From an uncultured Oscillospiraceae bacterium (GTDB taxonomy: Bacteria > Bacillota > Clostridia > Oscillospirales > Oscillospiraceae): 48,797 bases of DNA. The DNA is taken from the NCBI GenBank assembly GCA_947629755.1, contig CANREY010000005.1, positions 1 to 48,797 on the forward strand. The letters are read 5' to 3'. How positions within the stretch are numbered: position 1 is the stretch's first letter; each line of letters begins with the position of its first letter. Below, one piece after another: positions 1 through 48,797 of the stretch. The notes under the pieces were generated by a model. It made no database searches. It was not told where the DNA came from and saw only the letters and a list, made by a program, of their open reading frames with translations. A program made the position numbers and the translations under genes.

Positions 1-53
1 GTTATGTTGAAATAGAAAAACACGAAGAATAGTCCCGCGGGTATAAAAAACAT
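1..53 (-). CDS. Partial N-terminus of an unidentified membrane protein
   Basis: The minus strand has AAAGGAG, a six-base gap and an ATG at 53, followed by 17 open codons to the window edge. The visible residues (MFFIPAGLFFVFFYFNI) are strongly hydrophobic, like a first membrane segment. It lies downstream of the sugar ABC operon but behind a terminator and has its own promoter-like sequence, so it is probably a separate unit. The family cannot be recognised from 17 residues. The call rests on the start signal and open frame only. Confidence 0.45.
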   Translation of the reverse strand, partial: MFFIPAGLFFVFFYFNI

Positions 54-106
54 GTCGTTCTCCTTTACTGCGCAAAAAATACGTTCCCGCTCCTGATTGC
101 GGAGCC

Positions 107-137
107 GTGAGAGCCCAAAAGCCTTTTGCCCTCTCAC
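107..137 (-). other. Leader hairpin upstream of the partial membrane gene
   Basis: GTGAGAG at 107-113 pairs with CTCTCAC at 131-137, with an inner CAAAAG/CTTTTG stem. The hairpin sits in the roughly 95-nt leader between the predicted promoter at 153-180 and the ATG at 53. Its role is unknown; it could be a leader structure or attenuator. Confidence 0.4.
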
Positions 138-152
138 CGCCCCGTAAATTAC

Positions 153-180
153 AGTCTACCACAATTGCGCAAAACTTCAA
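153..180 (-). promoter_or_regulatory. Candidate sigma-A promoter for the partial membrane gene
   Basis: Read on the minus strand: TTGAAG (175-180), a 16-base spacer and TAGACT (153-158), with TG one base upstream of the -10 (extended -10). It points toward the ATG at 53. Confidence 0.4.
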
Positions 181-203
181 CCCTGTCTCAAGGTTACTTA
201 CGC

Positions 204-234
204 AAAAAGCGCGCCGCGCCTTTCGGCGCGGCGC
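204..234 (-). terminator. Terminator of the sugar ABC operon
   Basis: A perfect 10-bp stem GCGCCGCGCC / GGCGCGGCGC (211-220 and 225-234) with a TTTC loop. On the minus strand it is followed by GCTTTTT, just beyond the stop codon of the solute-binding protein gene at 275. Confidence 0.75.
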
Positions 235-274
235 ACACTTATGATGCTATGATGCTATGTAATTTATGCCGAGA

Positions 275-1825
275 TCAGCCCTTGTTGGCCTGATAAGCGG
301 CATTGACCTCTTCCTTGATCTGGGCGCCGCCGAGGGACTCCCACTCAGCGACAGCGGCCTGGAACTCGTCCCATGTGCCCTGGTTGGCGCAGTACCTGAT
401 CATGGCGTTGGTGACCTTGGAGTAGATGTTACTGGACTCCTTGACGTAGGTCTCGGACTGTACCTGATAGGCAAGAGCCGGGTTGATAAGGGCATACTGA
501 CGGGCCTCGACCTCGGCCTCAAGGCACTTCTCGCCGGCCACGTCGGGCTTGGCCTGGACGGCGTCGTCAATGGTGAAGGGCAGGTAAGCGATGACCTGGT
601 TCAGGCCCTGGCTGGGCAGGTTCTGGGCCTCGACGCCCTTTTCCTGCACAGCGTAGCCGTCCTCCATGTGATAGCTGACGCCCTCGATACCAAGTTCTGC
701 AAGAGCGCGCATCTTGCTGTCGTTCATCTTGTCGAGGAACTTAAGGCAATTCTTCACGTCCTCCTCGGTCTTGGCGCCGGCCTTGGTGATAAGGAAGCCG
801 CCCTTGTAAACGGCCAGGCAGGCGGTGTAACCGTTGATGTTGCTGACCATCTCGGCCCATGCGTAATCGGGGTTCTCAGGATCGGGGGACGGGGTGTCGG
901 TCACAGACTCGACCTTGTTGTCCCTGTAATACCTCCATGCGCGGCGTCCGCCGCCGTCCAGGGTATCGACGAAAGCGCCCACATTGCCCTTCTGGAACTG
1001 CTCGCCCCAGCCGTCGGCGGTGACGGAGGCCCAGTCAGGACGTACAATGCCGTCCTCGGTGAGCTTGCGTATCCAGTCGCAGGCCTGCTTGTACTCGTCA
1101 GTCTCCCACGCGGGGACAAGGACGCCGTCTCTCTCCACCCAGTCGGGGGTGATGCCGAACCAGGAGAAGATGATCTTGAGATAGTCGGCGTAGCCGGACT
1201 GCATCTCAAGGCCGTAGGTGTCCTGCTTGCCGTTGCCGTCAGGATCGTTGTAGGTGAAGGCGTAGAGCATGTTGTAGACGTCGTCAATTGTCTTGGGCTT
1301 CTCGATGCCCAGCTTGTCGGCCCAGTCGCCGCGGTAGCTCAGACCGTAACGGCCGGTCTCACGCATGGTGGGGATGGCGATCCACTTGCCCTGAACGGTG
1401 AGAATGTCCTTCACGTTATCGGGGCACTGGGCAAGGTTGGGATAGTCGGTGGGGTTGATGAACTGGCTCAGGTCCCAGAACGCGTCGTTCTGAGCGGCCT
1501 GAATGATGGTGGTGGAGATGTCGCCTGAGAAGGTGAGGATCATGGGCATGTTGTCCTTGTCCATGAGGGTCATGTTGAGCTTGTCGCCGTAGCCCTCAGA
1601 GGAGACGAACTGCCACACGGGGGAAACGCCGGTGTACTCCTCAACGGCCTTCTGGACAGCGCCGTCTTTGTCCTTGGTCTCGGACATCTCGCCGCCGTAG
1701 AGGCTGATGGTCATGACCGAGATCTGGCCATCCTTGAGTTCGTTCTTACTGCCGCCGCAGGAAGCCAGGACGCTTACCAGCATAACGGTGGCAAGAACAA
1801 GAGCAAGTACTTTTTTCATTTTCAT
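275..1825 (-). CDS. Sugar ABC transporter solute-binding lipoprotein (LipO/YtcQ type)
   Basis: Binds oligosaccharide outside the membrane and delivers it to the two permeases encoded upstream. The 516-residue protein begins with a lipoprotein signal peptide: MKMKK, a hydrophobic core, then lipobox LASC with the acylated cysteine at residue 23. The middle segment (RYGLSYRGDWADKLGIEKP, then a DPDGNGKQDTYG calcium-loop-like stretch) is typical of extracellular solute-binding proteins that work with LplB/LplC permeases. The start at 1825 is chosen over the longer frame to 1870 because AGGAGGAT lies just upstream and the signal peptide begins there. It is last in a three-gene minus-strand operon. 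No ATPase gene is present; such importers usually share an MsmX-like ATPase encoded elsewhere. The substrate, probably rhamnogalacturonan oligosaccharide, is inferred from the neighbours. Confidence 0.93.
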   Translation of the reverse strand: MKMKKVLALVLATVMLVSVLASCGGSKNELKDGQISVMTISLYGGEMSETKDKDGAVQKAVEEYTGVSPVWQFVSSEGYGDKLNMTLMDKDNMPMILTFSGDISTTIIQAAQNDAFWDLSQFINPTDYPNLAQCPDNVKDILTVQGKWIAIPTMRETGRYGLSYRGDWADKLGIEKPKTIDDVYNMLYAFTYNDPDGNGKQDTYGLEMQSGYADYLKIIFSWFGITPDWVERDGVLVPAWETDEYKQACDWIRKLTEDGIVRPDWASVTADGWGEQFQKGNVGAFVDTLDGGGRRAWRYYRDNKVESVTDTPSPDPENPDYAWAEMVSNINGYTACLAVYKGGFLITKAGAKTEEDVKNCLKFLDKMNDSKMRALAELGIEGVSYHMEDGYAVQEKGVEAQNLPSQGLNQVIAYLPFTIDDAVQAKPDVAGEKCLEAEVEARQYALINPALAYQVQSETYVKESSNIYSKVTNAMIRYCANQGTWDEFQAAVAEWESLGGAQIKEEVNAAYQANKG

Positions 1826-1912
1826 AAAGTATCCTCCTGTTTTGTTTTTCGACAGCCCTTCGGCCGTCATTTTTACTATTACAAACGGCTCACGCCGCGT
1901 GTAAACCGTATC

Positions 1913-2836
1913 TCAGCCCTTCACGGACCCGACCATGACGCCGGCGGTGAAGAACTTCTGGATAAAGGGATAGACCACCAAGATAGGCACTGTGGCCACA
2001 ACGGTGGTGGCATTGCGGACGGCCTTTGTGGGAGGCGCGCCCCAAGTGCCCCAGTCGATGGTACCGCTGTCGTTTATTGCGCTCGTAAGCATGATGATAC
2101 GCCTTAAGCATATCTGAACGACCTCCTTGGACTGGTCGTCGATGTACATCATCGCGCCGAAGTAGGCGTTCCAGTGGCCCACGGCATAGAACAGGGACAC
2201 GGAGGCCAGCACCGGGGCGGACAGGGGGAGCATGACCCTCAGGAATATGTAGAGGTCGTTGGCGCCGTCGATAACGGCGGCCTCCTCCAGGTCGTCCGGG
2301 ATGCCCTGGAAGTAGTTTTTGATGATGATCATGTTAAAGGCGCTCATGGCTCCGGGAAGCCACAGAGCCCAGTAGGAGTTGCCCAGATGCAGAAGGTTGG
2401 TGATAAGCAGGTAGCTGGGGACCATGCCGCCGCCAAAGAGCATGATGATGATGACCATGTTCATGAAGAAGTTGCGGCCCCTCAGGTACTTGCGGCTCAG
2501 GGGGTAGGCCATGGTGCAGGAGACGAACATATTTATGGCCGTACCGACTACCGTGACTATGACGGAGTTTTTAAGTCCGTTGAACACCGAGCCTTCATGG
2601 AAGATGTAGGTGTAGGCGTTGACGGTGGGCTGCTTGGGGATAATGAAGAACGCGCGCTCCAAAATCTCGCGCTCGCTGGCGAAGGAGGAGCCGAACACGT
2701 AAAGGAAGGGCAGGACGCATATGAGCGCCGCGATACCTGTAATGATGTAGAAGATGATCTGGATGACCATATCTCCGGGCGAGCGGTGATTAAAGCCTGT
2801 TGTGCCCTTTTCTATCTTTCCAGCCTTAGTTGCCAT
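1913..2836 (-). CDS. Carbohydrate ABC transporter permease (LplC/YtcP type)
   Basis: Inner-membrane channel subunit of the oligosaccharide importer, 307 residues, the normal length for the family. A short polar N-terminus is followed by several membrane segments (the first being IIFYIITGIAALICVLPFLYV). The C-terminal half carries the MalG-type cytoplasmic loop EEAAVIDGANDLYIFLRVMLPLS that couples to the ATPase. The ATG at 2836 has GGGAGGCGGAGA upstream. It lies 15 bases after the other permease gene and before the lipoprotein gene, giving the order permease-permease-binding protein. Confidence 0.93.
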   Translation of the reverse strand: MATKAGKIEKGTTGFNHRSPGDMVIQIIFYIITGIAALICVLPFLYVFGSSFASEREILERAFFIIPKQPTVNAYTYIFHEGSVFNGLKNSVIVTVVGTAINMFVSCTMAYPLSRKYLRGRNFFMNMVIIIMLFGGGMVPSYLLITNLLHLGNSYWALWLPGAMSAFNMIIIKNYFQGIPDDLEEAAVIDGANDLYIFLRVMLPLSAPVLASVSLFYAVGHWNAYFGAMMYIDDQSKEVVQICLRRIIMLTSAINDSGTIDWGTWGAPPTKAVRNATTVVATVPILVVYPFIQKFFTAGVMVGSVKG

Positions 2837-2851
2837 ATTCTCCGCCTCCCA

Positions 2852-3856
2852 TCAATAAAGTCCCGACTCGCCCAGAAGCTTGGCGCACTTGTTGGCCGAG
2901 AGGACGAGGATCAGGCTGACGACGGACTTGAATAGTCCCGCCGTGGTCGCCAAGGAGTACTGTCCGCTACGGACACCCTTGTTATACACGTAGGTATCGA
3001 ACACCTCGGACACCGACTCGTTGGTGGCGTTCTGGAGAAGGAATATCTGCTCATAGCCGGTGTTCAGGATAGCGCCGACCTTCATGATGAGCATGATGAC
3101 CACGGTGCTCCGTATTCCGGGCAGTGTCACGTGCCACATGAGGTTCCAGCGTCCCGCGCCGTCTATGCGGGCGGCCTCATAGAGCTGAGGATCCACGCTG
3201 GCAAGAGCGGCCAGATAGATGATGGTGCCGTAGCCCGTCTCCTTCCACAGCGTCTGGCCGATGAGCACCGGGACGAAGTACTTGGGCGAGCCCATGATGT
3301 TCGGCGCGTTGCCCACGCCGACTATGCTCTCGATCAACTTGTAGATGAAGCCGTCCTGAGCGTTGAAAAGCTGGCTCGTAAGGGCGTACACTATGACCAG
3401 AGAGACAAAGTGGGGTATGTAGACAAGCGTCTGGGACACGCGCTTGAACCACATGAGACGGAGCTCATTGAGTATGAGCGCGAAGATGATCGGCGCAGGG
3501 AACGCGATCAGCAGGTTCCAGACGGAGATGGACAGGGTGTTCTTCAAAAGCTTCATGAAGTCCGTACCCACAAAGAGTGTCTGGAAGTTCTTCCAGCCCA
3601 CCTTTTCGCTCTCCATGAGGGCGCTGATAAGTCCGCCGCTTCCGGCGTAGGGGTTGAAGTTCTCAAATGCCATCACAAGTCCGCCCATGGGCAGATAGCA
3701 GAAGATAAGCATCCACAAAACTCCGGGTACGAGCATCAGATAAAGCCAGAAGTGCTGCTTTAACGCTCTGCCCCAGGGCATTTTGGTCTTGACCGGCTTC
3801 TGCTTCTTCGCGGTCTCAACGGGCTTATCAAGGGTGGCAGTCGCTGAGTTGCTCAT
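2852..3856 (-). CDS. Carbohydrate ABC transporter permease (LplB/YteP type)
   Basis: First gene of the importer operon and partner permease of the next gene. The 334-residue protein has a charged N-terminal tail rich in lysine, then six likely membrane segments starting near residue 30 (FWLYLMLVPGVLWMLIFCYL). The coupling loop YEAARIDGAGRWNLMWHVTL is the LplB/MalF-type EAA motif. The start at 3856 (MSNSATAT) is chosen over an upstream ATG at 3877 because GGGAGG sits seven bases before it. Expression is likely controlled by the promoter and AraC-type repeats at 3979-4041. Confidence 0.93.
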   Translation of the reverse strand: MSNSATATLDKPVETAKKQKPVKTKMPWGRALKQHFWLYLMLVPGVLWMLIFCYLPMGGLVMAFENFNPYAGSGGLISALMESEKVGWKNFQTLFVGTDFMKLLKNTLSISVWNLLIAFPAPIIFALILNELRLMWFKRVSQTLVYIPHFVSLVIVYALTSQLFNAQDGFIYKLIESIVGVGNAPNIMGSPKYFVPVLIGQTLWKETGYGTIIYLAALASVDPQLYEAARIDGAGRWNLMWHVTLPGIRSTVVIMLIMKVGAILNTGYEQIFLLQNATNESVSEVFDTYVYNKGVRSGQYSLATTAGLFKSVVSLILVLSANKCAKLLGESGLY

Positions 3857-3978
3857 TGTATTCCTCCCTTTTCTCATTTTTCCTTATCGGGCGCCCACGG
3901 CGGTCCCTGTATACGCCGTCAGTACCCGATACCGGCGGACATGAGCACAGCGATGCCCACGGTGCGCCTTATTGTCAT

Positions 3979-4007
3979 ATTGTACAATCCGTTTTAGCCT
4001 TTTCCAA
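3979..4007 (-). promoter_or_regulatory. Promoter of the sugar ABC operon
   Basis: Minus strand: TTGGAA (4002-4007), 17-base spacer, TACAAT (3979-3984), giving a leader of about 115 bases before the ATG at 3856. The -35 overlaps the first two bases of an operator repeat at 4006, exactly as at the araC-type promoter at 4989-5018. Confidence 0.65.
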
Positions 4008-4041
4008 TGTTAAAAGGTTACTTTTAATGTCAAAAAGTAAC
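4006..4041 (+). promoter_or_regulatory. AraC-type operator, two direct repeats
   Basis: Two 16-bp repeats, AATGTTAAAAGGTTAC at 4006-4021 and AATGTCAAAAAGTAAC at 4026-4041, spaced 20 bp apart (two helical turns). The same motif recurs three times at 5017-5071. Phased direct repeats next to a -35 are the usual binding arrangement for AraC-family activators. That the adjacent AraC protein binds them is inference. Confidence 0.65.
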
Positions 4042-4112
4042 CTCTTTATTGATATTTTTAACATCTGCCAATTTTCTTCCAAAAAAGCTGAAAAAAAGGA
4101 AAATTTACCGCG

Positions 4113-4940
4113 CTACCTGAGCATGAGCTTGCGAAATCTCGTTGGCGACTCGTTATAATACTTCCGAAACGCCTTGGAAAAGCTGTACTGATCGGAGTAG
4201 CCTATCTTCTCCGCTATGGCGGCGATGCTGTCCGAGGTGTCAGCCAGAAGCTCCGCGGCGTACTGCATACGAAGCTCGATTATATACTGCTTCGGGGATA
4301 TATTGAAATACCGCTGGAAATACCTTATAAAATATTTCTCGCTCATACCCGCGTCACGGGCCATGTCCTTTATTTGCAGGTTGTCCGTAAAATGCCGGCC
4401 TATCTGGTCCGCCACACGGTTTATGAGCGTGTCGTCGGCGGCCTGCTCGTCCTCAAAAAAGTGCTCCTCGCACCTTGGCGGGTCAAGGAGCTCCGCCAGA
4501 AAGTCGAAGCAAAAGGCGTAAAACCTCACTGAGTGTCCCTTGTTCGACGTGTATCTGCTCCTGTACTCCCTGCAAAAGTCAAGGCACCTGCGATTAAGCG
4601 ACGCCGACCGGTATATCCCCGCAAGGTTGCTCCCGGCAAGTATGTCGTAGTGGTTGCCCTTCTCCATGAAAAACCTCATGGAGTGGTAGGAGCACCCCTC
4701 CGGCCCCGCCCAGGCCGTGAAGGAATTGCCGGGGTAGAAAAGCACGCTGTCCCCCGGTCCGGCCTCGTGGGTCTGTCCGTTTATCTCGATGAACACGCTC
4801 CCCTTATATATGTTCCAAAAGGTATAGCCGGATCTGGTCTTTGTCTCGCGCCAGTCCGCTCCCCTGTCCACAAAGTGGCTCATGTCGATAGTGAGGGTGA
4901 GATCGGAAAAGGAATCGCTTCCGGGAGATAGATGTTCCAC
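4113..4940 (-). CDS. AraC-family transcriptional regulator of the pectin locus
   Basis: Likely senses an imported sugar and activates the neighbouring transport and hydrolase genes. The 275 residues comprise an N-terminal cupin-like sensor (about 1-150, including EINGQTHEAGPGDSVLFYPG) and a C-terminal double helix-turn-helix (about 175-270) with LQIKDMARDAGMSEKYFIRY and IAAIAEKIGYSDQYSFSKAF. The start is GTG at 4940, supported by AAGGAGG upstream. It lies between the ABC operon and the DUF624 operon, and matching operator repeats occur on both sides, including at its own promoter, so autoregulation is likely. The ligand is unknown. Confidence 0.9.
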   Translation of the reverse strand: MEHLSPGSDSFSDLTLTIDMSHFVDRGADWRETKTRSGYTFWNIYKGSVFIEINGQTHEAGPGDSVLFYPGNSFTAWAGPEGCSYHSMRFFMEKGNHYDILAGSNLAGIYRSASLNRRCLDFCREYRSRYTSNKGHSVRFYAFCFDFLAELLDPPRCEEHFFEDEQAADDTLINRVADQIGRHFTDNLQIKDMARDAGMSEKYFIRYFQRYFNISPKQYIIELRMQYAAELLADTSDSIAAIAEKIGYSDQYSFSKAFRKYYNESPTRFRKLMLR

Positions 4941-4988
4941 GCGCCCGCCTCCTTCCTGTCCACATCGGCGTCTTCATGCCGTTAAGCT

Positions 4989-5018
4989 ATTTTAACTTCA
5001 TTGGCAATGTCTTTCCAA
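4989..5018 (-). promoter_or_regulatory. Promoter of the AraC-family regulator gene
   Basis: Minus strand: TTGGAA (5013-5018), 18-base spacer, TAAAAT (4989-4994). The -35 overlaps the first operator repeat at 5017 with the same offset seen at the ABC operon promoter, which suggests one activation or autoregulation geometry for both leftward promoters. Confidence 0.55.
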
Positions 5019-5071
5019 TGTCACAAAGTAACCCGGCATGTCAAAAAGTATCGTATTTGTCAAAATGTTAC
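5017..5071 (+). promoter_or_regulatory. AraC-type operator array, three direct repeats
   Basis: AATGTCACAAAGTAAC (5017-5032), CATGTCAAAAAGTATC (5037-5052) and TTTGTCAAAATGTTAC (5056-5071), spaced 20 and 19 bp. A half-match AATGTC also occurs at 5006. The array lies between the divergent regulator and DUF624 promoters, its right end 20 bases before the -35 at 5092. Confidence 0.65.
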
Positions 5072-5091
5072 TACCCTCTCCCCTTTCGGAC

Positions 5092-5120
5092 TTGAAAATC
5101 TGTCGGTTTGGTGGGATAAT
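5092..5120 (+). promoter_or_regulatory. Promoter of the DUF624-hydrolase operon
   Basis: TTGAAA (5092-5097), exact 17-base spacer, GATAAT (5115-5120). The AraC-type repeats lie immediately upstream and a 26-bp palindrome overlaps the -10, so both activation and repression could act here. The leader to the ATG at 5273 is about 145 bases. Confidence 0.65.
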
Positions 5121-5141
5121 ATCTGTCAAGACAGATATTAT
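5116..5141. promoter_or_regulatory. 26-bp palindrome over the -10 and start region
   Basis: Two perfect 12-bp arms (5116-5127 and 5130-5141; the right arm is GACAGATATTAT) separated by AA. Its position over the -10 and likely transcription start fits a repressor operator. It does not resemble the AraC-type repeats and the cognate protein is not evident in the window. Confidence 0.55.
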
Positions 5142-5272
5142 TTGATTTAATGCCGTCCCGCTCCCGCCCCGTGGGCGGAACCGCGGGACATGGCAAACAA
5201 TATGATTTATTCTATCAGGTAATAAATATTTTTACCTCAAATCATATACAAATTCATTACGGAGGCGTTGTC

Positions 5273-6073
5273 ATGGGAATATTTTCACCGAATTTGGCCG
5301 GTATGGGCCCCGGCGGCCCGGTTGTGCCGGAGCCCAAGGGGGGCTTTAGAAAATTCTTGCAGATAATGTCGCGGGACACCTTCGCCCTTCTGGGCGCGGG
5401 CTTTCTCGCCGGGGCCACGGCCCTTGTGTACATCATATCCATGTTCCTCGCGGTGGCCTCCCACGGCATGATCTACATGCTGGTGGGCGGGCCCGTGGGC
5501 GGCGTCATATTCATGCCCCAGCTGGTGGGCCTTTGCGACACCATCATGCGTGCCATGCGCAACGAGCACCCCGGCGACTGGTGGCAGAGCTACCGCAGGG
5601 CATGGAAGCGCAACCTCAAGCCCTCGGCGATCTTCGGCCTCATCGCCGGGACCCTTTTCGGCTTTCAGCTTTTCATGATGACCCACGCCGGCAGCGACGG
5701 CAACGACATGTTCCTGCGTATAGCCATGTACGCCGGCATATTCGTGGCCACCGCCATCGCCAAGTGGACCGTCCTCCAGATAGCCGTGGTGGACCTGCCC
5801 CTCGGCCGGCTTTTGCTCAACTCCATCGTTCTCTCGTCCAACCACCCCATAAGGACGTTTATCCTCACCGCCCTTGAGATAGTCTACTGGCTCTTTATTG
5901 TGGTGGCCTACCCCTTCTCACTTCTTTTCTACGTGCTTTTCAACTTCTGGCTCACGATGCTGATAACGGTCCTCACGCTCTACAAGCCCATGAACGAGAC
6001 CTTCGGCATCGAGAAGGCCGTGGAGGAGCAGAGAAAGCTTGAGAAGCAAAAACACAGATCGGAGGGTAAATGA
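5273..6073 (+). CDS. DUF624 (YesL/YteU-type) membrane protein
   Basis: Integral membrane protein of 266 residues with about five hydrophobic segments (for example FALLGAGFLAGATALVYIIS and ILTALEIVYWLFIVVAYPFS). DUF624 proteins are regularly encoded in Bacillota beside LplB/LplC-type sugar importers, including the rhamnogalacturonan genes of Bacillus, but their biochemical role is not established. The ATG at 5273 is preceded by GGAGG, and the longer frame from 5150 runs over promoter-proximal leader. It is first in an operon with the next three genes, the first junction being a single base. An accessory role in oligosaccharide uptake is inferred from context only. Confidence 0.85.
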   Translation: MGIFSPNLAGMGPGGPVVPEPKGGFRKFLQIMSRDTFALLGAGFLAGATALVYIISMFLAVASHGMIYMLVGGPVGGVIFMPQLVGLCDTIMRAMRNEHPGDWWQSYRRAWKRNLKPSAIFGLIAGTLFGFQLFMMTHAGSDGNDMFLRIAMYAGIFVATAIAKWTVLQIAVVDLPLGRLLLNSIVLSSNHPIRTFILTALEIVYWLFIVVAYPFSLLFYVLFNFWLTMLITVLTLYKPMNETFGIEKAVEEQRKLEKQKHRSEGK

Positions 6074-6074
6074 T

Positions 6075-6824
6075 ATGGCCGGTGAGTACTTTAGATGGAA
6101 ATATAAGGACGTAAAGCCCGACCCCAAGCCCGTCTACACCAAGGCGGAGCTTCGCCGCAACTGGTGGGCCTACAACTGGAAGTGGCTCCTTCTGGGCCTT
6201 GTGGGCCTTATAATGCTGGGCTTTCTCGTACACGACATCTTTTTCAGGACAAAGCCCGACTACACCGTGGCCTACGTGAGCGCCAACGCCCTGCCGGACG
6301 AGGTACACGAGGCCCTGACTGCGCGCCTTTCCGAGCTTGGCGAGGACCTCAATGGCGACGGCAAGGTGATCGTCGAGCTCAATGAGTACCAGATGAGCTT
6401 CAAATCTACGGATTATTTAAACCCCGACCTTGCCTCCGCCGCCACCACCCGCCTCACCGTGGACTTAAGCTCCGGCGACACCTATATCATACTCACCGAC
6501 GACCCGGAGGGCTTCCAGAGCCGCATAGCGGCCTTCGCCTACCTTGACGGCTCCGAGCCTGAGCGCGGCGACGGCGAGAGTTCCTCCGACCGCTGGCGCG
6601 AGATGGTCTACCCATGGGAAAACTGCCCCGTGCTTGCAAATCTCGACCTTGGAACATACGTTAAATTCCTCGACATGTCCGGCACGGAGCTTGAGGGCCA
6701 GACGGCCTTCGATGGCTTTTACGTCGGCAGGCGCGTGATACTCAGCGAGAAGGACGAAAAGCGCTTTGAGGGCGCCGTCCGCCTCTGGGAGAAGCTCACC
6801 GCCGGAGCGAAGGAAAGTGAGTGA
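6075..6824 (+). CDS. Hypothetical one-helix membrane protein of the pectin operon
   Basis: No family recognised. The 249-residue protein has a basic, aromatic N-terminus, one membrane segment around residues 38-58 (WLLLGLVGLIMLGFLVHDIF) and a soluble domain of about 190 residues, probably extracytoplasmic. That domain includes the acidic segment DLNGDGKVIVEL and YIILTDDPEGF. The soluble part loosely recalls proteins that accompany DUF624 genes. The start at 6075 follows GGAGGG and lies one base after the DUF624 stop, so the two are translated together. It may form a membrane complex with the DUF624 protein; this is speculation from synteny. Confidence 0.75.
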   Translation: MAGEYFRWKYKDVKPDPKPVYTKAELRRNWWAYNWKWLLLGLVGLIMLGFLVHDIFFRTKPDYTVAYVSANALPDEVHEALTARLSELGEDLNGDGKVIVELNEYQMSFKSTDYLNPDLASAATTRLTVDLSSGDTYIILTDDPEGFQSRIAAFAYLDGSEPERGDGESSSDRWREMVYPWENCPVLANLDLGTYVKFLDMSGTELEGQTAFDGFYVGRRVILSEKDEKRFEGAVRLWEKLTAGAKESE

Positions 6825-6825
6825 C

Positions 6826-8802
6826 ATGTTCCTTATAACCTCAAATACCCGCGTCGCCGGCGCGGAGCCCCTTGGCCCCGCCGTGGAGAACGCCGCCGAA
6901 ATTTTAACGCGCGACATCTCAAAACGCCTCGCGCCCTCGGAGGATAAGGGCAATACAATATCCCTCCTCCCCTCCCCCATGTCCCGGCCTGAGGAGTTTA
7001 TCGTGGAGGTCCGTAATAACGCTATGTCCGTCGCCGCCGGGGACGAGTTGGGGTTTGTGTACGGACTTCTCTACATATCCGAAAAATTCCTCGGCATACC
7101 TCCCTTCTGGTTCTGGATAGGCGTAAAAATCGAAAAGATCCCGTCCGTATCCGTACCGGAGGGCGTCTATACAGGCAAAAAGCCCCAGGTCAGGTACCGG
7201 GGCTGGTTCATAAACGACGAGGTGCTCATCTCCCACTGGGCCGTCAACGGCGACAAGGCGGAGCCCTGGCGCATGGCCTTCGAGGCGCTTTTGCGCTGCG
7301 GCGGCAACATGGTCATACCGGGTACGGATAAAGACTCCCACTTATACCGCGATCTGGCCTCCTCCTACGGCCTCTACATCACCCACCACCACGCCGAGGC
7401 GTTGGGGGCCGAGTTTTTCCTCCGGGAATACCCGGATTTGGAGCCCAATTACGACAGCCACCCCGACCTTTTTCAAAAGCAGTGGGAGGACGCCGTCATT
7501 GCCCAGAAAAATATGAAGGTGGTCTGGTGTCTCGGCTTTCGCGGTCAGGGGGACTCCCCCTTCTGGGCCAGCGACACCACCGGCAAATACGACACCGACG
7601 AAAAGCGCGGGGCCATGATAAGCAAAATGATACGCCTCCAGCGTAAGATCGTTGAAAAATACGTAAAGGACCCGGTTTTCTGCACAAATCTCTACGGCGA
7701 GGTCATGGAGCTCTACGCAAAAGGCTTCGTTGACATAGACCCCGACATAATAAAGATCCGTGCCGACAACGGCTTTGGCAAGATGGTCACCCGCCGCCGT
7801 GGGAACCACGATCCCCGTGTCTCCTCCCTGCCGGATAAGCCGGAGGAGCACGGCGGCATATACTATCACGTCTCCTTCTACGACCTCCAGGCCGCGGCCC
7901 ACATTACAATGCTCCCCGTGAGCGTGGACTTCGTTAATAATGAGCTCGACCGGGTATTTTCAAAAAACCTCTCTCAGTACTGGCTCATAAACTGCTCCAA
8001 CATCAGGCCCCACGCCTACATGCTGGACGCCATAAGGAAAAAGTGGTACGGAGAAAATATCTCCGACGCAAGCCACAGCCGGGAGTTCGCCGCCACCTAT
8101 TTTGGCGGCTCCGAGAAGATAGCGGAGTGCTACCGTGATTACAGCCGCGCCCAGCTCCCCTTCGGCCCGGAGCCCGACCAGCGGGCGGGGGAGCAGTTTT
8201 ACTGCGAGCTTCCGAGGCTCATAGTCCACCAGTTTTTCCTCGACCGCCTCTCCCCCGCCCCCGGCCTTCGCTGGCTCACGGACGCCGGGACGCTGTCGGA
8301 GCAGGCCAAATACTTTGCTGGTCTCTGTAAAAAGGCCCTCCCCGCCCTTGAGGCCCTTTGGCAAAAATGCCGTGAGGCCGGCGGCGAGCCCATAGCCTTA
8401 CAGGCCCACCTCCAGCTTTTAGGCGCGAGGGCCGGCGTGAAGCTCGGCGAGGGCTTTGCGTATTTTGAAAACAGCGACTACCTCCACGCCTTCATGTCCT
8501 TCGGCGACGCGGCGCAGCTATTCCTTGACGCCGATGACGCGCTCCGCTCCTCCGAGAGCGGCATCTTCACCGGCTTTTACCAAAACGACTGCTTTGCCGA
8601 CTACAAGCACACGGCATTCATGCTCCAAAAGCTCATGGGCTATATCCGTGAGCTTGGCGACTCCCCCGCCCACGACAGGTGGTATCGCCTGGCCTATATG
8701 TCAAATCGGGACAGGCCCATCAGGGTGCTTTTGGTGGAGGACAACCACCCCACGGACTGGGAGCTCTATAACAAATTCAAAGAAAGCGGGCAGATATTAT
8801 GA
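6826..8802 (+). CDS. GH115-like glycoside hydrolase (putative alpha-glucuronidase)
   Basis: Putative exo-acting enzyme removing uronic acid side groups from imported oligosaccharides. The 658-residue protein shows landmarks that match family 115: RYRGWFINDE near residue 125, an LRCGGNMVIPG block, ASSYGLYITHHHAEALGAE, and CLGFRGQGDSPFW. Classical GH115 enzymes are longer, about 850 residues, so C-terminal domains seem to be missing. There is no signal peptide, so it should act in the cytoplasm. The ATG at 6826 lies one base after the upstream stop and behind GGAAAGTGAG. The last four bases overlap the next gene, a GH28 enzyme. The family call rests on remembered motifs; the exact substrate is inference. 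Confidence 0.72.
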   Translation: MFLITSNTRVAGAEPLGPAVENAAEILTRDISKRLAPSEDKGNTISLLPSPMSRPEEFIVEVRNNAMSVAAGDELGFVYGLLYISEKFLGIPPFWFWIGVKIEKIPSVSVPEGVYTGKKPQVRYRGWFINDEVLISHWAVNGDKAEPWRMAFEALLRCGGNMVIPGTDKDSHLYRDLASSYGLYITHHHAEALGAEFFLREYPDLEPNYDSHPDLFQKQWEDAVIAQKNMKVVWCLGFRGQGDSPFWASDTTGKYDTDEKRGAMISKMIRLQRKIVEKYVKDPVFCTNLYGEVMELYAKGFVDIDPDIIKIRADNGFGKMVTRRRGNHDPRVSSLPDKPEEHGGIYYHVSFYDLQAAAHITMLPVSVDFVNNELDRVFSKNLSQYWLINCSNIRPHAYMLDAIRKKWYGENISDASHSREFAATYFGGSEKIAECYRDYSRAQLPFGPEPDQRAGEQFYCELPRLIVHQFFLDRLSPAPGLRWLTDAGTLSEQAKYFAGLCKKALPALEALWQKCREAGGEPIALQAHLQLLGARAGVKLGEGFAYFENSDYLHAFMSFGDAAQLFLDADDALRSSESGIFTGFYQNDCFADYKHTAFMLQKLMGYIRELGDSPAHDRWYRLAYMSNRDRPIRVLLVEDNHPTDWELYNKFKESGQIL

Positions 8803-10259
8803 GCAGGCTCTACTACGCGACCACCTCCGATTCCCTCACCCTCTGGTGGGAGAAGGCCGTCCCCGGCCCCTACGCCGTCAATGTTGACGGCGCGGAATAC
8901 ACTGTGGATAAGACCCACTTCACCGTGGAAGATTTGGCCCCCGACACCGGGCACACCGTCTTCGTCCGCGGCGGCGACCACCTTTTCGGACCTGAGACTG
9001 TCAGGACCGAAAAGGTCCGTGTACGCCTGAACGTCCGCGACTTCGGCGCTGTGGGCGACGGCGTGACCATGGACACCCGCGCCCTCCAATCCGCCATCGA
9101 CGCCTGCGGAGAAAATCAGGAGGTCTACGTCCCCGCCGGCACCTACATGACCGGGGCCCTCCGGCTCCACTCCCACATGTCCCTCTACATCGACGAGGGG
9201 GCGACATTGCAGGGCACAGCTGACCCCCGCGATTATGAGCCCCGCATATGGAGCCGCTTTGAGGGCATAGAGCAGGAGTGCTACTCAAGCCTTCTCAACC
9301 TCGGCACTCTCGACCACGCCTCCGGCCCAAACTGCGCTGACGTGCTCATCTACGGTCACGGCACCGTGGCCTCCGGCGGACAGGAGCTTTGCCTCAACGT
9401 CATCGACACCGAGCGCGAGCGCCTTCGCGACTACCTTGCCGCCAACGCCCAGCTCGTGGCCACCTGCGAAAACGACCACACCATTCCCGGCCGGGTCCGC
9501 CCCCGGCTCATAAACATGTCAAACTGCGAAAATGTCCGTATCTCCGGCCTGACCCTCAAAAACGGCGCCAGCTGGAACCTCCACTTCATATATAGCCGGG
9601 GCATACTCACCGACCACTGCACATTCCTCTCGGAGGGCGTGTGGAACGGCGACGGCTGGGACCCGGACTCCAGCGAGGACTGCACACTCTTTGCCTGCCG
9701 CTTCTTCACCGGCGACGACATGGTGGCCGTGAAGTCCGGCAAGAATCCCCAGGGCAACGAGATAAACCGCCCCACAAAGCGCGTGCGTATCTTCGACTGT
9801 GAAAGCTCCTTCGGCCACGGCATCGTCGTGGGAAGCGAGATGAGCGGCGGCGTGGAGGACGTGTGGGTCTGGGACTGCGACCTGGGACAGGCCATGCAGG
9901 GCATAGAGATAAAGGCCACCCCCAAGCGCGGCGGCTGCGTCCGGGGCCTTCGCCTCACGGACTGCACCGTGGCGAGAGTCCTCATGCACTCCGTGCCCTA
10001 CAACGACGACGGCGTGCCCGGCCCCGACCAGCCCGTATTTGAAAACTGCCTTTTCGAGCGCGTGCGCATTTTGGGCCAGAGCCTTGACCACGACCACGTC
10101 CTCCACCGCACCCCCGCCATCGAGCTCGTTGGCTTTTCAAAGCCCGGCCACGAAATACGCGACATGGAGTTCACCGACTGCACTCTGGCCGAGGGCAACC
10201 TCGGCCTAATCCTCCAAAAATGCTCCGGCCTCACCTTCAAAAATTTAAAATGCGAATAA
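8799..10259 (+). CDS. GH28 polygalacturonase / rhamnogalacturonan hydrolase family enzyme
   Basis: Hydrolyses galacturonosyl linkages of pectic oligosaccharides. The 486 residues start with a short beta-sandwich-like region (about 1-70), then the right-handed beta-helix entry VRDFGAVGDGVTMDTRALQ and PAGTYMTGALRLHSHMSLYI. Catalytic landmarks follow in order: NGDGWDPDSSEDC, FTGDDMVAVKSG, GHGIVVGSEMSGG and EIKATPKRGG. There is no signal peptide, so the enzyme probably works on imported fragments in the cytoplasm. The start overlaps the GH115-like stop as ATGA. It is last in the operon, before a bidirectional hairpin. Whether it prefers polygalacturonan or rhamnogalacturonan cannot be told, though rhaBAD next door favours the latter. 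Confidence 0.9.
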   Translation: MSRLYYATTSDSLTLWWEKAVPGPYAVNVDGAEYTVDKTHFTVEDLAPDTGHTVFVRGGDHLFGPETVRTEKVRVRLNVRDFGAVGDGVTMDTRALQSAIDACGENQEVYVPAGTYMTGALRLHSHMSLYIDEGATLQGTADPRDYEPRIWSRFEGIEQECYSSLLNLGTLDHASGPNCADVLIYGHGTVASGGQELCLNVIDTERERLRDYLAANAQLVATCENDHTIPGRVRPRLINMSNCENVRISGLTLKNGASWNLHFIYSRGILTDHCTFLSEGVWNGDGWDPDSSEDCTLFACRFFTGDDMVAVKSGKNPQGNEINRPTKRVRIFDCESSFGHGIVVGSEMSGGVEDVWVWDCDLGQAMQGIEIKATPKRGGCVRGLRLTDCTVARVLMHSVPYNDDGVPGPDQPVFENCLFERVRILGQSLDHDHVLHRTPAIELVGFSKPGHEIRDMEFTDCTLAEGNLGLILQKCSGLTFKNLKCE

Positions 10260-10263
10260 AATC

Positions 10264-10289
10264 ACGGAGGGGACGTCTGTCCCCTCCGT
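10264..10289. terminator. Bidirectional terminator between GH28 and second AraC gene
   Basis: Stem ACGGAGGGGA / TCCCCTCCGT (10264-10273, 10280-10289) with a CGTCTG loop, placed between convergent stop codons. The minus strand has the better T-rich tail (GATTTTATT); the plus side has only AATTT. Confidence 0.7.
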
Positions 10290-10301
10290 AATTTACCGGG
10301 C

Positions 10302-11267
10302 TTACCCTTTTTCTTTTTCTCTGTACTCCCCCGGCGTGCACCCGAATTTCTCCTCGAACCTCCGGTAGAAAAACGCCGTGTTCTCGTACCCCACGTTGTA
10401 CGCTATGTCCGCCACCGTAAGGTCCGTCTCAGTCAGGAGCGCCACGGCCCTGTTGAACCTCGCCGTGTGCAAAAGCTCCGTAAAGGAGCTCCCCGTCCGG
10501 CGCTTGAGCATTCTCGTGAGGGTGGAGGGCGTCAGGTCCCGCTCTCTGGCAAGCTCCGAGAGGGTGCACTGCACGTCCCCCTCTATCCTGCCCAGCGCCC
10601 AGAGCACCGTGGCCTGCTCCCTGTCACGCCTTCCCGATATTTGGAGCTTCTCGGCCTTCATGGACAGGTGGTGCATCAAAAGCTCCAGCGTCCCCCGCTG
10701 AAGCTCCTGTCGCTGGAAGTCGGCCCCCTCAAGCTCCAGCATCACCATGTTTTCCAGCAGGTTTTCAATGGCCGGGTCGTCGGACACGTCAAAGACGAGA
10801 TACGCCCCGTCGCTGTCCCCCTGCCTTAAATTGCTCTTTAAAAATACGCTCAGGGCGTTGGCCCCGCCTATTGACATGGCCGCCGAGTCGAAAAACGCCG
10901 GCACAAGTATGAAATTCACCGCTATGTCCCCGGCACCCGCCGGCATTATCTCGTGCTCCACGCCACGCCCCAGCAGAAGAAGGCTCCCGGAGCGAAGCTC
11001 CAGCCTCTCCGTCCCGTCTATTATGTGCCGTGTGGAGCCCGTGACCTCGTAGACCATCTCCACATACGTGTGGCTGTGGCGCGGGAAGGGCGCGAACCTC
11101 GTGTGGGTGCGTATGCCGAAAAGATGCCCGGATTTGAGTATCTCCCCCGGCTCCAGCACCGTCCCGCCCGTCCTGTTGTAGAGGGTCATGTCAACGCCCT
11201 CGCCGCCCAGTATCTCCCGCTCCTCGTCGGAAATTTCCGACAGCTTGCGGACGACCTCTTCTCTCAT
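10302..11267 (-). CDS. AraC-family regulator, divergent from rhaBAD
   Basis: Probable activator of the rhamnose operon. The 321 residues contain a cupin-type sensor domain (RHSHTYVEMVYEVTGSTR, then a glycine-rich strand GSLLLLGRGVEHEI) and a C-terminal double helix-turn-helix (LSELARERDLTPSTLTRML; VADIAYNVGYENTAFFYRRF). The ATG at 11267 has GGGGGTG upstream; the frame extends to 11339 but lacks a better start. A perfect 19-bp inverted repeat covers the ribosome binding site, and the divergent rhaB promoter lies about 90 bases away. The role in rhamnose control is inferred from the divergent arrangement. Confidence 0.88.
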   Translation of the reverse strand: MREEVVRKLSEISDEEREILGGEGVDMTLYNRTGGTVLEPGEILKSGHLFGIRTHTRFAPFPRHSHTYVEMVYEVTGSTRHIIDGTERLELRSGSLLLLGRGVEHEIMPAGAGDIAVNFILVPAFFDSAAMSIGGANALSVFLKSNLRQGDSDGAYLVFDVSDDPAIENLLENMVMLELEGADFQRQELQRGTLELLMHHLSMKAEKLQISGRRDREQATVLWALGRIEGDVQCTLSELARERDLTPSTLTRMLKRRTGSSFTELLHTARFNRAVALLTETDLTVADIAYNVGYENTAFFYRRFEEKFGCTPGEYREKEKG

Positions 11268-11268
11268 T

Positions 11269-11287
11269 TTCACACCCCCTGTGTGAA
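11269..11287. promoter_or_regulatory. Perfect inverted repeat over the regulator's ribosome binding site
   Basis: TTCACAC (11269-11275), a five-base spacer, and GTGTGAA (11281-11287). It begins two bases before the ATG of the minus-strand regulator gene, and the spacer contains the Shine-Dalgarno G-run. It could be an autoregulatory operator, or an RNA hairpin hiding the ribosome binding site. Confidence 0.55.
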
Positions 11288-11357
11288 TAGTATATCCTCC
11301 GGCGCTCCCTGTCAAGGAAAAACGCAAAATCGGATACAATAAATAATTTTTCCGTCA

Positions 11358-11385
11358 TTGAAGACCCATGTGAAAACTGTATAAT
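11358..11385 (+). promoter_or_regulatory. Promoter of rhaBAD
   Basis: TTGAAG (11358-11363), 16-base spacer, TATAAT (11380-11385), 21 bases before the rhaB ATG. Overlapping half-sites TGAAAA (11371-11376) and TTTTCA (11387-11392) form an inverted repeat around the -10 that could be a regulator site. Confidence 0.6.
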
Positions 11386-11406
11386 ATTTTCATAAGGGGT
11401 GATAGA

Positions 11407-12684
11407 ATGAAGTATTATCTGGCAATCGACATCGGCGCGTCCTCAGGCCGCCACTTAGTTGGCTGGAATGAGGGCGGAGAGCTCAAGACCCAAGAGGTCT
11501 ACCGCTTCCCCAACGGCGTCACGGAGCGGGACGGCCACCTCATCTGGGACATGGAGGCTCTCGCCAACCACGTTCGGGAGGGCATAGACAGGGCCCTTTC
11601 GGAGTTTGGGCAGATAGAGTCCTTCGCCATCGACACCTGGGGCGTGGACTACGTGCTCATGCGGGGCGAAAAGCCCGTGCTTCCCTGCTTTGCCTACCGC
11701 GACGGCCGCACTCAGGCCGTCATCGACGAGGTGCACTCCATCGTGCCCTTCGAGGAGCTTTACCGGCGGACGGGCTGTCAGTTCCAGACCTTCAACACCG
11801 TCTATCAGCTCTACGAGGACAAGAAAAGCGGCAGGCTTGAGGGCGTCACCGGCCTTCTCATGGTGCCGGAGTACCTCATGTGGACCCTCACCGGCGTGAA
11901 GGCCCGTGAGTACACCAACGCCACCACCGAGGGCCTCATCTCCGCCGCCACCGGCAAATTTGACCGGGAGATAACGGACAGGCTCGGCCTTCCCCGGTGC
12001 CTTTTCCCGCACCTGACTATGCCCGGAGCCGTCATCGGCACCTACAAGGGCATAAAGGCCATGCTCTGCGCCACCCACGACACGGGCTCCGCCGTTGAGG
12101 GTATCCCCATGGACGGGTCCGAGCCCTACATCTCCTCCGGCACCTGGTCCCTTCTGGGCGTCAAGACGCCGAGGCCCATTACGGACGAGGGCAGTATGGC
12201 CGCCAACTACTCCAACGAGGGCGGCGTGGGCTATAACCGCTACCAGAAAAATATAATGGGCATGTGGCTCGTCAACCGCCTTCGCGCGGAGCTTTGCCCG
12301 GACACGGACTTCGGAAAAATAGTCGACATGGCCCGTGAAAGCTTAAACACCGCCACCGTGGACTCGGCAAGTCAGGAGTTTCTGGCCCCTGAGAGCATGG
12401 TCCGGGCCTTTGACAGCGCCACCGGCGGGGCCCTTCGGACCACCGGCGACTACTTCAACTGCGCCATGCGCTCCCTTGCTCTTGGGTACAAAAAGGCCCT
12501 TGAGGAGCTGGAGGCCAACACGGGCAGAAAATACTCAAAGCTCTACATCGTGGGCGGCGGAGCCAAAAACGGCTATCTCAACGCCCTCACCGAGGAAGCG
12601 ACAGGTAAAACCGTCGTGGCCCTCCCCATCGAGGCCACGGCTATCGGAAATCTTAAAATTCAAATGAAGGAGGAACACATATGA
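11407..12684 (+). CDS. rhaB: Rhamnulokinase
   Basis: Phosphorylates L-rhamnulose to rhamnulose 1-phosphate. FGGY-family fold: N-terminal phosphate-1 motif AIDIGASSGRHLVGW, then AIDTWGVDYVLM, THDTGSAVEGIP, the glycine-rich YISSGTWSLLG and the C-terminal adenosine motif YIVGGGAKNGYL followed by PIEATAIGNL. At 425 residues it is shorter than the usual 470-490: the region before THDT looks compressed and the protein ends about ten residues after EATAIGNL, where relatives continue for roughly 40-60 more. The stop overlaps rhaA by ATGA, and the rhaA ribosome binding site lies inside the last codons. Function is probably retained because the nucleotide-binding motifs are present, but this is not certain. 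Confidence 0.92.
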   Translation: MKYYLAIDIGASSGRHLVGWNEGGELKTQEVYRFPNGVTERDGHLIWDMEALANHVREGIDRALSEFGQIESFAIDTWGVDYVLMRGEKPVLPCFAYRDGRTQAVIDEVHSIVPFEELYRRTGCQFQTFNTVYQLYEDKKSGRLEGVTGLLMVPEYLMWTLTGVKAREYTNATTEGLISAATGKFDREITDRLGLPRCLFPHLTMPGAVIGTYKGIKAMLCATHDTGSAVEGIPMDGSEPYISSGTWSLLGVKTPRPITDEGSMAANYSNEGGVGYNRYQKNIMGMWLVNRLRAELCPDTDFGKIVDMARESLNTATVDSASQEFLAPESMVRAFDSATGGALRTTGDYFNCAMRSLALGYKKALEELEANTGRKYSKLYIVGGGAKNGYLNALTEEATGKTVVALPIEATAIGNLKIQMKEEHI

Positions 12685-13937
12685 GTTACAGCGAGGCAAA
12701 AGAGAGATACGCCGCCCTTGGCGTGGACGCCGAGGCGGCAATGGCGAAGCTCAAGAGCGTCCCCGTGGCGCTCCACTGCTGGCAGGGCGACGACGTGCGC
12801 GGCTTTGACACCGACCCTTCAAAGCCCCTTACCGGCGGTATCCAGACCACCGGCAACTACCCCGGCCGCGCGAGAACGCCTGAGGAGCTCATGGCGGACA
12901 TCGACGAGGTATTGAAGCTCATTCCCGGCAAGGTGAAGATGAATCTTCACGCAAGCTACGCCATATTTGAGGACGGCGACTGGGCCGACAGGGACAAGCT
13001 GGAGCCCAAGCACTTCAAAAAATGGGTGGACTTCTGCAAGGCCCGCGGCCTTGGGTGCGATTTCAACCCCACCTTCTTCTCCCACCCCAAGTGCGACCCT
13101 CTGACCCTCTCCTCCCCCAATGAGGAGACGCGCCGCTTCTGGATAGACCACGGCAAGGCCTGCGTGCGCATAAGCCAGTATTTGGCCGACGAGCTGGGCG
13201 GCGAGTGCGTCATGAACATCTGGACCGGCGACGGCCTGAAGGACGTGCCCGGCGACCGCATGGGCCCCCGCGTGCGCTACCGGGAGGCCATCGACGAGAT
13301 ACTCTCCGAGCCCTACGACTTTAACAAGGTCAAGCCCTGCGTGGAAAGTAAGGTCTTCGGCATCGGCGTGGAGGCGTACACCGTGGGATCCGCCGAGTTT
13401 GCCCTGAGCTACGCCGCCGCCAACCCCGGAAAGTGCATACCCCTTATGGACAACGGCCACTACCACCCCACCGAGGTGGTCAGCGACAAGATACCCGCCC
13501 TTCTCACCTTCTTCCCGGAGATCGCCCTCCACGTCACCCGTCCCATACGCTGGGACTCCGACCACGTGGTGCTCTTTGACGACGAGACGCGTGAGATCGC
13601 CCGCGAGATCGTCCGTTGCGGCGGCTTAGATGGCAGCGTAAAGCTGGCCCTGGACTACTTCGACGCCTCCATAAACCGCGTCTCCGCCTGGGTCACGGGC
13701 TTCCGCAACTTCCAGAAGGCCCTGCTTTTCGCCCTTCTCCAGCCCTGCGCGGAGGAGAAGCGCCTTCAGGATACCGGCGACTTCACCACCCTCATGGTGC
13801 TGCAGGAGGACCTCAAAACCGCGCCCTTCGGCGACGTGTGGGACGAGTACTGCCGCAGGGAAAGTAAGCCCCTTGACGGCCAGTGGCTCCCGGAGATAAA
13901 GGAATACGAAGCGCGTGTCGCTTCAAAAAGAGCGTAA
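12681..13937 (+). CDS. rhaA: L-rhamnose isomerase
   Basis: Converts L-rhamnose to L-rhamnulose, the first intracellular step of rhamnose use; a metal-dependent TIM-barrel enzyme. The 418-residue length and blocks such as VALHCWQGDDVRGFD, GGIQTTGNYPGRARTPEEL, KMNLHASYA and LMDNGHYHPTEVVSDKIPAL match RhaA closely, including the conserved His and Asp residues that hold the metal. The ATG overlaps the rhaB stop, with AAGGAGG upstream inside rhaB, so translation is coupled. rhaD follows after 15 bases. No frameshift or gap was seen. Confidence 0.97.
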   Translation: MSYSEAKERYAALGVDAEAAMAKLKSVPVALHCWQGDDVRGFDTDPSKPLTGGIQTTGNYPGRARTPEELMADIDEVLKLIPGKVKMNLHASYAIFEDGDWADRDKLEPKHFKKWVDFCKARGLGCDFNPTFFSHPKCDPLTLSSPNEETRRFWIDHGKACVRISQYLADELGGECVMNIWTGDGLKDVPGDRMGPRVRYREAIDEILSEPYDFNKVKPCVESKVFGIGVEAYTVGSAEFALSYAAANPGKCIPLMDNGHYHPTEVVSDKIPALLTFFPEIALHVTRPIRWDSDHVVLFDDETREIAREIVRCGGLDGSVKLALDYFDASINRVSAWVTGFRNFQKALLFALLQPCAEEKRLQDTGDFTTLMVLQEDLKTAPFGDVWDEYCRRESKPLDGQWLPEIKEYEARVASKRA

Positions 13938-13952
13938 TGGGAGGTAAATAAA

Positions 13953-14888
13953 ATGTCACTTAAGGATATAGATTTTAACGAGCTCAAGGACAAGACCGTG
14001 GACGCGGCCAAGGACGTGGCCGGCAAGGTCAGCGTCGTCGTCAACGACACCGTTGAGAAGCTGAAGCGCAAGGACATAATGACCGCCCCCTTCATGATCG
14101 AGATGATCCGCACCGCCACCAACATGTACGACCACGGCTGGGACGAGCGCAACGGCGGCAACATAAGCCTCATGGTCGAGGAGGACGAGGTCGCCAAGTA
14201 CTTAGACCTCACCTCAGTCATTCGCGAGATCCCCACCGGCTTTGACGCCCCCACCCTTGACGGGAAATACTTCCTCGTCACCGGCACGGGCAAATATTTC
14301 AAGAACGTCCGGTACGCCCCCGACGTGAACCTTGGCCTTATCCGGGTCAAGGACTCCGGCCGCACCGCCGAGCTTCTCTGGGGCTACACCGACGGCGGCA
14401 AGTTCACAAGTGAGCTCCCGGCCCACCTCATGAGCCACGCCGCCCGTCTGGCCGTTGACCCCGAAAACCACGTGGTCATGCACTGCCACCCCGGTAACCT
14501 TCTGGCCATGACCTACGTCCACGACCTCAATGAGAAGGCTTTCACAAGGACCCTGTGGCAGATGTGCACCGAGTGCATCGTGGTGTTCCCTGAGGGCGTG
14601 AACGTCCTTCCCTGGATGCTCTGCGGCACCAACTCCATCGGCGAGGCCACCGCGGAGAAGATGAACACCGCCCGCCTCGTTGTCTGGGCCCAGCACGGCA
14701 TCTACGGCGCGGGCAAGGATCTGGACGAGACCTTCGGCCTCATCGAGACCGCCGAGAAGGCCGCCGAGATCTACATGAAGATCGCCCACCTGCCTATCAA
14801 GAACACCATCACCGACGACGCTATGTGGCAGCTCGCCGACCGCTTCTCCCTCACCCCCCGCGAGGGTTACCTCTCCCCCAGAGCCTGA
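13953..14888 (+). CDS. rhaD: Rhamnulose-1-phosphate aldolase with N-terminal extension
   Basis: Splits rhamnulose 1-phosphate into dihydroxyacetone phosphate and L-lactaldehyde. The class II aldolase core is clear: GWDERNGGNIS, VVMHCHPGNLLAMTYV with the two zinc histidines, TECIVVFPEGVNVLPWM, and the third histidine in WAQHGIYGAGKDLDETFGLI. The protein has 311 residues against about 275 in E. coli. The excess is an N-terminal segment of roughly 40 residues (LKDKTVDAAKDVAGKVSVVV, then NDTVEKLKRK) that looks like an amphipathic helix rich in Lys, Asp, Ala and Val. GGGAGG precedes the ATG at 13953. It is last in the rha operon, before a strong terminator. The extension might mediate assembly or targeting; no microcompartment shell gene is in the window. 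Confidence 0.95.
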   Translation: MSLKDIDFNELKDKTVDAAKDVAGKVSVVVNDTVEKLKRKDIMTAPFMIEMIRTATNMYDHGWDERNGGNISLMVEEDEVAKYLDLTSVIREIPTGFDAPTLDGKYFLVTGTGKYFKNVRYAPDVNLGLIRVKDSGRTAELLWGYTDGGKFTSELPAHLMSHAARLAVDPENHVVMHCHPGNLLAMTYVHDLNEKAFTRTLWQMCTECIVVFPEGVNVLPWMLCGTNSIGEATAEKMNTARLVVWAQHGIYGAGKDLDETFGLIETAEKAAEIYMKIAHLPIKNTITDDAMWQLADRFSLTPREGYLSPRA

Positions 14889-14899
14889 CAATAATTCCT

Positions 14900-14934
14900 C
14901 CCCTCCGGCCCACACAGCCGGAGGGGGCTTTTTT
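14900..14934 (+). terminator. Rho-independent terminator of rhaBAD
   Basis: Stem CCCCTCCGGC / GCCGGAGGGG (14900-14909 and 14917-14926), loop CCACACA, then GCTTTTTT, starting 12 bases after the rhaD stop. Confidence 0.88.
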
Positions 14935-14951
14935 CCGTCCACCGCCCCACA

Positions 14952-15175
14952 AGCCCCTCCCTTGGGAGGGGGCAGGGGGTGGGGCGTGGCGGTCGCCCCT
15001 CCTCCCTGAGGAGGGGGTGGGGCGTGGCGGTCGCCCCTCCTCCCTGAGGAGGGGGTAGGGGGAGGAGTACGAATACACCCCTCCCCTACGCCATCTATTG
15101 AAAAATCCCCCATCACCCCGTAGGGGCGGGTTCCAAACCCGCCCGCCCCCCGTCCCTTCGGACAGCCCCCGATAA
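14952..15175. repeat. Intergenic palindromic repeat cluster downstream of rhaD
   Basis: Non-coding stretch between the rhaD terminator and the udg promoter. It holds a CCCCTCCC/GGGAGGGG palindrome, an exact 38-bp tandem duplication (14975-15012 and 15013-15050) containing CCTCCCTGAGGAGG, and at 15119-15145 a copy of the core GTAGGGGCGGGTTCCAAACC that recurs at 33004 and 33351. No start codon with a plausible ribosome site or conserved protein was found. Confidence 0.75.
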
Positions 15176-15202
15176 AATGCCCCACGGCAGCCAACCTCCC
15201 CC

Positions 15203-15230
15203 TTGAATTTATTTCCCATTGTGGTATACT
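15203..15230 (+). promoter_or_regulatory. Promoter of the uracil-DNA glycosylase gene
   Basis: TTGAAT (15203-15208), 16-base spacer, TATACT (15225-15230), with an extended -10 TGG just before it. The downstream TTGTAAAAAA is shared with the promoter at 22466. Confidence 0.6.
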
Positions 15231-15258
15231 TGTAAAAAAACGAAAGAGGGATAGCTTT

Positions 15259-15831
15259 ATGACTTGGGAGGACCTTGAACGCGCGGCGCAAAACTGCACC
15301 CGTTGCGCCCTCTATGAGACCCGGACGAAGCTTGTGTTCGGCGTGGGCGTCCGCGACGCGGACGTTATGTTCGTGGGCGAGGGGCCGGGGGAGAACGAGG
15401 ACCTTCAGGGCGAGCCCTTCGTGGGCCGTGGCGGACAGCTTTTAGACACCATGCTGACACTCATCGACCTTGACCGCCGCCGGAACGTCTACATCGCCAA
15501 CATCGTCAAGTGCCGTCCCCCCAAGAACCGCGACCCACTGGGCACGGAGCAGGAGGCATGCATCGGCTGGCTCAGGGCCCAGATGGACCTAATAAAGCCG
15601 AAGATAGTTGTGTGTCTCGGACGCATCGCCGCCACGGTGCTCATAAAGCCGGACTTCAAAATAACCCGCGAGCACGGGCAGTTTTTCGATATAAACGGCG
15701 TGCAGTATATGGCCCTCTACCACCCGGCGGCCCTTCTCCGGGACCCCCGGAAAAAGCCGGAGACCTTCGACGACCTCAAGGCCCTTCAGGCTAAAATAAG
15801 GGAGCTGTGCCCCGGTACATACACAAGATAA
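15259..15831 (+). CDS. Family 4 uracil-DNA glycosylase (Fe-S type)
   Basis: Removes uracil from DNA as the first step of base excision repair. The 190-residue protein has the family 4 layout: an N-terminal CxxC (Cys13 and Cys16, NCTRC), VMFVGEGPGENEDLQGEPFV with the catalytic-site loop, IVKCRPPKNRDP and a further cysteine in EQEACIGW, giving four ligands for a [4Fe-4S] cluster, and HPAALLRDP near the C-terminus. Length is normal. The ATG at 15259 has GAGGGATAG upstream. The following DUF2156 gene starts about 20 bases downstream and probably shares its transcript. Confidence 0.93.
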   Translation: MTWEDLERAAQNCTRCALYETRTKLVFGVGVRDADVMFVGEGPGENEDLQGEPFVGRGGQLLDTMLTLIDLDRRRNVYIANIVKCRPPKNRDPLGTEQEACIGWLRAQMDLIKPKIVVCLGRIAATVLIKPDFKITREHGQFFDINGVQYMALYHPAALLRDPRKKPETFDDLKALQAKIRELCPGTYTR

Positions 15832-15852
15832 AAGGATGTGAACCCCTCCCGT

Positions 15853-16752
15853 ATGGAGCAATTTCGCAAGCCCACCCCGGCTGATTTCAAGTGGATACAT
15901 GAGCTCATTCTTGCCGCCGACGTCAAAAGCGCCGACTTCAGCTTCTGCAACATCTACTGCTGGGACCTCAACATAGATTCCTACGTCCGCCGTGTAAACG
16001 ACAGGCTCCTCGTCAAGATGTGCCTTCACGGGGAGATAATGTACCTCTACCCCGCCGGCGTCGGCGATCTGGCCCCCGCCGTGAGGGCCATAGCCGAGGA
16101 CGCCAGGATAAATGGCCACCGCCTCATAATCCGCGGCGTCACCGAGGACGCCCTTTCGTCCCTCACCGGCCTTTCCGACCGCGAGCCGAATATCACCTGC
16201 GATAAGGACTACTCCGACTACGTGTACCTGGCCTCCGACCTCGCGGAGCTCTCCGGCAAGCGCTACCACTCCAAGAAAAACCACGTGAACCGCTTCACCG
16301 CCGACCACGAGTGGCACTTTGAGCCCATAACCCGCGACAATCTGGGCCTCTGCCGTGACATGGCCGCCAGGTGGTTTGCGGACATGGAGGCCGAGCGCGA
16401 CTACGACTACGCCGGCGAGGCCGAGGCAATACACAACGCGCTGGCCATATACTTCGACGTGGGCTTTGACGGCGGCATAATAATCGCCGACGGTGAGCCC
16501 GCCGCCTTCACGATAGGCGAGATGATCTCCAAAAACACCCTCAACACGCATTTCGAGAAGGCCAGCCCCCATGTGAACGGCGCCTACACCGTCATAAATC
16601 AGGAGTTTGCCAGATACATGCTGAATAAATACCCCGGCCTTACCTATATTAACCGTGAGGAGGACATGGGCATAGAGAACCTGCGCCTTGCCAAGCAGTC
16701 CTATCACCCGGCATTCATGGTGGACAAATTCAACGTGGAGTGGACAATATGA
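15853..16752 (+). CDS. DUF2156 / phosphatidylglycerol lysyltransferase-like protein
   Basis: A 299-residue soluble protein of the DUF2156 family, which resembles the acyltransferase half of MprF-type aminoacyl-lipid synthases; the activity of stand-alone members is unknown. Landmarks are TPADFKWIHELI, FCNIYCWDL, DYVYLASDLAELSGKRYHSKKNHVNRF and YINREEDMGIENLRLAKQSY. There are no membrane segments. The ATG at 15853 is preferred to the GTG at 15838 because AGGATGTGA lies about eleven bases before the ATG and overlaps the GTG. The last bases overlap the next gene (GNAT) as ATGA, so the two proteins are likely co-produced. Confidence 0.85.
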   Translation: MEQFRKPTPADFKWIHELILAADVKSADFSFCNIYCWDLNIDSYVRRVNDRLLVKMCLHGEIMYLYPAGVGDLAPAVRAIAEDARINGHRLIIRGVTEDALSSLTGLSDREPNITCDKDYSDYVYLASDLAELSGKRYHSKKNHVNRFTADHEWHFEPITRDNLGLCRDMAARWFADMEAERDYDYAGEAEAIHNALAIYFDVGFDGGIIIADGEPAAFTIGEMISKNTLNTHFEKASPHVNGAYTVINQEFARYMLNKYPGLTYINREEDMGIENLRLAKQSYHPAFMVDKFNVEWTI

Positions 16753-17579
16753 GCAGTGAGGAAATACGCCCCTCCCGCGTGGGCGACGAGGCGGCGCTTA
16801 AATCTTTGTGGAAAACCGTCTTTTGCGACGAGGACGAATATATAGACAGCTTCTTTGAGCTTCTATACTCCCCCGGCATGGCCCGCGTCTGCGTTACTGA
16901 CGGCAAGATAGTCTCCGCGGCCTACATTCTCCGCCTTGGGGAGCTTGTGACCGGCGGGGACCTTCGCCCCTGCTCGGAAATCTACGCCCTCGGCACCCTG
17001 CCGGAGTGCCGCCGCCGCGGCATCGGCCGCCGGGTCCTCTCCGCCGCCATGCGCGACATACCCGGCCCCACCCTCGTGGTCCCGGCGGAAAAGGAGCTTT
17101 TCGACTACTACGCCCCCTCCGGCTTCGCCCCATATTTCAAGGTCTCGGAGCTCACCTCCGCCGACCGGGACGGAGACCTTGAGGGCTCGGTCACCTTCGC
17201 CACCGTCCGCGGCTACGCCGCCCTCCGGGAGGAGCTTTTGCACGATACCCCCCACATTGACCTTGGTATCCCCGTCCTCACCTTTCAGGAGCGCCTTTGC
17301 CAAATGTACGGCGGCGGCCTCTGCTACGTGGTCAGCGGCCGTGAGCGCTGCGCCGCCATCGTGGAAAAGCACGAGAATGTGGCCGTTATCCCTGAGCTCA
17401 TAGTCCCCTCCGGCAACAGGCGGGACGCCGCCGAGCTCATCTGCCGGGCCTTCGGCGTCCAAAGCTACTCCCTTCGCGCCCCCGCCCGCCCCGGAGAGGC
17501 CTCCCGCGACTTCGCCATGCTCTCCCCCGCCCCCCTTTCCGACGCCTCCCCCGCCTGGTTCGGCCCCGCCTTTGACTGA
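16749..17579 (+). CDS. GNAT-family N-acetyltransferase
   Basis: Transfers an acyl group from acyl-CoA to an unknown amine. The 276-residue protein has the acetyl-CoA loop CRRRGIGRRVLSAAM around residues 80-95, preceded by the beta-strand EIYALGTLPE. The rest, with a C-terminal half of about 120 residues, resembles the longer Eis-like two-part acetyltransferases, though this is uncertain. The ATG at 16749 overlaps the DUF2156 stop and has GGAG eight bases before it; the GTG at 16740 is less likely. The gene ends before a strong terminator at 17752. Confidence 0.85.
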   Translation: MSSEEIRPSRVGDEAALKSLWKTVFCDEDEYIDSFFELLYSPGMARVCVTDGKIVSAAYILRLGELVTGGDLRPCSEIYALGTLPECRRRGIGRRVLSAAMRDIPGPTLVVPAEKELFDYYAPSGFAPYFKVSELTSADRDGDLEGSVTFATVRGYAALREELLHDTPHIDLGIPVLTFQERLCQMYGGGLCYVVSGRERCAAIVEKHENVAVIPELIVPSGNRRDAAELICRAFGVQSYSLRAPARPGEASRDFAMLSPAPLSDASPAWFGPAFD

Positions 17580-17751
17580 TTTTTCACGCCTTTTCCCTGT
17601 TTTGGGACAGGTTAACATAATTGTAAATCAAATATAAATTCAAATTTAATACTTTTGAAATATTTTTATGTTTATCTTTTAAAATTTACCGATTAGAATA
17701 GGTATCGTAAACAAGATCGATTCACCTTTTTCATTTTATCCTCTTTTTCAA

Positions 17752-17785
17752 GGTGGGAGCCTCCCGGCTCCCACCGATTTTTTAT
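17752..17785 (+). terminator. Terminator after the GNAT gene
   Basis: Stem GGTGGGAGC / GCTCCCACC (17752-17760 and 17767-17775), loop CTCCCG, then GATTTTTTATC. The preceding 130 bases (17620-17750) are unusually AT-rich and hold no gene that I can see. Confidence 0.82.
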
Positions 17786-17788
17786 CTT

Positions 17789-17819
17789 ATTTTCAAAGGC
17801 CCGCAGGGCCTTTGAAAAT
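17789..17819. terminator. Second hairpin between convergent genes
   Basis: A perfect 14-bp inverted repeat, ATTTTCAAAGGCCC (17789-17802) against 17806-17819, loop GCA, with A/T ends on both sides. It likely terminates the minus-strand sigma/anti-sigma operon, whose last stop codon is at 17871. Confidence 0.6.
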
Positions 17820-17870
17820 AGTGGGGGACGTGCGAAAATTATTTAATTTGGTTGGGTGAGGAAACACAGA

Positions 17871-18482
17871 TCATTGAGCCAACGAAAAATCCTTGGCATA
17901 TGTTCTCTCGCTTGTGTCGATCTCTACATTGAGCGAATAAGAACTTTGCGAAAAAGTATCCGCGTCTGATTCTGATAACGGGATCGGGAATAGGAGTATA
18001 TAGTCGTTGCCAACCTCCGCGGTATTGCCTGTTAATTGGATCGGTTCCATATAAGCGGTATGAGACTCAGAATATATGTCGCCTTTTTTCAGCACGTATT
18101 TTGAAAGCGTTACATTTCGCGCGTACGCGGCGCTGTACTCAACAGCAATAAATCCGCAGCCATCGTCCGGGGTAATAATATCTCCGTTTTCGGTCTGATA
18201 CTCATAACAAAATGCTGCGTTCACAACGCAAAAAGTAAATTGGTCTGTCTCCCATACTGTTCCAATCTTATACATTCCTTTAGGAGCGGAAAAAGTAATT
18301 GGGAGTAACTTTATCAAACGCGGAATTACCAATGCCAAAACAATCGCAATGCAAGCCGCGACGGCTCCCCACTTGGCCCATGCGGACTTTTTGTTTGTAT
18401 TTTCTTTCACAGCTGATTTTGCGTCTTTTACAATATCGTCGTCCATCTCGCCCAAGACCTCAAAGAAGTCCTCCTTTTTCAT
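17871..18482 (-). CDS. Putative membrane-bound anti-sigma factor
   Basis: Probably holds the sigma factor encoded just upstream inactive at the membrane. The 203 residues comprise a cytoplasmic N-terminus (MKKEDFFEVLGEMDDDIVKD, about residues 1-35), one membrane segment (GAVAACIAIVLALVIPRLI, about 38-56) and an extracytoplasmic domain of about 145 residues without a recognised motif. The ATG overlaps the sigma-factor stop by ATGA, the usual coupling for such pairs. Codon use and base composition are visibly more AT-rich than in neighbouring genes, which suggests recent transfer or relaxed selection. No cysteine/histidine zinc motif of the ZAS type was seen. The function is inferred from position and topology. 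Confidence 0.75.
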   Translation of the reverse strand: MKKEDFFEVLGEMDDDIVKDAKSAVKENTNKKSAWAKWGAVAACIAIVLALVIPRLIKLLPITFSAPKGMYKIGTVWETDQFTFCVVNAAFCYEYQTENGDIITPDDGCGFIAVEYSAAYARNVTLSKYVLKKGDIYSESHTAYMEPIQLTGNTAEVGNDYILLFPIPLSESDADTFSQSSYSLNVEIDTSERTYAKDFSLAQ

Positions 18483-19039
18483 ATCTCAAAGCCCCTTTCT
18501 GTCAGATATACCTTCAGCCGTTTTCTTGTTCGCTCCAGCGCCTTTGATACTGTTCCCTCCGGCATACCGCTGTCCTTTGCGATTTCCGCGACTGAGTCCG
18601 CGTACCAATAGCGGCGTACAAATATACGTCTCCTGCTTTCCGAAAGATTTCCGACAAATGAATCAATAGCCTTTATCAGTTCCTGCCTGTCGATCGCTCC
18701 TTCCACATCTTCAACGTCTGAAACGCAGTCGGTCAATTCGTCCAAAACAAGCGCTATTTCCCCGCCGCCACGTTTCCCGGCGCGCTGATACTTATACCTG
18801 TTAAAGGACAGGTTCCGCGTGATCTTACCAAGGAATGTCGCCAGCCGCGCGGGCCATTGCGTTGGCATGGAGCCCCACGCCCTCAGGTATGTATCGTTTA
18901 CACATTCCTCCGCGTCTTCCTCACAATTTAATATGTTCCTTGCTATGGCCTTGCAGTAACGGCCGTATTTATCAGATGTCGCTTTTATAGCTTGCTCATT
19001 CCTGTCCCAGTAGAGCCGGATAATTTCATTATCCTCCAT
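18479..19039 (-). CDS. Sigma-70 family (ECF-type) RNA polymerase sigma factor
   Basis: Directs RNA polymerase to an unknown regulon. The 186-residue protein has sigma region 2 (about 10-80, including ILNCEEDAEECVNDTYLRAW) and sigma region 4 (about 125-180, RRIFVRRYWYADSVAEIAKD then MPEGTVSKALERTRKRLKVY). The middle is acidic. The start at 19039 (MEDNEII) has AGGAGGATCT upstream; the longer frame to 19066 is not needed. It forms a two-gene operon with the putative anti-sigma factor and shares that gene's AT-rich composition. Confidence 0.9.
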   Translation of the reverse strand: MEDNEIIRLYWDRNEQAIKATSDKYGRYCKAIARNILNCEEDAEECVNDTYLRAWGSMPTQWPARLATFLGKITRNLSFNRYKYQRAGKRGGGEIALVLDELTDCVSDVEDVEGAIDRQELIKAIDSFVGNLSESRRRIFVRRYWYADSVAEIAKDSGMPEGTVSKALERTRKRLKVYLTERGFEI

Positions 19040-19102
19040 ACAGATCCTCCTCTCACCTATATACACAACTTTTTCAGATAAATCTGACGCTCATTTACAA
19101 AA

Positions 19103-19131
19103 ATTATATATCTAAAATATTTTTCTGTCTA
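19103..19131 (-). promoter_or_regulatory. Promoter of the sigma/anti-sigma operon
   Basis: Minus strand: TAGACA (19126-19131), 17-base spacer, TATAAT (19103-19108), leaving a leader of about 55 bases. This is sigma-A-like; a separate auto-regulated ECF promoter was not identified. Confidence 0.5.
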
Positions 19132-19172
19132 TCATAAAGCATAATGCCGCCACCTCTTTTCACATTTTTATC

Positions 19173-19201
19173 TTTAAAAATCCTCTCCCATGGTGTATAA
19201 T
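19173..19201 (+). promoter_or_regulatory. Promoter of pcrA
   Basis: TTTAAA (19173-19178), 17-base spacer, TATAAT (19196-19201), 31 bases before the pcrA ATG. The -35 is weak but the -10 is consensus. Confidence 0.5.
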
Positions 19202-19232
19202 AAACTGAAACCTTTTAACAGCAGGTACATAT

Positions 19233-21683
19233 ATGGACAGAAAAGAATTTGAAAAACGCTTCGCCGCCGCGCGGCGGAAAATCATCGCGCGGGACTTCGC
19301 CTCCCTCAACGACATGCAGCAAAAGGCCGTCATGGCCACCGAGGGGCCGCTTTTACTGCTGGCCGGGGCCGGGAGCGGCAAGACCACGGTACTCATAAAC
19401 CGCGTGGCCAACCTCATTCGCTACGGCCGGGCCTCGGACTGCGACGAGGTGCCGGATAGCGCCACCGAGAGCGACCTTGCCCTTTTGGAGAGTGCCTCCG
19501 CCGGGAACGTCAGCGAGGCCGTCCGGGACCTCTGCGCCTTAGACCCCGTGGAGCCTTGGCGTATAATCGCCATAACCTTCACCAACAAGGCCGCCGACGA
19601 ACTCAAAAGCCGCCTTCAGGCAAAGCTTGGCCCCGGCGCTCTTGACGTGTGGGCCATGACCTTCCACTCCGCCTGCGTGCGTATACTCCGGCGCAGTATA
19701 GACGTTCTGGGCATCTCCTCGGACTTCACCATCTACGACTCCGCCGACAGTCAGGCCGTCATGAAGCGCGTTCTCCGGGAGCTCAACATGGACGAGAAGG
19801 TCTTCCCTCCCCGGCAGGTCCTCGCCGAGATAAGCCGCGCCAAGGACGCCATGCTCTCCGCCTCCGACTACGCCGCCAGCGCCGAAAAGGGCTACGACCC
19901 AAGAAAAAAGCTCATAGCCCAAGCTTACAGCGAATACTCAAAGCGCCTTCTTTCCGCCGACGCCTTAGATTTTGACGACCTCATACTTTACACCGTGAAG
20001 CTCCTTCGTGAGTACCCTGAGGTCCGGGAGCGCTGGCAGAGACAGTTTAAATACGTGCTGGTGGACGAGTATCAGGACACCAGCGTCCTCCAGTACATGC
20101 TGGCGAGCCTCTTGGCCGGCGGCACCGAGAACATATGCGTGGTGGGCGACGACGACCAGTCCATCTACCGCTTCCGGGGAGCGACCATAGAGAATATCCT
20201 CTCCTTTGAAAAGCGCTACAAAAGCGCCCGCGTCATAAAGCTTGAGCAAAATTACCGCTCCACCGGCCACATACTCGGCGCGGCCAACAGCGTCATAAAA
20301 AACAACACCGAGCGCAAGGGCAAGAACCTGTGGACAAACGCCGGGGACGGCGAGAAGCTCACCCTCCATATGGCGGACAATGACGATGCCGAGGCCGCCT
20401 ACATAGCCGAGAGCATCGTGGACGGCGTGGCCGCCGGTATGCGCTGGTCTGACTTCGCCGTCCTCTACCGCATGAACGCCCAGTCAAACCGCCTTGAGTA
20501 CGCCTTCAAGCGCATGAGCATACCCTACCGCGTTGTGGGCGGCACCAGATTCTTCGACCGGGCGGAGATAAAGGACATGACCAGCTACTTATCCGTGGTC
20601 CACAACCCCGCCGACGACCTTCGGGTGCTCCGTATAATCAACACCCCGCCCCGTGGCATCGGCCCCACCACCGTTGAGCGCCTGCGCTCCATAGCATCGT
20701 CGGAGGGCCGCCCCATACTCGACGTGGCCGCCGACGCGGGTAGCTTCCCGGAGCTCAAGTCAGCCGCTGCGAAGCTCATGGCCTTTTTAGAGCTCATAAT
20801 GTCCCTCCGCTCCTTGGCCGATACGGTCCCTCTCGACCAGTTTTACGACACCCTCCTTGAAAAAACGGGCTACGAGGCCTCCCTCGGCGACTCTGACGAG
20901 GCCCTGGCCCGGATAGACAACATAAAGGAGCTCAAAAGCAACATCGTAAGCTACGCCTCACGGGCGGAAAACCCCACTCTGGCGGGCTTTCTTGACGAGA
21001 TAGCCCTCTACACCGACCTCGACTCCTTAGACGCCGGGGCCGACAGCGTTGTGATGATGACCATGCACTCTGCCAAGGGCCTTGAGTTTCCTTGGGTGTT
21101 CGTGGCCGGTATGGAGGACGGCATCTTCCCCTCCAGCCGCTCCATCGGGGACAACGCGGAGATGGAGGAGGAGCGGCGGCTCTGTTACGTGGCACTGACG
21201 AGGGCCAAGACGCGGCTCATACTCACCGCCGCCCGCCGGAGAATGCTCTTTGGACGCACCACCTCAAATCTCGTCTCCCGCTTCGTGGAGGAGATACCCG
21301 ACGAGCACATCGACAAGCCCATTATCTCCCTCACCCGTGAGCCGGACCCGGACTTTATGGACTACGCAAGGCGTGAGACCTTCTTCGACGACGGGCCCCG
21401 CTTCACAAGCCCCCGGAGGGCCTACATGGAGAGAGGCTCCGAGCCCACCGTCCGCCGCGCCCCGGCGGTCTCCGCCGCTCCGAAAAAGACCGTTTCCGCA
21501 CCCCAAAGCGCCTCCCTCCCCTCTCTTCGCCCCGGCGACAAAATTCGCCACAAGGCCTTCGGCGAGGGCACCGTCACCGCCGTCACAAGTATGCCCGGCG
21601 ACGCCCTTCTCACCGTCAACTTCTCCGGCACCGAGAAGCGCCTTATGCTCAAGGCCGCCGGAGCCTTCATAACAAAGCTGTGA
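19233..21683 (+). CDS. pcrA: ATP-dependent DNA helicase PcrA/UvrD
   Basis: Superfamily 1A 3'-to-5' helicase acting in nucleotide excision repair and replication-fork maintenance. The 816-residue protein shows Q-motif SLNDMQQKAV, Walker A LLAGAGSGKTTVLINR (about residue 44), motif Ia ITFTNKAADEL, Walker B VLVDEYQDTS, motif III VVGDDDQSIYRFRGA, motif IV LEQNYRST, motif V MTMHSAKGLEFPWVFV and motif VI CYVALTRAKTRL. The C-terminal tail ends in a Tudor-like module (LRPGDKIRHKAFGEGTVTAV) typical of PcrA, which binds RNA polymerase. An insert of about 35 residues after motif Ia is rich in Ala, Glu and Asp. A HAD phosphatase gene follows ten bases later. Confidence 0.95.
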   Translation: MDRKEFEKRFAAARRKIIARDFASLNDMQQKAVMATEGPLLLLAGAGSGKTTVLINRVANLIRYGRASDCDEVPDSATESDLALLESASAGNVSEAVRDLCALDPVEPWRIIAITFTNKAADELKSRLQAKLGPGALDVWAMTFHSACVRILRRSIDVLGISSDFTIYDSADSQAVMKRVLRELNMDEKVFPPRQVLAEISRAKDAMLSASDYAASAEKGYDPRKKLIAQAYSEYSKRLLSADALDFDDLILYTVKLLREYPEVRERWQRQFKYVLVDEYQDTSVLQYMLASLLAGGTENICVVGDDDQSIYRFRGATIENILSFEKRYKSARVIKLEQNYRSTGHILGAANSVIKNNTERKGKNLWTNAGDGEKLTLHMADNDDAEAAYIAESIVDGVAAGMRWSDFAVLYRMNAQSNRLEYAFKRMSIPYRVVGGTRFFDRAEIKDMTSYLSVVHNPADDLRVLRIINTPPRGIGPTTVERLRSIASSEGRPILDVAADAGSFPELKSAAAKLMAFLELIMSLRSLADTVPLDQFYDTLLEKTGYEASLGDSDEALARIDNIKELKSNIVSYASRAENPTLAGFLDEIALYTDLDSLDAGADSVVMMTMHSAKGLEFPWVFVAGMEDGIFPSSRSIGDNAEMEEERRLCYVALTRAKTRLILTAARRRMLFGRTTSNLVSRFVEEIPDEHIDKPIISLTREPDPDFMDYARRETFFDDGPRFTSPRRAYMERGSEPTVRRAPAVSAAPKKTVSAPQSASLPSLRPGDKIRHKAFGEGTVTAVTSMPGDALLTVNFSGTEKRLMLKAAGAFITKL

Positions 21684-21692
21684 GGTAGACAC

Positions 21693-22346
21693 ATGCGTAA
21701 ATTTGACACCCTACTTTTTGACCTTGACGGGACGCTGACCGACTCCGCCCCCGGCGTCATGAACTCCTTCCACCACGCCCTGAGCTCCATCGGCATGGAG
21801 CCTGAGAGCCACAGTGAGCTCAGACGCGTGGTGGGCCCACCCCTCAAATACTCCTTCACCGTCACCTACGGCGTGCCCTTGGAGCGCTTTCAGGAGGTCA
21901 TGGGCCACTACCTCGACTACTACCTGCCGAAGGGTATGTTTGAAAACAGCGTCTACCCCGGCGTGGAGGACATGCTGTCCTCCCTCAAAAAATCCGGCTT
22001 TCGCCTCGTTGTGGCCTCCTCCAAGTGGCAGTACGGCGTGGATCAGGTCATGGGCCACTTCGGGCTCAGCAAATATTTCGACTTCATGGGCGGCTCCGAG
22101 GAGAAGATCGGCCGTATCGAGAAGTCCGACGTCATACGGTACATATTGGAAACTCTCAACATCACCGACTTATCCCGCGTCCTCATGGTGGGCGACAGGA
22201 AGTACGACGTGGAGGGCGCGCGGGAGTGCGGCATCGCTACCGCCGGCGTCCTCTGGGGCTACGGCACACGGGAGGAGCTTGAGAAAGCCGGGGCCGTCGC
22301 CACCCTCGACACCCCCGCCGAGCTCACAAAATACCTCGCCGATTGA
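21693..22346 (+). CDS. HAD-family phosphatase (phosphoglycolate phosphatase-like)
   Basis: Hydrolyses a small phosphate ester, perhaps phosphoglycolate from DNA repair or a nucleotide. The 217 residues have the HAD motifs in order: DLDGTLTDS (residues 9-17), the four-helix cap, VVASSK around 110, the catalytic lysine in the EEKIGRIEKSDVI region, and MVGDRKYDVEGA with the metal-binding aspartates. It resembles the Gph/YsaA group, with SAPGVMNSFHHAL following motif I. GAGGTAG precedes the ATG and the pcrA stop is ten bases away, so the two are probably co-transcribed. A terminator follows at 22372. Confidence 0.88.
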   Translation: MRKFDTLLFDLDGTLTDSAPGVMNSFHHALSSIGMEPESHSELRRVVGPPLKYSFTVTYGVPLERFQEVMGHYLDYYLPKGMFENSVYPGVEDMLSSLKKSGFRLVVASSKWQYGVDQVMGHFGLSKYFDFMGGSEEKIGRIEKSDVIRYILETLNITDLSRVLMVGDRKYDVEGARECGIATAGVLWGYGTREELEKAGAVATLDTPAELTKYLAD

Positions 22347-22371
22347 TGCAAGCTTTAAATATATCTTCCCC

Positions 22372-22397
22372 CGCCCGGTTCATACCGGGCGTTTTTT
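22372..22397 (+). terminator. Terminator of pcrA-HAD transcript
   Basis: Stem CGCCCGGT / ACCGGGCG (22372-22379, 22384-22391), loop TCAT, followed by six T. Confidence 0.88.
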
Positions 22398-22442
22398 CAT
22401 GAGATATTTACTTTAAATCGCCACCAAATTTCCTCTTTGGGG

Positions 22443-22471
22443 TTTACGAGCGGTCAAAAATATGATATACT
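22443..22471 (+). promoter_or_regulatory. Promoter of the membrane-lipid operon
   Basis: TTTACG (22443-22448), 17-base spacer, TATACT (22466-22471), followed by the same TTGTAAAAAA as at the udg promoter. The leader before the ATG at 22581 is about 100 bases and holds no clear structure. Confidence 0.5.
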
Positions 22472-22580
22472 TGTAAAAAAATAACGCAATTTTGCAGGAT
22501 TTTATGAATTTACTGTATTTACGCGGCCAATTATCTGAAGCTTTTCCTTCAAATCTCGGCATCAATTGAGGTTTTCCCAC

Positions 22581-23237
22581 ATGAAAAAGCTCATTCCGAA
22601 ATACGCCCGGATACCGCTCCTGACGGCGCTCACGATAAACTGCTTTGTGTATTTCGTCCTGCGCCTCTTTCTCCGGGACGCCGTGCATTACGACCTGTCC
22701 CTCCCCCTCGACAGCGCCATTCCCTTCGTTCCGTCTTTCATACTCATATATATACTTGCCTACCCCCAGTGGGTCTTAGGCTATATCCTCATCTGCCGTG
22801 ACTCTGAGGAGCTCTGTTACCGCGTCATGGCCGGGGAGATAATATCCAAGCTCATATGCGGCCTCTTCTTTATTTTCCTCCCCACCACCATGTCACAGCC
22901 GGAGGTAGTGGGCGACGGCATATTTGAAAAGCTCACCCGCCTCATCTACTCCCTTGACGCGCCGGACAACCTTTTCCCCTCCGTCCACTGCGCGGAGTCT
23001 TGGCTGTGCTTCCGTTGCGCCCTTGAGGCGAAAAGCCTCCCCCGCGCCTACAAATGGGGGAGCCTCGTCTTCACCCTTCTCGTTTTCGCCTCCACCGTAC
23101 TTGTCAAACAGCACGTCTTGGTGGACATACCCGCCGCCCTTATCGTGGCGGAGCTGGGCCAGCTCCTCTCCCGCAGGACAAGGGCCGGCAGGTGCTTTGA
23201 GAAACTCAACAACGGCATTTTCGGAGAAACCCTATGA
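22581..23237 (+). CDS. PAP2-superfamily membrane phosphatase/phosphotransferase
   Basis: Acts on lipid phosphates in the membrane. The 218-residue protein has about six hydrophobic segments and two PAP2 signatures: NLFPSVHCAESW around residue 133 (PSxH motif) and KQHVLVDIPAAL around 181 (H-x3-D motif). The first PAP2 motif (KxxxxxxRP) is not clear, a pattern shared with the inositol phosphorylceramide synthase-like branch. The ATG at 22581 has GAGG upstream. It is first in an operon with a flippase-like protein, pssA and psd, each overlapping the next, which points to a job in phospholipid synthesis or recycling. The exact substrate is unknown. Confidence 0.82.
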   Translation: MKKLIPKYARIPLLTALTINCFVYFVLRLFLRDAVHYDLSLPLDSAIPFVPSFILIYILAYPQWVLGYILICRDSEELCYRVMAGEIISKLICGLFFIFLPTTMSQPEVVGDGIFEKLTRLIYSLDAPDNLFPSVHCAESWLCFRCALEAKSLPRAYKWGSLVFTLLVFASTVLVKQHVLVDIPAALIVAELGQLLSRRTRAGRCFEKLNNGIFGETL

Positions 23238-24277
23238 AAAATTCCTCCCGCTCCAAGCTCCTCTGGTCGCTTCTATTTTTCGTCATCGCGGCCCTGAGCG
23301 TCTACGCCATAGTGTCCCAGAGCCGCTCCTTTACCCTCGATACCTTCATGGACTACCTTGAGCGCGCCTCGGTCCCATACGTCCTCTGCGCTTTCTTATG
23401 TATGCTGGGCTTCATCTTCTTTGAGGGCGAGGCCGTGCGCTCCATCTGCCGCGCCTTCGACTGCGGCTCCGGGCACAAAAACGCCTTCGCCTGGTCCGCC
23501 TCGGACATATATTTCTCCGCCATAACCCCCTCGGCCACCGGCGGACAGCCCGCCTGCGCCTATTTCATGATAAAGGACGGCGTGCCGCCGCTCATTTCCA
23601 CCATCTCCCTTTTGGTCAACCTCACCATGTACACCTTCTCCATCATAGTTCTGGGAGCTTTGGCCCTTATCCTCCAGCCCAACATTTTCGCCGCCTTCGG
23701 CACGGTATCGAAAATTCTTATCATCGTGGGAATGGCTATCCAGCTCGTCCTCGGCGCCTTTTTCATAATGCTCATCGTCAACGAAAGGCTCCTCCACCGC
23801 ATATGCCGGGGCGGCCTCCATATCCTCTGCTCCTTAAAGCTCCTCCGCCGCGAGGAGGAGCGGCAGAAAAAGCTTTCCGAGCACATGTCCTCCTACGCTG
23901 AGTACTCGTCCCTCATAATGTCCCACCGTCCGGCGCTCATAAGGTCCTTTGTTTTAAATCTTCTCCAGCGCCTGTGCGTCCTGTGCGTGCCCTTCTTTTT
24001 GTGTCTCGCCTCAGGCGGCGGGATCGTGAACGCCCTTCGCGTCTGGGCCGTACAGTGCATGACGGTCTTAGGCTCCAACGCCGTGCCCATTCCCGGAGCC
24101 ATGGGCGTCTCAGACTACCTGATGCTTGACGGCTTCGGCAGCTTCATTCCCCACCGGGACGTGGTGGACTTTGAGCTTCTCTCCCGCGCCATATCCTTTT
24201 ACATCTGCGTGCTCCTGTGCGGGGCCGTGACTCTTATAAAATATCTGATCATAAAAAAGAGAGAGCGACAGCTATGA
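23234..24277 (+). CDS. Flippase-like integral membrane protein (LPG synthase TM / AglD family)
   Basis: A 347-residue membrane protein with about eight hydrophobic segments. ITPSATGGQPACAYFMIKDG (about residue 98) and GSNAVPIPGAMGVSDYLML (about 275) are the glycine-proline blocks of the lysylphosphatidylglycerol synthase transmembrane family, the part of MprF that flips lipids across the bilayer. No synthase domain is attached. The start overlaps the PAP2 gene stop as ATGA and its own end overlaps pssA. A role in moving phosphatidylserine or phosphatidylethanolamine, or an undecaprenyl-linked substrate, is plausible but inferred. Confidence 0.85.
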   Translation: MKNSSRSKLLWSLLFFVIAALSVYAIVSQSRSFTLDTFMDYLERASVPYVLCAFLCMLGFIFFEGEAVRSICRAFDCGSGHKNAFAWSASDIYFSAITPSATGGQPACAYFMIKDGVPPLISTISLLVNLTMYTFSIIVLGALALILQPNIFAAFGTVSKILIIVGMAIQLVLGAFFIMLIVNERLLHRICRGGLHILCSLKLLRREEERQKKLSEHMSSYAEYSSLIMSHRPALIRSFVLNLLQRLCVLCVPFFLCLASGGGIVNALRVWAVQCMTVLGSNAVPIPGAMGVSDYLMLDGFGSFIPHRDVVDFELLSRAISFYICVLLCGAVTLIKYLIIKKRERQL

Positions 24278-24963
24278 TTGGTTTCTACGACTACACGGTC
24301 ATATTGACCTACGCCAGCCTCCTTTCCGCCTGCACCGGGATCGTCGTGTCATTGGCGGGACCGGGCCACCCCTACATCGGCACCTTCTTTCTCCTATTTT
24401 GCGGGCTGTGCGACGCCTTTGACGGCAAGGTGGCCCGCCGCAAGAAGGACCGGACGGATTTACAGCGCGCCTTCGGCATACAGATAGACTCCCTTTCCGA
24501 CCTTGTGGCCTTCGGCGTACTGCCCGTTGCCATCGGCGTCGCCATGCTCCGCTGGTCGCCGGTTATGTACGCCATTGGCGTAAACGCCGGTAAGGCCGTA
24601 TTTCTTATCGTCGAGTTCGTCCTTATCGCGGTGCTCATTCTCTACGCCTTAGCGGCCCTTATCCGCCTTGCCTACTTCAACGTCACCGAGGAGGAGCGGC
24701 AAAAATCCGAGACCGGCGCGAGGAAATACTACACCGGTATGCCCGTGACCACCGTCTCCCTCATCTTCCCCTTCATACAGCTTTTGCAGTACATCATACC
24801 TGCCGACGTGACCATGATGTACTTCGCCACCGCCATATTCTGCGCCGTCGCCTTCCTCGTGAAGATTCGGATAAGAAAGCCGGGACTGAAGGGTATCCTC
24901 CTTATGATAGCCATCGGGGCCGTGGAGTTCGCCCTTATGCTCGTGGGGAAGCTTTTGAAATGA
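24274..24963 (+). CDS. pssA: CDP-diacylglycerol--serine O-phosphatidyltransferase
   Basis: Makes phosphatidylserine from CDP-diacylglycerol and serine in the membrane. The 229-residue protein has the CDP-alcohol phosphatidyltransferase signature CDAFDGKVARRKKDRTDL followed by FGIQIDSLSDLVAFG, with the paired DG..AR and D...D metal-binding residues, and about six membrane segments. The start at 24274 is an ATGA overlap with the preceding gene; the longer frame from 24217 lies inside that gene. It is directly followed by psd, its pathway partner, again with overlap. Assignment to serine rather than glycerol transfer rests mainly on this pairing. Confidence 0.9.
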   Translation: MIGFYDYTVILTYASLLSACTGIVVSLAGPGHPYIGTFFLLFCGLCDAFDGKVARRKKDRTDLQRAFGIQIDSLSDLVAFGVLPVAIGVAMLRWSPVMYAIGVNAGKAVFLIVEFVLIAVLILYALAALIRLAYFNVTEEERQKSETGARKYYTGMPVTTVSLIFPFIQLLQYIIPADVTMMYFATAIFCAVAFLVKIRIRKPGLKGILLMIAIGAVEFALMLVGKLLK

Positions 24964-25784
24964 GCGCCCTTGAGCTTTTGTACCGCACCGCCGTCGGCCG
25001 GACCTGTCTCAAAGTCCTGACCCTGCCCGGTCTCTCCCGCGCGGCTGGCCGTTTCCTCGACACCCCCGCCTCCAAATTTCTCATCTCCCCCTTCGTCAAA
25101 AAATCTAATATCGACCTTTCCGAGTACGAGGCGGATAACTTCACCTGCTTCAACGACTGCTTTACCCGCAAGATAAAGCCCGGCCTTAGGCCCGTTGACC
25201 TGTCCCCCAGCGCCCTCATATCCCCCTGCGACGGCCTTCTCTCCGTCTACCGCGTGGAGGACGGCGCGGTCCTGCCCGTAAAGCAGTCCCGCTATACCCT
25301 CCCCTCCCTTCTGGGCGGCGACCCGGTCTGGCGGGAATTTTCCAGCGGCTGGGCCCTCATATTCCGGCTTTGCGTGGATAATTACCACCGCTACTGCTAT
25401 ATGGACTTTGGCTACAAGGAAAAGAGCGTCTTTATCCCCGGAAAACTCCACACCGTCCGCCCCATCGCCCTTGGGGCCGTCCCAGTCTTTACCGAGAATT
25501 CCCGTGAGTACACACTTATCCACGGCGACAGCCTCGGCAATTTTATTCAGATGGAGGTCGGGGCGCTCTTGGTGGGAAGGATCAAAAATCACGAGCCCGA
25601 AGCCGCGAAGGTCGAAAAGGGCGCGGAGAAGGGCATGTTCCTCTACGGCGGCAGTACCGTGATCGCCCTTTTATCCCAAACACACGCTAAAATAGACAAA
25701 ATCTACATAGAAAACACCGCTAACGGTGTTGAGACCCCGGTAAAATACGGTCAGAAAATCGGCGTCGCCGCCGAAAAAATATAA
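24960..25784 (+). CDS. psd: Phosphatidylserine decarboxylase
   Basis: Converts phosphatidylserine to phosphatidylethanolamine using a pyruvoyl group made by self-cleavage. The 274 residues include [44 protein letters not shown] with the conserved His, the [11 protein letters not shown]-type strand ([17 protein letters not shown]) and the cleavage motif GGST with the serine near residue 232. A long N-terminal segment of about 70 residues matches the type II clostridial enzymes. The ATG overlaps the pssA stop. deoC begins 26 bases downstream with its own ribosome site, and no terminator separates them. Confidence 0.95.
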
Positions 25785-25810
25785 AAATCATAAGAAAAGG
25801 AGTGGTCACA

Positions 25811-26482
25811 ATGAAGGTCGAGGAAATTTTGTCGAGGGTAGATCACACACTTTTGTCCCAGGGGGCCACGTGGGAGGACATACGCGGTATCTGCGACGAC
25901 GGTATCCGCTACTCCACCGCCTCCGTGTGTATCCCCGCAAGCTACGTGAAGGCCGCCAAGGAATACGTGGGCGACAGGCTCAAGATTTGCACCGTCATCG
26001 GCTTTCCCAACGGCTACTCCACCACGGCGGTCAAGGTCTTTGAGGCCGCGGACGCGGTGAAAAACGGCGCGGACGAGATAGACATGGTCATAAACATCGG
26101 CTGGGCCAAGGACAGCCGGTGGGACGACCTCCTTGAGGAGATACGCGCCGTGAAATCCGCCTGCGGCGACAGGATACTCAAGGTCATAATCGAGACCTGC
26201 CTCCTGACGGACGAGGAGAAAATCGAGCTTTGCAAAATAGTCTCCCGCTCCGGCGCGGACTTCATAAAGACCTCCACCGGCTTTGCCGGGGGCGGCGCGA
26301 CGCGGGAGGACGTGGCCCTCTTTGCCGCCAATGTGGAGCCCCACGTGAAAATAAAGGCCGCCGGCGGCATCTCCTCTTTAAAGGACGCGGAGGACTTCAT
26401 ATCCCTCGGTGCCTCCCGCCTTGGCACAAGCAGGATAGTAAAGATAGTGAAAAACGCCGACAACGACAAGTCGGCCTACTGA
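25811..26482 (+). CDS. deoC: Deoxyribose-phosphate aldolase
   Basis: Cleaves 2-deoxyribose 5-phosphate to glyceraldehyde 3-phosphate and acetaldehyde, the last step of deoxynucleoside breakdown. The 223-residue class I aldolase has [59 protein letters not shown] and the Schiff-base lysine in DFIKTSTGF, plus the phosphate-binding [15 protein letters not shown]. The ATG at 25811 is preferred to GTG at 25802 because AAAGGAG covers the latter. It may be read through from psd and is followed 15 bases later by deoD. Confidence 0.96.
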
Positions 26483-26497
26483 GAAGGAGTGATAAAT

Positions 26498-27214
26498 ATG
26501 GCCACACCACACAACAGCGCCGCCCCCGGCGATTTTGCCAAAACGGTCCTCATGCCCGGTGACCCGTTGAGAGCCAAATTCATAGCCGAGACCTTCCTTG
26601 ACGACCCGGTCCTTGTGAACAACGTCCGCGGCGTTCAGGGCTACACCGGCAAATATAAGGGCGTGCCCGTCTCCGTCATGGCCTCCGGCATGGGTATGCC
26701 CTCCATCGGCATCTACTCCTATGAGCTCTACACTTGGTACGGCGTGGAGAACATAATGCGCATCGGCTCGGCTGGGGCCATGAGCGACAAGCTGAAGCTC
26801 CGTGACGTGGTGGCCGGCATGGGCGCGTGCACAAACTCCAATTTCGCAAGCCAGTACGGCCTTCCCGGCACATTCGCCCCCATCGCCGATTTTACCCTTC
26901 TGGAGACCTGCGTCAACGTGGCGCGGCGGCTGGGCGTTAACATGCCCGTGGGCAACCTTTATAGCTCCGACACCTTCTACGACGCCTCCGCCTCCACCAT
27001 GAAGTGGGCGAAAATGGGCGCTCTCGCCGTGGAGATGGAGGCCGCCGCCCTTTACATGACCGCCGCCTACTGCGGCAAACGTGCCCTCGCCATCTGCTCC
27101 ATCTCCGACAGTCTCGTCACCGGCGAGGAGCTCAGCGCCGAGGACCGCCAGAACACCTTCACAAATATGATGAAAATCGCCCTTGAAACCGCGGTGGAAA
27201 TGAGCAAAATATAA
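26498..27214 (+). CDS. deoD: Purine nucleoside phosphorylase DeoD-type
   Basis: Splits purine (deoxy)nucleosides with phosphate to base and (deoxy)ribose 1-phosphate. The 238 residues have the family layout: MATPHNSA, MPGDPLRAKFIAE, GMGMPSIGIYSYELY, MRIGSAGAMSDKLKLRDVV, the nucleoside-binding EMEAAALYM, and ISDSLVTGEELSAEDRQ with the catalytic Asp. The ATG at 26498 follows AAGGAG. It sits between deoC and the nucleoside importer operon, whose own promoter lies at 27276. Confidence 0.96.
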   Translation: MATPHNSAAPGDFAKTVLMPGDPLRAKFIAETFLDDPVLVNNVRGVQGYTGKYKGVPVSVMASGMGMPSIGIYSYELYTWYGVENIMRIGSAGAMSDKLKLRDVVAGMGACTNSNFASQYGLPGTFAPIADFTLLETCVNVARRLGVNMPVGNLYSSDTFYDASASTMKWAKMGALAVEMEAAALYMTAAYCGKRALAICSISDSLVTGEELSAEDRQNTFTNMMKIALETAVEMSKI

Positions 27215-27275
27215 ACTTTACATAATTAAATCATTCGATTTATGCGAAAAAAATCTGAAACTTGTAAATATTTGA

Positions 27276-27304
27276 TTGATTTAATACGCGGCGTGGTGTA
27301 TAAT
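27276..27304 (+). promoter_or_regulatory. Promoter of the nucleoside importer operon
   Basis: TTGATT (27276-27281), exact 17-base spacer, TATAAT (27299-27304), 44 bases before the start of the binding-protein gene. The upstream 60 bases are AT-rich. Confidence 0.68.
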
Positions 27305-27348
27305 GAGCTCAAAAGGGCGCTGCCCAAAATAAAAAAAGGAGAAAAATT

Positions 27349-28458
27349 ATGAAAAAGGTATTGGCTTTGATCCTCGCTCTCACGCTTGCTCTGGCCCTCG
27401 TGGCCTGCGGCGGAGAGAAGAACAACGGCTCCGACATGAAGATTGCCATGATCACCGACTACGGCGACATCACCGACCAGTCCTTCAACCAGACCACCTA
27501 TGAGGCGTGCAAGGAATTCGCCGACGGGAACGGCGCGGACTTCAAGTACTACAAGCCCGCCAGCGACTCCGACGCGGACCGTATCACCATGATCGAGACC
27601 GCCATTGACGACGGCTACACCGTCGTCGTCACCCCCGGCTACGCCTTCGGTAACGCCCTCGGCGCCACCGTCGGCAACTACCCCGACGTGACCTTCATCG
27701 CCCTTGACGTGGGCGAGGGCGACCTGCCCAAGGGATTTTCTATCCCCTCCAACCTCTACTGCGCCACCTATCAGGAGGAGCTTTGCGGCTATATGGCCGG
27801 TTACGCCGCCGTTAAGCTTGGCTACAAGCACCTCGGATTTTTGGGCGGTATGCCCGTCCCCGCTGTCCAGCGCTACGGCTACGGCTTCGTGCAGGGCGTT
27901 GACGCCGCCGCCAAGGAGCTTGGCCTTTCCGACGTGACACTCAACTACCTCTACGGCAACGCCTTCGGCCCCAAGCCTGAGGTCAAGGCCGCCATGGACA
28001 CCTGGTGCGCCGGCGACACCGAGATCATCTTCGCCTGCGGCGGCAGCATCTACCAGTCCGCCGCCGAGGCCGCCCAGAGCACCGGCAAGAAGATCATCGG
28101 CGTTGACGTCGACCAGAAGGGCATCATCGACGGCGCTTACGGCGACGGTATGACCGTCACCTCCGCCATGAAGGGCCTTGCCCCCACCGTCAAGACGCTG
28201 CTCACCGCCGTCGCTGAGGGCAAGTTCGCCGACTACGGCGGAAAGGTCGATACCCTTGGCCTCGTGTCCGCCACCCCCGCCGACAACTATGTCCAGCTGG
28301 GCACCACCCAGTATGCCGACGGCTTCCAGGAGGCCGACTATAACGCTCTCGTGAAGGCCATGTTCGACGGCACCGTCAAGGTCTCCAACGACGTCAGCGT
28401 CAAGGCCGGTGACTACGCCACCGTCATAGCCCTTGACGACCAGGGCACCCTCGCGTAA
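27349..28458 (+). CDS. BMP-family nucleoside-binding lipoprotein
   Basis: Extracellular binding component of a nucleoside ABC importer. The 369-residue protein has a lipoprotein signal peptide with the lipobox LVAC (Cys20) and then the BMP-domain pattern: KIAMITDYGDITDQSFNQTT, FKYYKPASDSDADRI, GYTVVVTPGYAFGNALG, LGFLGGMPVPAVQRYGYGF, IIFACGGSIYQSA and GVDVDQKG. This is the BmpA/PnrA-like group that binds purine nucleosides. AAAAAAGGAG precedes the ATG. A hairpin separates it from the ATPase gene, consistent with higher production of the binding protein. Nucleosides as substrate follow from family and neighbours. Confidence 0.93.
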   Translation: MKKVLALILALTLALALVACGGEKNNGSDMKIAMITDYGDITDQSFNQTTYEACKEFADGNGADFKYYKPASDSDADRITMIETAIDDGYTVVVTPGYAFGNALGATVGNYPDVTFIALDVGEGDLPKGFSIPSNLYCATYQEELCGYMAGYAAVKLGYKHLGFLGGMPVPAVQRYGYGFVQGVDAAAKELGLSDVTLNYLYGNAFGPKPEVKAAMDTWCAGDTEIIFACGGSIYQSAAEAAQSTGKKIIGVDVDQKGIIDGAYGDGMTVTSAMKGLAPTVKTLLTAVAEGKFADYGGKVDTLGLVSATPADNYVQLGTTQYADGFQEADYNALVKAMFDGTVKVSNDVSVKAGDYATVIALDDQGTLA

Positions 28459-28478
28459 ATCCATATCCCCCGCACGTC

Positions 28479-28511
28479 AATAGAGACGAGGCTCCCGCCT
28501 CGTCTCTATTT
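28479..28511 (+). terminator. Hairpin between binding protein and ATPase genes
   Basis: Perfect 13-bp stem (28479-28491, AATAGAGACGAGG, with 28498-28510), loop CTCCCG, followed by TTTGG only. The weak T-run suggests a partial terminator or mRNA-stabilising end that raises the ratio of binding protein to the rest. Confidence 0.6.
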
Positions 28512-28561
28512 GGTAAATACCTTATTTACTGCAAAATAAATGAGAAAAGGAGGAAGGCGAT

Positions 28562-30097
28562 TTGGACCAACAGTACGCGATAGAGATGCTGAACATAACA
28601 AAGCGCTTCCCCGGCATCATCGCAAACGACAACATCACCCTCCAGCTCAAGAAGGGCGAGATCCACGCCCTTTTGGGAGAGAACGGCGCGGGAAAGAGCA
28701 CGCTGATGAGCGTCCTTTTCGGCCTCTATCAGCCTGAGGAGGGCGTTATCAAAAAGGACGGCGCGGAGGTCCACATAAAGGACCCCAACGACGCCAACCG
28801 TCTGGGCATCGGCATGGTCCACCAGCACTTCAAGCTCGTTGAGTGCTTCACGGTGCTGGACAACATCATTTTAGGCGTGGAGCCCAACAAGGCCGGCTTT
28901 CTTCAAAAGGCCGAGGCGCGGGCCAAGGTTCTCGCCCTCTCGGAAAAATACGGCCTCCATGTGGACCCGGACGCCCTCATCGAGGACATAACCGTCGGTA
29001 TGCAGCAGCGCACCGAGATACTCAAGATGCTCTACCGTGACAACGAGATACTCATCTTCGACGAGCCCACCGCCGTTCTCACCCCTCAGGAGATCGACGA
29101 GCTCATGGTCATCATGAAGAACCTTGCCGCCGAGGGCAAGAGCATACTCTTCATCTCCCACAAGCTGGCGGAGATAATGGCCGTGGCCGACAGGTGCACC
29201 GTCCTGCGCCGTGGCAAGTACATCGGCACCGTGGAGACGAAAAACACCACCGCCGAGGCCCTCTCGGCCATGATGGTGGGCCGTAACGTCAATTTCCACG
29301 TGGAGAAAAAGCCCTCCAAGCCGGGCGACGTGATTTTGGACGTGAAGAACATGACCGTGGCCTCCAAGGGCCACAAGAAAAACGCCGTGAACGACGTGTC
29401 CTTCAAGGTCCGCCGTGGCGAGATAGTCTGTATCGCCGGCATCGACGGCAACGGCCAGACGGAGCTGGTCTACGGCCTTACCGGCCTTGAGCCCCTGTCC
29501 GGCGGCACCGTGGAGCTCTGCGGCAAGGACATAACAAAGGCCCCCATACGCCGCCGCAGTACCGGCGGCATGAGCCACATACCTGAGGACCGCCACAAGC
29601 ACGGCCTTGTGCTGGACTACACCCTTGAGGACAACATGGTGCTCCAGCGCTACTTCGAGCCTGAGTTTACAAAGATGGGCTTTTTGCGCAGGAAGAACAT
29701 ACGCGCCTACGCCGAGAGGCTCATCGACCAGTACGACGTGCGCTCCGGTCAGGGCCCCGTCACAATGGCCCGCGCCATGTCCGGCGGCAACCAGCAAAAG
29801 GCCATAATCGCCCGTGAGATAGACAAAAACCCCGACCTTCTGGTGGCCGTCCAGCCCACCCGCGGCCTTGACGTGGGAGCCATCGAGTACATACACAAGC
29901 AGCTTGTGGCCCAGCGGGACGCGGGCAAGGCGGTACTGCTGGTGTCACTTGAGCTTGACGAGGTCATGGACGTGCCCGACCGCATACTGGTCATGTACGA
30001 GGGCGAGATCGTGGGCCAGCTCGACCCCAAAAAGACCACTCAGGAGGAGCTGGGCCTCTACATGGCCGGCGCTAAGAGAGACGAGGTGATCTCATGA
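28562..30097 (+). CDS. Nucleoside ABC transporter ATP-binding protein (two ATPase domains)
   Basis: Powers nucleoside uptake. The 511 residues carry two ABC domains. The first has Walker A GENGAGKSTLM (about 39), signature region ITVGMQQRTEIL, Walker B EILIFDEPTAVL. The second has a degenerate Walker A GIDGNGQTELV (about 297), signature MSGGNQQKAIIAREI and DLLVAVQPTRGLDVGA. This fusion type matches BmpA-linked importers (NupA/YufO). The start is TTG at 28562, supported by AAAGGAGG eight bases upstream and by similarity of the first residues. It overlaps the next gene (permease) by ATGA. Confidence 0.94.
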   Translation: MDQQYAIEMLNITKRFPGIIANDNITLQLKKGEIHALLGENGAGKSTLMSVLFGLYQPEEGVIKKDGAEVHIKDPNDANRLGIGMVHQHFKLVECFTVLDNIILGVEPNKAGFLQKAEARAKVLALSEKYGLHVDPDALIEDITVGMQQRTEILKMLYRDNEILIFDEPTAVLTPQEIDELMVIMKNLAAEGKSILFISHKLAEIMAVADRCTVLRRGKYIGTVETKNTTAEALSAMMVGRNVNFHVEKKPSKPGDVILDVKNMTVASKGHKKNAVNDVSFKVRRGEIVCIAGIDGNGQTELVYGLTGLEPLSGGTVELCGKDITKAPIRRRSTGGMSHIPEDRHKHGLVLDYTLEDNMVLQRYFEPEFTKMGFLRRKNIRAYAERLIDQYDVRSGQGPVTMARAMSGGNQQKAIIAREIDKNPDLLVAVQPTRGLDVGAIEYIHKQLVAQRDAGKAVLLVSLELDEVMDVPDRILVMYEGEIVGQLDPKKTTQEELGLYMAGAKRDEVIS

Positions 30098-31224
30098 AAA
30101 AGCTTTTGAAAAACGACGCGTTCCAGACCCTGATAGCCTCACTTGCGTGCATCATAGTGGGCCTTTTTCTGGGATTTATAGTCCTTCTCTTTATAAATCC
30201 CTCCGGCGCGGCCTCCTCCATAGTGGAGGTCATCAAAAACTTCATGCACTTCTCCTCCGGAAAGCTCCGGCTCAAGAACTTAGGCAACACCTTGGTCAAG
30301 ACCGCCCCCCTTCTCATGTGCTCCCTGTCGGTGCTCTTTGCCTATAAGGTGGGCCTATTCAACATCGGTGCCGCCGGGCAGTACGTGGTGGGTAGCGCCG
30401 TCAGCCTCTACTGCGCGCTGGCGCTCCACTTAAATTGGGTCCTTTGCATACTCCTTGCCATGCTGGCCGGCGCCGTCTACGCCGCCATCGTTGGCGTCCT
30501 CAAGGCCCTTTGCAACGTAAACGAGGTCATATCCGGCATCATGCTAAACTGGATAGCCCTCTACGGGGCCAACACCATACTATCAAACGTCAAGGAGCCC
30601 ACCAGCCCCTACACCCTTCACATCACCGGCGAGTCCCCAAGCTCCCTTATCCCCTCTCTGGGCCTTAACAAGCTTTTCAACAACAATAATTACGTCACCA
30701 TCGCCATACCCCTCGCCGTGATCATCGCCATAGTCATACTGGTCCTTCTCAACAAGACCAAGCTCGGCTATGAGCTGAAGGCCACCGGCAACAACAAAAA
30801 CGCCGCCAAATACGCCGGTATGGCGGAGAAGCGCAACATCATTCTGACCCTCATGATCTCCGGCGCTTTAGCGGCTCTGGGCGGAGCCTTCCTCTACCTG
30901 TCCGACTACGAGCAGTGGTCCTGCTCCCAGTCCAGCGTCCCCGGCATGGGCTTCAACGGCATCGCCGCGGCCTTCCTTGGGGGCCTTAACCCCGTGGGGT
31001 CCATACTCTCCTCCTACTTCATACAGCACATAACAAACGGCGGCGCGTATGTGGACCTGACAAAATACTCCTCCCAGATCTCCGACCTCATCTCGTCCAT
31101 AATCATCTACCTTTGCGGCTTCGTGTTCTTCCTCAAGTACGCCATAAGCTCGCGCCTTGCCAAGAGCGAGGAGAAGCAGGCCCGCAAAGTCATCGCCGAA
31201 CATGAGAAAGGAGGCGAGGAGTAA
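30094..31224 (+). CDS. Nucleoside ABC transporter permease (NupB/YufP type)
   Basis: First channel subunit of the nucleoside importer. The 376-residue protein has a short cytoplasmic start, a membrane segment (LIASLACIIVGLFLGFIVLL) and about eight to nine further segments. The family blocks VGLFNIGAAGQYVVGS and MLNWIALYGANTIL match the branched-chain-type permeases of BMP importers; the coupling loop is near GYELKATGNNKNAAKYAGM. The ATG overlaps the ATPase stop; its stop TAA shares a base with the ATG of the next permease. Confidence 0.93.
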   Translation: MKKLLKNDAFQTLIASLACIIVGLFLGFIVLLFINPSGAASSIVEVIKNFMHFSSGKLRLKNLGNTLVKTAPLLMCSLSVLFAYKVGLFNIGAAGQYVVGSAVSLYCALALHLNWVLCILLAMLAGAVYAAIVGVLKALCNVNEVISGIMLNWIALYGANTILSNVKEPTSPYTLHITGESPSSLIPSLGLNKLFNNNNYVTIAIPLAVIIAIVILVLLNKTKLGYELKATGNNKNAAKYAGMAEKRNIILTLMISGALAALGGAFLYLSDYEQWSCSQSSVPGMGFNGIAAAFLGGLNPVGSILSSYFIQHITNGGAYVDLTKYSSQISDLISSIIIYLCGFVFFLKYAISSRLAKSEEKQARKVIAEHEKGGEE

Positions 31225-32162
31225 TGCTGTTACTTTTGCAATACACCCTCATATTTGCCTCAGTCCTGCTGCTGGTGGCCCTTGGCGGGTGCTTCTCCGA
31301 GCACTCCGGCGTTATAAACTTGGGCCTTGAGGGCATAATGGTCATCGGCTCTCTGGGCGGAGCGCTGGTAATGCGCTTTTTCCCCGGCCTTCCCCCCTTC
31401 GTCATGGTCATCGCCGTAATTTTAGGCGCTATCGTCTTCGGCGTGGCCTACTCCTGCCTTCTTGGCGTGGCGGCCATCAATTTCAAAGCCGACCAGACCA
31501 TCGTTGGCACGGCCATGAACATGCTGGCCACCGCGGCGGCCACCGTCTTTGTGAAGGCCATGAATACCGCCGCCAACCCCAACGACGTCTCCGCCTCGAT
31601 CCAGTACATCGAGCCCAAGAAAAGCTTCCTCATAAAGATAGGTAACTTTGAGTTCAACTGGTTCATGCTGGTGGCCATCGTGGGCCTTGTGGTGGCCTAT
31701 ATCCTCCTTTACAAGACCCGCTTCGGCCTGCGTCTCATGGCCTGCGGCGAGCACCCCCAGGCGGCGGACTCCGTGGGCATCAACGTCTACAAGATGCGCT
31801 GGGCCGGCGTGCTCATCTCCGGCGTCTACGGGGGCCTCGGCGGCATATGCTACATCATGGTCAGCGCCTCGGAGTGGAAATTCGACGCCGGCGTCTACGG
31901 CTTCGGCTTCCTGGCCCTCGCCGTCATGATCTTCGGCCAGTGGAAGCCCACCCGCATAGCCCTGACGGCCCTCCTTTTCGGCCTTTTCCGGGCTCTTGCC
32001 AGCGTCTACTCCGGCATCGGCTTTCTGGCCCGGCTCAATATCCCCAGCACCGTCTACAACATGCTACCCTACATAATCTCACTGGTGGTACTTGCCCTGA
32101 CCTCCAAGAGCTCCAGAGCCCCCAAGGCCGAGGGCATACCCTACGACAAGGGACAACGATAG
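31224..32162 (+). CDS. Nucleoside ABC transporter permease (NupC/YufQ type)
   Basis: Second channel subunit, 312 residues with about eight membrane segments. Family landmarks are FSEHSGVINLGLEGIMVIG near the start, FKADQTIVGTAMNMLATA, and the coupling loop FGLRLMACGEHPQAADSVGI. It starts on the last base of the preceding stop codon (TAATG), with AAAGGAGGCGAGG upstream. udp follows after 15 bases, which completes an uptake-plus-phosphorolysis operon. Confidence 0.93.
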   Translation: MLLLLQYTLIFASVLLLVALGGCFSEHSGVINLGLEGIMVIGSLGGALVMRFFPGLPPFVMVIAVILGAIVFGVAYSCLLGVAAINFKADQTIVGTAMNMLATAAATVFVKAMNTAANPNDVSASIQYIEPKKSFLIKIGNFEFNWFMLVAIVGLVVAYILLYKTRFGLRLMACGEHPQAADSVGINVYKMRWAGVLISGVYGGLGGICYIMVSASEWKFDAGVYGFGFLALAVMIFGQWKPTRIALTALLFGLFRALASVYSGIGFLARLNIPSTVYNMLPYIISLVVLALTSKSSRAPKAEGIPYDKGQR

Positions 32163-32177
32163 TTCCGGGAGGACCGT

Positions 32178-32936
32178 ATGGAAAGACAGTATCATATACA
32201 ACTTCTCCCCGGCGAGGTGGGACGCTACGTCATTCTCCCCGGAGACCCCGGCAGGTGCGAGCAGATAGCCAAGCTCTTTGACGAGCCGAAGTTCGTGCGC
32301 TCAAACCGTGAGTACACCACCTACACCGGCACGCTTCTTGGCGAGAAGGTCTCCGTCTGCTCCACCGGCATCGGCGGCCCCTCCGCCTCCATAGCCATGG
32401 AGGAGCTCCACGCCATCGGCGCGGACACCTTCGTGCGCGTGGGCACCTGCGGCGGCATCGACCTCGACGTCCAGAGCGGCGACGTGGTCATAGCCACCGG
32501 CGCCATACGTTACGAGCACACGAGCCTTGAGTACGCCCCCATCGAGTTTCCCGCCGTGGCGGACTTCGACGTGACTCTTGCCCTCCGCAGGGCCGCAGAA
32601 AATCTGGGCTACCGCCACCACACCGGCGTCGTCCAGTGCAAGGACAGCTTCTACGGCCAGCACGCCCCTGAGCGCAGTCCCGTGTACTACGAGCTTCTCA
32701 ATAAGTGGGAATCCTGGAAGCGTCTTGGCGTGAAGGCCAGCGAAATGGAATCCGCAGCCCTCTTCGTCGTGGCCTCCGCCCTCAAGGTCCGTTGCGGCAG
32801 CTGCTTCCACGTAGTCTGGAATCAGGAACGCGAAGCCGCCGGCCTCGACCAAACCCACACCCACGACACCTCCTCCGCCATCAAAGTCGGCGTAGAAGCC
32901 CTGAAGCTGCTAATAGAGCAGGATAGAACGGCATAA
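32178..32936 (+). CDS. udp: Uridine phosphorylase
   Basis: Cleaves uridine with phosphate to uracil and ribose 1-phosphate. The 252-residue protein closely follows the E. coli enzyme: [91 protein letters not shown] and [23 protein letters not shown] precedes the ATG at 32178. It is the last gene of the importer operon, facing cdd on the other strand across a 724-bp repeat-filled gap. Confidence 0.95.
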
Positions 32937-32947
32937 CGAAAAAACGT

Positions 32948-33173
32948 AAGGGAGGGTTTAGAACCCTCCCCTACGACTATTATAGGAAATTTACCAACCA
33001 ACCCGTAGGGGCGGGTTCCAAACCCGCCCGCTCCCCCGTCCCGCCCGCAGGCAACAATTCCAATCGCGGCCCTCCGGGCCGCACCCTTGTTCTCCTCTGG
33101 CTCCTCCTCGTAGGAGGAGCTGTCGCCCGCAGGCGACTGAGGAAGCGAGGCCCTCAGTTTTTGCCTCACCCCC
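32948..33173. repeat. 226-bp hairpin-rich repeat, copy 1
   Basis: A unit of five consecutive perfect hairpins: 32951-32969 (GGAGGGTT stem), 33010-33028 (GGCGGGTT), 33066-33082 (GCGGCCC), 33100-33120 (GCTCCTCC) and 33122-33137 (GTCGCC). Copy 2 lies 347 bp downstream with four mismatches and no gap by eye. No coding evidence. The second hairpin also occurs at 15119-15145. Confidence 0.85.
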
Positions 33174-33294
33174 AATAGCCCGCACCTCACGCCCCTCCCT
33201 TGGGAGGGGTGGCCGCGCCCCGCGCCGGTCGGGGTGGGCCGAATATCCGTACTCCGCCACCCAAAAATGTTGCGCCTTACGGCGCTTATTTAAA
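33174..33294. other. Spacer between the two 226-bp repeat copies
   Basis: Contains another GCCCCTCCC/GGGAGGGG palindrome (also found at 14953) and a small GCGCC/GGCGC hairpin near 33270. I see no gene in it. Confidence 0.5.
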
Positions 33295-33520
33295 AAGGGA
33301 GGGTTTAGAACCCTCCCCTACGACTATTATAGGAAATTTACCAACCAACCCGTAGGGGCGGGTTCCAAACCCGCCCGCTCCCCCGTCCCGCCCGCAGGCG
33401 GCAATTCCAATCGCGGCCCTCCGGGCCGCACCCTTATTCTCCTCTGGCTCCTCCTCGTAGGAGGAGCTGTCGCCCGCAGGCGACTGAGGAAGCGAGGCCC
33501 TCAGTTTTTGCCGCACCCCC
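33295..33520. repeat. 226-bp hairpin-rich repeat, copy 2
   Basis: Near-identical direct copy of 32948-33173 at a constant offset of 347. Differences by eye are AA to GG near 33400, G to A near 33434, and T to G near 33513. The same five hairpins are preserved. Confidence 0.85.
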
Positions 33521-33532
33521 TAAAAAACACCC

Positions 33533-33664
33533 GTAGGGGCCGATGCCTACATCGGCCCGACGCGCCAATTTGACCTCTGGCCTAAATCGACGCGTAATAT
33601 TATGTGCGCTTTAACGGGGCGTTGCAATATCGGGACACGGGCCGATGTGGGCATCGGCCCCTAC
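33533..33664. repeat. Inverted pair of 27-bp palindromic repeats
   Basis: 33533-33559 and 33638-33664 are inverted copies (26 of 27 matching), and each is itself a hairpin with GGGCCGATG/CATCGGCCC-type arms. The right copy overlaps the cdd stop codon at 33661-33663. The 78-bp interior shows no gene. The whole could fold as one large stem or serve as the cdd-side terminator. Confidence 0.7.
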
Positions 33665-34068
33665 CTCCCCCCACTCTCCTCAATATACGACCCATCAAAC
33701 CCGTACGGCAGCAGCTCCCTCAGCGTCAGCGTCTTCGTCTTCCCCGACCGGTTGACGAGTATGACCTCCATGTCCGGCGAAAACTCGTTCAAAACCTGCC
33801 TGCACACCCCGCAGGGGGCGGTGAAGCGCTCCGTGTCCGCGGCCACAGCTATGCGCTTAAAGCGCCTGTGGCCCTCGCTGACGGCCTTGAAAACAGCCGT
33901 CCTCTCGGCGCAGTTGGTTGGGGTGTAGCCGGCGTTTTCTATGTTACAGCCGGTGTACACCGTCCCGTCCTCGCACTCCAGCGCCGCGCCGACGCGGAAA
34001 TTTGAATATGGCACGTAGGCCATCTTCAGCATGTCCACCGCCTTGCGGCAGAGCTCCTCAGTTGACAT
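33661..34068 (-). CDS. cdd: Cytidine deaminase
   Basis: Deaminates cytidine and deoxycytidine to uridine and deoxyuridine, feeding udp. The 135-residue protein is of the small tetrameric type: GCNIENAGYTPTNCAERTA supplies zinc ligand Cys53 and catalytic Glu55, and PCGVCRQVL supplies the other two cysteines. The numbering of these residues matches the Bacillus enzyme. It is encoded 12 bases after deoB and is likely co-transcribed with it. The last codons run into an intergenic palindromic repeat. Confidence 0.96.
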   Translation of the reverse strand: MSTEELCRKAVDMLKMAYVPYSNFRVGAALECEDGTVYTGCNIENAGYTPTNCAERTAVFKAVSEGHRRFKRIAVAADTERFTAPCGVCRQVLNEFSPDMEVILVNRSGKTKTLTLRELLPYGFDGSYIEESGGR

Positions 34069-34080
34069 AATACTTCCTCC

Positions 34081-35268
34081 TCACTTAAGCTGACCAAGTA
34101 TCGAGCGCCCGATGGCCCCCTCCGGCAGGCCAAGATCGAAGTTATCGAGCACCGTGGCTCCGATAACGGCGAAGGTGTCCTGCTCCGGCAGCGCCCCGGC
34201 CCCCGTAAGCGACGGTGACCAGGCCAAAAAGGGCACACGCTCCCTTGTGTGGTCCGTGCCCGTGTGGGTGGGGTCGTTGCCGTGGTCGGCGGTGAGAATG
34301 AGAAGGTCCCGCTCCGTGAGCTTCTTCATCAGCATACCCAGCTTCTCGTCGAACCTCTCTATCTCCTGTCCGTAGCCGATGGGGTCCCGACGGTGTCCCC
34401 AGAGGGCGTCAAAGTCCACCAAGTTTACATAACACATACCCGTAAAATCCCTGTCCGCTATCTCGATTGTCTGCTCCATGCCGTGGACGGAGCTTTTTGA
34501 CTTCAAGGCCTCCGTCACGCCCTCGCCCACAAAGATGTCGTTTATCTTCCCCACGGCGATAACGTCCAGCCCCGCGTCAGCCATCACGTTCATGTCCGTC
34601 CTGCCTGAGGGCTTCAGCGCGTAGTCGTGGCGGTTGGCGGTGCGCTTAAATTCGCCCTTTTTCCTGCCCACGTAGGGCCTTGCGATGACCCTCCCCACGC
34701 GCCACTCGTCCCGCATGGTGAGCTCCCTCGCTATCTCACAGCACCGGTAGAGTTCGGAAAGCCCCATAGTCTCCTCGTTGCCGCAAATCTGCAACACCGA
34801 ATCGGCGGAGGTGTAGACTATCATATGCCCGGTGGCTATCTCCTCCTCGCCCAGCTCCTCTAAGATCTCCGTGCCGCTGGCCGACTTGTTGCCGATGCAC
34901 TTGCGGCCCGTGCGCCTTTCAAGCTCCGCGATGAGCTCCGGAGGGAAACCCGTATCGGTGAAGGTCTTGAAGGGCTTTGTGGTATGTATGCCCATCATCT
35001 CCCAGTGGCCCGTCAGGGTGTCCTTGGCCGGGCTCGTCTCCCGGAGGGAGGCGTAGTAGGCCATGGGCCTCTCCGCCGGCGGGACGTTGCGAAGCGGGTG
35101 GAGATTTGATATGCCCAGCCTTTGCAGGTTCGGTATTTTGAGGTCCATCTTCTCCGCGATATGCCCGAAGGTGTCCGTCCCCTTGTCGCCGTACTCCTCC
35201 GCGTCCGGCAGGGCCCCGATGCCGAGTGAGTCCAGCACTATCACGAATACTCTGTCAAATTTTCTCAT
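34081..35268 (-). CDS. deoB: Phosphopentomutase
   Basis: Moves phosphate from C1 to C5 of ribose or deoxyribose, linking the phosphorylases to deoC and the pentose phosphate pathway. The 395-residue alkaline-phosphatase-fold enzyme has [19 protein letters not shown] with the metal Asp and nucleophile region, [41 protein letters not shown] and [20 protein letters not shown] with the metal-binding histidines. GGGAGATA precedes the ATG. Only one base separates it from the larA stop. Confidence 0.96.
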
Positions 35269-35269
35269 T

Positions 35270-36523
35270 TTATCTCCCTTCCGCCCTGGGCAGTGTGGAC
35301 CCGCCGTAGGGCATCACTATCACCGTTGCGTCCTCCCCGTACTCCCTGAGGGCCCCCTCCAGCGCCTCCTGAGCCGAGCGGGCCGGCGTCAGGAAGGCCG
35401 AGCGGACGGTATCCTCCGGAAGCTCCGACACCAGCACCACCTTTGCGTTTTCAAGCACCATGGCAATGGCGGCGGCCTTGTGGCCCCCAAGCTCAAAGCG
35501 CGTCATGACCCGGTCGATCATGCTGTGGGCGTCGGGGGCCTCGGCTATCCAGCGCTCGAACACCCTCTCCCCCAGCCCCTCACGGCAGGAGCCCACAAGT
35601 ATCACCGTGCCGCCCTTTTTGACGGCGTGCTTTGCGTTGTCAAGGGCCTTTTGGGTCTGATAGAGGTTAAGATCCTTCGGCGCGCCCCCCTGGGACACCA
35701 CCACGATGTCGGCCCTTTTCGGTATCCTCTTCATGTAGAGCTTATCGAGAAACTCGCACCCGGCCCGGTGGGCCTTTTTCACGTCTCCGGCCACGGCCTT
35801 AATGATCTCCTTGTGCTCGTCCAGCACCACGTTGAGGATAAAATCTATGCCGCACATGTCCCCGGCCTCCTCGATGTCCGCCCGGAGGTTGTTGGTCTCA
35901 AGATTTCCGGCACAGCTGGTGTCCTCCACCATTCTTGAGTGGTTTAGCTGTATGGCCTCCCTTGTGGACACGCCGGGCATTATGGCCTTTGCGCCCCCTG
36001 AGTACCCGGCGAAGTAGTGATACTCGATGTTCCCAAGGCATATGCGCCTGTCGGCCCTGGCCACCGGCGCAAATATGTCCACCGGCGTTCCACGGCTTGT
36101 GACGCCCATATGTACGCAGTCCGCGGGGTCTGAGTCAACGCACCTTATCTCCTTATAGGCCCGCTCCCCGGCCAGATGCTCCCTCTCGGCCTCAGTTTGC
36201 GCCCTGTGGCTCCCAAGGGCGAAGACAAGTGTAATATCCTCCGGCCTCGCTCCCCCGGCGTACAGCTCGTCCAAAAGCGCCGGCATGACCTTATATGTGG
36301 GCATTGGCCGTGTCACGTCGCTTGTGACTATGGCTATCTTCTCCCCCGGCCTTATAATGTCCCGGAGCCGCCCGGTGCCGATGGGCTCACATAACGCCCT
36401 TTTCACCTCCGCCTCACCTGTAAGTCCCCGCTCCACCTCATTGGGTGTGAGCACCGCCAGAATGTTCTTATCCGGCACGGATATTTTCTGCGTGCCCGCG
36501 CCGAATCCAAGTTCAAAATCCAT
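35270..36523 (-). CDS. larA: LarA-family nickel-pincer racemase homologue
   Basis: LarA enzymes racemise lactate or other 2-hydroxy acids using a nickel pincer nucleotide tethered to a lysine. The 417-residue protein keeps the expected residues: ALGSHRAQT (first histidine), [18 protein letters not shown] (second histidine and tethering lysine) and LNHSRM (third histidine). The N-terminal half includes [13 protein letters not shown]. The start at 36523 follows AGGTGA. The gene lies between recO and deoB on one transcript. No larB, larC or larE cofactor genes are in the window, and the true substrate of this homologue is unknown; many LarA relatives are not lactate racemases. Confidence 0.85.
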
Positions 36524-36532
36524 ATTTATCAC

Positions 36533-37276
36533 CTATCTCACAGTTTTGTAGTAATCAAGCGTCCTGAACCCCCGCCCAAGCTGGGTCAGAAGGTACGCCT
36601 CGCAAATTTTAGAAAGTCGCCGCTCCGTCTCCGGCCCCACGGTGAAGGAGTATAATTTCTTGGGGTCGGCGGAGACTATATGCCGCATGGCGTCCAGCAC
36701 CCCCGGCGTCAGCGTCACGCACTCCCCCGCCCCCTCCGGGCGGCAGGCGGCACAGTACACCGTCCCGCCGGTGAGTGACAGCACCGGCGACGTCATGCTG
36801 TTTTTTCCGCAGACCCGGCACTCGTCCAGCATGGGCTCAAAGCCCGAAAGGCAGGCCAGCCTCAGCTCAAAGGCCGCCTTTATTATCCCGTCGGAGTTGA
36901 GCCCCTCGGAGAGGGCATAGAGGGCGTTGAGCCCCAATGACAGCAGCTCCGGGCTCGGCGCGTCCTCGTCGGACAGGCTCTCCAGCGCCTCGGCGAAATA
37001 CGTCCCCAGCGCCAGCTTCGATATATCCTCCCGGAGCCCCCTGAAAAGCTCCACGCTCCTCGCCTCCGTCAGGGTGTACCTGTCCTTGTTCTCAAAAAGC
37101 GTCATCTCCGACAGCGTCAGTAGCTGCGTGGCCGCCGCCAGCTTGCTCCCCTTGCGCTTTGCGCCCTTGGCATTTACGGTTATCTTCCCGTTGGCGGCCG
37201 TCAGCACCGTCAAAATGCGGCTCGACTCCTTATATTCCGTTTCTCTCAGGACAAGTCCCGGCGTCGTTATGTACAT
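36533..37276 (-). CDS. recO: DNA repair protein RecO
   Basis: Helps load RecA at gaps, with RecF and RecR. The 247-residue protein has the N-terminal OB fold (GLVLRETEYKESSRILTVLT, GKITVNAKGAKRKGSKL), a helical middle and a four-cysteine zinc site (CRVCGKN and CAACRPEG, about residues 150-180). It is preceded by yqzL and era, the typical Bacillota order, and followed nine bases later by larA. The ATG at 37276 has a GGGGG run upstream. Confidence 0.92.
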   Translation of the reverse strand: MYITTPGLVLRETEYKESSRILTVLTAANGKITVNAKGAKRKGSKLAAATQLLTLSEMTLFENKDRYTLTEARSVELFRGLREDISKLALGTYFAEALESLSDEDAPSPELLSLGLNALYALSEGLNSDGIIKAAFELRLACLSGFEPMLDECRVCGKNSMTSPVLSLTGGTVYCAACRPEGAGECVTLTPGVLDAMRHIVSADPKKLYSFTVGPETERRLSKICEAYLLTQLGRGFRTLDYYKTVR

Positions 37277-37286
37277 CTGAGCCCCC

Positions 37287-37308
37287 GGACGGCCCTCAGG
37301 CCGTCCGT
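37287..37308. other. Hairpin over the yqzL stop codon
   Basis: CGGACGGCC and GGCCGTCCG, nine perfect base pairs with a CTCA loop, ten bases upstream of recO. It lacks a T-run on either side, so it is probably not a terminator; it could affect coupling to recO. Confidence 0.5.
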
Positions 37309-37403
37309 TCTCCCTCTATCTTATTTTCCATGCCCCTGGCGGCCAGGAATATACGTATATCCCCCGTCGCCCAGAAAAGCCGCCATAATCCTTTTACGTC
37401 CAT
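37296..37403 (-). CDS. yqzL: YqzL-family small protein
   Basis: A 35-codon gene: ATG at 37403 with GAGAGAGG upstream, TGA at 37296-37298. The peptide begins MDVKGLWRLFWATGDIRIFL, which follows the pattern of YqzL proteins (short, aromatic start, then a TG-I-x-Y/F-L core). In Bacillus yqzL also sits between era and recO, so family and synteny agree. Its function is unknown. Confidence 0.8.
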   Translation of the reverse strand: MDVKGLWRLFWATGDIRIFLAARGMENKIEGERTA

Positions 37404-37472
37404 CAAAATACCTCTCTCCCCGTCCGATATTATGTTGTGTACCGGCGCGTGGATTATGAGAGGTAAATTTTT

Positions 37473-38363
37473 TTACTCCGTATACCCGAATGTCTTGAGA
37501 TTCGCCCCTGAATCCCTCCAATTCTCCTTCACCTTCACCCAGGTGTTGAGATATACCTTCGTCTCCAGAAGCTTCTCCATATCGCGTCTGGCGGCCTCGC
37601 CCACGGCCTTGAGCTTCTCGCCGTTTTTGCCGATGATTATCCCCTTGTGGCTCTCCTTTTCGCAGTATATGGTTGCGGTTATGTCCGTGACCCCGTCCTC
37701 CCGCTCGTTGAATACCGTTATCTCCACCGCCGTGCCGTGGGGCACCTCGGATTGGAGATTTAAAAGGAGCTTCTCCCTTATTATCTCCGCGCACATCTGC
37801 CGGGTGGTCTGGTCGGTTATCATGTCCTCCGGGAAGAGCTGCTGGTCCTCCTTGGCAAATTTTTCAAGCTCGTCAAACAGTATATCCAGCCCCTGCCCCC
37901 GCCTCGCGGATATGGGGACCACTGAGGCCCAGTCGTGCTCCTTGGCGTATAGCGCAATAACGGGCAGGAGCTCCGGCTTCTCCACCGTGTCTATCTTGTT
38001 TATCACCAGCACCGCCGGGGCACGGGAGGCCTTTATTTTTGCTATAAGCCCCTCCTCCTGCCTGCCTATATTGGCCACCGGCTCCACCACAAGGCATATG
38101 GCGTCCACGTCGTCCTCTACGGACTGATCCACTACATGCACCATGTAGTCCCCCAGCTTCGTCCTGGCCTTGTGAAAGCCCGGCGTGTCGGCAAAGACCA
38201 GCTGTGTCTGACCTCTCTCGGCCACGCCGAAAATGCGGTTGCGGGTGGTCTGGGGCTTCGGCGTCACGATGGACACCTTCTCCCCCACCATGGCGTTGAC
38301 AAGGGTGGACTTGCCCACGTTTGGCCTTCCCACTACTGTAACAAGAGCTGTACGTTTTATCAT
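37473..38363 (-). CDS. era: GTPase Era
   Basis: Binds 16S rRNA and assists 30S ribosome assembly. The 296-residue protein has the G motifs in order: VGRPNVGKSTLVNAMVG (G1, about residue 11), switch I with PQTTRN (G2), FADTPG (G3) and VINKIDT (G4). The C-terminal KH domain includes IIIGKNGEKLKAVGEAARRD. GAGG lies about nine bases before the ATG at 38363. The interval to ybeY upstream is occupied by a 162-bp inverted-repeat element. Confidence 0.96.
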   Translation of the reverse strand: MIKRTALVTVVGRPNVGKSTLVNAMVGEKVSIVTPKPQTTRNRIFGVAERGQTQLVFADTPGFHKARTKLGDYMVHVVDQSVEDDVDAICLVVEPVANIGRQEEGLIAKIKASRAPAVLVINKIDTVEKPELLPVIALYAKEHDWASVVPISARRGQGLDILFDELEKFAKEDQQLFPEDMITDQTTRQMCAEIIREKLLLNLQSEVPHGTAVEITVFNEREDGVTDITATIYCEKESHKGIIIGKNGEKLKAVGEAARRDMEKLLETKVYLNTWVKVKENWRDSGANLKTFGYTE

Positions 38364-38397
38364 AGGTGATCCTCAACTTTCTTTATTTTGAGCATTA

Positions 38398-38559
38398 ATA
38401 CTAATATCTAATTAAAAGAAGACACCGAGCGGCGAGGATTTTTCGTGTCAGGCAAGGAAGACGCCGCAGGGAATACCCATTGGTATTTCCAAGGCGGCTG
38501 ACGCCGCATGACGCGAAAAAGACCGTCGCGAATGGCTTGTTTTAATTAGATATTAGTAT
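38398..38559. mobile_element. MITE-like element with perfect 20-bp terminal inverted repeats
   Basis: Arms 38398-38417 and 38540-38559 are exact reverse complements (20 of 20; left arm ATACTAATATCTAATTAAAA). The arms are AT-rich while the interior is GC-rich and itself partly self-complementary (TTTTTCGTGTCA against TGACGCGAAAAA; GGAATACC against GGTATTTCC). There is no open frame. It ends two bases from the ybeY stop codon and stands 34 bases from era. It has no transposase, as expected of a non-autonomous element; an RNA structure of the ybeY-era transcript is the alternative. Confidence 0.7.
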
Positions 38560-38561
38560 AA

Positions 38562-39047
38562 TTATCTTCCTATTTTTAGCCTCTCCATTATCTCGTCCTC
38601 GCGCGATCGCATCTGTGCCTTCTCCGGCCCCTCGTCCATGTGGTCGTAGCCGAGTAAATGGAGCGTGGAGTGCACCGCGAGGTAACTCACCTCCCGCTTG
38701 TACCCGTGGCCGTACTCCTCCCCCTGCTTTTCGCATCTTGGAATGTCGATGACCATGTCGCCCAGAATTATCTCCCCGGTGTCGTAGTCCTTCTCGCAGG
38801 ACTCCGCCTCAAAGCGCCCCGGTGTGAGCTCGTTCATGGGGAAGCTCAGCACGTCCGTGGCCGCGTCCACCCCCCGGTGCTCCGAGTTTATCTCCCTTAT
38901 GCCCTTATCGTCCGTCAAGAGCACGTCCACCCGGCAGGGCTCGGTTATCCCCTCGGCCAGAAGCACCGCGGCCACGGCCTTTTTCACAAGCCCCGCCGTC
39001 TCGCTGTGGCCTAAATTGGCCCTCTCTCTCGTGACCGTAACGCTCAC
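38562..39047 (-). CDS. ybeY: Endoribonuclease YbeY (rRNA maturation factor)
   Basis: Zinc-dependent RNase involved in 16S rRNA 3'-end maturation and ribosome quality control. The 161 residues include EITEPCRVDVLLTDD-type core strands (ITEPCRVDVLLTDDKGIREI), TDVLSFPMNE and the metal site HSTLHLLGYDHMDEG (H-x3-H-x5-H). The start is GTG at 39047, overlapping the preceding stop by four bases, with AGGTG upstream. era follows after the inverted-repeat element rather than directly. Confidence 0.93.
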   Translation of the reverse strand: MSVTVTRERANLGHSETAGLVKKAVAAVLLAEGITEPCRVDVLLTDDKGIREINSEHRGVDAATDVLSFPMNELTPGRFEAESCEKDYDTGEIILGDMVIDIPRCEKQGEEYGHGYKREVSYLAVHSTLHLLGYDHMDEGPEKAQMRSREDEIMERLKIGR

Positions 39048-40540
39048 AGCCCGTACACCTCCGTAAACTTCCGCTCAAGGTAGTCGGTGTAGTATTTTGG
39101 GTCGAAGGGCCCGCCGAAGGCCCTCTCCATGAGCTCCGCCGGCTTATATAGACAGCCGTATCTCCATATATGCTCCTCAAGCCAGTCGTTCACCGGTTTA
39201 AGCTCGCCCTTTTTCACCGTCTCCGCCACGTTGACCTCCTCCCGCATTTTGGCAAGGAGCTGAGCCCCGTAGGCGCTCCCCAGCGCGTAGGACGGGAAGT
39301 ACCCGACAGCCCCGCCGGACCAGTGGGAGTCCTGCAAAATGCCGTTTTTGTCGTCCGGCACGTCGATACCAAGATACTCCTTATACAGCCTGTTCCACAT
39401 ATCGGGGAGCTCCGAGGTATCCACCTCCCCCTTCATCATGGCCTTTTCCATCTCATATCTCACCATGATGTGCAAGGGGTACGTAAGCTCGTCGGCCTCG
39501 GTGCGAATTAAGCTTGGCCTTGCCACATTTGCGGCCCTCCAAAGCTCACGGGCGGAGCGGCTCGCCAGCTTCGGGCAGAGCCTTATTATCTCCGGGTAGA
39601 TGAAGCTCACAAACTCATAGCTTCTCCCGATGATGTTCTCGTAAAACCTCGACTGGCTCTCGTGCGCCCCCATGGACACGCCGCCCTCAAGGGAGGTGAA
39701 GACGAACCTGTCCTCCGAGTGCATATCGTATAGGGCATGTCCGCCCTCGTGAATAACGGAGTACATGGAGGATAGGAAGTTATTTTCATAGTAGTGCGTG
39801 GTTATGCGCACGTCGTGCTTTGAAAAAGCCGTGGTGAAGGGGTGCTCCACCTCGCCCAGAATACAGTTCTCCTCCGGCAGTCCCTCTATCTCCATGAGCT
39901 TTTTCGCAAGCTCCCGCTGGGCGCTTACGGGGAAATGCGTTTTGAGAAAACCGTCCTCTATGGGCCCTGATGCCTCTATCCTCTCAAGAAGCGGCACTAT
40001 CCTCCCCCTCAGGGCCCCAAAAAACTCCTGGCACTTATCCTGCGTCAGCCCCTCCTCGAACCTGTCAAGGCAGTAATCGTAGGGGTCCATGTCCGGGGCC
40101 ACGAGACCGGCAAAGCGCTTTTGCGTCTCGATTATTTTTCCCAGATACGGCTCAAAAAGCTTATAGTCCGATTTGGCCTTCGCCTCCCGCCACACGTTGG
40201 AGGCGTCGTTTAAAAGCTCCGTGTAGGCCACATACTCCTCCACCGGTATGGCCCTGAGCTCCCGCATGTTCTTCTCCCTTATATCCGCCCGCCGCTTATC
40301 CTCCGGGGAGAGCTCGTCGTAGTGCTCCTTCAGCCCGTCCAATACCGCCCTCGCCTCGTCCCCGGTGGAGAGCTTATAGCTGAGCTCCGAGAGCACCCCC
40401 ATGGTCTTTCCCCTCGGTATCCGCGACCCCCTCGGCGCCACCGTCTCGTCGTCATAGCTCAATATCCCCATTGCGTGGCCGTAGGCAAATTCCTTGAGCT
40501 CAAGGTCGTTTAATTTCTTTATCGCCTCTTCGGTGTTCAT
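39044..40540 (-). CDS. M32-family metallocarboxypeptidase
   Basis: Removes C-terminal residues from peptides in the cytoplasm. The 498-residue, mainly helical protein carries the M32 zinc motif HEGGH in VIHEGGHALYDMHSEDRF, followed by the family blocks GVSMGAHESQSRFYENIIGRS and ADELTYPLHIMVRYEMEKAM. Length is typical. AAAGGAGACAG precedes the ATG at 40540, which overlaps the phoH stop. Its place between phoH and ybeY is an insertion into an otherwise common gene order. Confidence 0.93.
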   Translation of the reverse strand: MNTEEAIKKLNDLELKEFAYGHAMGILSYDDETVAPRGSRIPRGKTMGVLSELSYKLSTGDEARAVLDGLKEHYDELSPEDKRRADIREKNMRELRAIPVEEYVAYTELLNDASNVWREAKAKSDYKLFEPYLGKIIETQKRFAGLVAPDMDPYDYCLDRFEEGLTQDKCQEFFGALRGRIVPLLERIEASGPIEDGFLKTHFPVSAQRELAKKLMEIEGLPEENCILGEVEHPFTTAFSKHDVRITTHYYENNFLSSMYSVIHEGGHALYDMHSEDRFVFTSLEGGVSMGAHESQSRFYENIIGRSYEFVSFIYPEIIRLCPKLASRSARELWRAANVARPSLIRTEADELTYPLHIMVRYEMEKAMMKGEVDTSELPDMWNRLYKEYLGIDVPDDKNGILQDSHWSGGAVGYFPSYALGSAYGAQLLAKMREEVNVAETVKKGELKPVNDWLEEHIWRYGCLYKPAELMERAFGGPFDPKYYTDYLERKFTEVYGL

Positions 40541-41541
40541 CTTCTGTCTCCTTTTTTTGATTGTCTCGCCGTATTGCTCCCGCTATGGCGGGCACGCTCG
40601 TACCTGTCATACGCCTCCACTATCCGCTGTACCAGCACGTGGCGCACCACGTCCGCCGAGGAAAGGCGCTTTATGGCGATGTCCTCCACCCCGTCTAAGA
40701 CCCGCACCGCCTCCCGAAGGCCGGAGACCTTGTCAGCGGGCAGGTCTATCTGCGTCTCGTCGCCGGTTATGACTATCTTGGACCCGAAGCCCAGACGCGT
40801 TAAGAACATCTTCATCTGCTCACGGGAGGTATTTTGCGCCTCGTCCAGTATTATAAAGCTGTCGTCCAGCGTCCTGCCCCGCATGTAGGCCAGGGGCGCC
40901 ACCTCTATATCCCCCCGCTCCAAATACTTCTGATAGGTCTCCGCCCCCAGCATATCAAAAAGCGCGTCATAGAGCGGCCTCAGATAGGGGTCCACCTTCG
41001 ACTGCAGGTCCCCCGGCAAAAAGCCCAGCCTCTCCCCGGCCTCCACGGCTGGCCGGGTCAGGATTATGCGGTTCACCGTCTTCGCCCGGAAGGCCGCCAC
41101 GGCGGCGGCCACCGCAAGGTAAGTTTTGCCCGTTCCGGCGGGGCCTATGCCGATGGTCACCGTATTTTTCATTATGGCGTCCACATATTTTTTCTGCCCC
41201 AGCGTCTTGGCCTTTATGGGCTTGCCCTTGGCGGTGACGCAAATTACGTCACGGGCCAGCTCCCCTATCTTGTCGTCCTCCCCGGTCCTCACAAGGCCCA
41301 GCACGTATCTTACGTTCTGCTCGCCTATATTCTCCCCCTTGGCCGCAAGCTTCATGAGTCCCTCTATGGCCTGCTTTGCCATCATCACGTTCTCAGGCTC
41401 CCCGGAGATGTGCACCTCCGACTCCCTGTCCGTGACCCGGACATTGAGCTCCGCCTCTATGAGCCGGAGGTTCTCGTCAAAGGACCCGAAGACGTTTATC
41501 ACGTTCTCCATTCTGTCAATGCTTATTATCTCGTCTGTCAT
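40537..41541 (-). CDS. phoH: PhoH-family ATPase
   Basis: ATP-binding protein linked to RNA metabolism and often encoded beside ybeY. The 334 residues have an N-terminal KH-like region (about 1-80) and the PhoH domain with Walker A GIGPAGTGKTYLAVA (about 136), LTRPAVEAGERLGFLPGDL, DSFIILDEAQNTSREQMKMF (Walker B) and VITGDETQIDLP. The ATG at 41541 has only a weak ribosome site, so coupling to yqfD is possible (gap 22 bases). A basic tail ends the protein. Confidence 0.94.
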   Translation of the reverse strand: MTDEIISIDRMENVINVFGSFDENLRLIEAELNVRVTDRESEVHISGEPENVMMAKQAIEGLMKLAAKGENIGEQNVRYVLGLVRTGEDDKIGELARDVICVTAKGKPIKAKTLGQKKYVDAIMKNTVTIGIGPAGTGKTYLAVAAAVAAFRAKTVNRIILTRPAVEAGERLGFLPGDLQSKVDPYLRPLYDALFDMLGAETYQKYLERGDIEVAPLAYMRGRTLDDSFIILDEAQNTSREQMKMFLTRLGFGSKIVITGDETQIDLPADKVSGLREAVRVLDGVEDIAIKRLSSADVVRHVLVQRIVEAYDRYERARHSGSNTARQSKKGDRR

Positions 41542-41563
41542 ATATCTTACGTACCTTTCCCGT

Positions 41564-42781
41564 TTATTCCGTTTCGATTTTGTTGTTTGCCGAAAGCTCC
41601 GAAAGCTCCCTTTCGCTCAACGCGTGCTCCGTTCCGATTTCCTCCAGACACTCGGCCCTCAGCGTCACCGTCACCAGCTCCCCGTCAGATATGATGTCGT
41701 AGTCCGCCGTCACCACCGCCCCGTCCCCAAGCTCCCTCTCAAGCTCGTATAGAAGCTCCGACCTCAGCATACGCTCCGCGTCCGCGGCGCTGACGGTATA
41801 GGGGTACTCGTTGTACTCCTCGTACTCCTCCCTGACTATGCTGAGTGGCATCACCGCGCCGCCCGGAAGCACCGTATCGGTGTATGATATGATTTTATCA
41901 CAACTACCATATGGATTTCCACCAGAAATATATAAATTTATCCGTTTTCCCCCTAAAATTATGGCTCTCCTCACTGTTTTTTCCCCGGTGTACTCCTTTT
42001 TCACCGCCTGAAGGGGCATGGAGGCCGTCAGCTCATACCAGGTCCGGGCCCGAACGCTCCCCGTGGCGTGGACCGTGCGCCCCGTGCCAAGGGGCACATA
42101 CGCCGATATGAGCTCATCTCCCGCCGCCACCGTGTCGCCGGGCTTTACTAAGGTCCAGCCCTCCCTCGCCGTAACCGACGCCACTATGCCGCCCTTTTTG
42201 GCCCTCACCGCCGTTGGCACGTCCGGGTCGAAAAGCTCCGGCTTCTCCCGCTCCTCTCTTACTATGACCTCAAGGCGGCTCCCGTGGTTATTGAGCGTGA
42301 TGAAGCTGAGCTTCGGCACCTTTAAAAGCATGTCGTTTTCCACCTGCCTTGCCGGTATGTCCAGCACGCAGGTGCCTATGTCCACCCCCTCGCTCCTGAG
42401 GGCCGCCAGTATCTCCGAGGTGGGCACCGTCACGTTCCCCAGAACGTCTATCTGCCAGACATACACCGTGGAAAGGCCGATGAGCATGAGGCACACCGCC
42501 ATGCCCGTAAGGAGCACGTACCGCTTTCGTATCCTCCAAAGGAAGAAGGGCGCGCCACGCCGCCTTATGAGCCTCACTGTGAAGGCCCCGGTCTCCTTTG
42601 CCACCCGCCTTAAGGTCACGTACCCCGAAAGGCCCACGGTCATCTCCGCCGCCCCGTCCTTGCCCCTCACAAGGTCCCGAAAGTCCACGTGGTTCACGGC
42701 GCAGATGTTCACCGCCCGCTCTGAGTATTTGCATCTGAGCTCCACTCTCACAGTGCCGAGAAGGTAATTTAAAACAGCCAT
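41564..42781 (-). CDS. yqfD: Sporulation protein YqfD
   Basis: Membrane protein of the sporulation gene pair yqfC-yqfD, encoded before phoH in many spore formers. The 405-residue protein has a soluble N-terminal part of about 80 residues, one membrane segment (VLLTGMAVCLMLIGLSTVYVW, about 88-108) and a large extracytoplasmic region with repeats of beta structure (LEVIVREEREKPELFD; VKPGDTVAAGDELISAYVPL). The start at 42781 follows GGAGG in the end of yqfC; the TTG at 42802 is less likely. The molecular role is not known beyond the link to sporulation. Confidence 0.9.
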   Translation of the reverse strand: MAVLNYLLGTVRVELRCKYSERAVNICAVNHVDFRDLVRGKDGAAEMTVGLSGYVTLRRVAKETGAFTVRLIRRRGAPFFLWRIRKRYVLLTGMAVCLMLIGLSTVYVWQIDVLGNVTVPTSEILAALRSEGVDIGTCVLDIPARQVENDMLLKVPKLSFITLNNHGSRLEVIVREEREKPELFDPDVPTAVRAKKGGIVASVTAREGWTLVKPGDTVAAGDELISAYVPLGTGRTVHATGSVRARTWYELTASMPLQAVKKEYTGEKTVRRAIILGGKRINLYISGGNPYGSCDKIISYTDTVLPGGAVMPLSIVREEYEEYNEYPYTVSAADAERMLRSELLYELERELGDGAVVTADYDIISDGELVTVTLRAECLEEIGTEHALSERELSELSANNKIETE

Positions 42782-42785
42782 AAGC

Positions 42786-43061
42786 CTACGCCTCCAGATC
42801 AACGCCCGATATGTCCCCGGTGACCACCAGCTCCATGTCGCTCATGGCCGAGATCTCCAGCCTCCGCCCCCGGAGCCTCACGGTCATATCCCCGGCGCTT
42901 ACGCCTATTATCTCCGGGCCGTACTCAATAAGCCCCCGGTGGTTCTCGATGTGTACGCGGCTGTGGCCCGTGACCGTCACCCTCGGCACCCCAAGCGCCG
43001 GCTGTCCCGGCACGTCGAATACCTCCGCCGCCCTCATGATTGCCCCCTTTTTCCTTTTCAC
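42786..43061 (-). CDS. yqfC: Sporulation protein YqfC
   Basis: Small soluble protein of 91 residues, about the size of Bacillus YqfC. It begins MKRKKGAIMRAAEVFDVPGQ and continues with PRVTVTGHSRVHIENHRGLI and VRLRGRRLEISAMSDMELVV, the YabP/YqfC-family pattern. The start is GTG at 43061, supported by AGGGAGG seven bases upstream; the frame continues to a TTG at 43094 without better signals. It overlaps the ribosome site of yqfD, so the two are coupled. Confidence 0.88.
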   Translation of the reverse strand: MKRKKGAIMRAAEVFDVPGQPALGVPRVTVTGHSRVHIENHRGLIEYGPEIIGVSAGDMTVRLRGRRLEISAMSDMELVVTGDISGVDLEA

Positions 43062-43117
43062 AGCACACCCTCCCTTTATCTCATCATTCCTCAAATTCTA
43101 TGAGCTCCCGGTCAAAA

Positions 43118-43140
43118 ATAAGACCCCACCCACATACTCT
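43118..43140 (+). promoter_or_regulatory. Possible sigma-E-type promoter of ylbJ
   Basis: CATACTCT (43133-43140) is one change from the sigma-E -10 consensus CATACANT, with AAAATA ending at 43120 as a candidate -35. The predicted transcript would start about 15 bases before the ATG. This fits mother-cell sporulation expression, but the match is weak. Confidence 0.3.
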
Positions 43141-43161
43141 TTACCAAAAGGGGGTATTGAT

Positions 43162-44340
43162 ATGAACGTTTTACGTATAAGACAGCGTGTATTTGACGGC
43201 CTCTCCGTCCTTGGGCTCGCGGCCGTGACCGTGGGGCTCCTCGTCTTTCCCACCGAGCTCGTGGCCGCCGCCGAAAACGGTGTGGAGCTTTGCTTCAATG
43301 TGCTGATCCCGTCCCTGTTCCCATTCTTTGTGATCTCCTCCATGGTTGTGAGCATGGGTCTGGCCGACGCTCTCGGCTCAGCTCTCGCCCCGGTGATGTC
43401 CGGGCTTTTCAACGTGGGGGGCCAGTGCGCCAGCGCCCTCATACTCGGCTTCATCGGCGGCTACCCCGTGGGGGCCAGGACCGTCATCGCCCTATACGAC
43501 TCAGGCCGCTGCTCAAAGGCCGAGGCCCAGCGTATGCTGGCCTTCTGCAATAACTCCGGCCCCGCCTTCATCTTCGGCGTGGTTGGGGCCGGCATATTCT
43601 CAAGCTCCGCCGTTGGGGTCATACTCTACCTGACCCACATTCTGGCCTCCGTTTTGGTTGGCCTCATCTTCCGAAATTACGGCTCCGGCCGCCCCACGCC
43701 CGTAAAGGCCGCCGCGAAGGGCAAAAAAACTCCCTTCCCGGAGGCGTTCGTAAGCTCCGTGACCTCCTCCTTCTCCTCCTGCCTCAACATCTGCGGCTTC
43801 GTCATATTCTTCACCGTCCTCATAAGGCTCCTTTTCCTCTCCGGTGTCCTCACCGCCGCCTCCGAGCTCATGGGTACGATCTTCGGCGTTTTCGGCATGG
43901 ACAGTCTCTGGGCGGAAAAGCTCCTCACCGGTCTCATCGAGCTCACCAGCGGCGTCTGGAGCCTGAAGGACGCGGCCCCGGAGATCAGGGCCTGCGTCTC
44001 CATGGCCGCCTTCATGCTGGGCTGGGCCGGCCTCTCGGTCCACTGTCAGGTTTTGTCATTTCTCTATAAGAGCGGCCTCTCCGCCGGGACCTATATCCTC
44101 GGCAAGCTCCTTCACGGCCTCCTCTCCGCCGGCCTCGCCGCGCTGGTCATGACGGTCGTGGACCTCAACAAGGACGTGGGCGTGTACCTCGCCGACCAGG
44201 TGGGAAAAATGACCGGCCTCGGCTTTCGCCCCCTTATCCTCGCCAGCGCCGGCCTCTCGGCGGCGATACTCCTTATTTTTCTCCTTGCCTCATTTATTTT
44301 TGGCAAAAGGAGTGGAAAAAATGACGGCGATGCGCTATAA
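43162..44340 (+). CDS. ylbJ: Sporulation integral membrane protein YlbJ
   Basis: Polytopic membrane protein needed for spore cortex formation in Bacillus. The 392 residues have roughly eight hydrophobic segments, the family block LIPSLFPFFVISSMVVSMGL near the N-terminus, and ALILGFIGGYPVGARTVIAL with FCNNSGPAFIFGVVGAGIF, the gate-domain pattern shared with nucleoside recognition proteins. The ATG at 43162 follows GGGGGT; the longer frame from 42811 runs through yqfC on the other strand and is rejected. It is divergent from yqfC. Confidence 0.88.
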   Translation: MNVLRIRQRVFDGLSVLGLAAVTVGLLVFPTELVAAAENGVELCFNVLIPSLFPFFVISSMVVSMGLADALGSALAPVMSGLFNVGGQCASALILGFIGGYPVGARTVIALYDSGRCSKAEAQRMLAFCNNSGPAFIFGVVGAGIFSSSAVGVILYLTHILASVLVGLIFRNYGSGRPTPVKAAAKGKKTPFPEAFVSSVTSSFSSCLNICGFVIFFTVLIRLLFLSGVLTAASELMGTIFGVFGMDSLWAEKLLTGLIELTSGVWSLKDAAPEIRACVSMAAFMLGWAGLSVHCQVLSFLYKSGLSAGTYILGKLLHGLLSAGLAALVMTVVDLNKDVGVYLADQVGKMTGLGFRPLILASAGLSAAILLIFLLASFIFGKRSGKNDGDAL

Positions 44341-44360
44341 TGTATCCGGGCGTCGCCCTT

Positions 44361-44459
44361 GACCGCCCTGAAACCGCACCGGGACCGCCCCAAGGCTGCC
44401 CCAAGGCCGCCCCAAGACCGCCCCAAGACCGCCCCAAGACTACTCCGCGACTGCTCCAA
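44361..44459. repeat. 11-bp minisatellite with G-runs on the minus strand
   Basis: Five close units of GACCGCCCCAA (44383-44437), with two degenerate units before (from 44361) and two after (to 44459). The unit length is not a multiple of three, so it is not a protein repeat. The minus strand carries a GGGG-C-GG pattern every 11 bases. Confidence 0.75.
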
Positions 44460-44496
44460 AATTACCCCCGATTTATACAAAAAAGGAGGGCTTTCA

Positions 44497-44706
44497 GTGC
44501 TTTTCAACAAAAAAATCGAGCCCTGCTGCTCCTACTGCCACAGCGGTGTCAAGATAAGTCCCACCGAGGTGGCCTGTATCCGCCGGGGCATCGTCTCCGC
44601 CTCCGGCTCCTGCGGAAAATTCAAATATGACCCCCTCCGCCGGGAGCCCCCCGCCCCCCAGTCTCTCAAGACCGACGGCCTCTCCGACGAGGATTTCAAG
44701 CTGTGA
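44497..44706 (+). CDS. Small cysteine-rich (zinc-ribbon-like) conserved protein
   Basis: A 69-residue protein with four or five cysteines: EPCCSYCHSG, VACIRRGIVS and SGSCGKFKYDP, spaced like a small metal-binding fold, then PLRREPP and an acidic C-terminus. I recall similar short proteins in clostridia but no function. The start is GTG at 44497, with AAAGGAGGG six bases before; the longer frame from 44359 crosses the minisatellite. Its stop overlaps the GTG start of birA, so the two are coupled. Confidence 0.75.
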   Translation: MLFNKKIEPCCSYCHSGVKISPTEVACIRRGIVSASGSCGKFKYDPLRREPPAPQSLKTDGLSDEDFKL

Positions 44707-45473
44707 AAACGCCTGAAATTACTCGGTTTTTGGGGGATCTCGACCGTCAAATACATATCTCGGTCATACCTGAGTGTCCCTCCACGAATTCCCTTTTAAA
44801 GTCTCAGGCCCCGGAAATTCCCACCGACGCGGTCCTCATCGCCGAGAGCCAATCAGACGGCCGCGGCCGGCTGGGCCGGAGCTTCTACTCCCCTCCCGGC
44901 TCCGGGCTTTACATGAGCGTCCTCACCCGCCCGGACCTTGAAAACGCCGACCTTCCCCTCCTGACCCCCGCCGCCGCCGTGGCCGTCTGCGGCGCCATCG
45001 AGGCCGTCGCCAATGTCCCCGCCTCCATAAAATGGGTAAACGACGTGTACGTTGGCGGCAAAAAAGTCTGCGGTATCCTGACTGAGACCGCCTTCGGCCC
45101 TGAGGGGGACCGCTTTTGCGTCGTGGGCATAGGCGTTAACCTGTTCCCTCCCCCCGGCGGCTTTCCGCCGGACATAGCGGACACGGCGGGGGCTATTCTT
45201 GATAAGCCCGTCCCCGATCTCCTCACAAGGCTGGCCGCCCATATAATAGAGCGCTTTTTCGCCCTCCTCCCCCATCTTCCGGAGCTCACCTTCGTACCGG
45301 AATACCGCTCCCGGAGCCTCCTTCCCGGAAAGGACATATTCGTTATCCGCGACAGCGCCGCCCTCCCCGCCAAAGCCCTCGGCGTAGACGACCGCTGCGG
45401 CCTTCAGGTCATGTACCCAGACGGCACGCATGAGACCCTCCGCTCCGGCGAGGTCACGGTAAGAATGAGATAA
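44703..45473 (+). CDS. birA: Biotin--[acetyl-CoA-carboxylase] ligase
   Basis: Attaches biotin to carboxylase carrier domains. The 256-residue protein contains only the catalytic and C-terminal domains: CPSTNSLLK, the biotinyl-AMP loop SDGRGRLGRSFYSPPGSGLY, SIKWVNDVYVGGKKVCGILTE, VVGIGVNL, and a C-terminal SH3-like part near DDRCGLQVMYPDGTHETL. The N-terminal DNA-binding domain of repressor-type BirA is absent, so it is not expected to regulate transcription. The start is GTG at 44703 on top of the preceding stop. Confidence 0.94.
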   Translation: MKTPEITRFLGDLDRQIHISVIPECPSTNSLLKSQAPEIPTDAVLIAESQSDGRGRLGRSFYSPPGSGLYMSVLTRPDLENADLPLLTPAAAVAVCGAIEAVANVPASIKWVNDVYVGGKKVCGILTETAFGPEGDRFCVVGIGVNLFPPPGGFPPDIADTAGAILDKPVPDLLTRLAAHIIERFFALLPHLPELTFVPEYRSRSLLPGKDIFVIRDSAALPAKALGVDDRCGLQVMYPDGTHETLRSGEVTVRMR

Positions 45474-45552
45474 AAATAACAATTTTTTCATGTAAAAAGT
45501 CCTCCCTTTTGTGGAAAGCTAAAGGCGAAACCACTTAAAGGGGGACTTTTTT

Positions 45553-45714
45553 ATGTATGCCACATTTGCCAAGGGCGTAGCCGTGGGCATGATCGCCGGC
45601 GGGGCCGTAGGCGCAATCATCGCCATGCCCAAAAAGCACGTCACCGCCGCCGGCCGCCTCATGAAGGCCGCGGGAAATATGATGGAGAACATCTGCGACG
45701 CCTTCAAGCTTTGA
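45553..45714 (+). CDS. Small YtxH-like membrane protein
   Basis: A 53-residue protein with one glycine-rich hydrophobic segment (GVAVGMIAGGAVGAIIAMPK, residues 8-27) followed by a basic/amphipathic tail. The ATG at 45553 has AAAGGGGG about nine bases upstream, and TGA is at 45712-45714. The segment recalls YtxH/general-stress small membrane proteins, but family membership is tentative. It has its own intergenic region after birA and ends before two hairpins. Confidence 0.65.
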   Translation: MYATFAKGVAVGMIAGGAVGAIIAMPKKHVTAAGRLMKAAGNMMENICDAFKL

Positions 45715-45754
45715 GCACAAAGACCGCGTCTTTGCGCTCAGGTAAAAGCCCGCG

Positions 45755-45792
45755 AAAAATGGCGTGAAACCGGAATTTCACGCCATTTTTTT
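45755..45792. terminator. Bidirectional terminator
   Basis: A 15-bp stem (45755-45769 with 45776-45790; core ATGGCGTGAAA), loop CCGGAA, with A-run before and T-run after, between the small membrane gene and the convergent broken peptidase gene. A second hairpin (GAGC..CAAAGAC / GTCTTTG..GCTC) precedes it near 45713-45739. Confidence 0.85.
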
Positions 45793-45822
45793 GCTGTTTT
45801 AAGCGCTCCGATAAAAAGGCGC

Positions 45823-46838
45823 TTATCTCAAGCTTACAGCCTCATTGTCCCGGCACAGCTCATATATATTTCCGTCTTTTATAAGGTACGCCTCGCCATA
45901 TACCGTCTTATTCTCCCCGTCTATAATGATATAGCTTCCGTCGTTCAGCGCGATAAACTCATGTCCCACGCTGTCCGGAAGCGTGATGTCCTCCATCATT
46001 CTCAGCCCGTCCAGATACGTGTCCCGAAGGGCCTGATAGTGGGGAAAGATATTTATGTCGGTTATGCCAAGCCCCTCTATCCACCGCTTATACTCAGGGT
46101 CGACCGCCTCCCCCTCCAGCTCCGGCCCGGCGTAGACGTTCTTGGCGCAATTCATCGCCCCCGCGCTCCACGCGAGCACGATCCCCTTAAATCCCGAAAG
46201 CCTCTCCTTGAGCCGCAGCCGCTTCAGGAAAAGGTTTTGCGTGGGGACGTGTCCTCCCGTCAATATAATGACGTCCGTCTCATGTATCTTCTCAATAATA
46301 TCCGAGTCCCTGCCGTCGCACATCTCAACTGACGAGACCTTAAGGCGACGGGAGTCGAACCCACGCCGGTTTCTGGCGGCGGATTTGCGCCCGTGCGGCG
46401 TCAAAGCCCTTGACAATACACAAAGTATTCTCTGCGGGCTTTTTCTTGCCCGGACACAAATCCGCTCGCCAGAAACTGCTTCGCACTCCACGCGGTGCAA
46501 TTTACGAGCGATTTTCGGTGAGGCGGAGGAAGCCTTGCTGACGCAAGGCGACGACAACGAGGCGAAAAGCGCCAAAAAGGGCCCGCGTGGAGCGGCGTGG
46601 GTTCGTCTCCCGTCGCCTTAAGGCCGCTCATCGGGAACGCCCGGCTCATGCAGAACCTTATATCGTCATTTTTCTCATAGCTGTGAGGTTCGGCGCAGAT
46701 AATGAGGACCTTCGCGTTATTTACCCAAATTTTCCTCAAATTCTCCGTAAGTCCGTTGTCCTCTAAAAGAGCCGCCGGCACACGCTTACCGTCCGTTTTG
46801 ATATATCCCCCAAGCGCGCTGGTCAGTACCACTTTCAT
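45823..46838 (-). pseudogene. Peptidase S51-like (peptidase E / class I GATase-like) gene split by an insertion
   Basis: The family hydrolyses Asp-X dipeptides (peptidase E) or has related roles. The N-terminal part (ATG at 46838 with GGAGG upstream, MKVVLTSALGGYIKTDGKRV) runs about 70 codons, then enters the element at 46621 and meets a stop at 46401. The C-terminal part (from about 46337) holds VIILTGGHVPTQNLFLKRL, the nucleophile motif LAWSAGAMNCA and NIFPHYQALRDTYL. Removing one copy of the end sequence plus the insert (278 bp) rejoins SGLK and VSSVEM in frame, giving an uninterrupted 245-residue protein, which is the normal family size. A functional product from the present sequence is unlikely. 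Confidence 0.85.
46340..46621. mobile_element. 282-bp MITE-like element inserted in the S51 gene
   Basis: Ends 46340-46368 and 46593-46621 are inverted repeats, 28 of 29 matching. CCTTAAGG is present at both ends (46338-46345 and 46616-46623), so TTAA or a longer part may be the target duplication. Inside are two long imperfect stems: 46369-46393 with 46451-46476, and CTCCACGCGG (46486-46495) with 46583-46592, plus smaller nested hairpins (AAAGCCC/GGGCTTT; AATAC/GTATT; CCTTG/CAAGG). There is no transposase frame. The element breaks the host gene by a net 278 bp. Confidence 0.82.
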
Positions 46839-46950
46839 CTTGGTGCCTCCGGTGTTTTGTCCATATCCGCATCAACGTCTGATGCTCTTTTTTCAGATTG
46901 TCAAAAAATCCCCTTTGTCGGAAAAGGCCGCGGGCCTTTTTCGACAGGCT

Positions 46951-46982
46951 AAAAAAGAGGCGGTCGCCCGCCTCTTTTTTTT
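46951..46982 (-). terminator. Terminator of the P-loop/mntR operon
   Basis: Perfect 13-bp stem (AAAAAAGAGGCGG with 46968-46980), loop TCGC, flanked by A and T runs, just beyond the regulator stop at 46989. A second imperfect hairpin (TGTCGGAAAAGGCC with its complement, one mismatch) lies at about 46917-46947. Confidence 0.88.
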
Positions 46983-46988
46983 GGTTTA

Positions 46989-47387
46989 TCAAGCCTTGCT
47001 TTCTTCTGATTTATCCGGTTTTTTATACTTTTCGTACAAATCCCGTATCTTCGAGAAGGTGTCGGCGCTTATGTCGTGCTCGATCTTGCAGGCCTCGTGG
47101 GTGGCGGTCTCACGGTCCACGCCGATGGACATGAGCATGTCCGTCAAAAGTATGTGGCGCTCGTATATCCGCTCGGCCACCTCCCGGCCCGTGGGCGTCA
47201 GGTGTATGTCCCGGCGCTGGTCCACGTCGATGTATCCGCTTTCACGCAGTCTGCGCATGGCGATGGAGATGGTGGGCTTTGAGTAGCCCATCTCGGTGGC
47301 AATATCTATGGCTCTCACATAGCCCATGCGGTTTTCCAGCATGAGTATGGTCTCCAGATAGTCCTCCCCGGACTCATGTATCTCCAT
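46989..47387 (-). CDS. DtxR/MntR-family metal-dependent regulator
   Basis: Metal-sensing repressor, probably for manganese or iron. The 132-residue protein has an N-terminal winged helix (MEIHESGEDYLETILMLENR through RAIDIATEMGYSKPTISIAM and GYIDVDQRRDIHLTPTG, about 1-65) and the dimerisation/metal-binding helix region ERHILLTDMLMSIGVDRETATHEACKIEHDIS, whose Glu/His residues fit the MntR metal site. It lacks the SH3-like C-terminal domain of DtxR. GGAGG precedes the ATG. It is the second gene of an operon, 28 bases after the P-loop protein gene. No transporter gene is nearby. Confidence 0.88.
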   Translation of the reverse strand: MEIHESGEDYLETILMLENRMGYVRAIDIATEMGYSKPTISIAMRRLRESGYIDVDQRRDIHLTPTGREVAERIYERHILLTDMLMSIGVDRETATHEACKIEHDISADTFSKIRDLYEKYKKPDKSEESKA

Positions 47388-47415
47388 GCTTACACGCCTC
47401 CTTACCCGCTGTCTT

Positions 47416-47826
47416 TCAGAAGAACTTCTTTATGCCCTCGGTGGCGGCGGCCTCGTCGGCGCTTATGGTCATGGTGAACTTTACGCCCTCACGCGCTGAG
47501 AAGGAATCGCACCAATCCAGAAACTCCTCGGCCTCGTTGAGGGAATCCGTCCCGGCCAGCTTGAAAAGGCCGTCCATGAAGATGTGGGTTATGTCGTAGT
47601 TGCCGGCACACAGCCCGCACAGAAAGCCCTTCAGCGCCACGTAGCCCGTGACCTTGTAATCCGAAAGCTTAACGAGCCTGACGCTCATGGGAATATCGTA
47701 CCTGAGGGACGCGTCCTGCTCTATGCAGATAACGTTGCCATGCTCCTCCTCCGATGCCCTGCGCACCAGATCGATCAGTTTTTTTGTTTTGCCGTGACCC
47801 TTGAGTCCCATAATGACCTTGACCAT
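47416..47826 (-). CDS. Conserved hypothetical P-loop protein
   Basis: Not a recognised enzyme. The 136-residue protein starts with a clear Walker A motif, MVKVIMGLKGHGKTKKLIDL (residues 1-20; GLKGHGKT), then NVICIEQDASLRYDIPMSVR and an acidic strand THIFMDGLFKL that may act as Walker B. Similar short clostridial proteins are sometimes labelled as twitching-motility ATPases, which I do not support because the other PilT motifs are missing. The start at 47826 follows AAAGGAG. It has its own promoter and is co-transcribed with the MntR-type regulator. Confidence 0.75.
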   Translation of the reverse strand: MVKVIMGLKGHGKTKKLIDLVRRASEEEHGNVICIEQDASLRYDIPMSVRLVKLSDYKVTGYVALKGFLCGLCAGNYDITHIFMDGLFKLAGTDSLNEAEEFLDWCDSFSAREGVKFTMTISADEAAATEGIKKFF

Positions 47827-47854
47827 AGGGAAACACTCCTTTCGATAATAGGGG

Positions 47855-47872
47855 GTACCTTTTTTAAGGTAC
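47855..47872. promoter_or_regulatory. Palindrome at the predicted transcription start
   Basis: GTACCTT (47855-47861), four T, AAGGTAC (47866-47872): 7-bp arms, five bases below the -10 on the minus strand. It could be an operator, perhaps for the co-transcribed MntR-type regulator, or a 5' hairpin of the mRNA. Confidence 0.4.
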
Positions 47873-47876
47873 ATAT

Positions 47877-47905
47877 ATTTTAACATTTTTCATCTGTCTG
47901 TTCAA
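47877..47905 (-). promoter_or_regulatory. Promoter of the P-loop/mntR operon
   Basis: Minus strand: TTGAAC (47900-47905), exact 17-base spacer, TAAAAT (47877-47882), about 50 bases before the ATG at 47826. Confidence 0.65.
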
Positions 47906-47960
47906 CATAAATTTTGCGATTTTACCGAAAATTAAATTTTTCCCCTCTCCCTAACTTTTA

Positions 47961-47990
47961 TTGGCAAAAATTGTCCTCCGCGCATATTAT
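47961..47990 (+). promoter_or_regulatory. Candidate promoter of the collagen-like gene
   Basis: TTGGCA (47961-47966), 18-base spacer, TATTAT (47985-47990). The overlapping CATATTATG is close to a sigma-K -10, as might suit a spore-surface protein, but no matching -35 was found. Confidence 0.4.
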
Positions 47991-48026
47991 GTCTTAGGCT
48001 CGTTTTAAGAGCTCAGGAGGATTTGG

Positions 48027-48797
48027 ATGAGAACACCGAATTTTTACGGCACAAACGATCAGGGCGATTGCGATCAGCCCTGTTGCGGCGGTAACGTCAT
48101 AAATTGCGGCGGAGCCACCCCCTGCCCCGGTCCCAGAGGCCCCCAGGGCGTCCCCGGTCCCCAGGGCCCTCAGGGCCCCATAGGTCCCGTGGGCCCGCAG
48201 GGCCCCCAAGGCCCTCAGGGTGAGCCCGGCCCCGCCGGTGCTACGGGAGCCACCGGAGCTACCGGCGCCACCGGCCCCATCGGCCCGCAGGGCCCCCAAG
48301 GCCCTCAAGGTGAGCCCGGCCCCGCCGGAGCTGCGGGAGCCACAGGCGCAACCGGCGCCACCGGCCCCATTGGCCCGCAGGGTCCCCAAGGGCCCGTCGG
48401 CGCTACGGGCGCTACGGGAGCCACCGGCCCGCAGGGCCCTGCCGGTCCCGCCGGAACGGCGGCCACCATTGAGATCGGCACTGTCACCACCGGCGCGCCG
48501 GGAACTCCCGCCAGCGTCACCAACACCGGCACCGATACCGATGCCATTCTGAACTTCGTTATCCCCCAAGGCGCAACCGGCGCAACAGGCGCGACCGGCC
48601 CTGCCGGTGCAACAGGCCCCGCTGGTCCGCAGGGACCCGTCGGCGCTACGGGCGCTACCGGGGCCACCGGAGCCACCGGCCCGCATGGTGCACTGGTTTA
48701 TACACAACCGCCAAAACGCTTGAAAATACTAAAGAAAATATCCTCCCTCTATAACAAACCGGCGTCGGCGGATTACAAATCTTTAATGCTGTTACCT
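48027..48797 (+). CDS. Collagen-like Gly-X-Y repeat protein (partial, open at window end)
   Basis: Probably a surface or exosporium protein, as in spore-forming clostridia. AGGAGG lies six bases before the ATG at 48027. The N-terminus is cysteine-rich ([20 protein letters not shown]), then Gly-X-Y triplets begin ([20 protein letters not shown]), alternating GPQGPQ blocks with GATGAT blocks. A non-collagen insert ([20 protein letters not shown] through [10 protein letters not shown]) splits the repeats; it recurs in clostridial collagen-like proteins. Near 48680 the triplets stop abruptly and the frame goes on with an AT-richer, basic segment ([20 protein letters not shown]), open to the window edge. 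The true C-terminus is not visible. Confidence 0.82.

Follow-up and report, generated by a model that had tools for sequence, protein, structure and literature searches.

A non-autonomous inverted-repeat element in a peptidase S51 gene of an uncultured Oscillospiraceae bacterium, and a hairpin found between other inverted ends

In the stretch of 48,797 nucleotides analysed here (the window, from contig CANREY010000005.1 of an uncultured Oscillospiraceae bacterium), a peptidase gene is split by a short piece of DNA with inverted ends. Is that piece a mobile element, and if so, what moves it and what is its interior for? A first-pass annotation, made from the letters alone, had proposed a non-autonomous element whose removal, at 278 bp, would restore the reading frame of a protein of 245 residues.

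An insertion in the peptidase S51 gene

The insert with inverted ends and one mismatch that the annotation had described is present in the sequence: the arms at 46338-46368 and 46593-46623 are 31 nt long and 97% identical, with a single mismatch, and CCTTAAGG stands at each edge. Its limits were refined to 46343-46618, with ends of 26 bp, and the features of the locus are as follows.

45823..46342, minus strand: C-terminal part of the split peptidase S51 gene (PF03575)
46341..46342, no strand: left TA copy of the 2-bp target duplication, inside TTAA (basis, the table of 47 copies and the empty sites)
46343..46618, no strand: the family A element AGGCGAC...GTCGCCT, with a tip-to-tip length of 276 bp (basis, the inverted arms, other copies and a relative's empty site)
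46343..46368, plus strand: left terminal inverted repeat (TIR), 26 bp (both ends were found in 47 copies)
46593..46618, minus strand: right TIR, 26 bp, one mismatch relative to the left
46619..46620, no strand: right TA copy of the 2-bp target duplication, inside TTAA (same basis as the left)
46619..46838, minus strand: N-terminal part of the split peptidase S51 gene

With the element included, the gene spans 1016 bp of the minus strand, from 46838 down to 45823. Its C-terminal piece matches Peptidase_S51 (PF03575) in Pfam with an E of 2e-8, and the 72-aa N-terminal piece by itself has no Pfam match. Subtraction of 278 bp from the 1016 leaves 246 codons, or 245 residues and a stop, as predicted, and in a relative of the same genus (genome G030, locus L173) the peptidase gene is uninterrupted in the predicted frame. 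It can be seen from the alignment with this relative, a check that the annotation had suggested, that the relative's gene spans the junction at a site without the element and with the length of the collapsed window site. The relative's protein reads AFPMSGL-D-VSSVEV and its junction stretch is AFPMSGLDVSSVEV; the window pieces end with AFPMSGLK and resume with VSSVEM. Because the collapsed site has the relative's length, the net insertion is 278 bp, that is, the 276-bp element and 2 bp of duplicated target. The element entered a TTAA site of the peptidase S51 gene and duplicated TA, and the 278 bp gained shift the frame.

The element can hold at most 92 codons, and the longer open reading frames there enter from the flanks. 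It is too short for a transposase gene and is therefore without a transposase of its own, in line with the annotation, which had also described an interior of two stems; two hairpins are predicted. The element strand folds at -169.3 kcal/mol, the shuffle mean being -105.9 (z -12.9, with none of 200 shuffles as good), and the window copy has a G+C content of 61%.

Copies, ends and target site of family A

The search for further copies that the annotation had called for was productive. The genome from which the window comes (G000, a draft of 2.2 Mb in 130 contigs, completeness 97.5%) has 11 places with a family A element or parts of one, namely four copies of about 275 bp (the window copy included), three of about 375 bp with an extra piece of 100 bp, two cut at contig ends and two end-only remnants; the closest to the window copy is 96% identical to it. 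Across the genus, 24 of 34 genomes (its own included) match at E 0.001, 18 of the 34 with long matches at E <= 1e-50 and six weakly. Five of the six weak matches were read as copies of a second family, family B, which has the interior hairpin in common, and in the remaining one (L066) no element was recognised. With these copies and the empty sites described below, the proposal of an inserted non-autonomous inverted-repeat element holds, and we conclude that 46343-46618 is almost certainly a MITE.

Two-ended copies (n=47) were taken from loci L001-L112, with L010-L044 excluded as repeats of the same places. Measured from tip dinucleotide to tip dinucleotide, 37 of them are 271-274 bp long, nine 370-373 bp and one 426 bp. 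Hairpins consisting of TIRs only, 39-57 bp long and flanked by TA or AT, were also seen (L192:643-681, L191:2982-3020, L194:401-440, L195:401-454, L196:175-231, L197:401-454 and L198:401-446). The inner bases that they retain differ among copies, as internal deletions would leave them, and the existence of such copies might indicate that movement does not require the hairpins.

Some observations on individual copies may be recorded here. At L002, on contig C19 of the window's own genome, a family A copy interrupts a second gene, aldo/keto-reductase-like by eye; its net length of 276 keeps the frame, and there is one stop within the element. The extra structured piece of about 100 bp in the 370-373-bp copies (loci L005, L006, L007, L100 and L102-L107, with a longer one in L107) is also present, alike as judged by eye, in a 258-bp family B copy (L109:742-999). 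Related pieces of about 100 bp are abundant in the genus, family A is itself inserted in one (L092), and the piece looks like a third repeat family. The window has another inverted-repeat pair at 33533-33664, with arms of 27 nt, 78 nt apart and 96% identical. The family A end sequence, AGGYGACGGGAG, resembles the tmRNA 3' end: tmRNA genes at L184:2670-3026 and L190:995-1351 match the 20-base end pattern with two mismatches, and ARAGORN calls tRNAs that overlap two family A remnants (L180, L191). This likeness may reflect chance or descent, and some other end families are without it by eye.

In the copies with GG/CC tips (n=34) the base adjoining the left tip is always A and that adjoining the right tip always T (34/34 each). 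The middle TA is equal on both sides in 31/34 at each position, and the outer bases, mostly T and A, disagree in 10/34 and 9/34. Since the A and T beside the tips never vary, both look element-borne, which makes the ends AGG...CCT and the duplication TA within a preferred TTAA. In the copies with GC tips (n=13) TATA predominates at the four positions on either side, which fits a 2-bp AT and a 4-bp TATA duplication alike.

A search with joined flanks found a relative spanning the junction for 10 of 13 sites. Empty sites for L003, L092 and L107 are exact and each fits 2 or 4 bp (the partners of L092 being copies of another repeat), and those for L001, L088, L095 and L106 agree in length, with substitutions. 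That for L048 is ambiguous, and L002 is not consistent, since its relatives differ by 276 and not 278. The only site that cleanly separates the 2-bp from the 4-bp reading is L087, which, set against L149 and L150 (ATAA; relatives 78-80% identical), fits a 2-bp TA without any mutation. A 4-bp TTAA duplication of the piggyBac/IS1380 kind was rejected for the GG sub-family on the strength of the disagreeing outer bases and the ATAA of the L087 empty site; the TTAA duplication that the annotation had considered possible is consequently not supported in copies with GG/CC tips. TA termini are described as usual among bacterial MITEs in the portion of PMC2229807 used here.

The two-hairpin interior and its recurrence between other ends

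The aligned copies of the short class follow the plan end, hairpin I, hairpin II, end throughout. The hairpins of the window copy, and a family B element that also lies in the window, are listed here.

46369..46476, minus strand favoured: hairpin I, whose covarying core is matched by model R1 at 46372-46467; the minus strand runs out to the left tip
46483..46592, plus strand favoured: hairpin II, taken to be a mirror copy of hairpin I that has diverged; the plus strand runs out to the right tip
38399..38558, no strand: family B element with other ends (TACTAATATC...) and a 3-bp duplication, TAA; R1 match at 38434-38530, minus strand

Family B copies are mostly 158-160 bp long, with ends TACTAAT...ATTAGTA and one R1 hairpin. 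They show a 3-bp TNA duplication, which is identical on the two sides in 14 of 16 copies (two of the 16 being 79 and 258 bp long) and in 9/9 copies of a further set.

The first alignment of hairpin I comprised 31 elements (16 of family A, three from other MAGs and 12 of family B). In it 23 of 32 pairs changed on both sides and the covariation score was 0.417, compared with 0.054-0.116 when partners were slid, the copies counted being related and not independent; one of five measures, further pair types, was not raised (38, with a shuffled mean of 38.5). A second set was made up of 41 further hairpins in 38 loci matched by model R1 with E up to 1e-6, in an alignment (A2) fitted to the model. 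Here all 32 pairs changed on both sides and the score was 0.525, compared with 0.043-0.120 for slid partners, again among related copies.

Imperfect pairs were one-sided in both sets. There were 74 A.C and 3 G.T in the first, which on the other, favoured strand read as 74 G.U and 3 A.C, and 92 A.C and 10 G.T in the second, in which A.C outnumbered G.T in 33/41 sequences, with the reverse in one and ties in seven. The excess of A.C points to wobble pairs when the opposite strand is read. Stability was compared in 22 elements, five of 27 (L292, L206, L288, L286 and L309) having been left out beforehand for length or divergence. Hairpin I was more stable on the strand opposite the modelled one (minus) in 20/22 elements with RNA energies and 21/22 with DNA energies, and hairpin II was more stable on that same strand in 2/22 and 0/22, respectively. 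Taken as single hairpins, 31/31 of the first set showed the bias under both RNA and DNA energies, as did 36/41 (RNA) and 40/41 (DNA) of the second. As the bias is present with either set of energies, it does not favour DNA over RNA.

R1 on the opposite strand matches hairpin II in L058 (E 5.6e-4) and, weakly, in L050 (0.12) and L201 (0.42), and R1 matches both hairpins of L350. We read hairpin II as a putative diverged mirror copy of hairpin I, and on this reading the favoured strand at each end runs out to the 3' tip. The loops of the favoured strand are loosely conserved (GCAAGG, GCAG, CAAG or CGAG, TGACG or TAACG), and in hairpin I the positions of the inner loops and of some mismatched columns stay constant, with a bias to one strand. 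The conservation of hairpin I pairing and inner loops reaches far beyond sequence conservation. Each hairpin folds better on one strand, and on opposite ones, as if it were kept as a single-stranded fold. Near hairpin I, Rfam gave only sub-threshold matches to unrelated models. A role as an intrinsic terminator was considered and rejected, as by eye no U-tract follows hairpin I on the favoured strand.

When 84,980 species genomes were searched for exact matches to one family A end, 39 stretches were obtained, each from a MAG whose title names Oscillospiraceae or Clostridia. Five loci in four other MAGs (L201, L215, L222, L219 and L206) have the same ends and a length of 273-275 bp around an interior that is largely changed and for which a two-hairpin fold is predicted. 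R1 recognises L201 and L219 and misses L206, whose hairpin likeness is thus that of the predicted fold. In more distant families of the order the ends are different too (for example AGGGTAGAGC and GGCATACGGGA), the plan and length being kept in many of the 28 loci read and the total length staying near 275 bp. The plasmid search gave one match, covering 46% of the query, on pMM35_01 of the named human-gut isolate Vescimonas fastidiosa: a 273-bp two-hairpin element (L340:3957-4229) with other ends, CCATCGGTTGAC, and TA on both sides, which is unannotated and lies between two genes. Of 11 places fetched from genome G296, 10 are two-ended, each with a length of 278 bp when measured from AAGG to CCTT. 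Seven of the G296 copies, compared in one orientation, are 96-99% identical, which suggests that they are young, although several have flanks in common that belong to another repeat and could have been duplicated together with it. DDE_3 has no match in G296, and Y1 has a single match there, interrupted by stops. Three exact patterns had no match in viral contigs, and the phage search gave no match.

The R1 hairpin occurs in 97/295 genomes of the order and 52/148 genera (with up to about 14 places per genome scored), and in 18/398 genomes drawn over the phylum, 14 of the 18 being outside the order (weakest E 3e-4). Most of the 38 R1 matches that were read lie between inverted ends of many kinds, single or mirrored; around those of L306, L307, L310 and L343 no clear ends were seen. 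From the covariation, the constant length, the recurrence between different ends and the strand bias, we take hairpin I to be a portable, selected structure, and it is very probable that the hairpin is shared and selected across elements with different ends.

Mobilisation and the role of the hairpin

The annotation had also suggested looking for a transposase gene between the same ends. For family A this drew a blank in a partial search of unpaired ends and transposase loci in draft genomes. The 20 places with A-like ends that we fetched are one truncated and one full copy (L181 and L182, respectively), TIR-only copies, the tmRNA genes of L184 and L190, or single ends without a partner (L185/L189, L187, L193 and others), and seven frames near L185, L189, L187 and L193 have no transposase domain. 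The same partnerless A-like end is seen at L185:22 and L189:8975, in two genomes. Among the 39 one-end stretches, the unpaired ends that were read (L202, L207, L226 and L231) are TIR-only, truncated or decayed copies, and several others are at contig edges.

Searches by transposase domain gave a similar picture for family A. DDE_3 (PF13358) has no match in the draft G000 and is found in 4/34 genomes of the genus and 4/30 hairpin-bearing genomes of the order; at 14 DDE_3 loci of the genus no A end came closer than 5 mismatches in 20. DDE_Tnp_1 is found in 17/34 genomes of the genus, and among 30 of its 52 matches there was no partner with A ends, the closest A-like end having 4 mismatches in 20 (L258). 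Y1_Tnp (PF01797) has no match in G000, at least one in 12/23 element-bearing genomes tested, and no family A partner. A serine recombinase, with a 2-bp core and the ends as half-sites, was considered because TA seems to be switched to AT, and was not adopted, as little apart from the central bases stands out in the flanking logos of the GG set. A DDE enzyme or a serine recombinase is possible as the mobiliser of family A.

For family B the search succeeded in part: B-like ends (<= 3 mismatches to the pattern) stand on both sides of DDE_3 genes at L270 and L271, with duplications TTA and TGA, and the R1 hairpin is absent within both. In their ends, family B elements resemble an IS630-type insertion sequence. 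At L248 perfect B ends enclose a DDE_Tnp_1 gene, which was rejected as a partner because it is part of an insertion sequence (L248:1289-2981) lying within a B-copy hairpin and flanked on each side by the palindrome GGGAATACATACAGTATTCCC.

The best overall explanation, and in our judgement a probable one, is a MITE in the peptidase gene that was moved in trans and carries a portable hairpin module. An enzyme acting in trans on family A would read the 26-bp ends and cut at T-TA-A (at TATA for the AGC-ended sub-family), and the hairpin, as a folded single strand, would raise the mobility or persistence of its TIR element. Hairpins extruded in single-stranded or supercoiled DNA could label both ends and bring them together, or direct the enzyme to DNA undergoing replication. 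We tentatively prefer action as DNA, which is possible rather than probable, because with mirrored hairpins the two ends have the same polarity, which would not be so in any single RNA. A further possibility, held with somewhat less than even confidence, is that the R1 hairpin is itself the selfish unit, a module active as a single strand, alone or mirror-paired, that many unrelated pairs of transposon ends have acquired across the phylum and that promotes their spread; the ends would then be interchangeable vehicles and the hairpin the lasting passenger.

The main rival to the DNA mechanism is a role as RNA, and the energies do not tell the two apart. A read-through transcript would fold the favoured strand, the mirror plan ensuring one proper hairpin in either orientation, and cleavage or binding of the hairpin might limit the damage to genes nearby or serve a factor acting in trans; we regard both the role and these details as doubtful. 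The 74 G.U and 3 A.C of the favoured strand and its loosely conserved loops are consistent with RNA, some copies lie by eye between promoter-like boxes and start codons, and transcripts of neisserial MITEs have been proposed as RNase III targets in the sections of PMC2229807 drawn on here. However, the strand bias agrees as well or better with DNA energies, the Rfam matches were sub-threshold and to unrelated models, and, as the two hairpins are favoured on opposite strands, no single transcript has both in the favoured form.

Long inverted repeats are able to convert each other, and family A could be an ordinary MITE in which the ends alone matter, the interior being inherited baggage whose pairing is kept by template-switch repair of imperfect palindromes and not by selection. 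Such an element would be in keeping with the TIR-only copies, which at 39-57 bp still have TA or AT beside them. But repair of the arms would erase mismatches, and inner loops and some mismatched columns are instead kept, biased to one strand; in addition, the length near 275 bp persists in other families of the order and the hairpin recurs inside unrelated ends. We consider this explanation unlikely.

It is likewise unlikely that family A is an IS630 (Tc1/mariner-like) MITE, as family B appears to be. The TA duplication and TA-centred target would suit one, and B ends do resemble those of two DDE_3 elements; as far as the excerpts of PMC2229807 and PMC3049150 describe RUP of pneumococcus and IS630-Spn1, family B looks like the same kind of pair, a MITE and an IS630-type element with similar ends, differing in its R1 hairpin and 3-bp TNA duplication, whereas family A has no IS630 partner in sight. 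Against this origin for family A, PF13358 is unmatched in G000, in 29/33 other genomes of the genus and in 26/30 hairpin-bearing genomes of the order (drafts), A ends at the 14 DDE_3 loci fetched from the genus have at least 5 mismatches in 20, and the TATA/AT sub-family is unfit for an enzyme strict for TA duplication.

It is very improbable that family A is a REPIN-like element, mobilised by a Y1 (HUH) transposase that binds hairpins folded from a single strand. Mirror hairpin pairs with one favoured strand (for family A, in predicted stability), conserved mismatches and spread within genomes are common to family A and to REPINs and their RAYTs as portrayed in the parts of PMC3116915 and PMC8266576 cited here, and the REPIN enzyme binds REP and not its reverse (PMC8266576, in part). 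By contrast, REPs are 20-40 bp long (PMC3733652, in part) and tied to Y1 transposases, and Y1_Tnp is unmatched in G000 and present in just 12/23 element-bearing genomes tested. Family A has long TIRs and a 2-bp target duplication, neither of which is known as a feature of REPINs. The notion of a local secondary structure of the peptidase gene, or of an assembly artefact of a draft in 130 contigs, with no mobile element, is already refuted by the copies at unrelated places and in other genomes and by the empty sites.

Compared with published elements, family A shares TIRs, target duplication, TA termini, the want of a transposase, a strong fold and positions within and between genes with the bacterial MITEs with TA ends (Correia/NEMIS, RUP and others) covered in the consulted part of PMC2229807; it differs in its 276 bp (theirs being about 100-200), in the 61% G+C of the window copy (most of theirs being described as A+T-rich) and in an interior hairpin module common to elements with other ends. 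The CIR repeats of Caulobacter and Brucella are similar in their two long arms and linker and in a structure conserved between lineages, but are tabled as without TIRs and, in the same part of that source, are not described as a module common to element families. The ends and target of family A are ordinary, then, while a shared interior is not described for small mobile elements in the portions of PMC2229807, PMC3049150, PMC8266576 and PMC3116915 cited. A limited search of the open-licence PMC literature found no description of the family A element or the R1 hairpin.

Bacterial MITEs are usually viewed as transposons stripped to their ends. Here it is the interior that persists rather than the ends, one fold being kept between different ends, over great sequence distance and with a strand preference. 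Model R1 makes the question of the hairpin testable, and if the hairpin does drive spread, small mobile DNA would have a trait that has gone unrecognised, and there should be enzymes or host factors able to read the hairpin. In gut Oscillospiraceae, these elements disrupt genes.
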